Origin: Gemmatimonadota bacterium
Lineage (GTDB): Bacteria > 4572-55 > J002
Assembly: GCA_003697105.1 (NCBI GenBank)
Contig: RFFQ01000046.1
Coordinates: forward strand, 1-41,503
Length of the DNA: 41,503 nt
Direction: 5' to 3'
The notes below the pieces were generated by a model. The model saw only the letters and a program-made list of their open reading frames with translations, was not told where the DNA came from and did not search any database. Below are positions 1 to 41,503 of the stretch, one piece after another (positions within the stretch are counted from its first letter, which is position 1; each line of letters starts with the position of its first letter). The position numbers were made by a program, and so were the translations under genes.

Positions 1-2153
1 AAAAAGGTATCCTGACAGACACTTTCGTAAACCGGTTCCCACGAGACATAAAAACTAAAGGTGGTATCGGCGCACAAATCCGCCTGCCGAACATCAAACG
101 AAAGGGTGGTTGTAGAATCCCCAAACAGCGTCCCACCATTGCCTGTATAAGTAAAATCACCATTTCCGGCATTATAGCTCCAATCCGAAGCAACATTTTC
201 CACCGTCAACGTACTGGCATTTAAGTCCGATTGAATCACAAAATTAAGGGCACGCCCCCCATTGGTGTTAGTAACCGGAAGCGAAACCGTTTCGGGATAA
301 CCACTCTCCACATTGACCGTACCGGGAAAGGTGATGTTCACGTTGGGTTGTTTTAGCAAGAACGTTAAGCCAGTGGATACCGTTTGCGAACCGGTAGTAC
401 ATGGCTCGCCTGCTGTAGAGGGGACCGAAAGACTATCACAACCATTCACATAGACTTCAAAGGAATAGGTGGAATCATATCCAGCTTCAATTACCGGGAA
501 AAGTGCAGTAAAATAACGGCTGGGAATGTTTGGTGTTACATTTCCACTACCGAGAAAGGACCCGGCAACATATACAAAATCCGCGAACCATGTCGTACTA
601 TCAGTGACATTAAACAAGCGACCTTCACCCGTATTTTTAAGGCGCACTTCAACGCGGATCGTATCCTCAAACGAACCAATCACCGATGATGAAGGTGTGA
701 TCGGTGTTCCGTTTTTCTCGATAGCAACCACTTCCAAGACCAGATTCCCAATCACGACATCATGGGTAAACGTGGTGCTAGCAGAGATGGGGTTATTCTG
801 GTCATCTTCCCCCCGAATCTGCACTGGATTAATATACGTCGCGGAAAGCACCGTACAATCGGTCTGCATGTAGTGATCAATCCGCAGCGTATCCCCCACG
901 GCTAACCGTTGGGCGGCATTAAATTGCCACCGGACGGAATCTGGGGAGAAAACAGTGGTCACAAAATCTCCCGGGGAGCTCAGTGTTAAGCCACCATTAA
1001 TAATTTGGCTGGTGGACTTATAATCAAACCCAGAATCAAACACATTGATAACCGTAAAATCTTCTAGGGCGCTCCCACCGATATTGGTAATCCGGATGGA
1101 GTACCAATCGCCGGCGGTATCATTGCGGTCATGCTGGAGTTCTGCCACAAATAACTCAATCTGCAACGCCGGATCATTTGTGACCCCTGGCGAGACATCT
1201 CCCCCCGTCCGGATCACCCAATCCGTACCATTGTTGGTATCCGTACCATTGGGTGCCAACGCGATCGAATTTCCTGCCACCAAGCCGGTAATATCAATAT
1301 CGTTTACCCACGGCATATCACACGGAGGTGCATTCACATTACCTCCTGTACCATAGGCGATATAATCCACATCATTGCCCAGATCGGTGGTTAAAAGAAT
1401 ATCATCGCCAGCATCGGTAAAAAATTCACCCCCACCGGCATAAAAATGGTAAACCGGACCGACAAAATCGTCAGTACCACTCCCTGCATGGAACACGACA
1501 TATTCACCCGCGCCAACAATTTGATCCGGAAAGGTGTAGGTATTACCATTTTGATTTGATATCGTCCAACCGTTGATATTGTCGCCCGTCACCACATAGA
1601 GTTCCACCCATTCATTGGCGGCGGCGCCAGTTACACTCGCTTCATTAATGACAAACTTACCCAAATCACCATTGGAAGTGCTAATGGAGATATTATGCGT
1701 ATCCGTATCCGTCCCCGCTGGACTCCCAAATGCCGTAACCGAACTGACAATAGATGAAGGCAGATTACAGGTGGTCAGCAGGTCATACGTGATCACAATA
1801 CTATCGCCCGGCGCTAACACATCATTTGAAAAATTGAAAAAGATGAGACTGTCTGGGGAAGGATTGGAATAACTGAGGGTAATTCCACTACCATTGCGGG
1901 TAGCTGTGGGAGCCGGAGTCGAATCAAACAGCAGGCTATCGGGTAGATTATTAACGACCCAGAGCGAATCTGTCGCCGCCCCCGCCGTATTCCGAATCGT
2001 GATCGTAAAGGTTTCGCCATTGGCATCATTCCGGGTCATGGAGGCGGGACCCGAATGGGTCACACTCAACGTTTGCGAGAAGACAATCGGCGTATAAAAG
2101 AACCCAATGATAAGACCGATCAAAACCACACATGAGTAAAATCGAGGTGACAT
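1..2153 (-). CDS. Secreted lamin-tail-domain protein, C-terminus cut by window edge
   Basis: A reading frame with no stop runs from ATG at 2153 off the left edge, giving at least 717 residues. AGGA lies 7 nt before this ATG. The N-terminus is hydrophobic (residues ~8-22, followed by VFSQ) and looks like a Sec signal peptide. Residues ~30-135 form a DUF11-like beta module (the phrase 'FTITIRNTAGAATDSLWV'). Residues ~155-315 match the lamin-tail domain (LTD) fold: 'FVINEASVTGAAANEWVEL', then 'GWTISNQNGNTYTFPD' and 'AGEYVVFHAG'. More DUF11-like modules follow. LTD proteins in bacteria are usually extracellular and often sit beside nucleases or adhesins; no catalytic domain is visible here. It is the last gene seen in a four-gene surface cluster, 105 nt after the giant gene. 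The C-terminus, where a sorting signal or anchor might lie, is outside the window. Confidence 0.85.
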   Translation of the reverse strand, partial: MSPRFYSCVVLIGLIIGFFYTPIVFSQTLSVTHSGPASMTRNDANGETFTITIRNTAGAATDSLWVVNNLPDSLLFDSTPAPTATRNGSGITLSYSNPSPDSLIFFNFSNDVLAPGDSIVITYDLLTTCNLPSSIVSSVTAFGSPAGTDTDTHNISISTSNGDLGKFVINEASVTGAAANEWVELYVVTGDNINGWTISNQNGNTYTFPDQIVGAGEYVVFHAGSGTDDFVGPVYHFYAGGGEFFTDAGDDILLTTDLGNDVDYIAYGTGGNVNAPPCDMPWVNDIDITGLVAGNSIALAPNGTDTNNGTDWVIRTGGDVSPGVTNDPALQIELFVAELQHDRNDTAGDWYSIRITNIGGSALEDFTVINVFDSGFDYKSTSQIINGGLTLSSPGDFVTTVFSPDSVRWQFNAAQRLAVGDTLRIDHYMQTDCTVLSATYINPVQIRGEDDQNNPISASTTFTHDVVIGNLVLEVVAIEKNGTPITPSSSVIGSFEDTIRVEVRLKNTGEGRLFNVTDSTTWFADFVYVAGSFLGSGNVTPNIPSRYFTALFPVIEAGYDSTYSFEVYVNGCDSLSVPSTAGEPCTTGSQTVSTGLTFLLKQPNVNITFPGTVNVESGYPETVSLPVTNTNGGRALNFVIQSDLNASTLTVENVASDWSYNAGNGDFTYTGNGGTLFGDSTTTLSFDVRQADLCADTTFSFYVSWEPVYESVCQDTF

Positions 2154-2258
2154 CACGCATTCCTGTTCAAAAAAATGATGATTACCGGCGGATCACATGT
2201 TTATTTTTTTGATACGAACTGAAAAAATCTAAAAAACAAGTCGTGGCGTGCATTCAGG

Positions 2259-5200
2259 TTATCGAATCCGAATTGGCACATAGTGCTGGTGCTTCATCCC
2301 AGAACCCCCCCGATAAGAGAGTTCAACCCAAACCGGTACAAATGTTTGCTGATAATCCGCATCCACCTGAAGGGTGACCACGTGCGTTTGATGGCTGTGC
2401 CGGGACAGTTTATTCAACCGCCATACCGACTGACCCAGATGAACTCCTTCTGCCGGGCTGGTTATATTTAATTTTACGTAATAGGCATCGCCATCACCGT
2501 TATTTTGCACAACCACCACCAGTTGCCCCGTACTACCCGTGCTGAGGGACATATCCGGGGTGAAACTATACGCCAGATACGGCAATTGCGCCGGGTCCGT
2601 GGGAATGGGAACATCCCCAAACACCGGCTCAATATCCGGTGATGGATCGGTACTCGCCAACGCCGTGTTGACGGTCTGGTTGACCTCCTGCACGGTCTGA
2701 TTAATGGATTCCATCACCGGTTCGGTTTGTGTCAATACCTCTGGATTCAAGGTCAACAAGGAGAGCATCGGTGTACTGGAAAGCGTCACCGGCGAATATA
2801 AGCCATTTTTCTCAATCAACCCAATCGTTGCCATGGGGTCAAATTGCCGGATATAATCCGGTACTTCTTGCATCAGTACGTGATCATTCTCCGCTAATTC
2901 CACCACAGCCACATCGCGGTTCTCTGCGGAGACCGGTGTCCTCACGCCACTGAGTAATTCGGGGTCGGGGGCACTGGTGAAAACTTGCTCATCCAATTTC
3001 ACCCGCAGACTGGCGAAAGGACCTTGCTTCCAATAGCTATAATCGGAAAAATCGCGATCCTCGAAGCCGGTAATATTGTAGCCCAAAATCCCTTGGAGAT
3101 TTTGGACAAGCCGCATCCCGACTTCTGCACCCAAACTGTATTGGTAGGTATTCGTCTGGTATTGATGAAGAACCCGTGCTCCAATAGTCAGGTCAAAGCG
3201 GTCTGTCAAATCGTACACCATTTCGGCTAAGCCTAAATCGGTATAGATGGTAAAGGGGTCTAATATTTCAGATTCCCAATCGGTACGCTTAATAGCATAG
3301 CGCCCGCGCAATTGCAACCGGGGCGTTTTTTGGTAAACCGCTTCGGCGGAAACCAACGTTCGGGCGGCAACATACTCCTGCCCTCGATTATAGCGGAACC
3401 GTAACATGGCTAAAACATTTAAGCGATCATGATCCAGAGGGCGAAATGCCCAACCGGCATACCCATCGGATTTGATATTATCCCGTTTGTCTTTCAAATC
3501 CTCATACCAGTAGGTTTGGCGGGCGATAAAATCCACGCCATTTTCAAACCGTTGCCGGGTTTGAAAGTCGATGACATGCTTATCGGAATCATCTCCCATC
3601 CGAATTTCATATTTACCTGAAACTTGGCTGGTGGCAGTCCGCCGGTACGCGGCATTCGCCCCGAAAACATAAAAATCTTCCCGCTGTTGCCCGCTGATTT
3701 TCTGTACAGATTCTCCCCGGACACCCAGATGAAGGGTTTCTCCGAAGGTAAATTTTTGGCGTGCCCCTTCGGTGTACGAGGTACTTTTATTATCAAACGC
3801 AGTATGAGTATAGAGGTCAGTATTTTTTAACACCGTCAATTCCAAACCGGCTTTCGCCCGCAGGGGATTTTCGGTCGAATCAATTTCATCATGTTGGTAT
3901 TCCGCGTTTCCAAACAACCGAATTTTATCAAACAGATGCAGACCTTGCCGGAAATCAAAACTGGCAGTGGATTTGGATGGGAATTGGTCAATCACATCGC
4001 CACTCAAAATTCGGGCATGACCCACCGACAGTTTGAGGTTATTCGTTGGAGCAAAGGTCAATTCGCCTTTTGCCATTTGGGACTCTTCTTTGGAAGTAGC
4101 GCCCTCGCTTTCGGTATACTGATAGCCCACAGCCGCCTCAACACCCGGTAGACCAAAGATAAGTTCCGTGTTATTGACTCGTGTTGTCAGGTCTTTATTG
4201 AGATGATCCCGAACATAGGCTTCACCTCCTAAGCTAATTTTGGTGCGGTTACGGCTACCTAAGCTGAACCGGTATCGCAGCCCATATTTTTCGGTACCCC
4301 GTTCTGCCGACGTGATGCTCGGGTTGGAAAAACTGGATTCCTGATAGCGATAGTACAATTCCACCTGCTTCGTGTTGGATAACGTTTTCACATTCATCAA
4401 GTAGGCTTTACCGGAGGAATCCGCCAATGAGGTGGGGTCTGTGTGTTTGGACTGGGCATATTCCCCTCGAACCTGAATCTTCCGGTTAAATAGGTTCGCT
4501 TTGGCATCGGTACCCAGCAATTCGTAATTTTGAAATTGATCGGCGTTTTCTTCGACCACAGCAGTGACCCCAATTTCACCCACTTCCGGATACCGGATAG
4601 CCGCACGACCGCCATATTTATAATATTTAGCATCCTGCGAGCGGCTTTCATACTGAACGATGATATAAACCGGATTCAAATCAAGGTCTAACGCTGGAAC
4701 CGCTTGCTCAAACAGAATCGACCCATCATCATAATCAATTTGATAATCAGTATGCCGGACTAAATCTTTCCGGCTCAGGATATTTTCAGAATGGAAGCGA
4801 TCCCGCACTTCCACCGTCACTTTTTCACTATTTTCCACCAGAGGGACATGAGACAAGAAGTAATAACCTGAAATACCTTCACTGGGAATTTCTTCCCGTT
4901 GAAAAGCCTGATTACTATAGGTTACAAAACCGGTGGCATTCAAATAATCATTTTCCAGATGTGTTTTGACTCCCTGATACGCCCGGTCATATCGTGTCAA
5001 TTCCGTCTGGGTCAATCCGGCGCGGTAATCACCATACATGGTATAAGACTTATTACGCTCAATCCGGACATATAAAGGAGATTGCGACTCGGAATCATAG
5101 CCCGTTTTGCTAGCATCCCCATAAATCGGATAATAACTATTCGGGTCAATTTGTTCAAACAATTTATCCTTATTGGGGACTTTACGGCTATCATATTGGG

Positions 5201-8200
5201 CTGTCAACAGATATTTCCCTAAGATTCGACCGCGCAAGAACAACTGCAGACCGGCATCGGTCCATACTTCCTCTTCGTAGTCATCCACCACATCTGGGGG
5301 CATCTTCGACCGGTCACCACTAAAGGTTTGGTAGCCAATAGTCCCTTCACCCAAAGCAACAAAGGTAAAATCCCGCAATTCCGGCAGAAATTCAATCCGT
5401 TTGGAGACTTGAAACGAGGTCGAGATCGTCGCGGTAAAAAAGCGGACTTCTGGCTCGTAGGAAGGGCTGAGTTGCACTTTAGCAAAGCCATCTTTGGTTC
5501 TCACCTGATGCCCCGGCATCCCCGGATGCGCGTCGGGAGTCACAAAATCTCCGTGGTCAATCGCGACCGTAACAAAAATGTTATCTGCCACATGAATCCC
5601 ATTTTTATCTAAGATTTCCATAATCAGTGTCGGTTCCGTAACCCCGTCCGACGTCGGATATTTGGGCTCCGTTTTGAACTTAATCTGGGCAGGACGATCC
5701 GCATAATACACATAGACCGGGTCAGATACAATCTCTTTTCGTCCCGGCATAATGGCAACCGCCACCAATTCATTTTTACCCAACTGAATCGGTACACTAA
5801 AATAGTCATATTGCGCCAAACTCACCGCGGCATTTAACCGTTTTTCGCCCACTTGGTCATTGGGGACAACCTTACCATTCACTCGCAATTCATAATTGGC
5901 GGCAAGCGGCACTTGAATACTCACCGAAATTTTGCTTCGTGTCGTGTACACCTCACCATCTTGGGGAGACAGCACAAATGCTTTTTGATTACGTTTCAGG
6001 GCAAGCAATTCTTCCCGCGTCATTTCACTCACTTCTTTGCGGGGCATTGCCGGAGTTTGCTCACCATCCACACCTTCGCTGACCCAGCTTGAGTCCACAT
6101 CGGCTAACGTTTCCGCAGATGATGACGGGACAGAGGAGGTGGGGGTCTTTGACTTCCGAATTAATTTACGACCCGAAGAGGGCTTGCCATTCACATCCGG
6201 CTTTGGTAAGGAGTCCAACTCCACCGCCTCGCCGAGGGGTTTGACTTCATACTGAATGAACGATACACCTGCGGGGACATTCTTTAAATGCCACTCTAAT
6301 TTTCCACCCTCCAGCACTACGGGATCGGGTAGGGGTCTTCCATCCATTTCGGCACTGCCCGGCACATACGCTAACTGGGGAGGGAGTTGATCCTTAACTG
6401 TTAAGGAATCAAACATGCCATCCGCTTCCAGTTTGAGTTCCATACGGGTGGATTGGCGGCGTGATTCCATGGTACTAAGTCGTTCCGGCAATTCAATGAT
6501 AACTTCCGTCCGGCGGTTTTTCTGCATATTTTCTAGGGTGGTATTCGGCGCCACCGGACGTGTTGCCGCAAAGCCCGCCCACGTCATGCGGTCCGGATCG
6601 ACCCCATGATCCACCAAATATTGGTACACCACCCGTGCCCGCGCTTCCGAAAGTTCCCAGTTGGACGGAAATTCTGGGGTGTTAATCGGACGAATATCGG
6701 TGTGTCCTTCCACCCGCCCGGTCGCTGTGGGATAAATCTCTTGCAAGATTTCCACAATACGATCCAAATAATGATAACTCCCTGGGCGTAAATCCGCCTT
6801 ACCCGTATCAAACAGAAAATCACCTAAAGTAAACGTAAGTTCATTTTCATCCGCAACAAATTCGGGTTGTAGGTTCAGCGTAAACTCCTTAGAGCGCCGC
6901 GGATTTCCACGGGCATCAGTCCATTCGATATATGCCAATCGACCCAGAACTTCCGGCATATTTTCAGTATCGACTTCCACGGCGTAGGTAAAAATACCTT
7001 TCATGCCGTCAGGGAAATCACCCAGATTCCAAATGAACTGACCGTCCACCTGCTGGGGAACCGAGTCATATGGTGCATCGTTCCACCGCACACTTTCCGG
7101 GAGATACGTTCCATTTAGGTCTTCACTAACTAAACGGACGTCCGTCATCGCCTCAAAGCTCCGGTCAATACGGAAGATATATTGGACCCGGTTCAAAGCG
7201 GGTTTTTCAGCCCCCGGCGGGAGCAAGGTGATTTCGACCCGGCGGTTGAGTGCCATATTCTTCAGGGAAGTATTCGGCACTTTCGGAATGGACGGTCCAT
7301 ACCCTTTAATGACCATATTTGCGCGATTTGCGCCCAGCGAATCCAGCGCCGCGGCGACTGCTTCTGCCCGTGCTTCCGAAAGCTCCTGATTCGACGGAAA
7401 TTCTGGGGTATGGATCGGACGAATATCGGTATGACCTTCGATTAAAATTTGCCAATCGGGGTGAGTCTCCAAAAAGGCGATCAACTGATGAAATTCATCT
7501 GGAATGCGTAATAGCTCCGCTTTACCCGTATCAAAATGAGATTCTGGAATTTCGAGAACTTGCACAGCTTCCTGTTGTTGCCCCGGTAATAAACGCACCT
7601 CCTGTGATAAATACGCTTTTTGTACGTCAATCGTCGCTAACAGTGGGCGAACCAGCCGGAAATTGGCTTTGACCAGCCCGCTTTCCATCAAATCCACAAA
7701 CTGCGTCGTAGCGGAGCCCACAAAATGATTATCAACCGGCAACGGAATCAAATCAGGCGGCACGGTAACCATATCCAGCTTGATCACATGGACACCGGGG
7801 TCAATACCGTCCACGGAATAAAGACCGTTGGCATCGGTGATAATATACCGCCCATCTTCCATATATAACCGGACTTTATGAAGTGGTACATCCCCCTCAT
7901 CAAATATCCGGTTGTTATTTTCATCAACGAATACTCGTCCCAAAAGACGTCCTTCGGGGCGAAACACACCCTCGATCACCCGGACCACGGCTTGGTCGTC
8001 ATTACTCACCAACGTCACTTCTTCAATTATTTTCACCCGTTCTGGCGAGATAATTTGTTGTGGCGGGACAACTGGATTCCCCGTCATCCGGGCAACATTG
8101 ATATGCTCGCCCACCTGGGTATTGACCCCCGCCACGGAGAGATAACGCAACGTGCGTTTTTCCTTCGGTGCTAAGCTATCTGGGATAACCCACACCGCCT

Positions 8201-10484
8201 GACTTCCATTTTGAATGGGATCGGAGAAGGGTATCCCGTCAACTTTGGAACTACCTTTCACATAGCGGAAACTGTTCGGCATAAAGTCATACAGCCGTCC
8301 ATTGGAAACATATGCGGTCGGGCTCACATTCTCAAAATCAATTTCATATTCCACCAGACCCCCACGCTCGACGGTTTTGCGAAGGACCCGTTTATCAATG
8401 CGGACCATGGGGTTAAGAACGGTAACGACCACAATTTCTGAAAAAGCAACTTCCGTTTCAATGGATTCCAGCGTCGCCATATTGGGAATGCTATCCAAAT
8501 CCACCGCATTATCGATCACTCGGGCATTAAAGGTCACCTGTCCCCACGATTGGCGGGGCAGGGTGGGAAAGGTCCAAATCAGACTCCGGGTGGGTTCATC
8601 GTACCGGGCACTCACCAACACTTCTAGTGAATCGGTTGCCGTTTGGTGAAATTCCGCCTTATTTTGATTATTAATATTGCGCCGGATGACGGACACGGTA
8701 TCCTGATACATCATTAAACGACCATCGGTCCAATTGGTAACATCGGTCAACCGAAAATCGATCTCATCGGTCAAGATGGCATTCGTGATATCAAAAATAC
8801 TTAGATTTTCAAAAGTGATGGTGTACTTCAGCCACTCGCCTGCCTTGACAAATTCTTCCGGTTCCACTTCAATTTTAAGCGGCGCAAAAAAGGCTTGAAT
8901 TCGTTCGATCCGGTCAATGGTGTAATTGGGTCGTGCATCCGGGTCAACGGTGGACTCCACCCGAACGACTAAATCCCAATGCATCGAATTATTATCCCCA
9001 ATAGCGGTGGTATCCGTCACTCCCACCGTGGCAACAATGGTTTGGCGTTCCCCGGGGCGAAGACGCACATCGGGGATACCATCTCCAGACGCATCATCCA
9101 AACGGTCTGTTTGATTCAAGGAATAGAAAAAAACAACGGAATTAGGGGGAAGTGTGCTGTTTTCCCGGTCAAAGAAGACATTAATATCATCCGTCGTATT
9201 ACCGGAATTTAAAATCGTATTAAAAAATACGGCGGGACGTCCTTGCTGGTCTAAGCGGGCGATCTGTCGCACCGAGGAGATATCCGGGGTATCATACCGG
9301 TCCCGCTCCGGATAGTATTCATCGGCGTCATTGGGGAAACGAGGTCGATCCAAAGGACCAATCCAGACTTCAGCAACGGGAGGAATAAGTGTAATGACTT
9401 CATTGGTCTCTTGCGGTTCCCCTTCTAGGGTAGAATAGGAATAGGTACCATAGTTTTCTAACCGCAGATTCCCCGGCACGTTATCATTGACCCGTACCTT
9501 AAAGCGAAACCGTCCCGTTTCCTGCGAACCCAAGCTGAGAATACGGTGCCGGATGCCTAACACATCGGTACCCTCACCGGCGTCCGGTTCTTGATCCACC
9601 CATACGGTATCTTGGATGCCGGAATCAAACACTAAATATTCGGTTTGCCCTTCCGGGAAAACATGAAAACTGCGAGGCACATACGTAATATAAAGACTAT
9701 CATCATCTTGATAGCGGAAAATATCTTGAATGATAACATCACGGGCGGCATTATTCCCTAAATTCCGAAACTCAATGATGTATTCTAAGGTATCGCCTTC
9801 TGCCGCTTCTTGACGATCCACTGACTTATTCACCACCAGATTCGCTCGATTGGAAACATCAACCCGAGCCACATTATCAATATCCGCTGCCGTTGAATGA
9901 ATACTCCGCCCTTCAATATTAAAATAGCCTTGTGCTCCTTCCGGTATCGAGAGGTCCAGTAAGATCGCCACTGCTAAATTAATAAAACCATCCGGTTCGA
10001 TATCTTCTGCTTGGGTAATTTGGGGTTCCCGGGGAGAGGGTAAACCATCCCCGTTCAGATCATGGTAAATACGAATCTGGTCCGGCTCATAATACGGGAA
10101 CCCATTGAAACCTTCCACGTTGAAACAGCGTAAATCGTAAGTATCAGTAATATTGCCTGTATTATATAAGATATAGGAAAAATAGGTTTCAATCCCCGGT
10201 GTGCCAAAACGGGTTTGTCCGGGTGCTTCAACGGTTCCGTTGGGCAGAATTTCCAAACCGTAAACCGGCATAATCTCCGTATATACCGTATTGGAACTAA
10301 CGGTCTGTGGACCTTGGGTGGTACTGTATTTGACATAGGAGGTATTCACAATTTGCATCCCTGCGCGGGCTTTCGCAAAACCCAACGCCGGTAAGCAAAC
10401 CAGAGAGATCACCAATAGCCCGAGCACCCACCAATGGGATCGAGTTTTAAGATATGTCATTATCGGATTCAAAATGGTAGCCAT
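2259..10484 (-). CDS. Giant outer-membrane protein: DUF11-like repeats, two OmpA domains, beta-barrel
   Basis: About 2741 residues. The signal peptide has the hydrophobic core 'WVLGLLVISLVCLPALG' and ends FAKARA. In order (approximate residues): an N-terminal module shared with the neighbouring 1075-aa protein; DUF11-like repeats near 215, 540 and 695; an SdrD-B/carboxypeptidase-regulatory-like domain near 849 ('VFVDENNNRIFDEGD'); OmpA domain 1 with GHTDIRP at 1017 and NRRVEI; OmpA domain 2 with GHTDIRP at 1260 and NRRTEV; a Ser/Pro/Lys-rich linker near 1440; a bacterial Ig-like region; a long run of alternating amphipathic strands (~1700-2495) typical of an outer-membrane barrel; and a C-terminal CARDB-like beta module. 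OmpA domains of this type bind peptidoglycan, so the protein probably ties the envelope layers together. No start codon has a strong ribosome site: ATGs at 10523, 10484 and 10460 are all in frame. 10484 has AGAAAG 4 nt upstream; 10460 would give the neatest signal peptide. Confidence 0.85.
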   Translation of the reverse strand: MATILNPIMTYLKTRSHWWVLGLLVISLVCLPALGFAKARAGMQIVNTSYVKYSTTQGPQTVSSNTVYTEIMPVYGLEILPNGTVEAPGQTRFGTPGIETYFSYILYNTGNITDTYDLRCFNVEGFNGFPYYEPDQIRIYHDLNGDGLPSPREPQITQAEDIEPDGFINLAVAILLDLSIPEGAQGYFNIEGRSIHSTAADIDNVARVDVSNRANLVVNKSVDRQEAAEGDTLEYIIEFRNLGNNAARDVIIQDIFRYQDDDSLYITYVPRSFHVFPEGQTEYLVFDSGIQDTVWVDQEPDAGEGTDVLGIRHRILSLGSQETGRFRFKVRVNDNVPGNLRLENYGTYSYSTLEGEPQETNEVITLIPPVAEVWIGPLDRPRFPNDADEYYPERDRYDTPDISSVRQIARLDQQGRPAVFFNTILNSGNTTDDINVFFDRENSTLPPNSVVFFYSLNQTDRLDDASGDGIPDVRLRPGERQTIVATVGVTDTTAIGDNNSMHWDLVVRVESTVDPDARPNYTIDRIERIQAFFAPLKIEVEPEEFVKAGEWLKYTITFENLSIFDITNAILTDEIDFRLTDVTNWTDGRLMMYQDTVSVIRRNINNQNKAEFHQTATDSLEVLVSARYDEPTRSLIWTFPTLPRQSWGQVTFNARVIDNAVDLDSIPNMATLESIETEVAFSEIVVVTVLNPMVRIDKRVLRKTVERGGLVEYEIDFENVSPTAYVSNGRLYDFMPNSFRYVKGSSKVDGIPFSDPIQNGSQAVWVIPDSLAPKEKRTLRYLSVAGVNTQVGEHINVARMTGNPVVPPQQIISPERVKIIEEVTLVSNDDQAVVRVIEGVFRPEGRLLGRVFVDENNNRIFDEGDVPLHKVRLYMEDGRYIITDANGLYSVDGIDPGVHVIKLDMVTVPPDLIPLPVDNHFVGSATTQFVDLMESGLVKANFRLVRPLLATIDVQKAYLSQEVRLLPGQQQEAVQVLEIPESHFDTGKAELLRIPDEFHQLIAFLETHPDWQILIEGHTDIRPIHTPEFPSNQELSEARAEAVAAALDSLGANRANMVIKGYGPSIPKVPNTSLKNMALNRRVEITLLPPGAEKPALNRVQYIFRIDRSFEAMTDVRLVSEDLNGTYLPESVRWNDAPYDSVPQQVDGQFIWNLGDFPDGMKGIFTYAVEVDTENMPEVLGRLAYIEWTDARGNPRRSKEFTLNLQPEFVADENELTFTLGDFLFDTGKADLRPGSYHYLDRIVEILQEIYPTATGRVEGHTDIRPINTPEFPSNWELSEARARVVYQYLVDHGVDPDRMTWAGFAATRPVAPNTTLENMQKNRRTEVIIELPERLSTMESRRQSTRMELKLEADGMFDSLTVKDQLPPQLAYVPGSAEMDGRPLPDPVVLEGGKLEWHLKNVPAGVSFIQYEVKPLGEAVELDSLPKPDVNGKPSSGRKLIRKSKTPTSSVPSSSAETLADVDSSWVSEGVDGEQTPAMPRKEVSEMTREELLALKRNQKAFVLSPQDGEVYTTRSKISVSIQVPLAANYELRVNGKVVPNDQVGEKRLNAAVSLAQYDYFSVPIQLGKNELVAVAIMPGRKEIVSDPVYVYYADRPAQIKFKTEPKYPTSDGVTEPTLIMEILDKNGIHVADNIFVTVAIDHGDFVTPDAHPGMPGHQVRTKDGFAKVQLSPSYEPEVRFFTATISTSFQVSKRIEFLPELRDFTFVALGEGTIGYQTFSGDRSKMPPDVVDDYEEEVWTDAGLQLFLRGRILGKYLLTAQYDSRKVPNKDKLFEQIDPNSYYPIYGDASKTGYDSESQSPLYVRIERNKSYTMYGDYRAGLTQTELTRYDRAYQGVKTHLENDYLNATGFVTYSNQAFQREEIPSEGISGYYFLSHVPLVENSEKVTVEVRDRFHSENILSRKDLVRHTDYQIDYDDGSILFEQAVPALDLDLNPVYIIVQYESRSQDAKYYKYGGRAAIRYPEVGEIGVTAVVEENADQFQNYELLGTDAKANLFNRKIQVRGEYAQSKHTDPTSLADSSGKAYLMNVKTLSNTKQVELYYRYQESSFSNPSITSAERGTEKYGLRYRFSLGSRNRTKISLGGEAYVRDHLNKDLTTRVNNTELIFGLPGVEAAVGYQYTESEGATSKEESQMAKGELTFAPTNNLKLSVGHARILSGDVIDQFPSKSTASFDFRQGLHLFDKIRLFGNAEYQHDEIDSTENPLRAKAGLELTVLKNTDLYTHTAFDNKSTSYTEGARQKFTFGETLHLGVRGESVQKISGQQREDFYVFGANAAYRRTATSQVSGKYEIRMGDDSDKHVIDFQTRQRFENGVDFIARQTYWYEDLKDKRDNIKSDGYAGWAFRPLDHDRLNVLAMLRFRYNRGQEYVAARTLVSAEAVYQKTPRLQLRGRYAIKRTDWESEILDPFTIYTDLGLAEMVYDLTDRFDLTIGARVLHQYQTNTYQYSLGAEVGMRLVQNLQGILGYNITGFEDRDFSDYSYWKQGPFASLRVKLDEQVFTSAPDPELLSGVRTPVSAENRDVAVVELAENDHVLMQEVPDYIRQFDPMATIGLIEKNGLYSPVTLSSTPMLSLLTLNPEVLTQTEPVMESINQTVQEVNQTVNTALASTDPSPDIEPVFGDVPIPTDPAQLPYLAYSFTPDMSLSTGSTGQLVVVVQNNGDGDAYYVKLNITSPAEGVHLGQSVWRLNKLSRHSHQTHVVTLQVDADYQQTFVPVWVELSYRGGSGMKHQHYVPIRIR
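6490..6840 (-). other. OmpA-type peptidoglycan-binding domain 2 inside the giant protein
   Basis: A second copy begins near 'FLFDTGKADLRPGS', has GHTDIRP followed by 'TPEFPSNWELSEARARVV', and ends NRRTEVI. It lies about 240 residues after the first copy, with a DUF11-like module between them. The two copies are nearly identical at protein and DNA level around GHTDIRP, which points to an internal duplication or gene conversion. Confidence 0.85.
7210..7560 (-). other. OmpA-type peptidoglycan-binding domain 1 inside the giant protein
   Basis: The domain begins near 'SHFDTGKAEL' and has the core GHTDIRP, the helix 'ELSEARAEAV' and the C-terminal NRRVEI motif. These are hallmarks of the OmpA_C family; the Asp of GHTD and the Arg of NRR are typical peptidoglycan-contacting positions. 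It lies in mid-protein rather than at the C-terminus, where OmpA domains are usually found. Confidence 0.85.
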
Positions 10485-10533
10485 TGCACTTTCTGAATGA
10501 AATAAAAAGCAACACGTTTCCATTTTAATAAAG

Positions 10534-10575
10534 GCTTAGACTTGCCAAGCCGTTAATAACTTGGCAAGTCTAAGC
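10534..10575 (-). terminator. Perfect 16-bp stem, 10-nt loop, between two surface genes
   Basis: Arms 10534-10549 (GCTTAGACTTGCCAAG) and 10560-10575 are exact reverse complements, separated by a 10-nt AT-rich loop. It lies 22 nt after the stop of the 1075-aa gene and just upstream of the giant gene, on the transcribed minus strand. Read on the minus strand the stem is followed only by CTTTATTAAA, so the U-tract is weak. It may be a terminator or attenuator, an mRNA-stabilising stem that sets relative expression, or a dispersed palindromic repeat. Confidence 0.6.
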
Positions 10576-10597
10576 AACTACTTACACGGGCAAACCG

Positions 10598-13500
10598 CTA
10601 GTCAATCGTGACTTTATACGATACACGCCCTTGTGCCCCGGAATTGAGCCGCCCGTTCGCCGCACTATTCCAAATCCAACGGATATCGGTCACCGTCGGA
10701 TCATTAGCCGCTGCAGTCCAGGTTGCCCCATTGTCGTTACTGTATTCAATGGTATCCGTACCACCGCTACCAATTTCAAACCGTGCTGAATTCGGTACGT
10801 AAGTGGTATTTGCCGGAATATCATCATAGATGTAAACCGTATCCAACGCCGTTGCCGCCGTGTTATAGAAGTTCACATAATACTTCAGTGTATCTTGCGG
10901 AACCCCTTGATTCACGGTAGCAGTTTGGTTATATGTGGTATCTCCATCCGCATAACTACTTGGACCGAGGTTACGAACAGCTTTCCGCACATCCATGCTG
11001 GCATCGATAACGGTCGTAATATCGACCGCGGGGTCAGATGCACCAGTGGCATCTCCCTGACCCACTGCCGTAATCGTTGCCACATCCGAAACACCGTCCG
11101 GAGCGTTGGAGGGGATAAACGCCACAACCCGAATCCGCCAGCTACCACCAATCGGTACAGTATAAAGCAGATCCCATTGCCCGCCGGCAAAGGGCAACGC
11201 ATCCCATTGGTCTGCCGTATCGGGATCTTCCTGATACAAGGCGTAGCTCCAACCGCGGCTAGAACTGATCGTAAAGTAGGAGTTGGTCTGGGAGGTATCC
11301 GCACCCGGAATGATCGTGTTCCCCAAGTTAATCAAATCATGGATATACGAGACTTGAGTATTGGGACGGCCCGAATTTGACCGATCCGGCTCTAGCAAGA
11401 GATTCGGGTTCCGTGGAATACGAATAGAGTCACGGACCGTACTATCAATGTCAGTCTTATTGGTAGAGGTCGCCGTAAAGTACGTTGGATAGGTACCAAA
11501 GGCAGTTGTTGCCGGAAAATCCACCACCGCATACACACATGCCGTATCGCCGCCGGCAACCGGACCAATATCACTAATAGCGGAGAGTTCACTTGCATCC
11601 AAATCACCTTGACAGTCGGCGTCTTCATAGTAGGTCACGTTCCAGGTAGCCGGAAATAGACTTTCCGATAAGGTGTATGTATCGGCCCGGTTTGCTGGGT
11701 TCCGTACGGTCAACGGAATGTTGACAACCGTACTGCTATCGGGGTCAGGCCCTTGGAAGGTGTATGCATTTTCATCCGTAGCCACCGCATCACCACCGTA
11801 AGTATACAAACGGTTCACATATTCCACGGCGGCACCGGTGACATTACGGAAGATGATGGTCGTCCGGTTCACCGCACCAATCACCGCGGTCACCACATCT
11901 CCATTTGTAGCAGAGGTTAGTGGCGCCACTTCCAACGTATCGGTCGCCGCATTAATAACGGCTGAAATACGCGTGATCTCATTGCCAACATTAATAAACT
12001 GACCCACTTGAAAACCCGTCGCATCTGCTACTTGTAAATACTGCGTACTCGGGGTAGAACCCTGAGTTGGGTCTGCGGTCAACGTGGTTTCTAGATTGGG
12101 GTTGTTGGTTGAGAAACCGGGAGCATAGGAGGTATCCGCCGGGTTGATGGACGATTGGGCATAGATCACAATGGTAGAGTCTGTACCGGCATCCACATTG
12201 GCATCCACATACACTTGGACCCGAATCATCGCCGTATCTCCCGGCGCCACGGTGCCCACATCACGGTTAAGGTCACCATCCACATTACCCAGCGGTGTTG
12301 CTCCGTCAAAGAACGAAACCGTGAAACTCCCTGGCTTCTGGCTACCATTGGCACCAAACCGCAAAATGTTGATAATGTCATCCTGCAAACCATTGTTCCG
12401 CACCGTGAGATAAATATTTTGGGTTTCTCCGCCAGCAATCGTATTGATGACAACGGTATCTTCGCTGGCGTTCGTGCCAAAGTCATGCGCCGTTGGTAAC
12501 CCAGCGGGACCGATAGAAACCGATACTTTTTCATAACCCGGACCGTTCAAGCGGGTTTGAACCGGGTTGGTCGGCTGATTGGCTTCCGATTGGTCATCCA
12601 AACGATACTCGACTTGCCCTTGGTTCCGGATAGGAGAACGGCTGGCGGTCAGGTCAACCGGAATGCGAACATCAAACTCAAAATCCCAGTTTTGACCGGC
12701 AATCAAAGTACCGCTACCCGAAGAGGTGGTACCGGTAACAAAACCAATCCCGCGGATGAAATAACCGGCGCCTTGGCTGGCAGCCCATGTTTCGGCATTG
12801 GTTCGGTCGTCAAACCACATCCCAGTACTTCCATCGGGCCAAGAGCCATCCGTCGCATCCGAGAGAGTATCGGTAGCGGCAGGTGTGGTGGTACCCACCC
12901 AATACAGGATACTCCCTGCGGCTGGGGTGTACTGAGTATTGTTATCCACCCGGACAATGGGGAAGGGTTCGGAGGTTAAATCCGCATCATCCCGGGTAGG
13001 TAAGGGGTCCGTAATAATGACCCCATAGTAAAACGCATCCGCCGTTCCGTCACTACCGGTATCAACATGGATCGAGTCAAAACCAGTGGATTGATTACCA
13101 ATGTTGCTCCCATAGAGCGAATAAACAAGCGTATCGCCTGAAGACGCATCGGCAACGTTGACATTTTTGTTAGCAGTCACAATCGCCTCTTCGCTCACCG
13201 TTGTTAAATGATAGTTGACGCTATCATTACAGGCTTGACCCGAAACCGTGTCGCCGGCAGCGGCATAACCCCGAATATCGATTTCAATAAGCTGCCCACT
13301 CGTTGCCGTTACCGGAACGGTGTACGATACAATTAGGGAAACCTGATTATTCGGTGCGTTATAATCACCCGGCACATCCGTGACATAGGTAGTAGTATCT
13401 TCACCGGCGTCAATCAACCCGTTGTTATTTGTATCCAGATAGATTGCGGCATTCGAAAGACTAAAGCCGGTCGCATTAGTATTACTACCGTTAGCAAGTG

Positions 13501-13825
13501 AAACATAAAAATCGTTCAAGTCATTACCGGCATTGGTAAGGGTGTATTGATAGTACACAACCTGTCCGGGGGCGGCACTTTGCTGGTGAGCATAAGAGGG
13601 GGCGCTCCCGCTCGGGGTAATATCCATCCCGCAGATTTCCTGAACGGTGGTGATCACTTGATTCGATGGGGTCGTAAATTGCTGACCCGTCTGATCCACA
13701 TATACCGCCGAGGCAACGTTGGTAATGTCCGTACCCGCGCGCGTATATGCATTTGCTGACGATGTGGCCATCAAGATGCCCGCCATCAGCAACACAACAA
13801 GTATGAGTAACTTGTGATTAGACAT
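10598..13825 (-). CDS. Secreted multi-module DUF11-like surface protein
   Basis: 1075 residues. The start is ATG at 13825, chosen because AGGAGG lies 7 nt upstream and because it begins a clear signal peptide ('LLILVVLLMAGILMATSSA', then NAYTRAG). The mature protein is rich in Asn, Thr, Asp and Gly and almost lacks Lys in long stretches, as is common in secreted beta-sandwich proteins. The first module ('AGTDITNVASAVYVDQTG') is homologous to the N-terminus of the downstream giant. Later modules are DUF11-like, and the last (~970-1075) resembles the 173-aa protein upstream. Asp/Asn-rich loops such as 'LDTNNNGLIDAGED' resemble calcium-binding repeats. No barrel, OmpA domain or obvious sorting tail is seen, so how it stays at the surface is unknown. 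The gene lies between the 173-aa gene and the giant gene on the same strand. No enzymatic function is claimed. Confidence 0.88.
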   Translation of the reverse strand: MSNHKLLILVVLLMAGILMATSSANAYTRAGTDITNVASAVYVDQTGQQFTTPSNQVITTVQEICGMDITPSGSAPSYAHQQSAAPGQVVYYQYTLTNAGNDLNDFYVSLANGSNTNATGFSLSNAAIYLDTNNNGLIDAGEDTTTYVTDVPGDYNAPNNQVSLIVSYTVPVTATSGQLIEIDIRGYAAAGDTVSGQACNDSVNYHLTTVSEEAIVTANKNVNVADASSGDTLVYSLYGSNIGNQSTGFDSIHVDTGSDGTADAFYYGVIITDPLPTRDDADLTSEPFPIVRVDNNTQYTPAAGSILYWVGTTTPAATDTLSDATDGSWPDGSTGMWFDDRTNAETWAASQGAGYFIRGIGFVTGTTSSGSGTLIAGQNWDFEFDVRIPVDLTASRSPIRNQGQVEYRLDDQSEANQPTNPVQTRLNGPGYEKVSVSIGPAGLPTAHDFGTNASEDTVVINTIAGGETQNIYLTVRNNGLQDDIINILRFGANGSQKPGSFTVSFFDGATPLGNVDGDLNRDVGTVAPGDTAMIRVQVYVDANVDAGTDSTIVIYAQSSINPADTSYAPGFSTNNPNLETTLTADPTQGSTPSTQYLQVADATGFQVGQFINVGNEITRISAVINAATDTLEVAPLTSATNGDVVTAVIGAVNRTTIIFRNVTGAAVEYVNRLYTYGGDAVATDENAYTFQGPDPDSSTVVNIPLTVRNPANRADTYTLSESLFPATWNVTYYEDADCQGDLDASELSAISDIGPVAGGDTACVYAVVDFPATTAFGTYPTYFTATSTNKTDIDSTVRDSIRIPRNPNLLLEPDRSNSGRPNTQVSYIHDLINLGNTIIPGADTSQTNSYFTISSSRGWSYALYQEDPDTADQWDALPFAGGQWDLLYTVPIGGSWRIRVVAFIPSNAPDGVSDVATITAVGQGDATGASDPAVDITTVIDASMDVRKAVRNLGPSSYADGDTTYNQTATVNQGVPQDTLKYYVNFYNTAATALDTVYIYDDIPANTTYVPNSARFEIGSGGTDTIEYSNDNGATWTAAANDPTVTDIRWIWNSAANGRLNSGAQGRVSYKVTID

Positions 13826-13832
13826 TTGAAAA

Positions 13833-13838
13833 CCTCCT
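13833..13838 (-). promoter_or_regulatory. Strong ribosome binding site that fixes the start at 13825
   Basis: AGGAGG on the minus strand, 7 nt before ATG at 13825. The open frame extends 37 codons further upstream to a TTG, but that extension has no spaced ribosome site and would bury the signal peptide. Confidence 0.85.
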
Positions 13839-13916
13839 GAAAAAGGGTTACCAATAAAAGGCGACGTACAAATCACACGTGGATTTGAACGCGAAAAAAC
13901 AGAACACATTCGACAC

Positions 13917-13943
13917 AAAAAAACGGTAGAGGTCAAACCTCCC
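13917..13943 (-). terminator. Weak hairpin followed by a T7 run, upstream of the 1075-aa gene
   Basis: On the minus strand GAGGT-TTG-ACCTC forms a 5-bp stem, extended by a GG/CC pair across a 2-nt bulge, then one G and seven Ts. It lies about 95 nt after the stop of the 173-aa gene and about 90 nt before the start of the next gene. It could end some transcripts of the 173-aa gene or act as a leader attenuator. The stem is short and interrupted. Confidence 0.35.
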
Positions 13944-14037
13944 TAAACGGTGGTATATCTTTGAGCTATCGCCTCCTTTCAACTCAAAACGATGATATAA
14001 GTATGTTACACGCATAAAAAACCTCGGTTATCATCTG

Positions 14038-14559
14038 TTATTTAACTTTAACCCGGTATTTAAACACAATTTCAGCCGCTGGTTCCAGCGGTTCAAACAA
14101 TGTCCATTGAATATGAGTGTACATATCGGGTGTGGCGATTTTCTTTTTCTCAACCAGATTTCCATTTTCGTCTTCTTCCATCACCGTATATGCAATGGGC
14201 GGAACTTGATACGTCTTACCTTTATCAATGCTGTATTTCAGTTCCACATTCGCCATTTCTGTGGCGGTGCTATCAATATACACCGTTTGGTCGGGGATTG
14301 GGCCCACAATGCTGACATCGTTTGCCGCCGTTTCCCCTTCGTTCCAGTACACAAGAGTGTATTCAATCACATCTTCCGGAAAGGCTTTTTCTGCGGGCGC
14401 AAATTTTTCTTTGACTACCTTTTCGCCATCCACAATTTCTTCCACAAAAAGCACTTTTTGAGCGCGCATTTCACCCTTTAATGCAGGTCCCGCAACCTGA
14501 GCGAGAACCGTCGCGGCAAAAAGTAGAAAAAGGATAAACCCACCACTAAATTTTGTCAT
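14038..14559 (-). CDS. Small secreted single-module DUF11-like protein
   Basis: 173 residues. Start at ATG 14559, with AGGAGG 6 nt upstream. The N-terminus 'GGFILFLLFAATVLAQ' is a typical signal peptide. The rest is one beta module of the DUF11 type: 'VIEYTLVYWNEGETAANDV', then 'PIPDQTVYIDSTATEM', ending with 'EIVFKYRVKVK'. The layout matches the last module of the 1075-aa protein (conflict-free alignment of the 'PxxTxYxxxSA' region and the final 'xYKVxI' strand). It is Lys/Glu-rich, unlike its Asn/Thr-rich neighbour. It is the first gene of the four-gene surface cluster and may be a chaperone-like or capping subunit, but nothing in the sequence shows that. Confidence 0.85.
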   Translation of the reverse strand: MTKFSGGFILFLLFAATVLAQVAGPALKGEMRAQKVLFVEEIVDGEKVVKEKFAPAEKAFPEDVIEYTLVYWNEGETAANDVSIVGPIPDQTVYIDSTATEMANVELKYSIDKGKTYQVPPIAYTVMEEDENGNLVEKKKIATPDMYTHIQWTLFEPLEPAAEIVFKYRVKVK

Positions 14560-14565
14560 GTAAAT

Positions 14566-14571
14566 CCTCCT
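14566..14571 (-). promoter_or_regulatory. Strong ribosome binding site that fixes the start at 14559
   Basis: AGGAGG on the minus strand, 6 nt before ATG at 14559. A longer in-frame start at 14607 would add 16 residues in front of the signal peptide and lacks such a site. Confidence 0.8.
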
Positions 14572-14914
14572 AAAAAATGATGAAACAAGTATAAGGTATT
14601 CCCTCAAAATAGATGATAATTTACCGGAACACTTTGATTAGCAAAGGGTACACCAAAAAAAACATAACGATATAAATCTTTTTTTATCAGCTAGTTATAT
14701 AAAACACCAAGTGAACCCCCACACCCTATCCAGATAATTTAGGGGTTTAAATACCACCGGTAAGGGTTGATCCGCATACCGTTACTAAAGTGGACTCTTG
14801 CAGAACACCAAAACGGCAGCAATAAACCGCTTTATTATCAATAAGTTAACCGTTATTTCCAAAATCAAAAAAAACTATGTTTTACTAGCATCAACATAAC
14901 GGAGAGTCATTCAC

Positions 14915-14943
14915 TTGAGTACTGTTGTAAATTGTGTTATATT
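14915..14943 (+). promoter_or_regulatory. Sigma70-like promoter of the transposase relic
   Basis: TTGAGT (14915-14920), a 17-nt spacer, TATATT (14938-14943). Transcription would begin near 14950 and run into the GGAGG and ATG of the relic. Confidence 0.55.
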
Positions 14944-14944
14944 C

Positions 14945-14979
14945 GTTCCTCCATGTGAACTTATTACTTTTGGAGGAAC
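14945..14979 (+). repeat. Inverted repeat overlapping the relic's ribosome site
   Basis: GTTCCTCCA (14945-14953) and TGGAGGAAC (14971-14979) are perfect 9-bp complements with a 17-nt loop. The right arm contains the GGAGG that serves the ATG at 14986. A transcript starting near 14950 would lack most of the left arm, whereas read-through RNA from outside would pair fully and hide the ribosome site. Confidence 0.6.
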
Positions 14980-14985
14980 AAACGT

Positions 14986-15132
14986 ATGATGCAGCGTCAG
15001 TTTTGGGCAATATCATCAAATCGGATCGTACAAAATCTGGCAAATAGCGCTATAAGTGTCATACCTGCGGCACGATTTTTTATCGACGCCGGAAGAGCGA
15101 AGCCAGAGAATAGAAACAGAGAACTCCCGCGA
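14986..15132 (+). pseudogene. Decayed zinc-ribbon transposase N-terminus
   Basis: ATG at 14986 has GGAGG 9 nt upstream. Reading MMQ-R-QF, then shifting frame once at 15004-15006, gives 'GNIIKSDRTKSGK', a stop at 15045-15047, then 'RYKCHTCGTIFYRRRKS'. Three single changes restore an intact start: CGT (14995-14997) from TGT, a lost base in a TGT before GGC at 15006, and TAG from CAG. The repaired protein would have a CxxC-type zinc ribbon (CQFCG and CHTCG) with the spacing seen in InsA-like/IS1-type and related transposases. No downstream DDE domain is recognisable, so only the first ~45 codons survive. The family assignment is from the zinc-ribbon pattern alone. Confidence 0.6.
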
Positions 15133-15272
15133 TAGCGGCAACACTGGTAAACAGATAGATTCTCGCATAACGACCAAATGAAAAAACGTAATAAATTTAT
15201 TATCAATATGTTACAAATAATGTAGGCATTTTTACCACTGACCACCCATTCTCCCCTCCCACCAGAGGTGTA

Positions 15273-15301
15273 TTGACTGTATTTTCACTTTATGTTATTA
15301 T
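15273..15301 (+). promoter_or_regulatory. Sigma70-like promoter for dxr
   Basis: TTGACT (15273-15278), a 17-nt spacer, TATTAT (15296-15301), about 70 nt before the dxr start. Spacing is optimal and both hexamers match the consensus at five of six positions. Confidence 0.65.
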
Positions 15302-15370
15302 CTCTTCCATCATCACGAAGACGGGTTGCGGTACAAACACCAGACATACGGAATTTTAAAGGATAGAAAC

Positions 15371-16513
15371 ATGAAACGGGTTTGCATTTTAGGTTCGACG
15401 GGGTCGATTGGAGTCAATAGCTTGAAAGTAATCAAGCAGTTTGAAGGAGAGATGGAGGTTGTCGCACTATCGTGCTACCAAAATATCACTAAACTGGCGG
15501 AACAAGTTGAAAAGTACCGTCCGCAACAAGTTGCCATTGTCGATTCGAGCAAAATAAGCGCATTTAAGGCACGATGCCGTGTACCCGTGGAAGTGCTTTC
15601 TGGCGTGGATGGCTTAGTAGAAATAGTGAAAAACCCTGATATAAATACAATTATCACTGCCGTGGTTGGTGCAGCAGGTCTCCTCCCTACAATTCGGGGC
15701 ATCCAAGAAAGCAAAAACATCGCCATTGCGAATAAAGAGACCTTGGTTATCGCCGGGGAGTTAGTGATGCAGGAAGCCCGCCGGCATGGGGTCTCGTTAC
15801 TCCCTGTCGATAGTGAACACAGTGCCATTCACCAATGTTTGCATCACCGCCAACCGGACGAAATTCAAAAACTGATTCTGACGGCATCCGGGGGACCCTT
15901 CCGAACCCTACCGGCAACAGATTTTGAGAAGATCACCGTTGAAGATGCACTAAATCACCCCACGTGGAACATGGGCGCTAAAATCACAATTGATAGTGCC
16001 ACCCTGATGAATAAGGGTCTGGAGGTCATTGAAGCACACTGGCTATTCGGCGTTGATGTGGATCGTGTGGAAGTGTTGGTACATCCCCAATCGATCATCC
16101 ATTCCATGGTTGAATTTGTGGACGGCTCAATTATGGCTCAACTCGGCTCACCGGACATGAAATTGCCGATCCAGTATGCCTTGACTTACCCTTATCATCG
16201 GGCACCGGCCTCCATCACCACCGATTTTGTCCAGTTGGGGCAACTCACCTTTGAAGCCCCCGATATGGATCGATTTCCCTGCTTACGGTTAGCCTATGAA
16301 GCCGCCCGAGCCGGTGGCACCTTCCCCGCCGTGCTGAATGCCGCAAATGAAATCGCCGTAAATGCCTTTTTAAACCGGCAGATTCGCTTTATCGAAATCC
16401 CCCAATTGATTGAAACCACGATGAAGGCACACCAAAACCATGCCCACCCCACCCTAGCGGAAATCCTACATGCCGACCAGTGGGCACGGGATTTTACCCA
16501 GCAAACCATTTGA
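15371..16513 (+). CDS. dxr: 1-deoxy-D-xylulose 5-phosphate reductoisomerase
   Basis: 380 residues, the usual family length. It converts DXP to 2-C-methyl-D-erythritol 4-phosphate with NADPH, the committed step of the MEP isoprenoid pathway, in the cytoplasm. The NADPH-binding GSTGSIG is at residues 8-14. The metal and substrate motifs 'DSEHSAIHQ', 'LTASGGPF', 'HPTWNMGAKITIDSATLMNK' and 'HPQSIIHSMVEF' are all intact. Start 15371 is preceded by AAGGA at 7 nt; upstream codons are not family-like. In many diderms dxr is followed by rseP and bamA; here it is followed by an unknown membrane protein 13 nt downstream. So the organism uses the MEP route, at least in part. Confidence 0.97.
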   Translation: MKRVCILGSTGSIGVNSLKVIKQFEGEMEVVALSCYQNITKLAEQVEKYRPQQVAIVDSSKISAFKARCRVPVEVLSGVDGLVEIVKNPDINTIITAVVGAAGLLPTIRGIQESKNIAIANKETLVIAGELVMQEARRHGVSLLPVDSEHSAIHQCLHHRQPDEIQKLILTASGGPFRTLPATDFEKITVEDALNHPTWNMGAKITIDSATLMNKGLEVIEAHWLFGVDVDRVEVLVHPQSIIHSMVEFVDGSIMAQLGSPDMKLPIQYALTYPYHRAPASITTDFVQLGQLTFEAPDMDRFPCLRLAYEAARAGGTFPAVLNAANEIAVNAFLNRQIRFIEIPQLIETTMKAHQNHAHPTLAEILHADQWARDFTQQTI

Positions 16514-16526
16514 CAAATACCGGCTG

Positions 16527-17291
16527 ATGAACGATATTCTCCATCCCATAGACAGCGAACGCCATCCCGAACGTCCGCAACCGGAAATCCACTACCGTAC
16601 CAGTTGGGCAGATCGCCTACCGGTAGCGTTTGCCCACATTATCGGGGCGATACTGATTTCCGGCAGTGTCATGTTAGGGTGGGTGATGTTAGGAACACTG
16701 TTCCGCTTTCCGGTGCTATCACTTCTGTTTGATAGCATTTTCGCCGGAAGCCTAGCCGTTTCCTTCTTTTTAGTGCTTCGGGGAATCGCTTTTTTAGGGG
16801 AAACCCTCTCCTTCCGGTTAGATGACCGGCGGTTGCGCATTCAAGTGGAACTATTCGGCAAAGCGGTGGCGTTTAAAGCCGTGCCACTCCGCACCATAAC
16901 CGGTATTCACCGCCAAAATTCCGGTGATTATACCGAAAATATAACCGACCTGCTTGAATCCGCGGTGAATTTCATCCTCCGGCGGCGCAGTTATGTGGAG
17001 ATCGAAATTCAGAAACGACTTTCCCGCAATCCGGTCGTTTCGCGGGAGATGCACCAAGCGTATTTTCAACCGGAAGTGGACTTACCTACCGGTAGCCGCT
17101 TGGTGATTCAAACGACAGAGGGCATGATCAGCATTCCCAAAAGTACAACCCATTTTAAGACCTATCAGGCATTGGAAATGCGGTTGCTCGGGCAAAAAAC
17201 CACCCCCCCACCAACCCCCCCAGAGGCGACCAAAGCGGTAGATGAAGCGCAATTTCGGGTGATTATGCCCGACGAATACGAAAACGAATAG
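16527..17291 (+). CDS. Unknown membrane protein with two N-terminal transmembrane segments
   Basis: 254 residues, not recognised. ATG 16527 lies 13 nt after the dxr stop; an upstream in-frame start would overlap dxr and adds no hydrophobic sequence. Two membrane segments ('AFAHIIGAILISGSVMLG' and a second near 'LSLLFDSIFAGSLAVSFF') form a hairpin near residues 35-95. The rest is a soluble domain of alternating beta strands ('FRLDDRRLRIQVELFGKAV', 'PLRTITGI') reminiscent of bacterial PH-like domains such as bPH2, then a Pro/Thr-rich stretch ('TTPPPTPPEAT') and a short tail. The PH-like reading is a guess from strand pattern. No clear ribosome site is seen, so translation may be coupled to dxr. 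Confidence 0.75.
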   Translation: MNDILHPIDSERHPERPQPEIHYRTSWADRLPVAFAHIIGAILISGSVMLGWVMLGTLFRFPVLSLLFDSIFAGSLAVSFFLVLRGIAFLGETLSFRLDDRRLRIQVELFGKAVAFKAVPLRTITGIHRQNSGDYTENITDLLESAVNFILRRRSYVEIEIQKRLSRNPVVSREMHQAYFQPEVDLPTGSRLVIQTTEGMISIPKSTTHFKTYQALEMRLLGQKTTPPPTPPEATKAVDEAQFRVIMPDEYENE

Positions 17292-17304
17292 AAAGGATAG
17301 AAAT

Positions 17305-18345
17305 ATGCAAGTGATTCGCATCCACGAAACCGGCAGCCCCGGCGTATTACGTTGTGAAGAGATCGATCCTCCCGTAATTCGCCCCGATCAAGTTTTGGTA
17401 CGTATCAAAGCCACCGCCATTAACCATTTGGATATTTGGATCCGGAAAGGTATCCCGAAAGTCCCCCTACCCATGATTTTAGGCAGTGATGCGGCCGGAA
17501 CAATTGCCGAAGTCGGCTCCGCGGTGCACGGATGGAACGTGGGTAACGACGTGGTATTGCAACCGGCAGTCAGTTGTGGGCGGTGTGAATCCTGCCTAAA
17601 AGGACGCGATAATTTCTGTGCACACTATGAAATCCGTGGGGAACAGGTGAACGGGTTCAATGCCGAATATGTAGCGGTCTCGCCGGCAGATATGATTCCC
17701 AAACCCCCATCAATTGCCTATGAAGAAGCCGCCGCCATCCCCCTTGCCTTTATGACCGCTTGGGAAATGCTCATCCGTAAGGCGCAACTCCAACCCGGAC
17801 AAACCGTACTCATCTGGGGGGCGGGGAGTGGGGTCGGAAGTTCCGCTTTGCAAATCGCTAAATTATGCGGCGCCTACATCATTGCCACCGCCGGTAGTAA
17901 AACCAAACTGAAACAAGCGAAAGCGCTCGGTGCCCACCACGTTATTCATCATTATGAACACGATGTGAGTGCCGAAGTCAAAAAAATAACCAACCGGCGC
18001 GGGGTCGATGTGGTTGTAGAACATGTCGGACAAGCCACGTGGAATCAGAGTCTAAAATGCCTAGCGAAAGGAGGGAAACTGGTTACCTGCGGCGCGACCA
18101 CGGGCTATGATGTCAAGATTGACCTGCGCTTCCTCTTTTTCAAACAGCACCAAATCCTCGGCTCAACAATGGGGTCCCGCGGAGATTTACACCAAATTAT
18201 AAAACTCGTGGAACACGGTCATTTCAAAGGCATTGTGGACCGGATATTTCCGTTCGATCAAGTCGCTAATGCCCACCAATATGTAGAGGATAAACACCAT
18301 TTTGGCAAAGTCGTTCTTATCCCGAACAGCCAATTCTCATCTTAA
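17305..18345 (+). CDS. Zinc-type alcohol dehydrogenase / quinone oxidoreductase family protein
   Basis: 346 residues, a typical MDR-superfamily length. The N-terminal GroES-like domain has the structural zinc site Cys91, Cys94, Cys97 and Cys105 ('CGRCESCLKGRDNFC'). The Rossmann domain has 'WGAGSGVGSSALQIAK' for NAD(P). The position normally holding the catalytic zinc Cys reads NHLD (residues 40-43), so the catalytic zinc is probably absent, as in quinone oxidoreductase-like members. It probably reduces an activated alkene, quinone or aldehyde; the substrate cannot be read from sequence. The start has AAAGGA about 7 nt upstream, in a leader nearly the same as that of dxr. It is co-directional with its neighbours and 2 nt from the frame of the following exonuclease. 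Confidence 0.9.
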   Translation: MQVIRIHETGSPGVLRCEEIDPPVIRPDQVLVRIKATAINHLDIWIRKGIPKVPLPMILGSDAAGTIAEVGSAVHGWNVGNDVVLQPAVSCGRCESCLKGRDNFCAHYEIRGEQVNGFNAEYVAVSPADMIPKPPSIAYEEAAAIPLAFMTAWEMLIRKAQLQPGQTVLIWGAGSGVGSSALQIAKLCGAYIIATAGSKTKLKQAKALGAHHVIHHYEHDVSAEVKKITNRRGVDVVVEHVGQATWNQSLKCLAKGGKLVTCGATTGYDVKIDLRFLFFKQHQILGSTMGSRGDLHQIIKLVEHGHFKGIVDRIFPFDQVANAHQYVEDKHHFGKVVLIPNSQFSS

Positions 18346-18368
18346 TCATGTTAGAAATGAAGGATAAT

Positions 18369-19010
18369 ATGCAAGCAAATTCTAAAGCTACGTTCAAAAA
18401 AGCGATTACAAAGGAGGAAATCAACCAACTCCCGCTGGGGCAATATTCCGGAAAAATTCATCTGATCCGCCGTGTTGAAGACGTTCAAGATGCCGTGAAA
18501 CAGCTCCAGCAGGAGACTGTGCTCGGATTCGATACCGAAACGAAGCCGTCTTTCAAAAAAGGGGTCAGCCATTTACCGGCACTGTTGCAACTTGCCGGCA
18601 GTAAGGCGGTCTATATCTTTCAGATTAAGTTGATTCAATTACCCCCACCCCTGCGGGAAATTTTATCAAACCCGAATATTATCAAAACCGGGGTAGCGCT
18701 GGATCATGACATCCAAAAATTACAAGAAATCGCTCCTTTTTTTGATGCCGGTTTTGTCGATCTTCGCACGATTGCTGAGCAAATTGGGATTAAACATACC
18801 GGATTGCGGAGTTTAGCGGCAAATTTACTGGGTTTTCGGGTTTCCAAAAGTGCACAACTTTCTAATTGGGCACGGGAGGAATTATCTCAAAATCAAATTA
18901 TATATGCCGCTACGGATGCCTGGGTCAGCCGGGAATTATATCTGGTTTTTCGCGATCAGCTCAAAGCCAATATTCCGGTAAATGGCTCGGTGGCACTCCG
19001 GCGGTACTAA
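18369..19010 (+). CDS. RNase D-like 3'-5' exonuclease (DEDDy)
   Basis: 213 residues from ATG 18369, which has AAGGA just upstream; an ATG at 18348 in the same frame is possible but lacks a ribosome site. The single domain matches the DEDDy exonuclease family: FDTET (Asp55, Glu57), 'GVALDHDIQKL' (Asp114 or Asp112) and 'YAATDAW' (Tyr179, Asp183). All four acidic residues and the Tyr are present, so it should be active. It lacks the HRDC domains of full RNase D (about 370 residues in E. coli) and is closer to the short stand-alone exonucleases. Likely substrates are structured RNA 3' ends or single-stranded nucleic acid, which cannot be told apart here. Confidence 0.9.
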   Translation: MQANSKATFKKAITKEEINQLPLGQYSGKIHLIRRVEDVQDAVKQLQQETVLGFDTETKPSFKKGVSHLPALLQLAGSKAVYIFQIKLIQLPPPLREILSNPNIIKTGVALDHDIQKLQEIAPFFDAGFVDLRTIAEQIGIKHTGLRSLAANLLGFRVSKSAQLSNWAREELSQNQIIYAATDAWVSRELYLVFRDQLKANIPVNGSVALRRY

Positions 19011-19048
19011 ACCCTAAATCCTGAAACCCTAATCCCTAAACCCTGAAA
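19011..19048 (+). repeat. Telomere-like degenerate CCCTAAA tandem repeat
   Basis: Five units of 7-8 nt fill the entire gap between two genes: CCCTAAA, TCCTGAAA, CCCTAAT, CCCTAAA, CCCTGAAA (19012-19048). The repeat abuts the ATG at 19049 and replaces any Shine-Dalgarno sequence. Confidence 0.8.
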
Positions 19049-20134
19049 ATGATCGAACCCACCGGCGGATCATACCTGCTCCTTGCCATTTACCTTGCAT
19101 TTACGGTTGGATTTTCCTTTCTGTGCTCGATTTTAGAAGCTGTGTTGCTTTCAACCTCGTTTTCCCATGTTGAAATTTTGATTGAGAATGGGCGCCAGTC
19201 CGGTAAATTGATGCGCCACCATAAACAGAATATTGAGCAAGCTATATCTGCCATCCTGACCGTGAATACCGTAGCAAATACGGCGGGTGCAACCCTCGTT
19301 GGTGCGGAAGCCATGAAGATTTACGGTCATGGCATGGCGATTATTTCGATCATTCTTACGTTTACCATTCTCGTATTTTCAGAAATTATCCCGAAAACAC
19401 TTGGTGCGGTTTACTGGAAACAGATTTCGCCATTTGCGGCGTATGCCATCTGGATAATGGTAGGGATTTTTTATCCCTTCGTATGGGCATTCCAGCGTTT
19501 GGCGGGACTCCTAACCCCGAACCAACCGACCCCCACGATCACCCGTACAGAATTAACGACACTGGCGCGGATCGGTCAGATGGAGGGCACATTGCACGAA
19601 AAAGAACACCGGATATTGCGAAATCTGCTCCGGCTACATTCGATTCAAGTCAGCGATATTATGACGCCCCGCACCGTCCTGTTTGCCCTACCGGAAGAGA
19701 TGACGATCGCGGAAGTATTAAAAGAACACCCGCGGCTGACGTACTCTCGCATCCCCATCTATGCCGGAAATGTGGATCATATCACCGGCTTTGTGCTCCG
19801 GTTTGATATTTTCTCTGAAATCACCCAACAAAACACCGAAAAACCCCTGAAAGAACTCAAACGCGAAATTCATGTCATTCCAGAAATGGTCAGTGTGGAC
19901 CGGGTTTTGGAAGCGTTTTCAGAACGTGGGGATCATATCTTTTGGGTGGTGGATGAATACGGCGGTACCGCCGGTATCATTACCCTAGAAGACGCCTTGG
20001 AATGCTTGCTCGGCATGGAGATCGTCGATGAATCCGATACCGTAACCGATATGCGGGAACTGGCGCGGAAGCGTCACTTACGCCGGTTACAAACCTTGAA
20101 AAAAATGAATGAAGTCCAACAAACGCCACCTTGA
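19049..20134 (+). CDS. DUF21-CBS membrane protein (CNNM/HlyC-CorC family)
   Basis: 361 residues. The N-terminal DUF21 (CNNM transmembrane) domain has about three to four membrane segments ('YLLLAIYLAFTVGFSFL', 'GMAIISIILTFTILVFSEIIPK', 'YAIWIMVGIFYPFVWAF'), with the conserved 'SEIIPKTLG' turn. A CBS pair follows (~195-330: 'DIMTPRTVLFALPEEMTI', then 'WVVDEYGGTAGIITLEDALE'). The family is linked to Mg/Co efflux and ion-dependent membrane functions. The usual CorC_HlyC C-terminal domain (about 80 residues) is absent; the protein ends in a basic tail ('RKRHLRRLQTLKKMNE'). No ribosome site precedes the ATG, only the CCCTAAA repeat. The next gene begins 19 nt after the stop. Confidence 0.92.
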   Translation: MIEPTGGSYLLLAIYLAFTVGFSFLCSILEAVLLSTSFSHVEILIENGRQSGKLMRHHKQNIEQAISAILTVNTVANTAGATLVGAEAMKIYGHGMAIISIILTFTILVFSEIIPKTLGAVYWKQISPFAAYAIWIMVGIFYPFVWAFQRLAGLLTPNQPTPTITRTELTTLARIGQMEGTLHEKEHRILRNLLRLHSIQVSDIMTPRTVLFALPEEMTIAEVLKEHPRLTYSRIPIYAGNVDHITGFVLRFDIFSEITQQNTEKPLKELKREIHVIPEMVSVDRVLEAFSERGDHIFWVVDEYGGTAGIITLEDALECLLGMEIVDESDTVTDMRELARKRHLRRLQTLKKMNEVQQTPP

Positions 20135-20153
20135 ACACTCAATGAGACACACC

Positions 20154-20654
20154 ATGAAACAACTTTACCTGATTCGCCATGCCAAATCCAGTTGGAAAGA
20201 AGCCGGACTGAGGGATTTTGACCGACCCTTGAACCCTCGGGGCGAAACGGATGCACCGTTAGTGGGTTCATGGCTCCATCAACAGGGCATTTTGCCGGAT
20301 GCGATCATCTCCAGCCCCGCCAACCGCGCGATTACGACCGCCCAAAAAATTGCCGCGCAAGTGAACTTTCCCCCGGAACAGATTATCCGCGAACCCGAGA
20401 TTTATGAAGCTGATGTGGAGACCCTCTTCCAGATAATCCGCTTTTTGGATGACGGTGCTCAAACCATCTTTTTAGTCGGGCATAACCCCGGCTTTACCCA
20501 ACTTGCCAATTATTTAGCAGCCGGGCAGGTCACAGGGAATATCCCCACCTGCGGGGTCGTGGCTCTGCAATTCCCGGTGGCGTCATGGCGGAAAATTAGC
20601 CCCCATTCGGGAGAATTGCTCTGGTATTGTACTCCCAAACAGCTCAAAAAATAA
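20154..20654 (+). CDS. sixA: Histidine phosphatase family protein, SixA-like
   Basis: 166 residues, close to SixA (161 in E. coli). The catalytic RH motif is at the N-terminus ('LYLIRHAKSSWKEAG', His9), with 'SPANRAITTAQKIA' and the second-half 'LVGHNPGFTQLANYLAAG' typical of SixA. SixA dephosphorylates phosphohistidine, for example on phosphotransfer proteins. The ATG at 20154 fits the family start; ATGs at 20109 and 20142 would add unrelated residues and overlap the previous gene. It is the last gene of the plus-strand run and ends at a hairpin shared with the opposing aldo/keto reductase gene. Confidence 0.88.
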   Translation: MKQLYLIRHAKSSWKEAGLRDFDRPLNPRGETDAPLVGSWLHQQGILPDAIISSPANRAITTAQKIAAQVNFPPEQIIREPEIYEADVETLFQIIRFLDDGAQTIFLVGHNPGFTQLANYLAAGQVTGNIPTCGVVALQFPVASWRKISPHSGELLWYCTPKQLKK

Positions 20655-20684
20655 AACCCCTCCGGAGATGGACTCCTTGAGGGG
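20646..20684 (-). terminator. Terminator between convergent genes
   Basis: CCCCTC (20657-20662) pairs with GAGGGG (20679-20684), and inside it GGAG (20664-20667) pairs with CTCC (20673-20676). Read on the minus strand the stem is followed by TTTTATTTTTT, a good U-tract, so it terminates the aldo/keto reductase transcript. The T-tract lies within the end of the sixA-like gene. On the plus strand there is no U-tract. Confidence 0.7.
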
Positions 20685-20713
20685 GTCTAAATATCCGGTG
20701 CTAATCCAAATGG

Positions 20714-21673
20714 CTATATCGACACCGGCTTGGGAGGAAATAACGTATTCAACCGGGCACGAATCTCTTCCGATAGATTGACCGCTAGGGCACCCAAATT
20801 TTCCTGCAATTGTTCCAATTTTGTGGCTCCCATAATCACGCTACTAACACCTTCCTGAGCAAGTGCCCACGCTAATGCCAATTGAGCACGAGAACATCCC
20901 AACTCATCCGCGATAGTTTTCATCTGCCGCACCGGACTTAAAATATCCTCCTGATACAACCGGTCGCGTAGCCAATCCATCCGCGCCAACCGGGAATCCT
21001 CCGGGATACCGCTATCATATTTGCCGGTTAAAACGCCGGAAGCAAGCGGACTCCAAATCACCGTCCCCATACCCCGCGAACGGACGACCGGTAGTAAATC
21101 CTTCTCAAATTTATATCGAGCCAGTAAACTGTATTGCGGTTGCTCCACTTGGGGGGCATAAAGATTCCGTTTATCGGCAATGCCATGAGCACACTCTAAT
21201 TGGGCGCCAGTCCATTCGCTGGCACCCCAATAGAGAATCTTCCCTTGATGCACCAAATCATCCATCGCCCGGACGGTTTCTTCAATGGGGGTATGCGGGT
21301 CTGGACGGTGGCAAAAATAAATATCCAAATAATCCGTACCGATGCGAGCTAAACTTTTATCAATGGATTCCATAATGTGCTTGCGTGATAACCCCCGGTC
21401 ATTGACATCTTCACTCATGGGGAAATAGACTTTGGAAGAAATGACCAGTTCATGGCGAGGAAAATCCCGTAGAACCTTACCCATCGCCCGTTCGGATTCC
21501 CCTTTGGCATAAATATCAGCAATATCATAAAAATTCACACCGGCATCAAAGGCGGCGTGCAAAATAGTTTTGATCAATTTATGTTCTTTTACGCTTCCGC
21601 CAAATGTGGTCCACCCTCCTAAACTCAATTGACTGACCCGGGTGCCACATTGACCTAAATGATGATACTGCAT
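20714..21673 (-). CDS. Aldo/keto reductase
   Basis: 319 residues, a single TIM-barrel AKR of the voltage-gated potassium channel beta-subunit/YghZ-like type. The catalytic tetrad is visible: Asp50 and Tyr55 ('NFYDIADIY'), Lys81 ('ISSKVYF') and His122 ('FCHRPDPH'). NADPH-binding elements 'IWSPLASGVLTGKY' and 'SSVIMGATKLEQL' are intact. It reduces an aldehyde or ketone with NADPH in the cytoplasm; the substrate is unknown. Start 21673 has GGGAGG 7 nt upstream. It lies 65 nt after the M20 peptidase gene on the same strand, and may be co-transcribed with it, ending at the hairpin near 20657. Confidence 0.94.
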   Translation of the reverse strand: MQYHHLGQCGTRVSQLSLGGWTTFGGSVKEHKLIKTILHAAFDAGVNFYDIADIYAKGESERAMGKVLRDFPRHELVISSKVYFPMSEDVNDRGLSRKHIMESIDKSLARIGTDYLDIYFCHRPDPHTPIEETVRAMDDLVHQGKILYWGASEWTGAQLECAHGIADKRNLYAPQVEQPQYSLLARYKFEKDLLPVVRSRGMGTVIWSPLASGVLTGKYDSGIPEDSRLARMDWLRDRLYQEDILSPVRQMKTIADELGCSRAQLALAWALAQEGVSSVIMGATKLEQLQENLGALAVNLSEEIRARLNTLFPPKPVSI

Positions 21674-21738
21674 AGCAAAACCTCCCTGATAGTTAGCAGA
21701 TTGTGTGCAAATTTAGCGACATCTTCAAATTTGTAAAG

Positions 21739-23091
21739 TTAAAGTTGGCAAAAGTGGTAAACGATCTCATACAACGTCCGCACCCCGAATTCCAGCGCCC
21801 GGATCGAAATTCGCTCATTATGTCCGTGTACCGTGTTGATCAACCCCGGATTTTCTTCCCACAAGATCGGCGCAAAGCCGTAAACATGCGTCCCCAGTGA
21901 TGCGATGTGCTTGGCATCCGTACCACCGGTAAGGAGCAGGGGTACAACCGTCGCGTCCGGCTGGTGTGTTTTCATTACGGCTGTAATCACCTCAAACAAA
22001 GGTGACTCAACGGGAGCTTCCATCGCCGCACCGTAATCCAGCCATTCTAACGCCACATCCGTGCCCAGCAGGGGTCTAATTTCATGCTCAAAATCAGCGC
22101 GATCAAAACCGGGCAGGATACGCCCATCAACCTGAACGGTGGCTTCGGCAGGAATCACATTGATTTTACTACCCCCGCTCAGGATCGTCGGGGTGGCGGT
22201 GTTCCGTGCCATACTGTTTAGATAACGTTTTTGATAAGGAGTCAACGGCAAGTTGGCCAGCGCGTGGTCAAACTGGTGCGGGTCAAGCAACGTTTGCAGA
22301 CCTTTGGCAAGGTCTGCCGGTTGGGTCGCCGCCACGCGATCAATGTATAAGCGAAAAGTTTCCGTGATGTGGAGGGGCAGAGGGGTATTACCGAGGCGGG
22401 AAATAGTCTCCGCTAGGGTGACGATTGCCATGTTGCGGTGCGGAATGGCACCATGACCCGGATCGCCATGTGCCGTAAGCCGGAAACGAGCAAAACCTTT
22501 TTCCGCCGTCTGGCAGGAATAATAAACCTGATCGCCAATTTTGTATCCACTGCCTCCCCCCTCATTCAAGGCATATTCTGCCTGAATCAATTCCGGGTGA
22601 TGTGTTGCCAGCCAACCCGCACCCAATGCCCCACCGGTTTCTTCATCTGCCGCCGCCATCCAAATCAGGTCCCGTTTCAGCGGGGATTCCCCAGCATCCT
22701 GCGCTCGTTTGAAAAGCACCATCAATACCAACTGCGTGGCAATCAAACTTTTCATATCAATTGCCCCGCGTCCCCAAATGTACCCATCATGGATTTCCCC
22801 TCCGAATGGCGGGTGTGTCCAATGTTCCGGCTCTGCGGGGACAACATCGGTATGCCCCATTAGCAAAAGCGGCGGTTTTTCGCCGGTTCCTTTGAGCCGC
22901 GCCACCAGATTTGCCCGTCCCGGGGCGCTTTCCAAAATTAACGGCTCGTAACCTTCCTCCCGTAAGACATCGCGGAGATATGTTGCCACGCGAATCTCAT
23001 TCCCCGGTGGATTTGTCGTGTTGATTTGAATTAAGCGTTGCAAATGCCGGGTTACATCTTGCCGGACGTGGTGAAAATGTGGCGGGAACAT
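21739..23091 (-). CDS. M20 family metallopeptidase (ArgE/DapE/CPG2-like dipeptidase)
   Basis: 450 residues. Di-zinc ligands and catalytic residues of M20 are present: 'LLLMGHTDVVP' (His80, with Asp82), 'WGRGAIDMK' (bridging Asp112), 'AADEETGG' (catalytic Glu150, ligand Glu151), and a late His ('GTDAKHIASLG' or 'HGHNERIS'). A dimerisation-domain insert occupies about residues 200-330. Family members cleave dipeptides, acylated amino acids or carboxyl-terminal residues; the exact substrate is unresolved and no arginine or lysine biosynthesis gene is nearby. Start 23091 has AAAGG 6 nt upstream. No signal peptide, so cytoplasmic. Confidence 0.93.
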   Translation of the reverse strand: MFPPHFHHVRQDVTRHLQRLIQINTTNPPGNEIRVATYLRDVLREEGYEPLILESAPGRANLVARLKGTGEKPPLLLMGHTDVVPAEPEHWTHPPFGGEIHDGYIWGRGAIDMKSLIATQLVLMVLFKRAQDAGESPLKRDLIWMAAADEETGGALGAGWLATHHPELIQAEYALNEGGGSGYKIGDQVYYSCQTAEKGFARFRLTAHGDPGHGAIPHRNMAIVTLAETISRLGNTPLPLHITETFRLYIDRVAATQPADLAKGLQTLLDPHQFDHALANLPLTPYQKRYLNSMARNTATPTILSGGSKINVIPAEATVQVDGRILPGFDRADFEHEIRPLLGTDVALEWLDYGAAMEAPVESPLFEVITAVMKTHQPDATVVPLLLTGGTDAKHIASLGTHVYGFAPILWEENPGLINTVHGHNERISIRALEFGVRTLYEIVYHFCQL

Positions 23092-23126
23092 GGGATACCT
23101 TTCCTATCGTCATCAGATAAAGAGAT

Positions 23127-23149
23127 GGCGGAGATGAGCGATCTCCGCC
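23127..23149 (-). terminator. Perfect 9-bp GC-rich hairpin upstream of the M20 gene
   Basis: GGCGGAGAT (23127-23135) and ATCTCCGCC (23141-23149) pair perfectly around a 5-nt loop. It lies 80 nt after the permease stop and 36 nt before the M20 start. On the minus strand the following bases are ATCTCTTTATC, moderately T-rich, so it probably ends the ABC transporter operon, possibly with read-through. Confidence 0.5.
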
Positions 23150-23228
23150 GGTTGCCGGTTATCATGGGTTTCGTGATAAAACCGTCTCGTGTTCAAACAC
23201 CGGTTAAAGCTATACCGCATATCACGTT

Positions 23229-25289
23229 TCATTCTTGAACCGGAACATCCTCACCCCTATTTTTGGCGTCACCTTCCGGTACAGCCCACAAACTAACCCC
23301 GAGCACAATGATGGCACTGATTACATACGGCAAAGGGATATGCTCATCCTCAGACACAAGCCATGAGATATTTTCGATACCGGGTAATTTAGTTAGGACA
23401 AAGCCAATCGCATTATTCAAAAAATGGGCAAACATTGCCGGAAAAATACTACCGGTGCGGATGGTTAGATAACCCAAAATCACACCGATCAGCGCCGTAG
23501 GCATGAACCGGTACGGGCTGAGGTGGAAAATCCCGAAGGCAATTGCGACAACCACTACAGCCGTCATGGGCTTCATTACTTGCCGGAAACCACTCAAGGC
23601 AAATCCCCGAAACATGGCTTCCTCACAGATGCCCGGCAAAACGGCACCCAAAAAGATCACCCACATCCATCCCCAGATCGTTTCGGGGTCTCCACCCAGT
23701 TGTTGCAGTGCTTCTAGCAGTTCTTTTGGTAACGGTAAAAATTGATTTTGATAGACCATCAGTTCAGAAATCACCAAAATTTGCGCCGGAACAATGAACA
23801 GAGGTAAAATCATTGCCCCCAGTGGTGGACGGCGGAATGATAACGCCTTCTTAAAATCAACCCCAGAGGTGTAACTGATGAACGCGGTGAGTCCGAAAAT
23901 GAGGACCACTTGCGTTAATAATAGTCCGATGTCCAGATTCCACGTTTGTAAAGGCGCACCCACATAAAAGAGCAACATCAACCCGACAAATAGGACGGTG
24001 GCGGCTTGGGTAGGCGTGGGGCACGGCTTCCATTCATCAGGAGGTGTGAGCCAATCTTTGAGATCAAAGCTGAGTTTGAAGTCCTCCCCCGCATTGAACA
24101 AAATATCTTCCCGCTCAAATAGGTTGGTGGCAAAGAGGATTGAAAGCCATGCCAAACCGAGAGTCGAAAAGACCGTGACCCCAATATGTGTCCAATTGAG
24201 GTCACCGAGCAGTAAATCCCGAATCAACAGCGACATATTGACCACCGGCACAATCACCAGCGGGAAATCGAGTTCGATCCCCGGGATAAGGGAAGCATAG
24301 GCGGGAAACATCCCCAAAATCATGACCGGAGTCAGGTAATTTTGTGCCTCCTTGTAGCTTCGGGCAAGGGTGGAAACCCCCATAGCGAGTGCACTGAACG
24401 TGAATCCTAGTGGAATTGCTAGCAAAACAATCAGCCCCAGTGTTGGCGGGTCAATGGAAAAATTGAGTTGTTCGCTCCCCTCACTACCCATCAGGGTGAC
24501 ACCGTAAGCAAAGGTTAAACCCATGCTGATAATGTTGAGAAGAGCCGTGATCATCGCCGCCGAAAAAACGGTTAAAAATTTGCCTATCACAATGTTGATC
24601 CGGTTTGTCGGGCTAACTAGGATGGTTGCCATCGTACCGCGCTCTTTCTCTCCGGCAGTTAGATCCACCGCCGGATAAAACGTACCGGAGAGCATCATCA
24701 GGATCAAAAACATCGGGATGATTCGCCCAAAAACAAACCCTCCCATCTTCTTTGCGGATGCAACATTTTCGATCTGTTCGGCAATGGGTTTGGCATACAA
24801 TGAATCCAGCCCGGCTGCGTTTAAACGCTGAGTGGTGATGACCTCTTTGTAGGCATATAAAACGGCATCAATTTTTTCTTGTGCCGCTAAGGACTTATCA
24901 TTTGCCTTATCCACATAAATGGTTAATGTAGCTTGCTTACCGGCAGCCAAACGGATCATAAACGAGTCCGGGATCACCACTGCCGCCTGATAGTCACCCT
25001 CTTCTACCTTTTTTTTGTAATCGTCCTCCGGTGCGCTCACGATTTCTAATTTATCGTTAGCCCGCAGTGAATCTGCAAAATCGGGGGCAAACTCAGCGCC
25101 GATCAGAGCCACTTTCGCCTTTTGTGCGGCTAACTTGGACGCCTGAATCGACATAATTTGGGTAAACGCTATAAACATTACCGGATACAACAGCAAGGGA
25201 ATAACTACCATCGCAAAGAGGGTGCGTTTATCCCGCAGAATATCAATAACTTCTTTCCGAAAAATGAGGAGTATCTGGCGATAGTTCAT
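23229..25289 (-). CDS. ABC-2 permease fused to a CPBP intramembrane protease
   Basis: 686 residues in two parts. Residues 1-395 are an ABC-2/NatB-type permease: one N-terminal membrane segment ('FAMVVIPLLLYPVMFIAF'), a ~130-residue extracytoplasmic domain, 'GEKERGTMATILVSPTNR' (the conserved coupling region), and about five more segments. Residues ~430-680 are a CPBP (CAAX/Abi) glutamic protease with all three motifs: EEAMFR (Glu556, Glu557, Arg561), FGIFH (His589) and HFLNN (His622, Asn625/626). Such fusions are known among NatB-like sodium exporter relatives; the protease substrate is unknown. The start overlaps the preceding gene by 4 nt (ATGA). Its ATPase partner is the NatA-like protein three genes upstream. 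The protease is predicted active from its motifs. Confidence 0.93.
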   Translation of the reverse strand: MNYRQILLIFRKEVIDILRDKRTLFAMVVIPLLLYPVMFIAFTQIMSIQASKLAAQKAKVALIGAEFAPDFADSLRANDKLEIVSAPEDDYKKKVEEGDYQAAVVIPDSFMIRLAAGKQATLTIYVDKANDKSLAAQEKIDAVLYAYKEVITTQRLNAAGLDSLYAKPIAEQIENVASAKKMGGFVFGRIIPMFLILMMLSGTFYPAVDLTAGEKERGTMATILVSPTNRINIVIGKFLTVFSAAMITALLNIISMGLTFAYGVTLMGSEGSEQLNFSIDPPTLGLIVLLAIPLGFTFSALAMGVSTLARSYKEAQNYLTPVMILGMFPAYASLIPGIELDFPLVIVPVVNMSLLIRDLLLGDLNWTHIGVTVFSTLGLAWLSILFATNLFEREDILFNAGEDFKLSFDLKDWLTPPDEWKPCPTPTQAATVLFVGLMLLFYVGAPLQTWNLDIGLLLTQVVLIFGLTAFISYTSGVDFKKALSFRRPPLGAMILPLFIVPAQILVISELMVYQNQFLPLPKELLEALQQLGGDPETIWGWMWVIFLGAVLPGICEEAMFRGFALSGFRQVMKPMTAVVVVAIAFGIFHLSPYRFMPTALIGVILGYLTIRTGSIFPAMFAHFLNNAIGFVLTKLPGIENISWLVSEDEHIPLPYVISAIIVLGVSLWAVPEGDAKNRGEDVPVQE

Positions 25290-25726
25290 CGGTTGGTGTC
25301 CTGTTCTGGGAAGTCAGGATCATCAGGTATTATGATAGAGACGATATCCAACTGGAATCCCTTCTTTCGTTCCACAGTGTTGTAATCCATCAGGATTCGC
25401 TTGACGTCGGGGTAAAGTTCCAATTTTCGCTCAAGCAGCATCTGGAGAGTATCTTGTAATGTGCGCCGTTCATTCCAGGCATACCACGGGATCAACGATT
25501 TCACAGCATGTTTTAGCTGCTTTTTCTGGGCTTCTTTGGTGGTTTCAAGGCTGATATTCCATGCCATAATACCAAATATAACCGACTTTTCAAACATATC
25601 CGGATCATCAAAATCAACATATTTTTGTAAGGGTTCAATGACATTCAGAAGTAATTCAGACATTTTGGGGTCTTTTTCATGCCCCCGAATAACACGCATA
25701 TTGTGATGGAGATTACGCTTTTTCAT
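25286..25726 (-). CDS. Small unknown soluble protein in the ABC transporter operon
   Basis: 146 residues, not recognised. It is mainly helical and charged, with 'MSELLLNVIEPLQKYVDFDD' near the N-terminus, no signal peptide and no membrane segment. The C-terminus is beta-like ('FQLDIVSIIIPDD'). ATG 25726 was chosen; a GTG at 25738 in frame adds four residues, and neither has a clear ribosome site. Its stop overlaps the permease start by 4 nt, so translation is coupled and the products are likely to be needed together. It lies 98 nt after the 95-aa gene. Confidence 0.75.
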   Translation of the reverse strand: MKKRNLHHNMRVIRGHEKDPKMSELLLNVIEPLQKYVDFDDPDMFEKSVIFGIMAWNISLETTKEAQKKQLKHAVKSLIPWYAWNERRTLQDTLQMLLERKLELYPDVKRILMDYNTVERKKGFQLDIVSIIIPDDPDFPEQDTNR

Positions 25727-25824
25727 CTGGGGATCCACTTGATCAACTATGTGGTGTTGCGTCTTATTTTTTGGTTTTCGGACAATTTTGTATCAGGTCC
25801 GGTGATAAGACAGGTTTAATTGCA

Positions 25825-26112
25825 TTAAAATTCATCCTGTAACCGGCGACCGTCTTGGCTTTGTTGAAAATGTTCTTTGTCAAAGCGGAGCATTTCGGCG
25901 ATTTGTCGTTCTTCATCTGACAAGGGGCGATTGAGTTCCGCTAATTTTCGTAAATACTTAGATGCTAATCCGAAATAGTTGGCAAGTGCCAAGTAATACG
26001 ACATTTCCTGTATTTGGCCATCTGCATCGGTGAGTTTGGCAAGTTCCAAATTTGTTTTAGTTCGTACTACGTTTTGACGAGCGTACTCAATTCGTTCAAT
26101 AAAATTTTGCAT
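25825..26112 (-). CDS. Small helical unknown protein between ATPase and permease genes
   Basis: 95 residues, not recognised. It is almost wholly helical, with a heptad-like pattern ('MQNFIERIEYARQNVVRTK', later 'LRKLAELNRPLSDEERQ'), and is probably a small coiled-coil or helical-bundle protein. Start 26112 has AGGAG 7 nt upstream. It lies 13 nt after the NatA-like gene, inside the operon. It may be a transporter accessory factor, but nothing beyond position supports that. Confidence 0.78.
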   Translation of the reverse strand: MQNFIERIEYARQNVVRTKTNLELAKLTDADGQIQEMSYYLALANYFGLASKYLRKLAELNRPLSDEERQIAEMLRFDKEHFQQSQDGRRLQDEF

Positions 26113-26125
26113 GGCACCGCTCCTT

Positions 26126-27055
26126 TCATGCTACGACGCCTTGAGTGATCGTCATAAAAATATCCTCTAGGTCGGTTTCCTCTTCATGGAAGGCGATCAC
26201 TCGAATGTCATTTAAAACTAATATTTTAAGTAAGTCGGGATCATCACCGTCAGGAGAATCATGGACTTCCACCACCAACGTATTTCCCTCACGCTCAATA
26301 TGCTGGACTTCAGGGAGGTCTCTTAGGAGAAGGTGAGCCGTTTCAACCTGATCGGATACTGTGATGACAAACCGGCGATTTGCCCGAATCTGTTGTAAAA
26401 TGGATTTCACATTACCACTCGCTAGCAGGGTCCCGCGTTCGATGATACCGATAGTATCCACAAAATCTTCGAGTTCAGACAAGATATGGGACGAAATCAA
26501 GATGGTTTTTCCCATCCGCTTCAATTCTTTTAGCAATTCACGCATTTCAATTCGGGCACGCGGGTCTAGTCCGGAAGCGGGTTCGTCCAATAAAAGCACT
26601 TTGGGGTCATGGACAAGCGTTTTTGCCAGACACAGGCGCTGTTTCATCCCGCGTGAGAGGTTATCCACCATATCCTCGCGTTTACTTTCCAGATCGGTCA
26701 AGACTAGCACATCATCAATGATACCAATCCGGCGCTGCTTTTCAATTTTGTAGGCAGCCGCGAAAAAATCCAAATATTCCCAGACTTTCATATCATCATA
26801 AACCCCGAAAAAGTCAGGCATATACCCGATTTGAGATTTCACAGCGTCTGGCTCTTTTGTTACCGAAAAACCGTTGACGATGGCATCCCCGTATGTGGGT
26901 TCCAGCAGGGTGGAAATCATTTTAATTGTGGTCGTTTTGCCCGCACCGTTGGGTCCGATAAAACCAAAAATCACCCCTTGAGGAATATTCAAATTAAGGT
27001 GATTTACGGCAGTGATGTTTTTGTATGTTTTGGTCAGGTCGTGTGTTTCGATCAT
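26126..27055 (-). CDS. ABC transporter ATPase, NatA-like
   Basis: 309 residues. The nucleotide-binding domain is complete: Walker A GPNGAGKT (34-41), Q-loop region 'IGYMPDFFGVYDDMKVWEY', signature 'LSRGMKQRLCLAK', Walker B 'VLLLDEPASGLDPRARIE' and the switch His ('ILISSHILSELE'). A C-terminal extension (~220-309) is typical of DrrA/NatA exporters. It should energise the ABC-2/CPBP fusion encoded 0.8 kb downstream. ATG 27055 begins 2 nt after the stop of the second SpoIIE gene (TGATCATG), with no separate ribosome site, so translation is coupled to the phosphatase gene. That links the transporter with the signalling pair. Confidence 0.93.
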   Translation of the reverse strand: MIETHDLTKTYKNITAVNHLNLNIPQGVIFGFIGPNGAGKTTTIKMISTLLEPTYGDAIVNGFSVTKEPDAVKSQIGYMPDFFGVYDDMKVWEYLDFFAAAYKIEKQRRIGIIDDVLVLTDLESKREDMVDNLSRGMKQRLCLAKTLVHDPKVLLLDEPASGLDPRARIEMRELLKELKRMGKTILISSHILSELEDFVDTIGIIERGTLLASGNVKSILQQIRANRRFVITVSDQVETAHLLLRDLPEVQHIEREGNTLVVEVHDSPDGDDPDLLKILVLNDIRVIAFHEEETDLEDIFMTITQGVVA

Positions 27056-27057
27056 GA

Positions 27058-29358
27058 TCAGGAGAATTTCATGGTAATCAGAGTAATGTCATCAAATTGC
27101 TCGCTTGTACCCATAAAACGCACGAGTTCGGTCATCAAGATGTGGTGCAATTTACGGGCATTATTCTCTCCATGCAAACCAACTGCCGCTTGAAGCCGGT
27201 TGAGTTCATACAATGTGCCCATTTCGCTACGAGCTTCAGTGACACCATCGGTGTATAGAACGATGCCATCACCGGGTTCAATTTCGATTTCCTTCTCTTT
27301 AAGGAGCATACTCAGGTCATCCGTGAGACCAATTGCCAACCCGCCGGATTTGATCCGCTCACAACTGCGTTTGCTGGATCGATAGACCAAAATATGTTCG
27401 TGCCCGGCACTGGAATATGTCATTTTACGGGTATGTCCATTCCAACATAAGTATAGCATTGTCATAAACTTACCTGTTCCTAAATCGGGGTAAACATATT
27501 TATTGAGCAGTACCAGATTTTCTTTGGGAGAAATAACTTGATTCGCAAGGGTATGCAAAACGGTACGGGCACGCATCATAATCAAGCCGGCAGAAACCCC
27601 TTTACCGGACACATCCCCGATAACGATCCCCAATTCAATACCGGGGATACGCTCAATATAATCAAAATAATCTCCACCGACTTCCCGGGCGGGTACCATC
27701 TGCCCGTAGATATCGAGCCGCAAGGTATCTGGGCGGCGGCTGGGCAATAATCGGGTTTGGATGTCGCTGGCGATGTCTAACTCTTCTTTGACCCGTTCGC
27801 GGGTGGAAACCTCACTGTAAACCCGTGCATTCTGCATGGAGACCCCCGCTTGCCCCGCCAAGACCGAAATGAGGTCAATATCCTCTTTGGTAAACGCCGA
27901 GGGTTCGGCACGAGCCACATTTAACACCCCGACCATCTCATCGCGGGAGACATGGGATAACGCAATGGAAATAAGGCTGCGCATACCGGCATATTCGGGG
28001 GGAATATCACCCTTAAATTTGACTTGTCGTGGAATGTCTTTAATTTGTAATTGGCGCCGTCCTTTGTGCCATTCCCGCGCTAACTTCCCGACAATTCCAC
28101 TGCCGTGCCGGACAGCAAGTTTTTTGACGTTTAGTTTACTGGTATCAATATCGGTCATGGCAGCACACCGCAAAATTTGATGTGGCGGGTCATTCAGCCA
28201 AAGTGAAACCCGATCCGCGCCAACCACCTCTTTGATATTCCGTACTATTTCCGTGGAAAGCTCTTCAATATCCAAAATAGAACTCAGTTGTTTGCGGATT
28301 TCGTTCACGCTTTGCATTTTGCGGGAAAATTCTTTTTCTTGCTCCACAAAATTCCGAATCCAATGCGATAGATCGGTAAAACCACGTGCCACTTGACCAA
28401 TTTCATCGCTACCCCACACGGTTTCATCGATAACCGCAGCCTCCACATCATCTTGGCGGATCGTTTTAACAAACTCGCGTAATTTCTTGAGAGGGGCAAC
28501 CATCAAAATACTCATCACCCATGAGAGTAACGCCAAACAGACTAAACAGACCAGCGCCGTTACCATCATACGGAATTTCATCCGCATACTGGCATTGGTA
28601 ATGCCGTCTAGCGAAAATTCCAATTGAATCCAGCCCACCATGACCCCTTCAGGATTCCGTAATGCCAAAAATACGCGCCCTTCGTCCGGTTGTAGATAGA
28701 TCATATCAGAGATTTTCTTGAGTCGGGACACATCGATACCATCCTGAAGTGACGTGACGGATTCAGCCTGCCGGATCATATTCCGAATCGATTGGATGAC
28801 ACCACTTCCGGCATCTAACGTGTTGCCGATAAACAAAATACCGGTGATATGCCGCCGGGTTTGATCAAAGATCGGTGCCGTGGCATAAATCCCTAAATGT
28901 GGCTGGGGTAATCCTGTCTGGCTGGCGTGGAAAAAGGCGATTCCGGTATTAATGGTATGCCTCTGCGACGAATGGATGACCGGAATGGGGGGAATATCTT
29001 CTTGGGAGTCCGTAAGGACGTTACCATCCACATCACAAATGACAACCCAATCGAGGTGCGAGCGCTCCTTGACTTGGCGTAAGTATTGACGTTCCAACAG
29101 GCTCAACAACTGCGGGTTTTGGAGGTATGTATTTAGGTTGGGGTCTGTTGAAATATAGCGGGCTTCATCCGCCAGATATTGCTGGTGGTCGCGGAGAACT
29201 TGCGGAGCGACCCGGGTTTGTTGCACCAAATAATCCTGAATTTCGCGTTGGGTTAGTTGGCGTTGCTGGATCAATGAATCCCCCAGAAAAAAGAGAAAGG
29301 GGATGAGCATCAGCAGGAAAAAGGCGGCGGCAATGCGGTCTCGGAACGATAATTTCAT
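27058..29358 (-). CDS. Membrane sensor phosphatase: Cache-like, HAMP, GAF, SpoIIE (copy 2)
   Basis: 766 residues. An N-terminal membrane segment (~10-27), an extracytoplasmic Cache-like domain (~30-255), a second membrane segment (~262-285), HAMP (~286-340), GAF (~355-515) and a C-terminal SpoIIE/PP2C-like phosphatase (~545-766). The metal-binding motifs are canonical: GGDYFDY (561-567), GDVSGKG (581-587), LYTDGVTEA (701-709) and FDDITL. RsbU-type members dephosphorylate an anti-sigma-factor antagonist (STAS protein) in partner switching. No STAS or anti-sigma kinase gene is seen nearby, so the target is elsewhere. It starts 1 nt after the paralogue's stop, with AAGGTG 8 nt upstream. Confidence 0.92.
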   Translation of the reverse strand: MKLSFRDRIAAAFFLLMLIPFLFFLGDSLIQQRQLTQREIQDYLVQQTRVAPQVLRDHQQYLADEARYISTDPNLNTYLQNPQLLSLLERQYLRQVKERSHLDWVVICDVDGNVLTDSQEDIPPIPVIHSSQRHTINTGIAFFHASQTGLPQPHLGIYATAPIFDQTRRHITGILFIGNTLDAGSGVIQSIRNMIRQAESVTSLQDGIDVSRLKKISDMIYLQPDEGRVFLALRNPEGVMVGWIQLEFSLDGITNASMRMKFRMMVTALVCLVCLALLSWVMSILMVAPLKKLREFVKTIRQDDVEAAVIDETVWGSDEIGQVARGFTDLSHWIRNFVEQEKEFSRKMQSVNEIRKQLSSILDIEELSTEIVRNIKEVVGADRVSLWLNDPPHQILRCAAMTDIDTSKLNVKKLAVRHGSGIVGKLAREWHKGRRQLQIKDIPRQVKFKGDIPPEYAGMRSLISIALSHVSRDEMVGVLNVARAEPSAFTKEDIDLISVLAGQAGVSMQNARVYSEVSTRERVKEELDIASDIQTRLLPSRRPDTLRLDIYGQMVPAREVGGDYFDYIERIPGIELGIVIGDVSGKGVSAGLIMMRARTVLHTLANQVISPKENLVLLNKYVYPDLGTGKFMTMLYLCWNGHTRKMTYSSAGHEHILVYRSSKRSCERIKSGGLAIGLTDDLSMLLKEKEIEIEPGDGIVLYTDGVTEARSEMGTLYELNRLQAAVGLHGENNARKLHHILMTELVRFMGTSEQFDDITLITMKFS

Positions 29359-29359
29359 G

Positions 29360-31708
29360 TTAGCTCACCTTTCCCACCAACAGGGTGAAGTCATCATCTT
29401 GCCGGGCATCCTGAATATGATCCAGAATTTGTTGGGTGATACCTTGTTGAATCTCTTCAGCGGTTCTATCAGCATAATCCTGCAAAGCGTGCTTAATATC
29501 CGTGACACTAAACCATTCGTGCGCCGTATTTCGGGCAGTTCGTGCCCCGTCTGTAAAAAAGAGGAAACTATCTCCCGGTTGAAAACTGGCACTATATTCG
29601 GTTAGTTTTGTTTCCAGATCGGTTTCAGCGCCGAGTGCGCCGGTTTTGCTGAATTCATATTCAATAACAAGTTCCGATTCCGCACGGTAGATCAGCAAAT
29701 GAGGCTGTCCGGCACTGCAAAAGGTCAATTTACGGGCGGGACCATCCCAGATGGCATAACTGATCTTGACAAGGGTATTTTCGCTCATGTTATCCTTAAT
29801 GACGTTGTACATGTTCAACACCATTTCTCGCGGAGATTGGATGTATTCCGCCGAAGCGTGAATCGCCATCCGCATGATAATGGTCAAAATACCGGCTTGT
29901 ACACCTCGTGCTGTGACATCCGCCAGCACCAACCCGACCGTATCATCACTCCCGTGATGGATGTAATCGTAATAATCACCGCCATGGGTTCGCACCCGTT
30001 GGATGGCGGCACTGAGCGTCAAATGCGGGACATTGGGGGTGGTTTGTGGCAAAATTTCTTTCCGGATTTCGTTGGTGATTTCCAGTTCCTTCCCCATCCG
30101 TTCCTGCTCGGCAACTTTACGGTACAAACTGGCATTATCCAGCGAGATCGACGCTTGTCCGGCAATCATCATCATAAAGGTAAGGTCGTTCTCCGTAAAA
30201 CCATTTTCCAGACGGGTTGAGTATAAATTAATGGCACCAATGACCATCCCCCGCGTCGTGAGCGGCACCGAAAGGAGGCAAGTATGGATGTTGTTTGGAT
30301 TGGGTAAATTGTGGCGCTCCTCAATCGAATTGACAATCAGCGGGGTGGCTTCCGAGACGACTTTTCCGGCGATCTGCTCGCCTAATTCCATCACTTCCCG
30401 TGAGATCGGTGCGCCGACTCCCGCCGAACCGGAAACAGAAACCTCCAATTCATCTTTTTCTTCGTTTTTCAGAAAGAGTTCAAAGTGGGTCACGTCTTCA
30501 ATCGCGTCAATTGTTTTTTCCATAATCATGTGACGGAGCATATCCAAATCTTCCACCACCCCGGAAATGGAGCGGGCAATCGCATTCAATTTGGAAAGTT
30601 CTGCTCGTTTTTCGCGTTCATCTGCCACCAGTTCATTCATCCGGTCCACGATCACGTTGAAATCCGCGGCAATTTCCCCGACTTCATTGTTGGGAACTTT
30701 TGCTCGAATATCCAAATTATTTTGTAAGACCTGTACAATTTTCGCTTTTAATTCCACCAATGACGTTGACAAATCATGGGTCATCGCACCAATGGAAAGT
30801 GGTAAGATCATGATAATCAGGAAGATCGCCGCCAGTGCCCGTTGAAAGGTTTTTCGTTTCCACAAAGAGAGAAAGGTGTTGGGCTGAGCGTACACAATCG
30901 CCGCCACAATATTTGCCTCCCCATCCGCTAAGGCACGATATGTGACAACATAATGTTGATCATGGATCGGCTGGTGTTGGACAATATCGGTATCCAAACG
31001 CAGGTCGGTAAAGGTAAGTTGTTGCGGGTCAATGATAGGGCGAGTTAAAGCATCCGTGCTAGAAATCAGAACCTGCTTATCCGAGATAATCTGGAAAAAT
31101 GCGCCGGCAGGAAGTTGATCGATCATGTTCTGAATCACTGGGCTTTTTTCCGTGAGGGTGCGTACCGCGGCAACAGAACCGTAAACCTCCGCACCATCCC
31201 GAATGGGTGCGGCAACCATCCATTGAAATTGGTCATTTACCACTGAAATAGAGGAAACAACATTGTTTCCGGTCTCTGCTTTGGCTAATAGGTGGTACAG
31301 ACGTTCCGTAACCGCTGTTGGGTCTGAAAAACGTTGGTTATCTGCCTGAGCCACTACCAATACGTCCAAGTGGTAATGATGTTTTTGTTGCTGGACGTAA
31401 TCTGGATCGATATAAAGGTCCAGGGTATCGGTTCGGAGGCGTTCGAGCAGATCAGTTTGTTGGGCGAGATAATCGGCAATAAATTGTACCGCCCGGTTCA
31501 AGCGCCATTCTTCTTGGTGCAACATGAACTCAATTGAGGCAACATCTCCGCCAAGCTCACTCATCAACGTTTCGCCGGGGGCAATACTGGCAGAATGAAT
31601 AAACGTCGTGGCAATAAACGTGAGCGTGCCCAAGACAATAAATGCCAGCCAGAGCTTACCTTGCAACGAGGACATAAAAATACGGAATATACTTCGTAAG
31701 ATTTGCAC
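29360..31708 (-). CDS. Membrane sensor phosphatase: Cache-like, HAMP, GAF, SpoIIE (copy 1)
   Basis: 782 residues, same architecture as its downstream neighbour: membrane segment (~18-38), extracytoplasmic domain (~40-285), membrane segment (~288-308), HAMP-like linker (~310-365), GAF (~380-530), SpoIIE (~555-782). The phosphatase motifs are GGDYYDY (576-582), LADVTARG (595-602) replacing the usual GDVSGKG, FFTDGARTA and DDDFTLL. The metal-binding Asp residues are kept, but the second motif and the DG motif are divergent, so activity or specificity may differ from copy 2. GTG start at 31708 overlaps the previous stop by 1 nt (TAGTG), with GGAG about 8 nt upstream. The pair is an old tandem duplication. 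Confidence 0.92.
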   Translation of the reverse strand: MQILRSIFRIFMSSLQGKLWLAFIVLGTLTFIATTFIHSASIAPGETLMSELGGDVASIEFMLHQEEWRLNRAVQFIADYLAQQTDLLERLRTDTLDLYIDPDYVQQQKHHYHLDVLVVAQADNQRFSDPTAVTERLYHLLAKAETGNNVVSSISVVNDQFQWMVAAPIRDGAEVYGSVAAVRTLTEKSPVIQNMIDQLPAGAFFQIISDKQVLISSTDALTRPIIDPQQLTFTDLRLDTDIVQHQPIHDQHYVVTYRALADGEANIVAAIVYAQPNTFLSLWKRKTFQRALAAIFLIIMILPLSIGAMTHDLSTSLVELKAKIVQVLQNNLDIRAKVPNNEVGEIAADFNVIVDRMNELVADEREKRAELSKLNAIARSISGVVEDLDMLRHMIMEKTIDAIEDVTHFELFLKNEEKDELEVSVSGSAGVGAPISREVMELGEQIAGKVVSEATPLIVNSIEERHNLPNPNNIHTCLLSVPLTTRGMVIGAINLYSTRLENGFTENDLTFMMMIAGQASISLDNASLYRKVAEQERMGKELEITNEIRKEILPQTTPNVPHLTLSAAIQRVRTHGGDYYDYIHHGSDDTVGLVLADVTARGVQAGILTIIMRMAIHASAEYIQSPREMVLNMYNVIKDNMSENTLVKISYAIWDGPARKLTFCSAGQPHLLIYRAESELVIEYEFSKTGALGAETDLETKLTEYSASFQPGDSFLFFTDGARTARNTAHEWFSVTDIKHALQDYADRTAEEIQQGITQQILDHIQDARQDDDFTLLVGKVS

Positions 31709-32112
31709 TACTCAATCTCCAGAATACCGCGCTCAAAATTGAGGTATAGATGTCCGAATTGACGGAGAAAATTCAAGCCGATCAGTCCGTCCACCCGGCT
31801 GGATTGGGGCACATCATGGCAGATCACATCAATATTTTCAACCGCTTTATCCAGTACGTTCATGCGTTCAATCGTCACCACAGGGACGACTCGAATCCCA
31901 CGCGAGGTGACAATTTCCTTGCGGCGGTCTGTTTTCGCGGGGTCATGCCCGAGGGCAACCGCAACTTCCCACGGGATCACCGTGTACGTGGCCGAAGTAC
32001 TCACCATCATCCGAATTAACCGGGAGGTTTCTGTCTCGGCACTGGTTTTACCGTGAAGCTCGGCATACAGCACAATAATAGGTGTTTGGGGGTCGAAGAG
32101 CACTCGTGCCAT
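31708..32112 (-). CDS. Retropepsin-like protein lacking the catalytic Asp
   Basis: 134 residues, the size of one retropepsin-like (clan AA) domain. The signature region that in relatives reads VDTGATYTVIP is here VSTSATYTVIP, so the catalytic Asp and the following Gly are both Ser. The second hallmark is kept: 'VDGLIGLNFLRQFG', and the C-terminal 'FERGILEIE'. The fold therefore seems conserved but aspartic protease activity is very unlikely. It overlaps both neighbours by 1 nt: TGATG with the 83-aa gene, TAGTG with the SpoIIE gene. It is thus strictly coupled to a sensor phosphatase and may act as a binding or regulatory domain. No signal peptide; cytoplasmic. Confidence 0.82.
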   Translation of the reverse strand: MARVLFDPQTPIIVLYAELHGKTSAETETSRLIRMMVSTSATYTVIPWEVAVALGHDPAKTDRRKEIVTSRGIRVVPVVTIERMNVLDKAVENIDVICHDVPQSSRVDGLIGLNFLRQFGHLYLNFERGILEIE

Positions 32113-32363
32113 CAGAAGATCACCACTAAGTCATCCGGAATATCACCCGTGTAGTCAATACACAATTTGCGCTTGGTACGCATCTGTTTGGTGTAAGTCG
32201 TGGCACGATTTTTTGAGTTGGAGACCACAATGCCGCTGACCAAACTCGTCACATCATCGGTATCATAATCCGCAAGCAACAGCCATTGGTTCGGATATTT
32301 TTTCCGAATGGTGGCAAGATTCTCGCGCTCCATAGGTTTTTTGATGGGGATGTCATGGGGCAT
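32112..32363 (-). CDS. Small unknown protein paired with the retropepsin-like gene
   Basis: 83 residues. Start 32363 has GGGAGG 9 nt upstream, the first good ribosome site of the sub-operon. The central 'YPNQWLLLADYDTDDVTSLV' followed by 'SGIVVSNSKNRA' resembles small DUF5678-like proteins, which I recall beside retropepsin-like genes in other genomes (not verified). The last part, 'YTGDIPDDLVVIF', ends exactly with the stop that overlaps the next start. It is likely a partner of the retropepsin-like protein. Confidence 0.78.
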   Translation of the reverse strand: MPHDIPIKKPMERENLATIRKKYPNQWLLLADYDTDDVTSLVSGIVVSNSKNRATTYTKQMRTKRKLCIDYTGDIPDDLVVIF

Positions 32364-32404
32364 GACAAAAGTCCTCCCTTACTTTTGCCACATCAGATTT
32401 ACAT

Positions 32405-32869
32405 CTAGTGGTCGGGGGATGGGGACGATTCTTCGATGCTCAACATTTTCAGATGACTTTCGAGGAGTGCCCGTTGTTTAATTAAAAAGGTCTCTTTGTG
32501 TTTTTTCAAACGTTCAATTTCCAATTTGAGGGTTTTGACCTGCTGTTTTGCATCCGCTTGGAGCTGTTCCGCGTTCAGTTCCGCATCTTTCAGAATAAGC
32601 TCGGCTTCTTTGACCGCTTGTCGCTTGGTCTCTTCCGCGGTCATCTGCGCTGAGACGAGGGTATCCCGCAGGGTTTTTTCCATCTGGCGGTAATCGGCAA
32701 TCTGGCGATCTAAATCCGCTAGTTTTTCTTTCAAGTGACTATTTTCGCGGATCAAGGCTTCGTATTCCGCGGCGACCATCTCCAAAAAATGGCTAACTTC
32801 TTCAGCGTCGAAACCACGTCCGGCTTTCTTAAAGGTGTGTTTGCGGATATCTAGGGGGGTAATGTTCAT
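32405..32869 (-). CDS. divIVA: DivIVA-domain coiled-coil protein
   Basis: 154 residues. The N-terminal ~35 residues match DivIVA: '[20 protein letters not shown]' then '[13 protein letters not shown]'. The rest is a long charged coiled coil rich in Glu, Lys and Gln (~35-145) with a short Ser/Pro tail. DivIVA proteins bind negatively curved membrane and place division, growth or secretion proteins. They are best known in Gram-positives but occur in some diderms. The start overlaps the yggS stop by 4 nt (ATGA), echoing the ylm-divIVA order of Firmicutes. It lies 41 nt before the 83-aa gene. Confidence 0.92.
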
Positions 32870-33564
32870 GGGTACGTTCTGGCTCCAAAAATAGCGGTGC
32901 CCACCCGGATGAGCGTAGCACCTTCTTCAATCGCAACTTCAAAATCGTTGGTCATTCCCATCGAGAGATGCCGCATGGACACATTTGGGAGTTCTAAAGT
33001 CTGAATGTGATCGCGCAAATGGCGAAGTTGACTAAAACAGGGTCGAATGGCTTCCGCGTCATCTAAAAAGGGTCCCACCGTCATCAACCCTTGAATGCGG
33101 ATACCTTCCAATGAGGCCGCAGACTTCACCAATTCAATGGCATGATCGGGATCGACGCCAAATTTGGAAGCCTCCCCCGAGGTGTTGACTTCTATAAGCA
33201 CATCCATCACCTTCTGCCGTTGGAGGGCCCGCTTGCTAATGGCTTCGGCAAGTTTGTATGAATCCACCGAATGAATCAGAGAAAACAAATCCAATGCTTT
33301 ATTAATTTTATTTTTTTGCAAGTGACCAATTAAGTGCCACGTGACAGTGCCCGCAGGCAATTTCGGGATTTTCGTTTCCGCTTCTTGCACCCGATTTTCT
33401 CCTAAAACGGTGATACCCGCATCAATTGCCGCTTGAATTTCGGCAAGAGTACGGGTTTTACTGACCGCAATCAGGGTGATTTCATCCACAGACCGCCCGG
33501 CACGTGCCGCCGCCGTCGCCATACGCTCCCGAACGTGTGCTATGCGGGTGTGAATCGTGTTCAT
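32866..33564 (-). CDS. yggS: YggS/PLPBP family PLP-binding protein
   Basis: 232 residues, the usual family length. The PLP-binding Lys is in 'LIAVSKT' (Lys36), and 'LGENRVQE', '[11 protein letters not shown]' and 'LIHSVDS' are hallmarks. The C-terminus has '[28 protein letters not shown]', matching the phosphate-binding region. The protein buffers pyridoxal phosphate homeostasis and has no confirmed enzyme activity. ATG 33564 has AAGGAG 4 nt upstream and was chosen over an upstream frame extension. It is first of the run yggS-divIVA. Confidence 0.95.
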
Positions 33565-33609
33565 CCGTCTCCTTTTCACGAAAAACAATGCCTTAAAATC
33601 AGATTCGTT

Positions 33610-33638
33610 ACTTTAATATATTCGGGGGATTCTATCAA
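33610..33638 (-). promoter_or_regulatory. Possible promoter for the yggS operon
   Basis: On the minus strand TTGATA (33638-33633), a 17-nt spacer and TAAAGT (33615-33610) lie ~45 nt before yggS. TATATT at 33620-33615 also overlaps the -10 area. Moderate match only. Confidence 0.35.
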
Positions 33639-33692
33639 GTAAAAAATCGCCGTAGTTGCTTCCGCAGGGTGAGTTTAACTGGCAGATAAACG

Positions 33693-36401
33693 TTATACGG
33701 CTCGTGCCAGTTCAAACCGTTTTCGGTACTTACGCTCCAAGGTATGTCGTAGGACATGGTTTGCCGGATGTGCCAATTCGGGGTCTGTCGCTACGACCTT
33801 AAACGCCAATTCGCGAGCGAGGAACAACACACCCGCATCTTCCACCAAATCCGCGACGTTCATTTCCGGCAGACCCGATTGCCGGGTACCGAAAAACTCC
33901 CCGGGACCCCGAATTTTCAAGTCCGCTTCCGCGATTTTGAAGCCATCGGTGGTTGAGGTCATAATTTCCAAGCGTTGCCGGGCAGTTTCACTCACCGGAT
34001 GGGAAGCAACTAAAATACAGTATGATTGGTAATTTCCCCGACCGACGCGCCCCCGCAACTGGTGCATCTGCGTTAAGCCAAACCGTTCGGCATTCTCGAT
34101 CACCATCACGGAGGCATTGGGCACATCGACCCCCACTTCAATCACGGTTGTGCTGACTAAAATGTGGTAGTGTTTCGCCAGAAATAACTCCATGATTTCG
34201 TCTTTTTCTTCCGCAATCATCCGCCCGTGTAACAGGGCGACCCGGAATGGCTTGAACTGAGGCTGTTTCCGGATGGCGTCTGCCATTTCGGTGGCAGCTT
34301 TCAAGTCCATTTTTTCCGACTCCTCCACGAGGGGATAGACAAAATACGCCTGCCGCCCCTCTTGCAGTTGTTGCCGCACAAAATCATAGAGTTTTTCCCG
34401 CTGTTGGTTCGTAACCCACGAGGTTTGGATCGCTTGCCGCCCGGGGGGCACCTCATCAATGATCGATACATCCAGATTACCATAGACGGTCATTGCCAAG
34501 GTGCGCGGGATCGGTGTTGCCGTCATTACCAACATATCCGGGTTTTGCCGAACACGTTCGGCATGTGCCAAAATAAAGGAGCGGTACCGGTACGCCGCCT
34601 CTTCCCCCAAAAGGGTCTTGAGACGCTGAATCAACTCACTTTTGAGGATAGGTTCCGTCTGGCACAGAGTTTTAAGCGAGTGGATCACCTCCGGTGGGAT
34701 ACTCCGCGCTTCCAAATCGCTCAGGGTATCAACCGTAAATTGATACGCATCCCGCCGTTCTAACTGATTATCGATCAAAGGCTTATACGTTTTGGCCTCT
34801 TTTGCCCCAATAACGATCTTCAAATAATCCGTAAAATTACGTTTGCTCATGGGTTTATTGATGAGCGCCGCCAGGGTCAATTTGACGTCCTCCGGGAGTG
34901 CGTCTTCTTGCTGCAATACCGCGAGACCGGACTCGGTCAAGATCACCTGTTTAACCTTTTTTAGGCGGGCAAAAATCCAGCTACTAAGCTCCGCTGCCAC
35001 CGGTTTGCCCGCCAAGGCGATCAATGTTTGGGTGAGATCGGCTTCATCGGTAAATGTTTGCCCTTTCAGGGTCGAAAGTTGGTCGAGCACTGCCGGTTCA
35101 ATCCGCAACCGCGCTAATTGCTGGAGGGTTTCGGGGGTGATCCGGTACAAAACCGACTTTTCGCGCAAGGCGGCACGTTGAATGACCCCGAAGCGGTGTT
35201 GTTCATCGATCACCACAAAACCGAGGTTGTGAAATTCGAGGGATTCTTGAATCAAAGCATGTGTGCCAACGACAATATCCGCGGCACCGGTCGCAATCTC
35301 GGAATAAGTAAGATCACGCTCCGTTTTGGTCAGCCCGCCGATGAGGCGCACCACTTTGACCCCGAGGTCATAGGAGGCAACCATCGCGGAAATCTTGCGG
35401 AAATGTTGCTCTGCTAGAATTTCCGTTGGTGCCATAATCGCCGCTTGGTAGCCATTTTCTACCGCGATGAGCATCACCAACACCGCCACAATGGTCTTCC
35501 CGGCGCCAACATCTCCTTGAAGCAAACGGTTCATCGCGTTTTCACTACGCATATCCGCCACAATTTCACGGATGGCACGTTTTTGGGCGCGGGTCAACTC
35601 AAACGGTAACGAATCGACCAACTTCCGTGAGAGAGTTCCCCCCTCGGGGAACTGGATCGCTCGGCAATCTTTCGTGGAAAGGCTAAACTCCCGTTTTTGT
35701 AAAGCGAGCATCAATTCCAAATAAAAAAGTTCCTCAAAAGCCAATCGATCATGTGCTTGCTCTTGCAACGCCATGGAATCCGGGTAGTGAATGTGCTTTA
35801 CCGCCGCTTTCAAACTCATCAGATTTGCCGCTTTTAGTACATAAGTGGGGATCGATTCCTCAACATGGGCAAGATAGTGATCCACCGCATATTTCATAAT
35901 TTTGCGGACGTGTTTTTGGTACAATCCGGCAACAAGGGGATAGATTGGTACAATTCGCCCCGCATGGAGGGCTTCTTCTTTACCGGAGATCACCTCACAT
36001 TCGGGATGGATCATACTGAGCGCACCCCGAAATTCATTGACCTTCCCACTGACCAACACTTCATCGCCAATCTCAAACTGGTTGTAGATATACTTGGCAT
36101 TAAAAAAGTTACAAGCGAGGAATGCACTTTCATCGGTGATCATCACAGTGAACATTTCCCCACGGGAGGTTTGTTTTTTCGCAAAAGAGTGTACGGCGCC
36201 GCAGATGGTTGCCTCTTCCCCATCCTCCAAATCGATAATGCGTTGCAGGGTACTCCGATCCACATAGCGGCGGGGCACATAGGAGAGTAGCAGGTCTTCC
36301 ACCGTGAAAATCCCCATTCCGTTGAAAAGCTCCGCGCGGCGGGGTCCAACCCCCTTTAGGTACATGATGTTATCGGTGATTTTGGGTTCAGGTCTGCTCA
36401 T
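33693..36401 (-). CDS. recG: ATP-dependent DNA helicase RecG with a large helicase-domain insertion
   Basis: 902 residues, versus about 690 in typical RecG. The N-terminal wedge/OB domain, Walker A 'GDVGAGKT' (296-303), DEQHRFG (399-405), TATPIPRT (627-634), 'TTVIEVGVDVPNASVMVIE' and 'QLRGRVGRG' are all intact. RecG remodels stalled replication forks and branched DNA. Between DEQH and TATP, normally ~30 residues apart, there are ~228 residues: an extra ~200-residue, mostly helical block. It has no intein splice motifs. It appears to be a genuine in-frame domain insertion rather than damage, since the flanking motifs are perfect. No clear ribosome site precedes ATG 36401; a promoter lies 48 nt upstream. 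Confidence 0.95.
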   Translation of the reverse strand: MSRPEPKITDNIMYLKGVGPRRAELFNGMGIFTVEDLLLSYVPRRYVDRSTLQRIIDLEDGEEATICGAVHSFAKKQTSRGEMFTVMITDESAFLACNFFNAKYIYNQFEIGDEVLVSGKVNEFRGALSMIHPECEVISGKEEALHAGRIVPIYPLVAGLYQKHVRKIMKYAVDHYLAHVEESIPTYVLKAANLMSLKAAVKHIHYPDSMALQEQAHDRLAFEELFYLELMLALQKREFSLSTKDCRAIQFPEGGTLSRKLVDSLPFELTRAQKRAIREIVADMRSENAMNRLLQGDVGAGKTIVAVLVMLIAVENGYQAAIMAPTEILAEQHFRKISAMVASYDLGVKVVRLIGGLTKTERDLTYSEIATGAADIVVGTHALIQESLEFHNLGFVVIDEQHRFGVIQRAALREKSVLYRITPETLQQLARLRIEPAVLDQLSTLKGQTFTDEADLTQTLIALAGKPVAAELSSWIFARLKKVKQVILTESGLAVLQQEDALPEDVKLTLAALINKPMSKRNFTDYLKIVIGAKEAKTYKPLIDNQLERRDAYQFTVDTLSDLEARSIPPEVIHSLKTLCQTEPILKSELIQRLKTLLGEEAAYRYRSFILAHAERVRQNPDMLVMTATPIPRTLAMTVYGNLDVSIIDEVPPGRQAIQTSWVTNQQREKLYDFVRQQLQEGRQAYFVYPLVEESEKMDLKAATEMADAIRKQPQFKPFRVALLHGRMIAEEKDEIMELFLAKHYHILVSTTVIEVGVDVPNASVMVIENAERFGLTQMHQLRGRVGRGNYQSYCILVASHPVSETARQRLEIMTSTTDGFKIAEADLKIRGPGEFFGTRQSGLPEMNVADLVEDAGVLFLARELAFKVVATDPELAHPANHVLRHTLERKYRKRFELARAV
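34539..35156 (-). other. ~200-residue insertion between RecG helicase motifs II and III
   Basis: Residues ~416-621 of RecG. It begins after 'QRAALREK' and ends before 'NPDMLVMTATP'. It is helix-rich with repeated Leu/Ala/Lys patterns, for example 'PETLQQLARLRIEP' and 'PEDVKLTLAALINKP', which could be tandem helical hairpins. Codon use looks like that of the rest of recG, so it is not a recent foreign insertion. Confidence 0.8.
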
Positions 36402-36448
36402 AATGGTATGGAAACGTCAAAGTTCGCTGGATATGGACGGTGCGGATA

Positions 36449-36477
36449 ACTCTACACAAATTTGGAGTAATTGTCAA
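36449..36477 (-). promoter_or_regulatory. Sigma70-like promoter for recG
   Basis: On the minus strand TTGACA (36477-36472), a 17-nt spacer, TAGAGT (36454-36449). The -35 is a perfect consensus, the -10 matches four of six. It lies 48 nt upstream of the recG ATG. Confidence 0.65.
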
Positions 36478-36498
36478 TTCCGGTTTTGGAAAACGTTG

Positions 36499-36527
36499 TT
36501 GAAAAATTAGGCTGAATATGATATATT
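36499..36527 (+). promoter_or_regulatory. Sigma70-like promoter for the phosphatase-mgtE operon
   Basis: TTGAAA (36499-36504), a 17-nt spacer, TATATT (36522-36527), 49 nt before ATG 36577. Only 21 nt separate its -35 from that of the opposing recG promoter. Confidence 0.7.
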
Positions 36528-36576
36528 GAAGCCAACTCATAAACTACTTTTGAGTCTCAACATGAAGGAAAGGGAA

Positions 36577-37062
36577 ATGCCTTATACAATTTTGTTTGTG
36601 TGCAGTGGCAATACCTGCCGCAGTCCGATGGCAGAAGGAATTCTGCGTGATTTTCTGATCGACAAATATGGGGATCGAGTGGTTGTAAAATCCGCCGGAA
36701 CACTGGGTATTGTCAATTCGCCGGCGGCAAGTATGGCCATTCAGGTTTGCCGGGAATTGGAAGTGGATATTTCAGGGCATTTGTCACAGGGGCTTACCCC
36801 GGAACTGGTTGCCGAAGCCGATCTGATCCTGTGCATGGCATACCATCACAAGTCGGATGTCTTGGCGTTGTTTCCCGAAGCGCGTTCTAAAACCTATCTG
36901 CTGAAGGAGTTTGCCCAATCCGCCGACACCAATTTGGAAGTGGATGACCCCATCGGCGGGAGTTACACCGTTTATAAACGCAGTCGAGACGACATCTACG
37001 AGCATATTAAAGCCGCCTTACCGGAGATCGAAGCCCGAATTGAGGCGGCGGAGAAGCTCTAA
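36577..37062 (+). CDS. Low-molecular-weight phosphatase, YwlE-like
   Basis: 161 residues, the usual length. The P-loop is at the N-terminus: 'LFVCSGNTCRSP' with nucleophile Cys9 and Arg15, and the general-acid Asp is in 'VDDPIGGS' (Asp124-Pro125). The loop residue Thr13 matches protein-arginine phosphatases such as YwlE, where LMW tyrosine phosphatases carry a bulkier residue (often Ile). That suggests arginine phosphatase activity; it is inference, and no mcsB-like kinase gene is nearby. ATG 36577 has AAGGAAAGGG just upstream. The stop is followed at once by the mgtE ATG, so the two are co-transcribed. Confidence 0.92.
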   Translation: MPYTILFVCSGNTCRSPMAEGILRDFLIDKYGDRVVVKSAGTLGIVNSPAASMAIQVCRELEVDISGHLSQGLTPELVAEADLILCMAYHHKSDVLALFPEARSKTYLLKEFAQSADTNLEVDDPIGGSYTVYKRSRDDIYEHIKAALPEIEARIEAAEKL

Positions 37063-38421
37063 ATGACCCCAGAATCCGTCGATATCCGGAAATTAGCGCA
37101 GAATGTCGAAGCACTAGTTGACCGGCACGAGGAAGATCGAATTCCAGAACTTCTGGACGGGGTACATCCGGCAGATATTGCGGAAATTTCCGAACGTTTA
37201 GATGCCGAAGACCAAAAAGCGCTCTTTGAGAATTTAGATGTTGAAGTTGCCTCCGATGTCCTCCCGGAAATTTACGAGGATGCGCAAGAAGATTTACTGG
37301 AACATCTGGAAGCCGAGCAACTTTCCGGAATTCTGGGCGAAATGGAAGATGACGAGATCGTCGATTTGCTCGATGGGTTAGAGGTAGCCAAGCAGGAAAA
37401 AATCTTGGCGCTGTTCGACCCCGAAGATGATCTGAACCTGCGCCGCTTGCTGGAATATCCAGAAGATACCGCCGGTGGGCGGATGACCACCTCCTTTATC
37501 GCGCTCCACCAAGATCAAACGGTACGCGACGCCATCCGGGCAATCCGGGCGGAAGTAGAAGAGGCGGAGGATTATAATTTTATCTATGTGGTAGATAGTG
37601 CCAAACGGCTGGTTGGCTTGGTCTCTATGGTGGATTTGATCCTGCATAAACGCGGCACTACCTTGAAAACCATCATGGAGCCAGACCCCATCCGGGTCAC
37701 CACGGATCAGGATCAAGAAGACGTCGCCAATATCGCTAAAAAATACAATTTGCCAGTGGTGCCCGTAGTTGACGCCGCCGGACGGTTGGTTGGACGTATC
37801 ACGCTGGATGATATTCTGGAAGTTCTCGCGGAAGAAGCCGCCGAGGATATTTCATTTCTGGCAGGGACACACGAAGATGAGGAAGCCCACCGCTCGATGA
37901 TCCGGATTGCCGGAGTGCGACTGCCGTGGCTAGTCCTTGGGCTTTTCGGAGAAATTCTGGCAGCAATGGTCATGAGCCGCTTTGAAAGTACGCTGGAGAC
38001 CATCCTGTCACTCGCCTTTTTCATCCCGGTCATTATCGCACTGGGTGGAAGTACGGGGATGCAATCCACGGCCATCGTCATCCGCGACCTTGCCACAGGA
38101 GAAATCACCCTTCGAGACACCTTGCCCCGCGTCCTGCGGGAGATCGGCATCGGCATTATCAATGGGATTGCCTGTGGGCTGTTGATTATGCTGGTGGCGT
38201 ATCTGTGGCAAGGCAACCCCCGGTTAGGGGTCGTCATTGGGTTGGCAATGCTCGCCGTGGTAGTGATTGCTTCCAGTGTAGGCGCCATCGTACCGCTCTT
38301 GCTGAAACGGTTCAACGTTGACCCAGCTATCGCAACGGGACCATTTGTGACGACTTCCAATGATGTGCTGGGGATTTTTATCTATCTCGGTTTAGCCACC
38401 CTGTTTATGCGGTGGTTGTAA
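37063..38421 (+). CDS. mgtE: Magnesium transporter MgtE
   Basis: 452 residues. It has a cytoplasmic N domain (~1-130, rich in acidic residues), a CBS pair (~136-265: 'GGRMTTSFIALHQDQTV' to 'LVGRITLDDILEVLAEEAAE') and five membrane helices (~285-452) ending 'GIFIYLGLATLFMRWL'. MgtE is a Mg2+-gated channel; the acidic N and CBS domains sense cytoplasmic Mg2+. Start 37063 directly follows the previous stop, with GGAG 9 nt upstream. There is no room for an Mg riboswitch before it. Confidence 0.97.
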   Translation: MTPESVDIRKLAQNVEALVDRHEEDRIPELLDGVHPADIAEISERLDAEDQKALFENLDVEVASDVLPEIYEDAQEDLLEHLEAEQLSGILGEMEDDEIVDLLDGLEVAKQEKILALFDPEDDLNLRRLLEYPEDTAGGRMTTSFIALHQDQTVRDAIRAIRAEVEEAEDYNFIYVVDSAKRLVGLVSMVDLILHKRGTTLKTIMEPDPIRVTTDQDQEDVANIAKKYNLPVVPVVDAAGRLVGRITLDDILEVLAEEAAEDISFLAGTHEDEEAHRSMIRIAGVRLPWLVLGLFGEILAAMVMSRFESTLETILSLAFFIPVIIALGGSTGMQSTAIVIRDLATGEITLRDTLPRVLREIGIGIINGIACGLLIMLVAYLWQGNPRLGVVIGLAMLAVVVIASSVGAIVPLLLKRFNVDPAIATGPFVTTSNDVLGIFIYLGLATLFMRWL

Positions 38422-38444
38422 TTCGTTCAGTGCCATACTGTTAT
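38416..38444 (+). promoter_or_regulatory. Possible promoter for thiL-prmC
   Basis: TTGTAA (38416-38421), a 17-nt spacer, TGTTAT (38439-38444), 36 nt before the thiL start. The -35 overlaps the mgtE stop. Weak match. Confidence 0.3.
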
Positions 38445-38479
38445 CGATATATACGTTCCATCTTTAATTGAGGGCTTTT

Positions 38480-39490
38480 ATGAACCTAAAAACCTTAGGT
38501 GAATTCAATTTTATCGATCTAATTAAAGAAAAAGCAATTGTCCATCCGGACCATGTCATTACTGGGATTGGGGATGACAGCGCCATTTTCCAATCGGATC
38601 GAAACCGGGTGAACGCGATCAGCACGGATACCTTAGTGGAAGGCATCCATTTTGTGCGGGATCAGGTCACGCCGTATGATGTCGGGTTGAAAGCGCTGGC
38701 AGTCACCCTGTCCGATTTAGCGGCGATGGGGGCACGTCCGGCTCATGCGCTGATGAACCTCTCCGTACCGCCGGATATTGAACTGGCGTATCTGGAGCAA
38801 CTCTTTGCCGGTTTTTATGATTTAGCACTGATCTACAACATCAATCTCATCGGCGGTGATCTGACCGCCTCCCGGCGGGACATTACCATCAGCGTCACAG
38901 TGGTCGGGGATGTCTCGCGGCGCCGTGCGTTGCACCGTAACGGCGCCCAACCCGGGGATAAACTGTTGGTAACCGGTACGCTCGGCAATAGTGCTGCCGG
39001 ACAGATGCTCTTAAGTAAATCACTTGAATTTACCAATGAATCCGCCCGAGAACGGCTGATCAAAGCGCATACCCAACCCAAGCCGTACATCTTTGAAGGC
39101 GAATTCATCGCGGAAAGTGGATGCGCCACCAGCATGATTGATATTAGTGACGGGCTGAGCTCTGACCTCAATCACATTGTGAACCAAAGCCAAGTCAGCG
39201 CCCAAATTTACGCCAGTAAATTACCTAGTTCCGATGAACTCCGTTCGTTTTGCGATGCGACCGGTACGAATCCACTGGAGTTGCTGTTGCATGGCGGAGA
39301 AGAATATTCATTGCTATTTTCGCTCAAACCGGTTCAAGCCGACCTGTTTATTGCCAGCTACCAGCACCGGTTTAATAGCCACATCACGGTCATCGGTGAA
39401 ATCGTGGAGGGCTACGGTATGCAGTTGATCGACGCCACCGGTAAATCCACGGAGATTGAACCCGCAGGCTGGGACCATTTTGCGCCATGA
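38480..39490 (+). CDS. thiL: Thiamine-monophosphate kinase
   Basis: 336 residues. It phosphorylates thiamine phosphate to thiamine diphosphate with ATP, the last step of the pathway. Hallmarks: 'TGIGDDSAIFQ', 'STDTLVEGIHFV' and 'ALAVTLSDLAAMGARP' (metal-binding Asp residues), 'IGGDLTAS' and 'MIDISDGLSSDLNHI', with 'LLLHGGEEYSLLFS' in the C-terminal half. ATG 38480 has GAGGG 5 nt upstream; an upstream TTG in frame is less likely. It overlaps prmC by 4 nt. Confidence 0.96.
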   Translation: MNLKTLGEFNFIDLIKEKAIVHPDHVITGIGDDSAIFQSDRNRVNAISTDTLVEGIHFVRDQVTPYDVGLKALAVTLSDLAAMGARPAHALMNLSVPPDIELAYLEQLFAGFYDLALIYNINLIGGDLTASRRDITISVTVVGDVSRRRALHRNGAQPGDKLLVTGTLGNSAAGQMLLSKSLEFTNESARERLIKAHTQPKPYIFEGEFIAESGCATSMIDISDGLSSDLNHIVNQSQVSAQIYASKLPSSDELRSFCDATGTNPLELLLHGGEEYSLLFSLKPVQADLFIASYQHRFNSHITVIGEIVEGYGMQLIDATGKSTEIEPAGWDHFAP

Positions 39491-40350
39491 GACTGATTGA
39501 CGCTCTGAATAGCGCTACAGAACGTTTCGCAACTGCCGGAATTGATGCCCCGCGCGATAATGCGGAACAACTGTTGTGCGCCGTGCGAAATTGTCCCCGC
39601 AGTGACCTGTTTGTGCACGCCACTCAGACCTTAACAGATGCCGAACTACAGCAATTTCAAACCTATGTAACCCAGCGCCTGACTCGCAAACCGTTACAGT
39701 ACATTGTGGGTCGGGTGTCATTTTATAGCGTGACATTAACGGTTACACCGGCAGTTCTGATTCCCCGCCCAGAAACAGAATTGCTGGTTGAAGCCGTCCT
39801 TCAGCGGCTACCATCAGGCACCGTGAGAGTCGCGGATATTGGAACGGGTAGTGGCGCCATTGCCCTCGCAATTGCAGACCAACGTCCCGATGCCGAAATT
39901 TTTGCCACGGATATTTCTGAAACGGCTCTAACCGTCGCCCGTGAAAATGCGGTGCAAACGGGTTGTAAATCTCGCATCCATTTTGTGCGGGGGGATTTGC
40001 TCTCCCCATTTACGCCCTCCTTTTGGCAATCCTTTGATGCCATTGTTAGCAATCCACCGTATGTGGCGAAACATGAGCGGGATCAACTCGCCCCGGAGGT
40101 GATCCAGTATGAGCCACACCAAGCGTTGTTTTCGGGGCAATGCGGTACATCTCATCACCAGCAGTTGATCGATGGCGGCTGGCGTTACCTTAAACCCGGT
40201 GGCATTTTGGCGCTGGAAATGGGACACGGACAAGCACCCACCCTGAGCCGTCTGGCAAACGCTACCGGGCACTACCGGTCGCTCACCATTCTACCGGATT
40301 ACAACGGGATTGACCGCATTTTTATTGGGAAAATACGGGAACCAGATTAA
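39487..40350 (+). CDS. prmC: Peptide chain release factor N5-glutamine methyltransferase
   Basis: 287 residues, near the usual ~280. It methylates the GGQ glutamine of release factors using S-adenosylmethionine. The SAM-binding 'VADIGTGSGAIALAIA' (GTGSG at 119-123) and the active-site NPPY (189-192, 'SNPPYVAKHERDQLAPEV') are intact, with the family motif 'IPRPETELL'. The ATG overlaps the thiL stop (ATGA), so translation is coupled. prfA, its common neighbour, is not present here. Confidence 0.96.
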   Translation: MRLIDALNSATERFATAGIDAPRDNAEQLLCAVRNCPRSDLFVHATQTLTDAELQQFQTYVTQRLTRKPLQYIVGRVSFYSVTLTVTPAVLIPRPETELLVEAVLQRLPSGTVRVADIGTGSGAIALAIADQRPDAEIFATDISETALTVARENAVQTGCKSRIHFVRGDLLSPFTPSFWQSFDAIVSNPPYVAKHERDQLAPEVIQYEPHQALFSGQCGTSHHQQLIDGGWRYLKPGGILALEMGHGQAPTLSRLANATGHYRSLTILPDYNGIDRIFIGKIREPD

Positions 40351-40407
40351 CGTGACAATGCACGGCAGGTATTCTGGCAACCAACCACCCCACCGTGGAG
40401 CTTAAAT

Positions 40408-41364
40408 GTGACACCATTGCGTGCCTATTACCGTATTTGGGGATACTGGTCTAAAAAATTGAAGGGTCACCCGGATCGAGCTAAATTTATGGCGTTAAAG
40501 TTCGTTGAAATATTGATTTTTGCCCTTTCCCCAGATGCACCACCGCCAGACCGCCCACCCTATAAACCTTTCCCCCCCGCAACGAAAAATGCCGTGCCCG
40601 AATCACCCACAATCGCGCTGGTTGTGCCCTGTTACATAAAAGATGAAATGGGTAAACAGCAGTTAGAGATGCTAATAAGGACAATCCAACAGCAAACTAG
40701 ACAACCCGATTGGATTATTTTAGTCGATGATGCTTCACCGTTTAGCTATGATCTGGATTCCCCTGTTGAGATCATCCGTCTTGCCCCAAATGGAGGACCT
40801 GCCCGTGCCCGAAACGCCGGTAAAGCGCGGGCAGAAGAACTGGGTGCGGACATCATTGCCTTTACCGATAGCGATTGCCGGTTAAGTCCAACGTGGGTTG
40901 AAACAATTATTGAGGCATTTCAAACTAGCCGGGAATTTCAAATATTATCGGGAAATACCCTTTCCTATGGCAACTCGTGGTTTGACAACTATCATGAGAT
41001 TAACGGAACGTTAAACGGGAGACAATTCAAGGATTCTAACCGGCTTCTTTATGGCACCACAGCAAATTTGGCAATCACCCGCAACGTCAATCAACAGATA
41101 GGTTTTAACGATAAATTTCCATCTGCGGCAGGTGAAGATATTGAATTTTGCTTTCGGGCAAATGAGTTTGGATATGCCATCGGCTACATCCCAGCGATGG
41201 TTGTGTATCATGATTTTAATTACTCGAATTCGTTACAGGATAATCTTCAAAAGTTCGTCAACTTATTCCGTAAATACGCCGCCGGACAACCTCGACTTCT
41301 CAAGATTATTCCGAATTATTACGATTATCTGGATAAGACAGAAGGCATTCGAAGAGAACATTGA
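40408..41364 (+). CDS. Family 2 glycosyltransferase
   Basis: 318 residues. GTG start at 40408, with TGGAG 8 nt upstream; the overlapping ATG at 40406 is followed by a stop. The GT-A fold is evident: 'TIALVVPCYIKDEMGKQ', 'WIILVDDASPF' (nucleotide-binding Asp), 'GGPARARNAGKARA', the metal-binding 'FTDSDCRLSP', and the acceptor-site region 'AGEDIEFCFRANEFG'. The sugar and acceptor cannot be inferred; no polysaccharide genes are in the window. A short hydrophobic patch near residue 25 might aid membrane association. It lies 57 nt after prmC. The region after its stop holds nothing recognisable to the window end. Confidence 0.88.
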   Translation: MTPLRAYYRIWGYWSKKLKGHPDRAKFMALKFVEILIFALSPDAPPPDRPPYKPFPPATKNAVPESPTIALVVPCYIKDEMGKQQLEMLIRTIQQQTRQPDWIILVDDASPFSYDLDSPVEIIRLAPNGGPARARNAGKARAEELGADIIAFTDSDCRLSPTWVETIIEAFQTSREFQILSGNTLSYGNSWFDNYHEINGTLNGRQFKDSNRLLYGTTANLAITRNVNQQIGFNDKFPSAAGEDIEFCFRANEFGYAIGYIPAMVVYHDFNYSNSLQDNLQKFVNLFRKYAAGQPRLLKIIPNYYDYLDKTEGIRREH

Positions 41365-41503
41365 AAGCATTGAAAGACAAAATAAAGCACTACTTTTTGA
41401 CTCGTAAAATTTATATCTCGTTCCATAGTACACGACAAAACTTGAAAAAAAGTCCACTTTCTTCTACTTTCTAGAACAATCCGCTCCTTTTCTCGTTCTA
41501 AAT

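Follow-up and report, generated by a model that had tools for sequence, protein, structure and literature searches.

Results and Discussion

A run of eight genes probably built from separate modules

Eight closely spaced genes on the minus strand of a Gemmatimonadota contig are most readily explained as a lineage-specific assembly of unrelated modules, in which two membrane sensor phosphatases (g3 and g4) would act in trans on a STAS-domain protein encoded on another contig, C69. We consider this explanation likely. By comparison with other genomes, the run appears to unite parts of modules of three distinct kinds, all known before, which are joined only in this lineage, and it is unlikely that the eight genes represent one new machine.

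The window, that is, the whole stretch of DNA analysed (41,503 nt), is contig C112 of genome G000, a 199-contig MAG from an isolated lineage. Within its class the comparison relies on one other genome (G001), which is a single deep branch; all other genomes used here are related to G000 at the domain level only. The genes of the run, the two genes preceding it and the candidate terminator following it are:

yggS, 33588 to 32866, minus strand: overlaps divIVA by 4 nt, 57% identical to yggS of G001
divIVA, 32869 to 32405, minus strand: matches PF05103 at 8.8e-42, ends 41 nt upstream of g1
g1, 32363 to 32112, minus strand: 83 aa, small DUF5678-like protein (PDC-M08A-like), partner of g2
g2, 32112 to 31708, minus strand: 134 aa, retropepsin-fold protein, PDC-M08B-like, catalytic DTG changed to STS
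g3, 31708 to 29360, minus strand: 782 aa, GTG start, membrane sensor phosphatase with GAF and SpoIIE/PP2C domains (Pfam)
g4, 29358 to 27058, minus strand: 766 aa, membrane sensor phosphatase with HAMP-like, GAF and SpoIIE/PP2C domains (Pfam)
g5, 27055 to 26126, minus strand: 309 aa, ABC ATPase of the DrrA/GldA type
g6, 26112 to 25825, minus strand: 95 aa, near-orphan protein
g7, 25726 to 25286, minus strand: 146 aa from the ATG at 25726 (150 aa if the GTG at 25738 is used), near-orphan protein
g8, 25289 to 23229, minus strand: 686 aa, ABC-2 permease fused to a CPBP (glutamic) intramembrane protease
Candidate intrinsic terminator 3' of g8, 23149 to 23127, minus strand: stem of 9 pairs, 6 of them G-C, with a T-rich tail

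A check of the ORFs returned the eight genes between 32363 and 23229 and all seven junctions exactly as the first-pass annotation had given them. From g1 to g8 these are a TGATG overlap, a TAGTG overlap, gaps of 1, 2, 13 and 98 nt (the last measured from the ATG start of g7) and an ATGA overlap. The domain calls of that annotation (retropepsin fold, phosphatases, ABC ATPase, permease with CPBP protease) were also right in outline.

Spacing and transcription

Six of the seven junctions are no longer than 13 nt, three of them being overlaps. Tight spacing says little here, because 27 of a sample of 68 further same-strand pairs from the window's genome are equally tight (at most 13 nt apart or overlapping), and in this genome spacing alone is weak evidence for a unit. 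Spacing is also the only evidence for a functional link among the modules. Since the junctions of the run are tighter than the genome norm, some selection for its co-expression is possible.

The upstream limit of the run at 32363 is not sharp: recG and then yggS-divIVA precede g1, possibly in the same transcript, and divIVA may stand at the head of the transcript that carries g1 to g8. With no clear boundary upstream and a GC-rich hairpin with a T-rich tail after g8, a single transcript from yggS or recG through g8 is plausible, and joint transcription of the run, proposed by the first-pass annotation, is supported as probable. Hairpin-plus-T sites in the window are no more numerous than in shuffled sequences, promoter counts in the window show no excess over shuffles, and no RNA families were found in the window.

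Gene order in other genomes

In G001 the yggS-divIVA pair is conserved and is followed by 2-oxoacid:ferredoxin oxidoreductase-like genes, so that neither the divIVA-g1 junction nor the order of g1 to g8 is conserved in that genome. The order was equally absent from 20 loci of the g8 family, from 38 named loci of the g2 family and from the other g2 loci examined. The first-pass annotation had made its proposal of one coherent system depend on conservation of gene order in related genomes; this order was not found, and the proposal is unsupported, the modules being separate both in G001 and elsewhere. In G001 the orthologues of the phosphatases lie in a partner-switch operon, a retropepsin pair stands alone at a different place, and an exporter of the g8 family is absent.

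The sensor phosphatases and a split partner-switch operon

The best-understood part of the run is g3-g4, which would have been moved away from the 3' end of a partner-switch operon. Both proteins keep the PP2C metal-binding motifs with their catalytic Asp residues (GGDYYD, ADVTARG, TDG and DDFTL in g3; GGDYFD, GDVSGKG, TDG and DDITL in g4). Of the Cache-like domains invoked in the first-pass annotation, one match below threshold is seen in g4 (18.4 bits, cut-off 28.4) and none in g3.

The best matches of g3 and g4 in G001 are the tandem genes C15a and C15b on contig C15, with 25.5% identity over 650 aa for g3 and C15a, and 39% identity over 492 aa for g4 and C15b. SpoIIE-domain proteins of G000 and G001, 28 in all and without the fragment G000_C63, were placed in a maximum-likelihood tree; in it g3 groups with C15a (100/99), g4 with C15b (93/80) and all four proteins together (96/93). 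By similarity and tree position, g3-g4 are the orthologues of C15a-C15b. In the SpoIIE search of the window's genome, nothing elsewhere was closer to the C15 pair, and g3 as the sole query against the genome contigs returned no relatives. Most of the metal-binding Asp residues are lost in C15a; this loss suggests that in G001 C15a may have a regulatory role as the partner of C15b.

On C15 of G001 the phosphatase genes are embedded in the order SBP, HAMP/DUF4388, STAS+HATPase, STAS, PP2Ca, PP2Cb, followed by a response regulator/cyclase gene. In G000, contig C69 carries counterparts of the first four of these genes, arranged as in G001 (53, 44, 35 and 54% identity, respectively); they are followed by mfd (named by eye), and no SpoIIE gene is present on C69. 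With these partners on C69, the pair g3-g4 on C112 is not adjacent to the STAS/HATPase genes; such adjacency is common among RsbU-like phosphatases but not required. In the outgroup loci (G078, G059 and G046) paired PP2C genes neighbour STAS/HATPase genes, which suggests that this linkage is probably ancestral and the arrangement in the window derived.

The first-pass annotation had advised looking for a STAS-domain gene elsewhere in the genome, and C69 provides two, the stand-alone STAS gene and the STAS+HATPase fusion. The stand-alone protein has 118 aa, and its YLNSTALG region is kept in both G000 and G001; by comparison with SpoIIAA, we take the Ser of this region to be the phosphorylatable one. 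The STAS domain of the fusion is degenerate, and its HATPase domain matches PF13581 at 4.2e-21. In the proposed mechanism g3 and g4 would detect a signal at the membrane or outside the cytoplasm and would dephosphorylate the stand-alone C69 STAS protein in trans; the dephosphorylated protein would then bind the RsbW-like HATPase half of the fusion and thereby change the output. The C69 STAS is most likely the substrate of g3-g4 and is the best-supported candidate; given 24 STAS matches in the window's genome, another STAS protein may serve instead. In this form, with the STAS/HATPase partners placed on C69, the earlier proposal of a partner switch fed by the phosphatases gains support.

A two-gene pair with a retropepsin lacking its catalytic Asp

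The retropepsin fold of g2 is recognised by PF13975 (1.7e-10), and g2 matches PDC-M08B of the PADLOC collection at 2.3e-6; the same PDC-M08B model matches 11 of 11 aligned members of the g2 family (best 4.3e-12). By itself g1 is a weak match to PDC-M08A (E=0.008), and its position upstream of g2 and the overlap of the two genes fit PDC-M08. Of 13 members of the g1 family, six are matched by PDC-M08A (best 1.7e-6) and three by DUF5678 (best 0.0024). A profile of the g2 family matches the APRick and Ddi1 protease structures; a single-sequence AlphaFold model of g2 (pLDDT 34) was too poor for use.

A search with g2 identified short retropepsins in scattered bacteria, nearly all of them with an ORF of 60-120 aa immediately upstream, which mostly overlaps the retropepsin start; locus L194, read in a wrong frame, is left out of account. 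A scan of named genomes yielded 38 retropepsin loci, including loci from Methanosarcinales, Thermoplasmata, Woesearchaeota, KSB1 and Deltaproteobacteria. In 34 of these 38 loci a short ORF ends no more than 60 nt from the start of the retropepsin gene, and in 33 of the 34 it is g1-like by eye, the exception being locus L248. When the neighbours at g2 loci were compared all against all, the only recurring families, besides one antisense ORF, were the g1-like and retropepsin genes themselves, and neither phosphatases nor transporters recurred in the loci compared. In G001 the g1-g2-like pair stands by itself, its neighbours being a transposase-like gene and a PIN-type toxin-antitoxin-like pair (named by eye). 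By these comparisons g1-g2 is a stand-alone, usually overlapping two-gene pair distributed across bacteria and archaea, and it appears to correspond to the PADLOC candidate defence pair PDC-M08A/B; in the literature searched, no anti-phage test of this candidate was found.

In the alignment the active-site motif DTG of g2 reads STS, the catalytic Asp being replaced. This Asp is kept in every homologue whose motif was readable and is lost solely in g2 of the window. Retropepsins work as homodimers, each chain giving one Asp. Restoration of activity by a second retropepsin in a heterodimer was considered and rejected, as g2 is the only match in the window's genome. Taken together, the lost Asp, the need for one Asp per chain and the lack of a second retropepsin in the genome make it almost certain that g2 has no protease activity, which bears out the first-pass reading of the retropepsin as inactive. 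It could be imagined that the dead g2, together with g1, was recruited through translational coupling to regulate or anchor g3-g4 from the cytosol; we regard such recruitment as very doubtful, and if true it would give the C69 partner switch a new input branch.

ATPase, orphan proteins and permease/protease

The permease/protease g8 scores 722 bits against NF041647, whose curated cut-off is 435, and contains the CPBP motif EExxxR in the form CEEAMFR. Members of its family occur across many phyla. Most of the 20 loci read have NatA as the immediate neighbour of the permease gene, and none of the 20 contains relatives of g1-g4, g6 or g7. In a tree of ATPases the adjacent NatA proteins group with an orphan ATPase encoded on contig C96 of the window's genome, whereas g5, a long branch whose exact placement is unsure, is separated from them by a 98/98 split and falls with ATPases of the DrrA/GldA type. 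The NatA of C96 is 50% identical to NatA of genome G141 and adjoins a 2-hydroxyacid dehydrogenase-like gene. The reading of g5 and g8 as a canonical NatAB pair was rejected, since g5 belongs to a different ATPase subfamily and the NatA that matches the g8 family sits on C96; the first-pass label was wrong in this detail. The two genes seem to come from two different ABC transporter lineages.

Between them, g6 has no Pfam match and no credible relative, with only a weak match in one of 290 genomes besides its own, and g7 has no credible relative in 241 genomes. A single-sequence AlphaFold model of g7 is all-helical but of low confidence (pLDDT 48), too poor for use.

Origin of the run

If the run were a genuine single system, the sensor phosphatases would signal through the partner switch to the exporter/protease, and the dead retropepsin would be a binding module. 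The tight junctions and the position of the candidate terminator, solely after g8, agree with this, and a catalytically dead retropepsin suits a binding role. Nevertheless, we judge a single system very improbable: the set is present in no other genome examined and each module is found elsewhere without the others, g5 and g8 are not a canonical pair, and the relatives of g1-g2 are not repeatedly linked to phosphatases or transporters. Somewhat better placed, although still unlikely, is a rearrangement that joined the modules and was followed by selection for their co-expression, with no physical coupling of the products; for example, the partner-switch sensors would be made together with an envelope exporter and with the growth genes yggS and divIVA. 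Starts and stops overlap or nearly touch across the module borders (TAGTG between g2 and g3, 2 nt between g4 and g5), and the phosphatases have kept their active-site residues after relocation. However, tight neighbours are as common in this genome as described above, and maintenance of the run would have to be seen in a second genome, whereas one genome shows it.

An assembly chimera, in which the contig joins unrelated pieces, might be suspected in an assembly of 199 contigs and is highly improbable. The module junctions are coding overlaps or gaps of 1-2 nt between intact ORFs, G+C is continuous without a step, and the SpoIIE search found no better counterpart of the C15 pair in another part of the genome. 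All key junctions are internal to contigs.

We therefore favour the assembly of unrelated modules named at the outset. Under this explanation, displaced modules would have gathered downstream of yggS-divIVA in this lineage alone. Operons appear to have been broken up in this genome: the partner switch would be split between C69 and C112, and NatA and its permease between C96 and C112. The g1-g2 genes, with their dead protease, would form a PDC-M08-like pair of their own, and the modules of the run would share a transcript at most.

The run may illustrate that the shuffling of modules can produce a striking operon of tightly packed genes. A speculative eight-part machine is replaced by two links that can be tested, from g3-g4 to the C69 STAS and from g8 to the orphan ATPase of C96. 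The analysis also presents PDC-M08 (DUF5678-like protein plus retropepsin) as a probable stand-alone two-gene unit of bacteria and archaea, with one protease that is naturally inactivated.

Comparison with known systems

Partner switching of the RsbU/RsbV/RsbW type has been reviewed (PMC8256260). The genes described here share with it a PP2C-type phosphatase, a STAS protein with the conserved Ser region and an RsbW-like HATPase, which are co-encoded in G001 and the outgroups. They differ in having two membrane GAF-PP2C sensors and a HATPase fused to a second, degenerate STAS domain, in the accompanying SBP and HAMP/DUF4388 proteins and, in G000, in the separation of the phosphatase genes from those of their partners. 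The biofilm phosphatase SiaA (NF038263) is likewise a membrane sensor with a C-terminal PP2C domain, and g4 matches it partially (69 bits); however, this is far under the family cut-off of 700 bits, and g4 has a GAF domain.

As in PDC-M08 (PADLOC), a small A-like gene lies upstream of the retropepsin gene B, usually overlapping it, but the B protein of the window is without the catalytic Asp and the A-like protein matches weakly by itself. The bacterial retropepsins APRc/APRick and RloA (PMC4140852, PMC12239564) share the retropepsin fold with g2, as seen by profile; in contrast to them, g2 has neither an N-terminal hydrophobic segment nor the catalytic Asp, and its gene partners are different. 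Finally, g8 is placed by its score, well above the curated cut-off, and by its EExxxR motif with the permease/CPBP proteases of NF041647; members of this family normally lie beside their own NatA, whereas g8 lies beside an ATPase of the DrrA/GldA type and the NatA is encoded elsewhere in the genome.

Components in the two genomes

L059:11129-13522, orthologue of g3 (the first of the tandem GAF-PP2C sensor phosphatases) on contig C15 of G001, the other genome of the class
L098:14481-16259 (window's genome) and L059:6560-8032 (G001), solute-binding protein heading the partner-switch operon
L189:9774-10402, intact DUF5678-like/retropepsin pair on G001 contig C7
L210:9725-10495, orphan NatA-type ATPase on contig C96 of the window's genome

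The metal-binding aspartates of PP2C are mostly gone in the G001 orthologue of g3, whose motifs read GSNFLD, GIVFTKG and TPG; this protein is a likely pseudophosphatase adjoining an active partner. In the window's genome the operon-heading solute-binding protein has AhpC/TSA as its N-terminal domain, and in G001 it has LysM at its C-terminus. Next to the DUF5678-like/retropepsin pair of G001 lie a gene resembling a transposase and a gene pair resembling a PIN-type toxin-antitoxin.

The orphan ATPase is probably the displaced partner of g8, the ABC-2 permease with a CPBP protease; it overlaps a 2-hydroxyacid dehydrogenase-like gene.

Other genes of the window

33693-36401, minus strand, RecG, 902 aa
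2259-10523, minus strand, putative surface protein, 2754 aa

In RecG an insert of ~200 residues (about 34480-35110, minus strand), for which no family was matched in Pfam, separates the Walker B region (EQHRFGVIQR) from motif III (MTATPIPRT). By eye, the putative surface protein contains recurring DUF11-like segments as well as two stretches that resemble OmpA.
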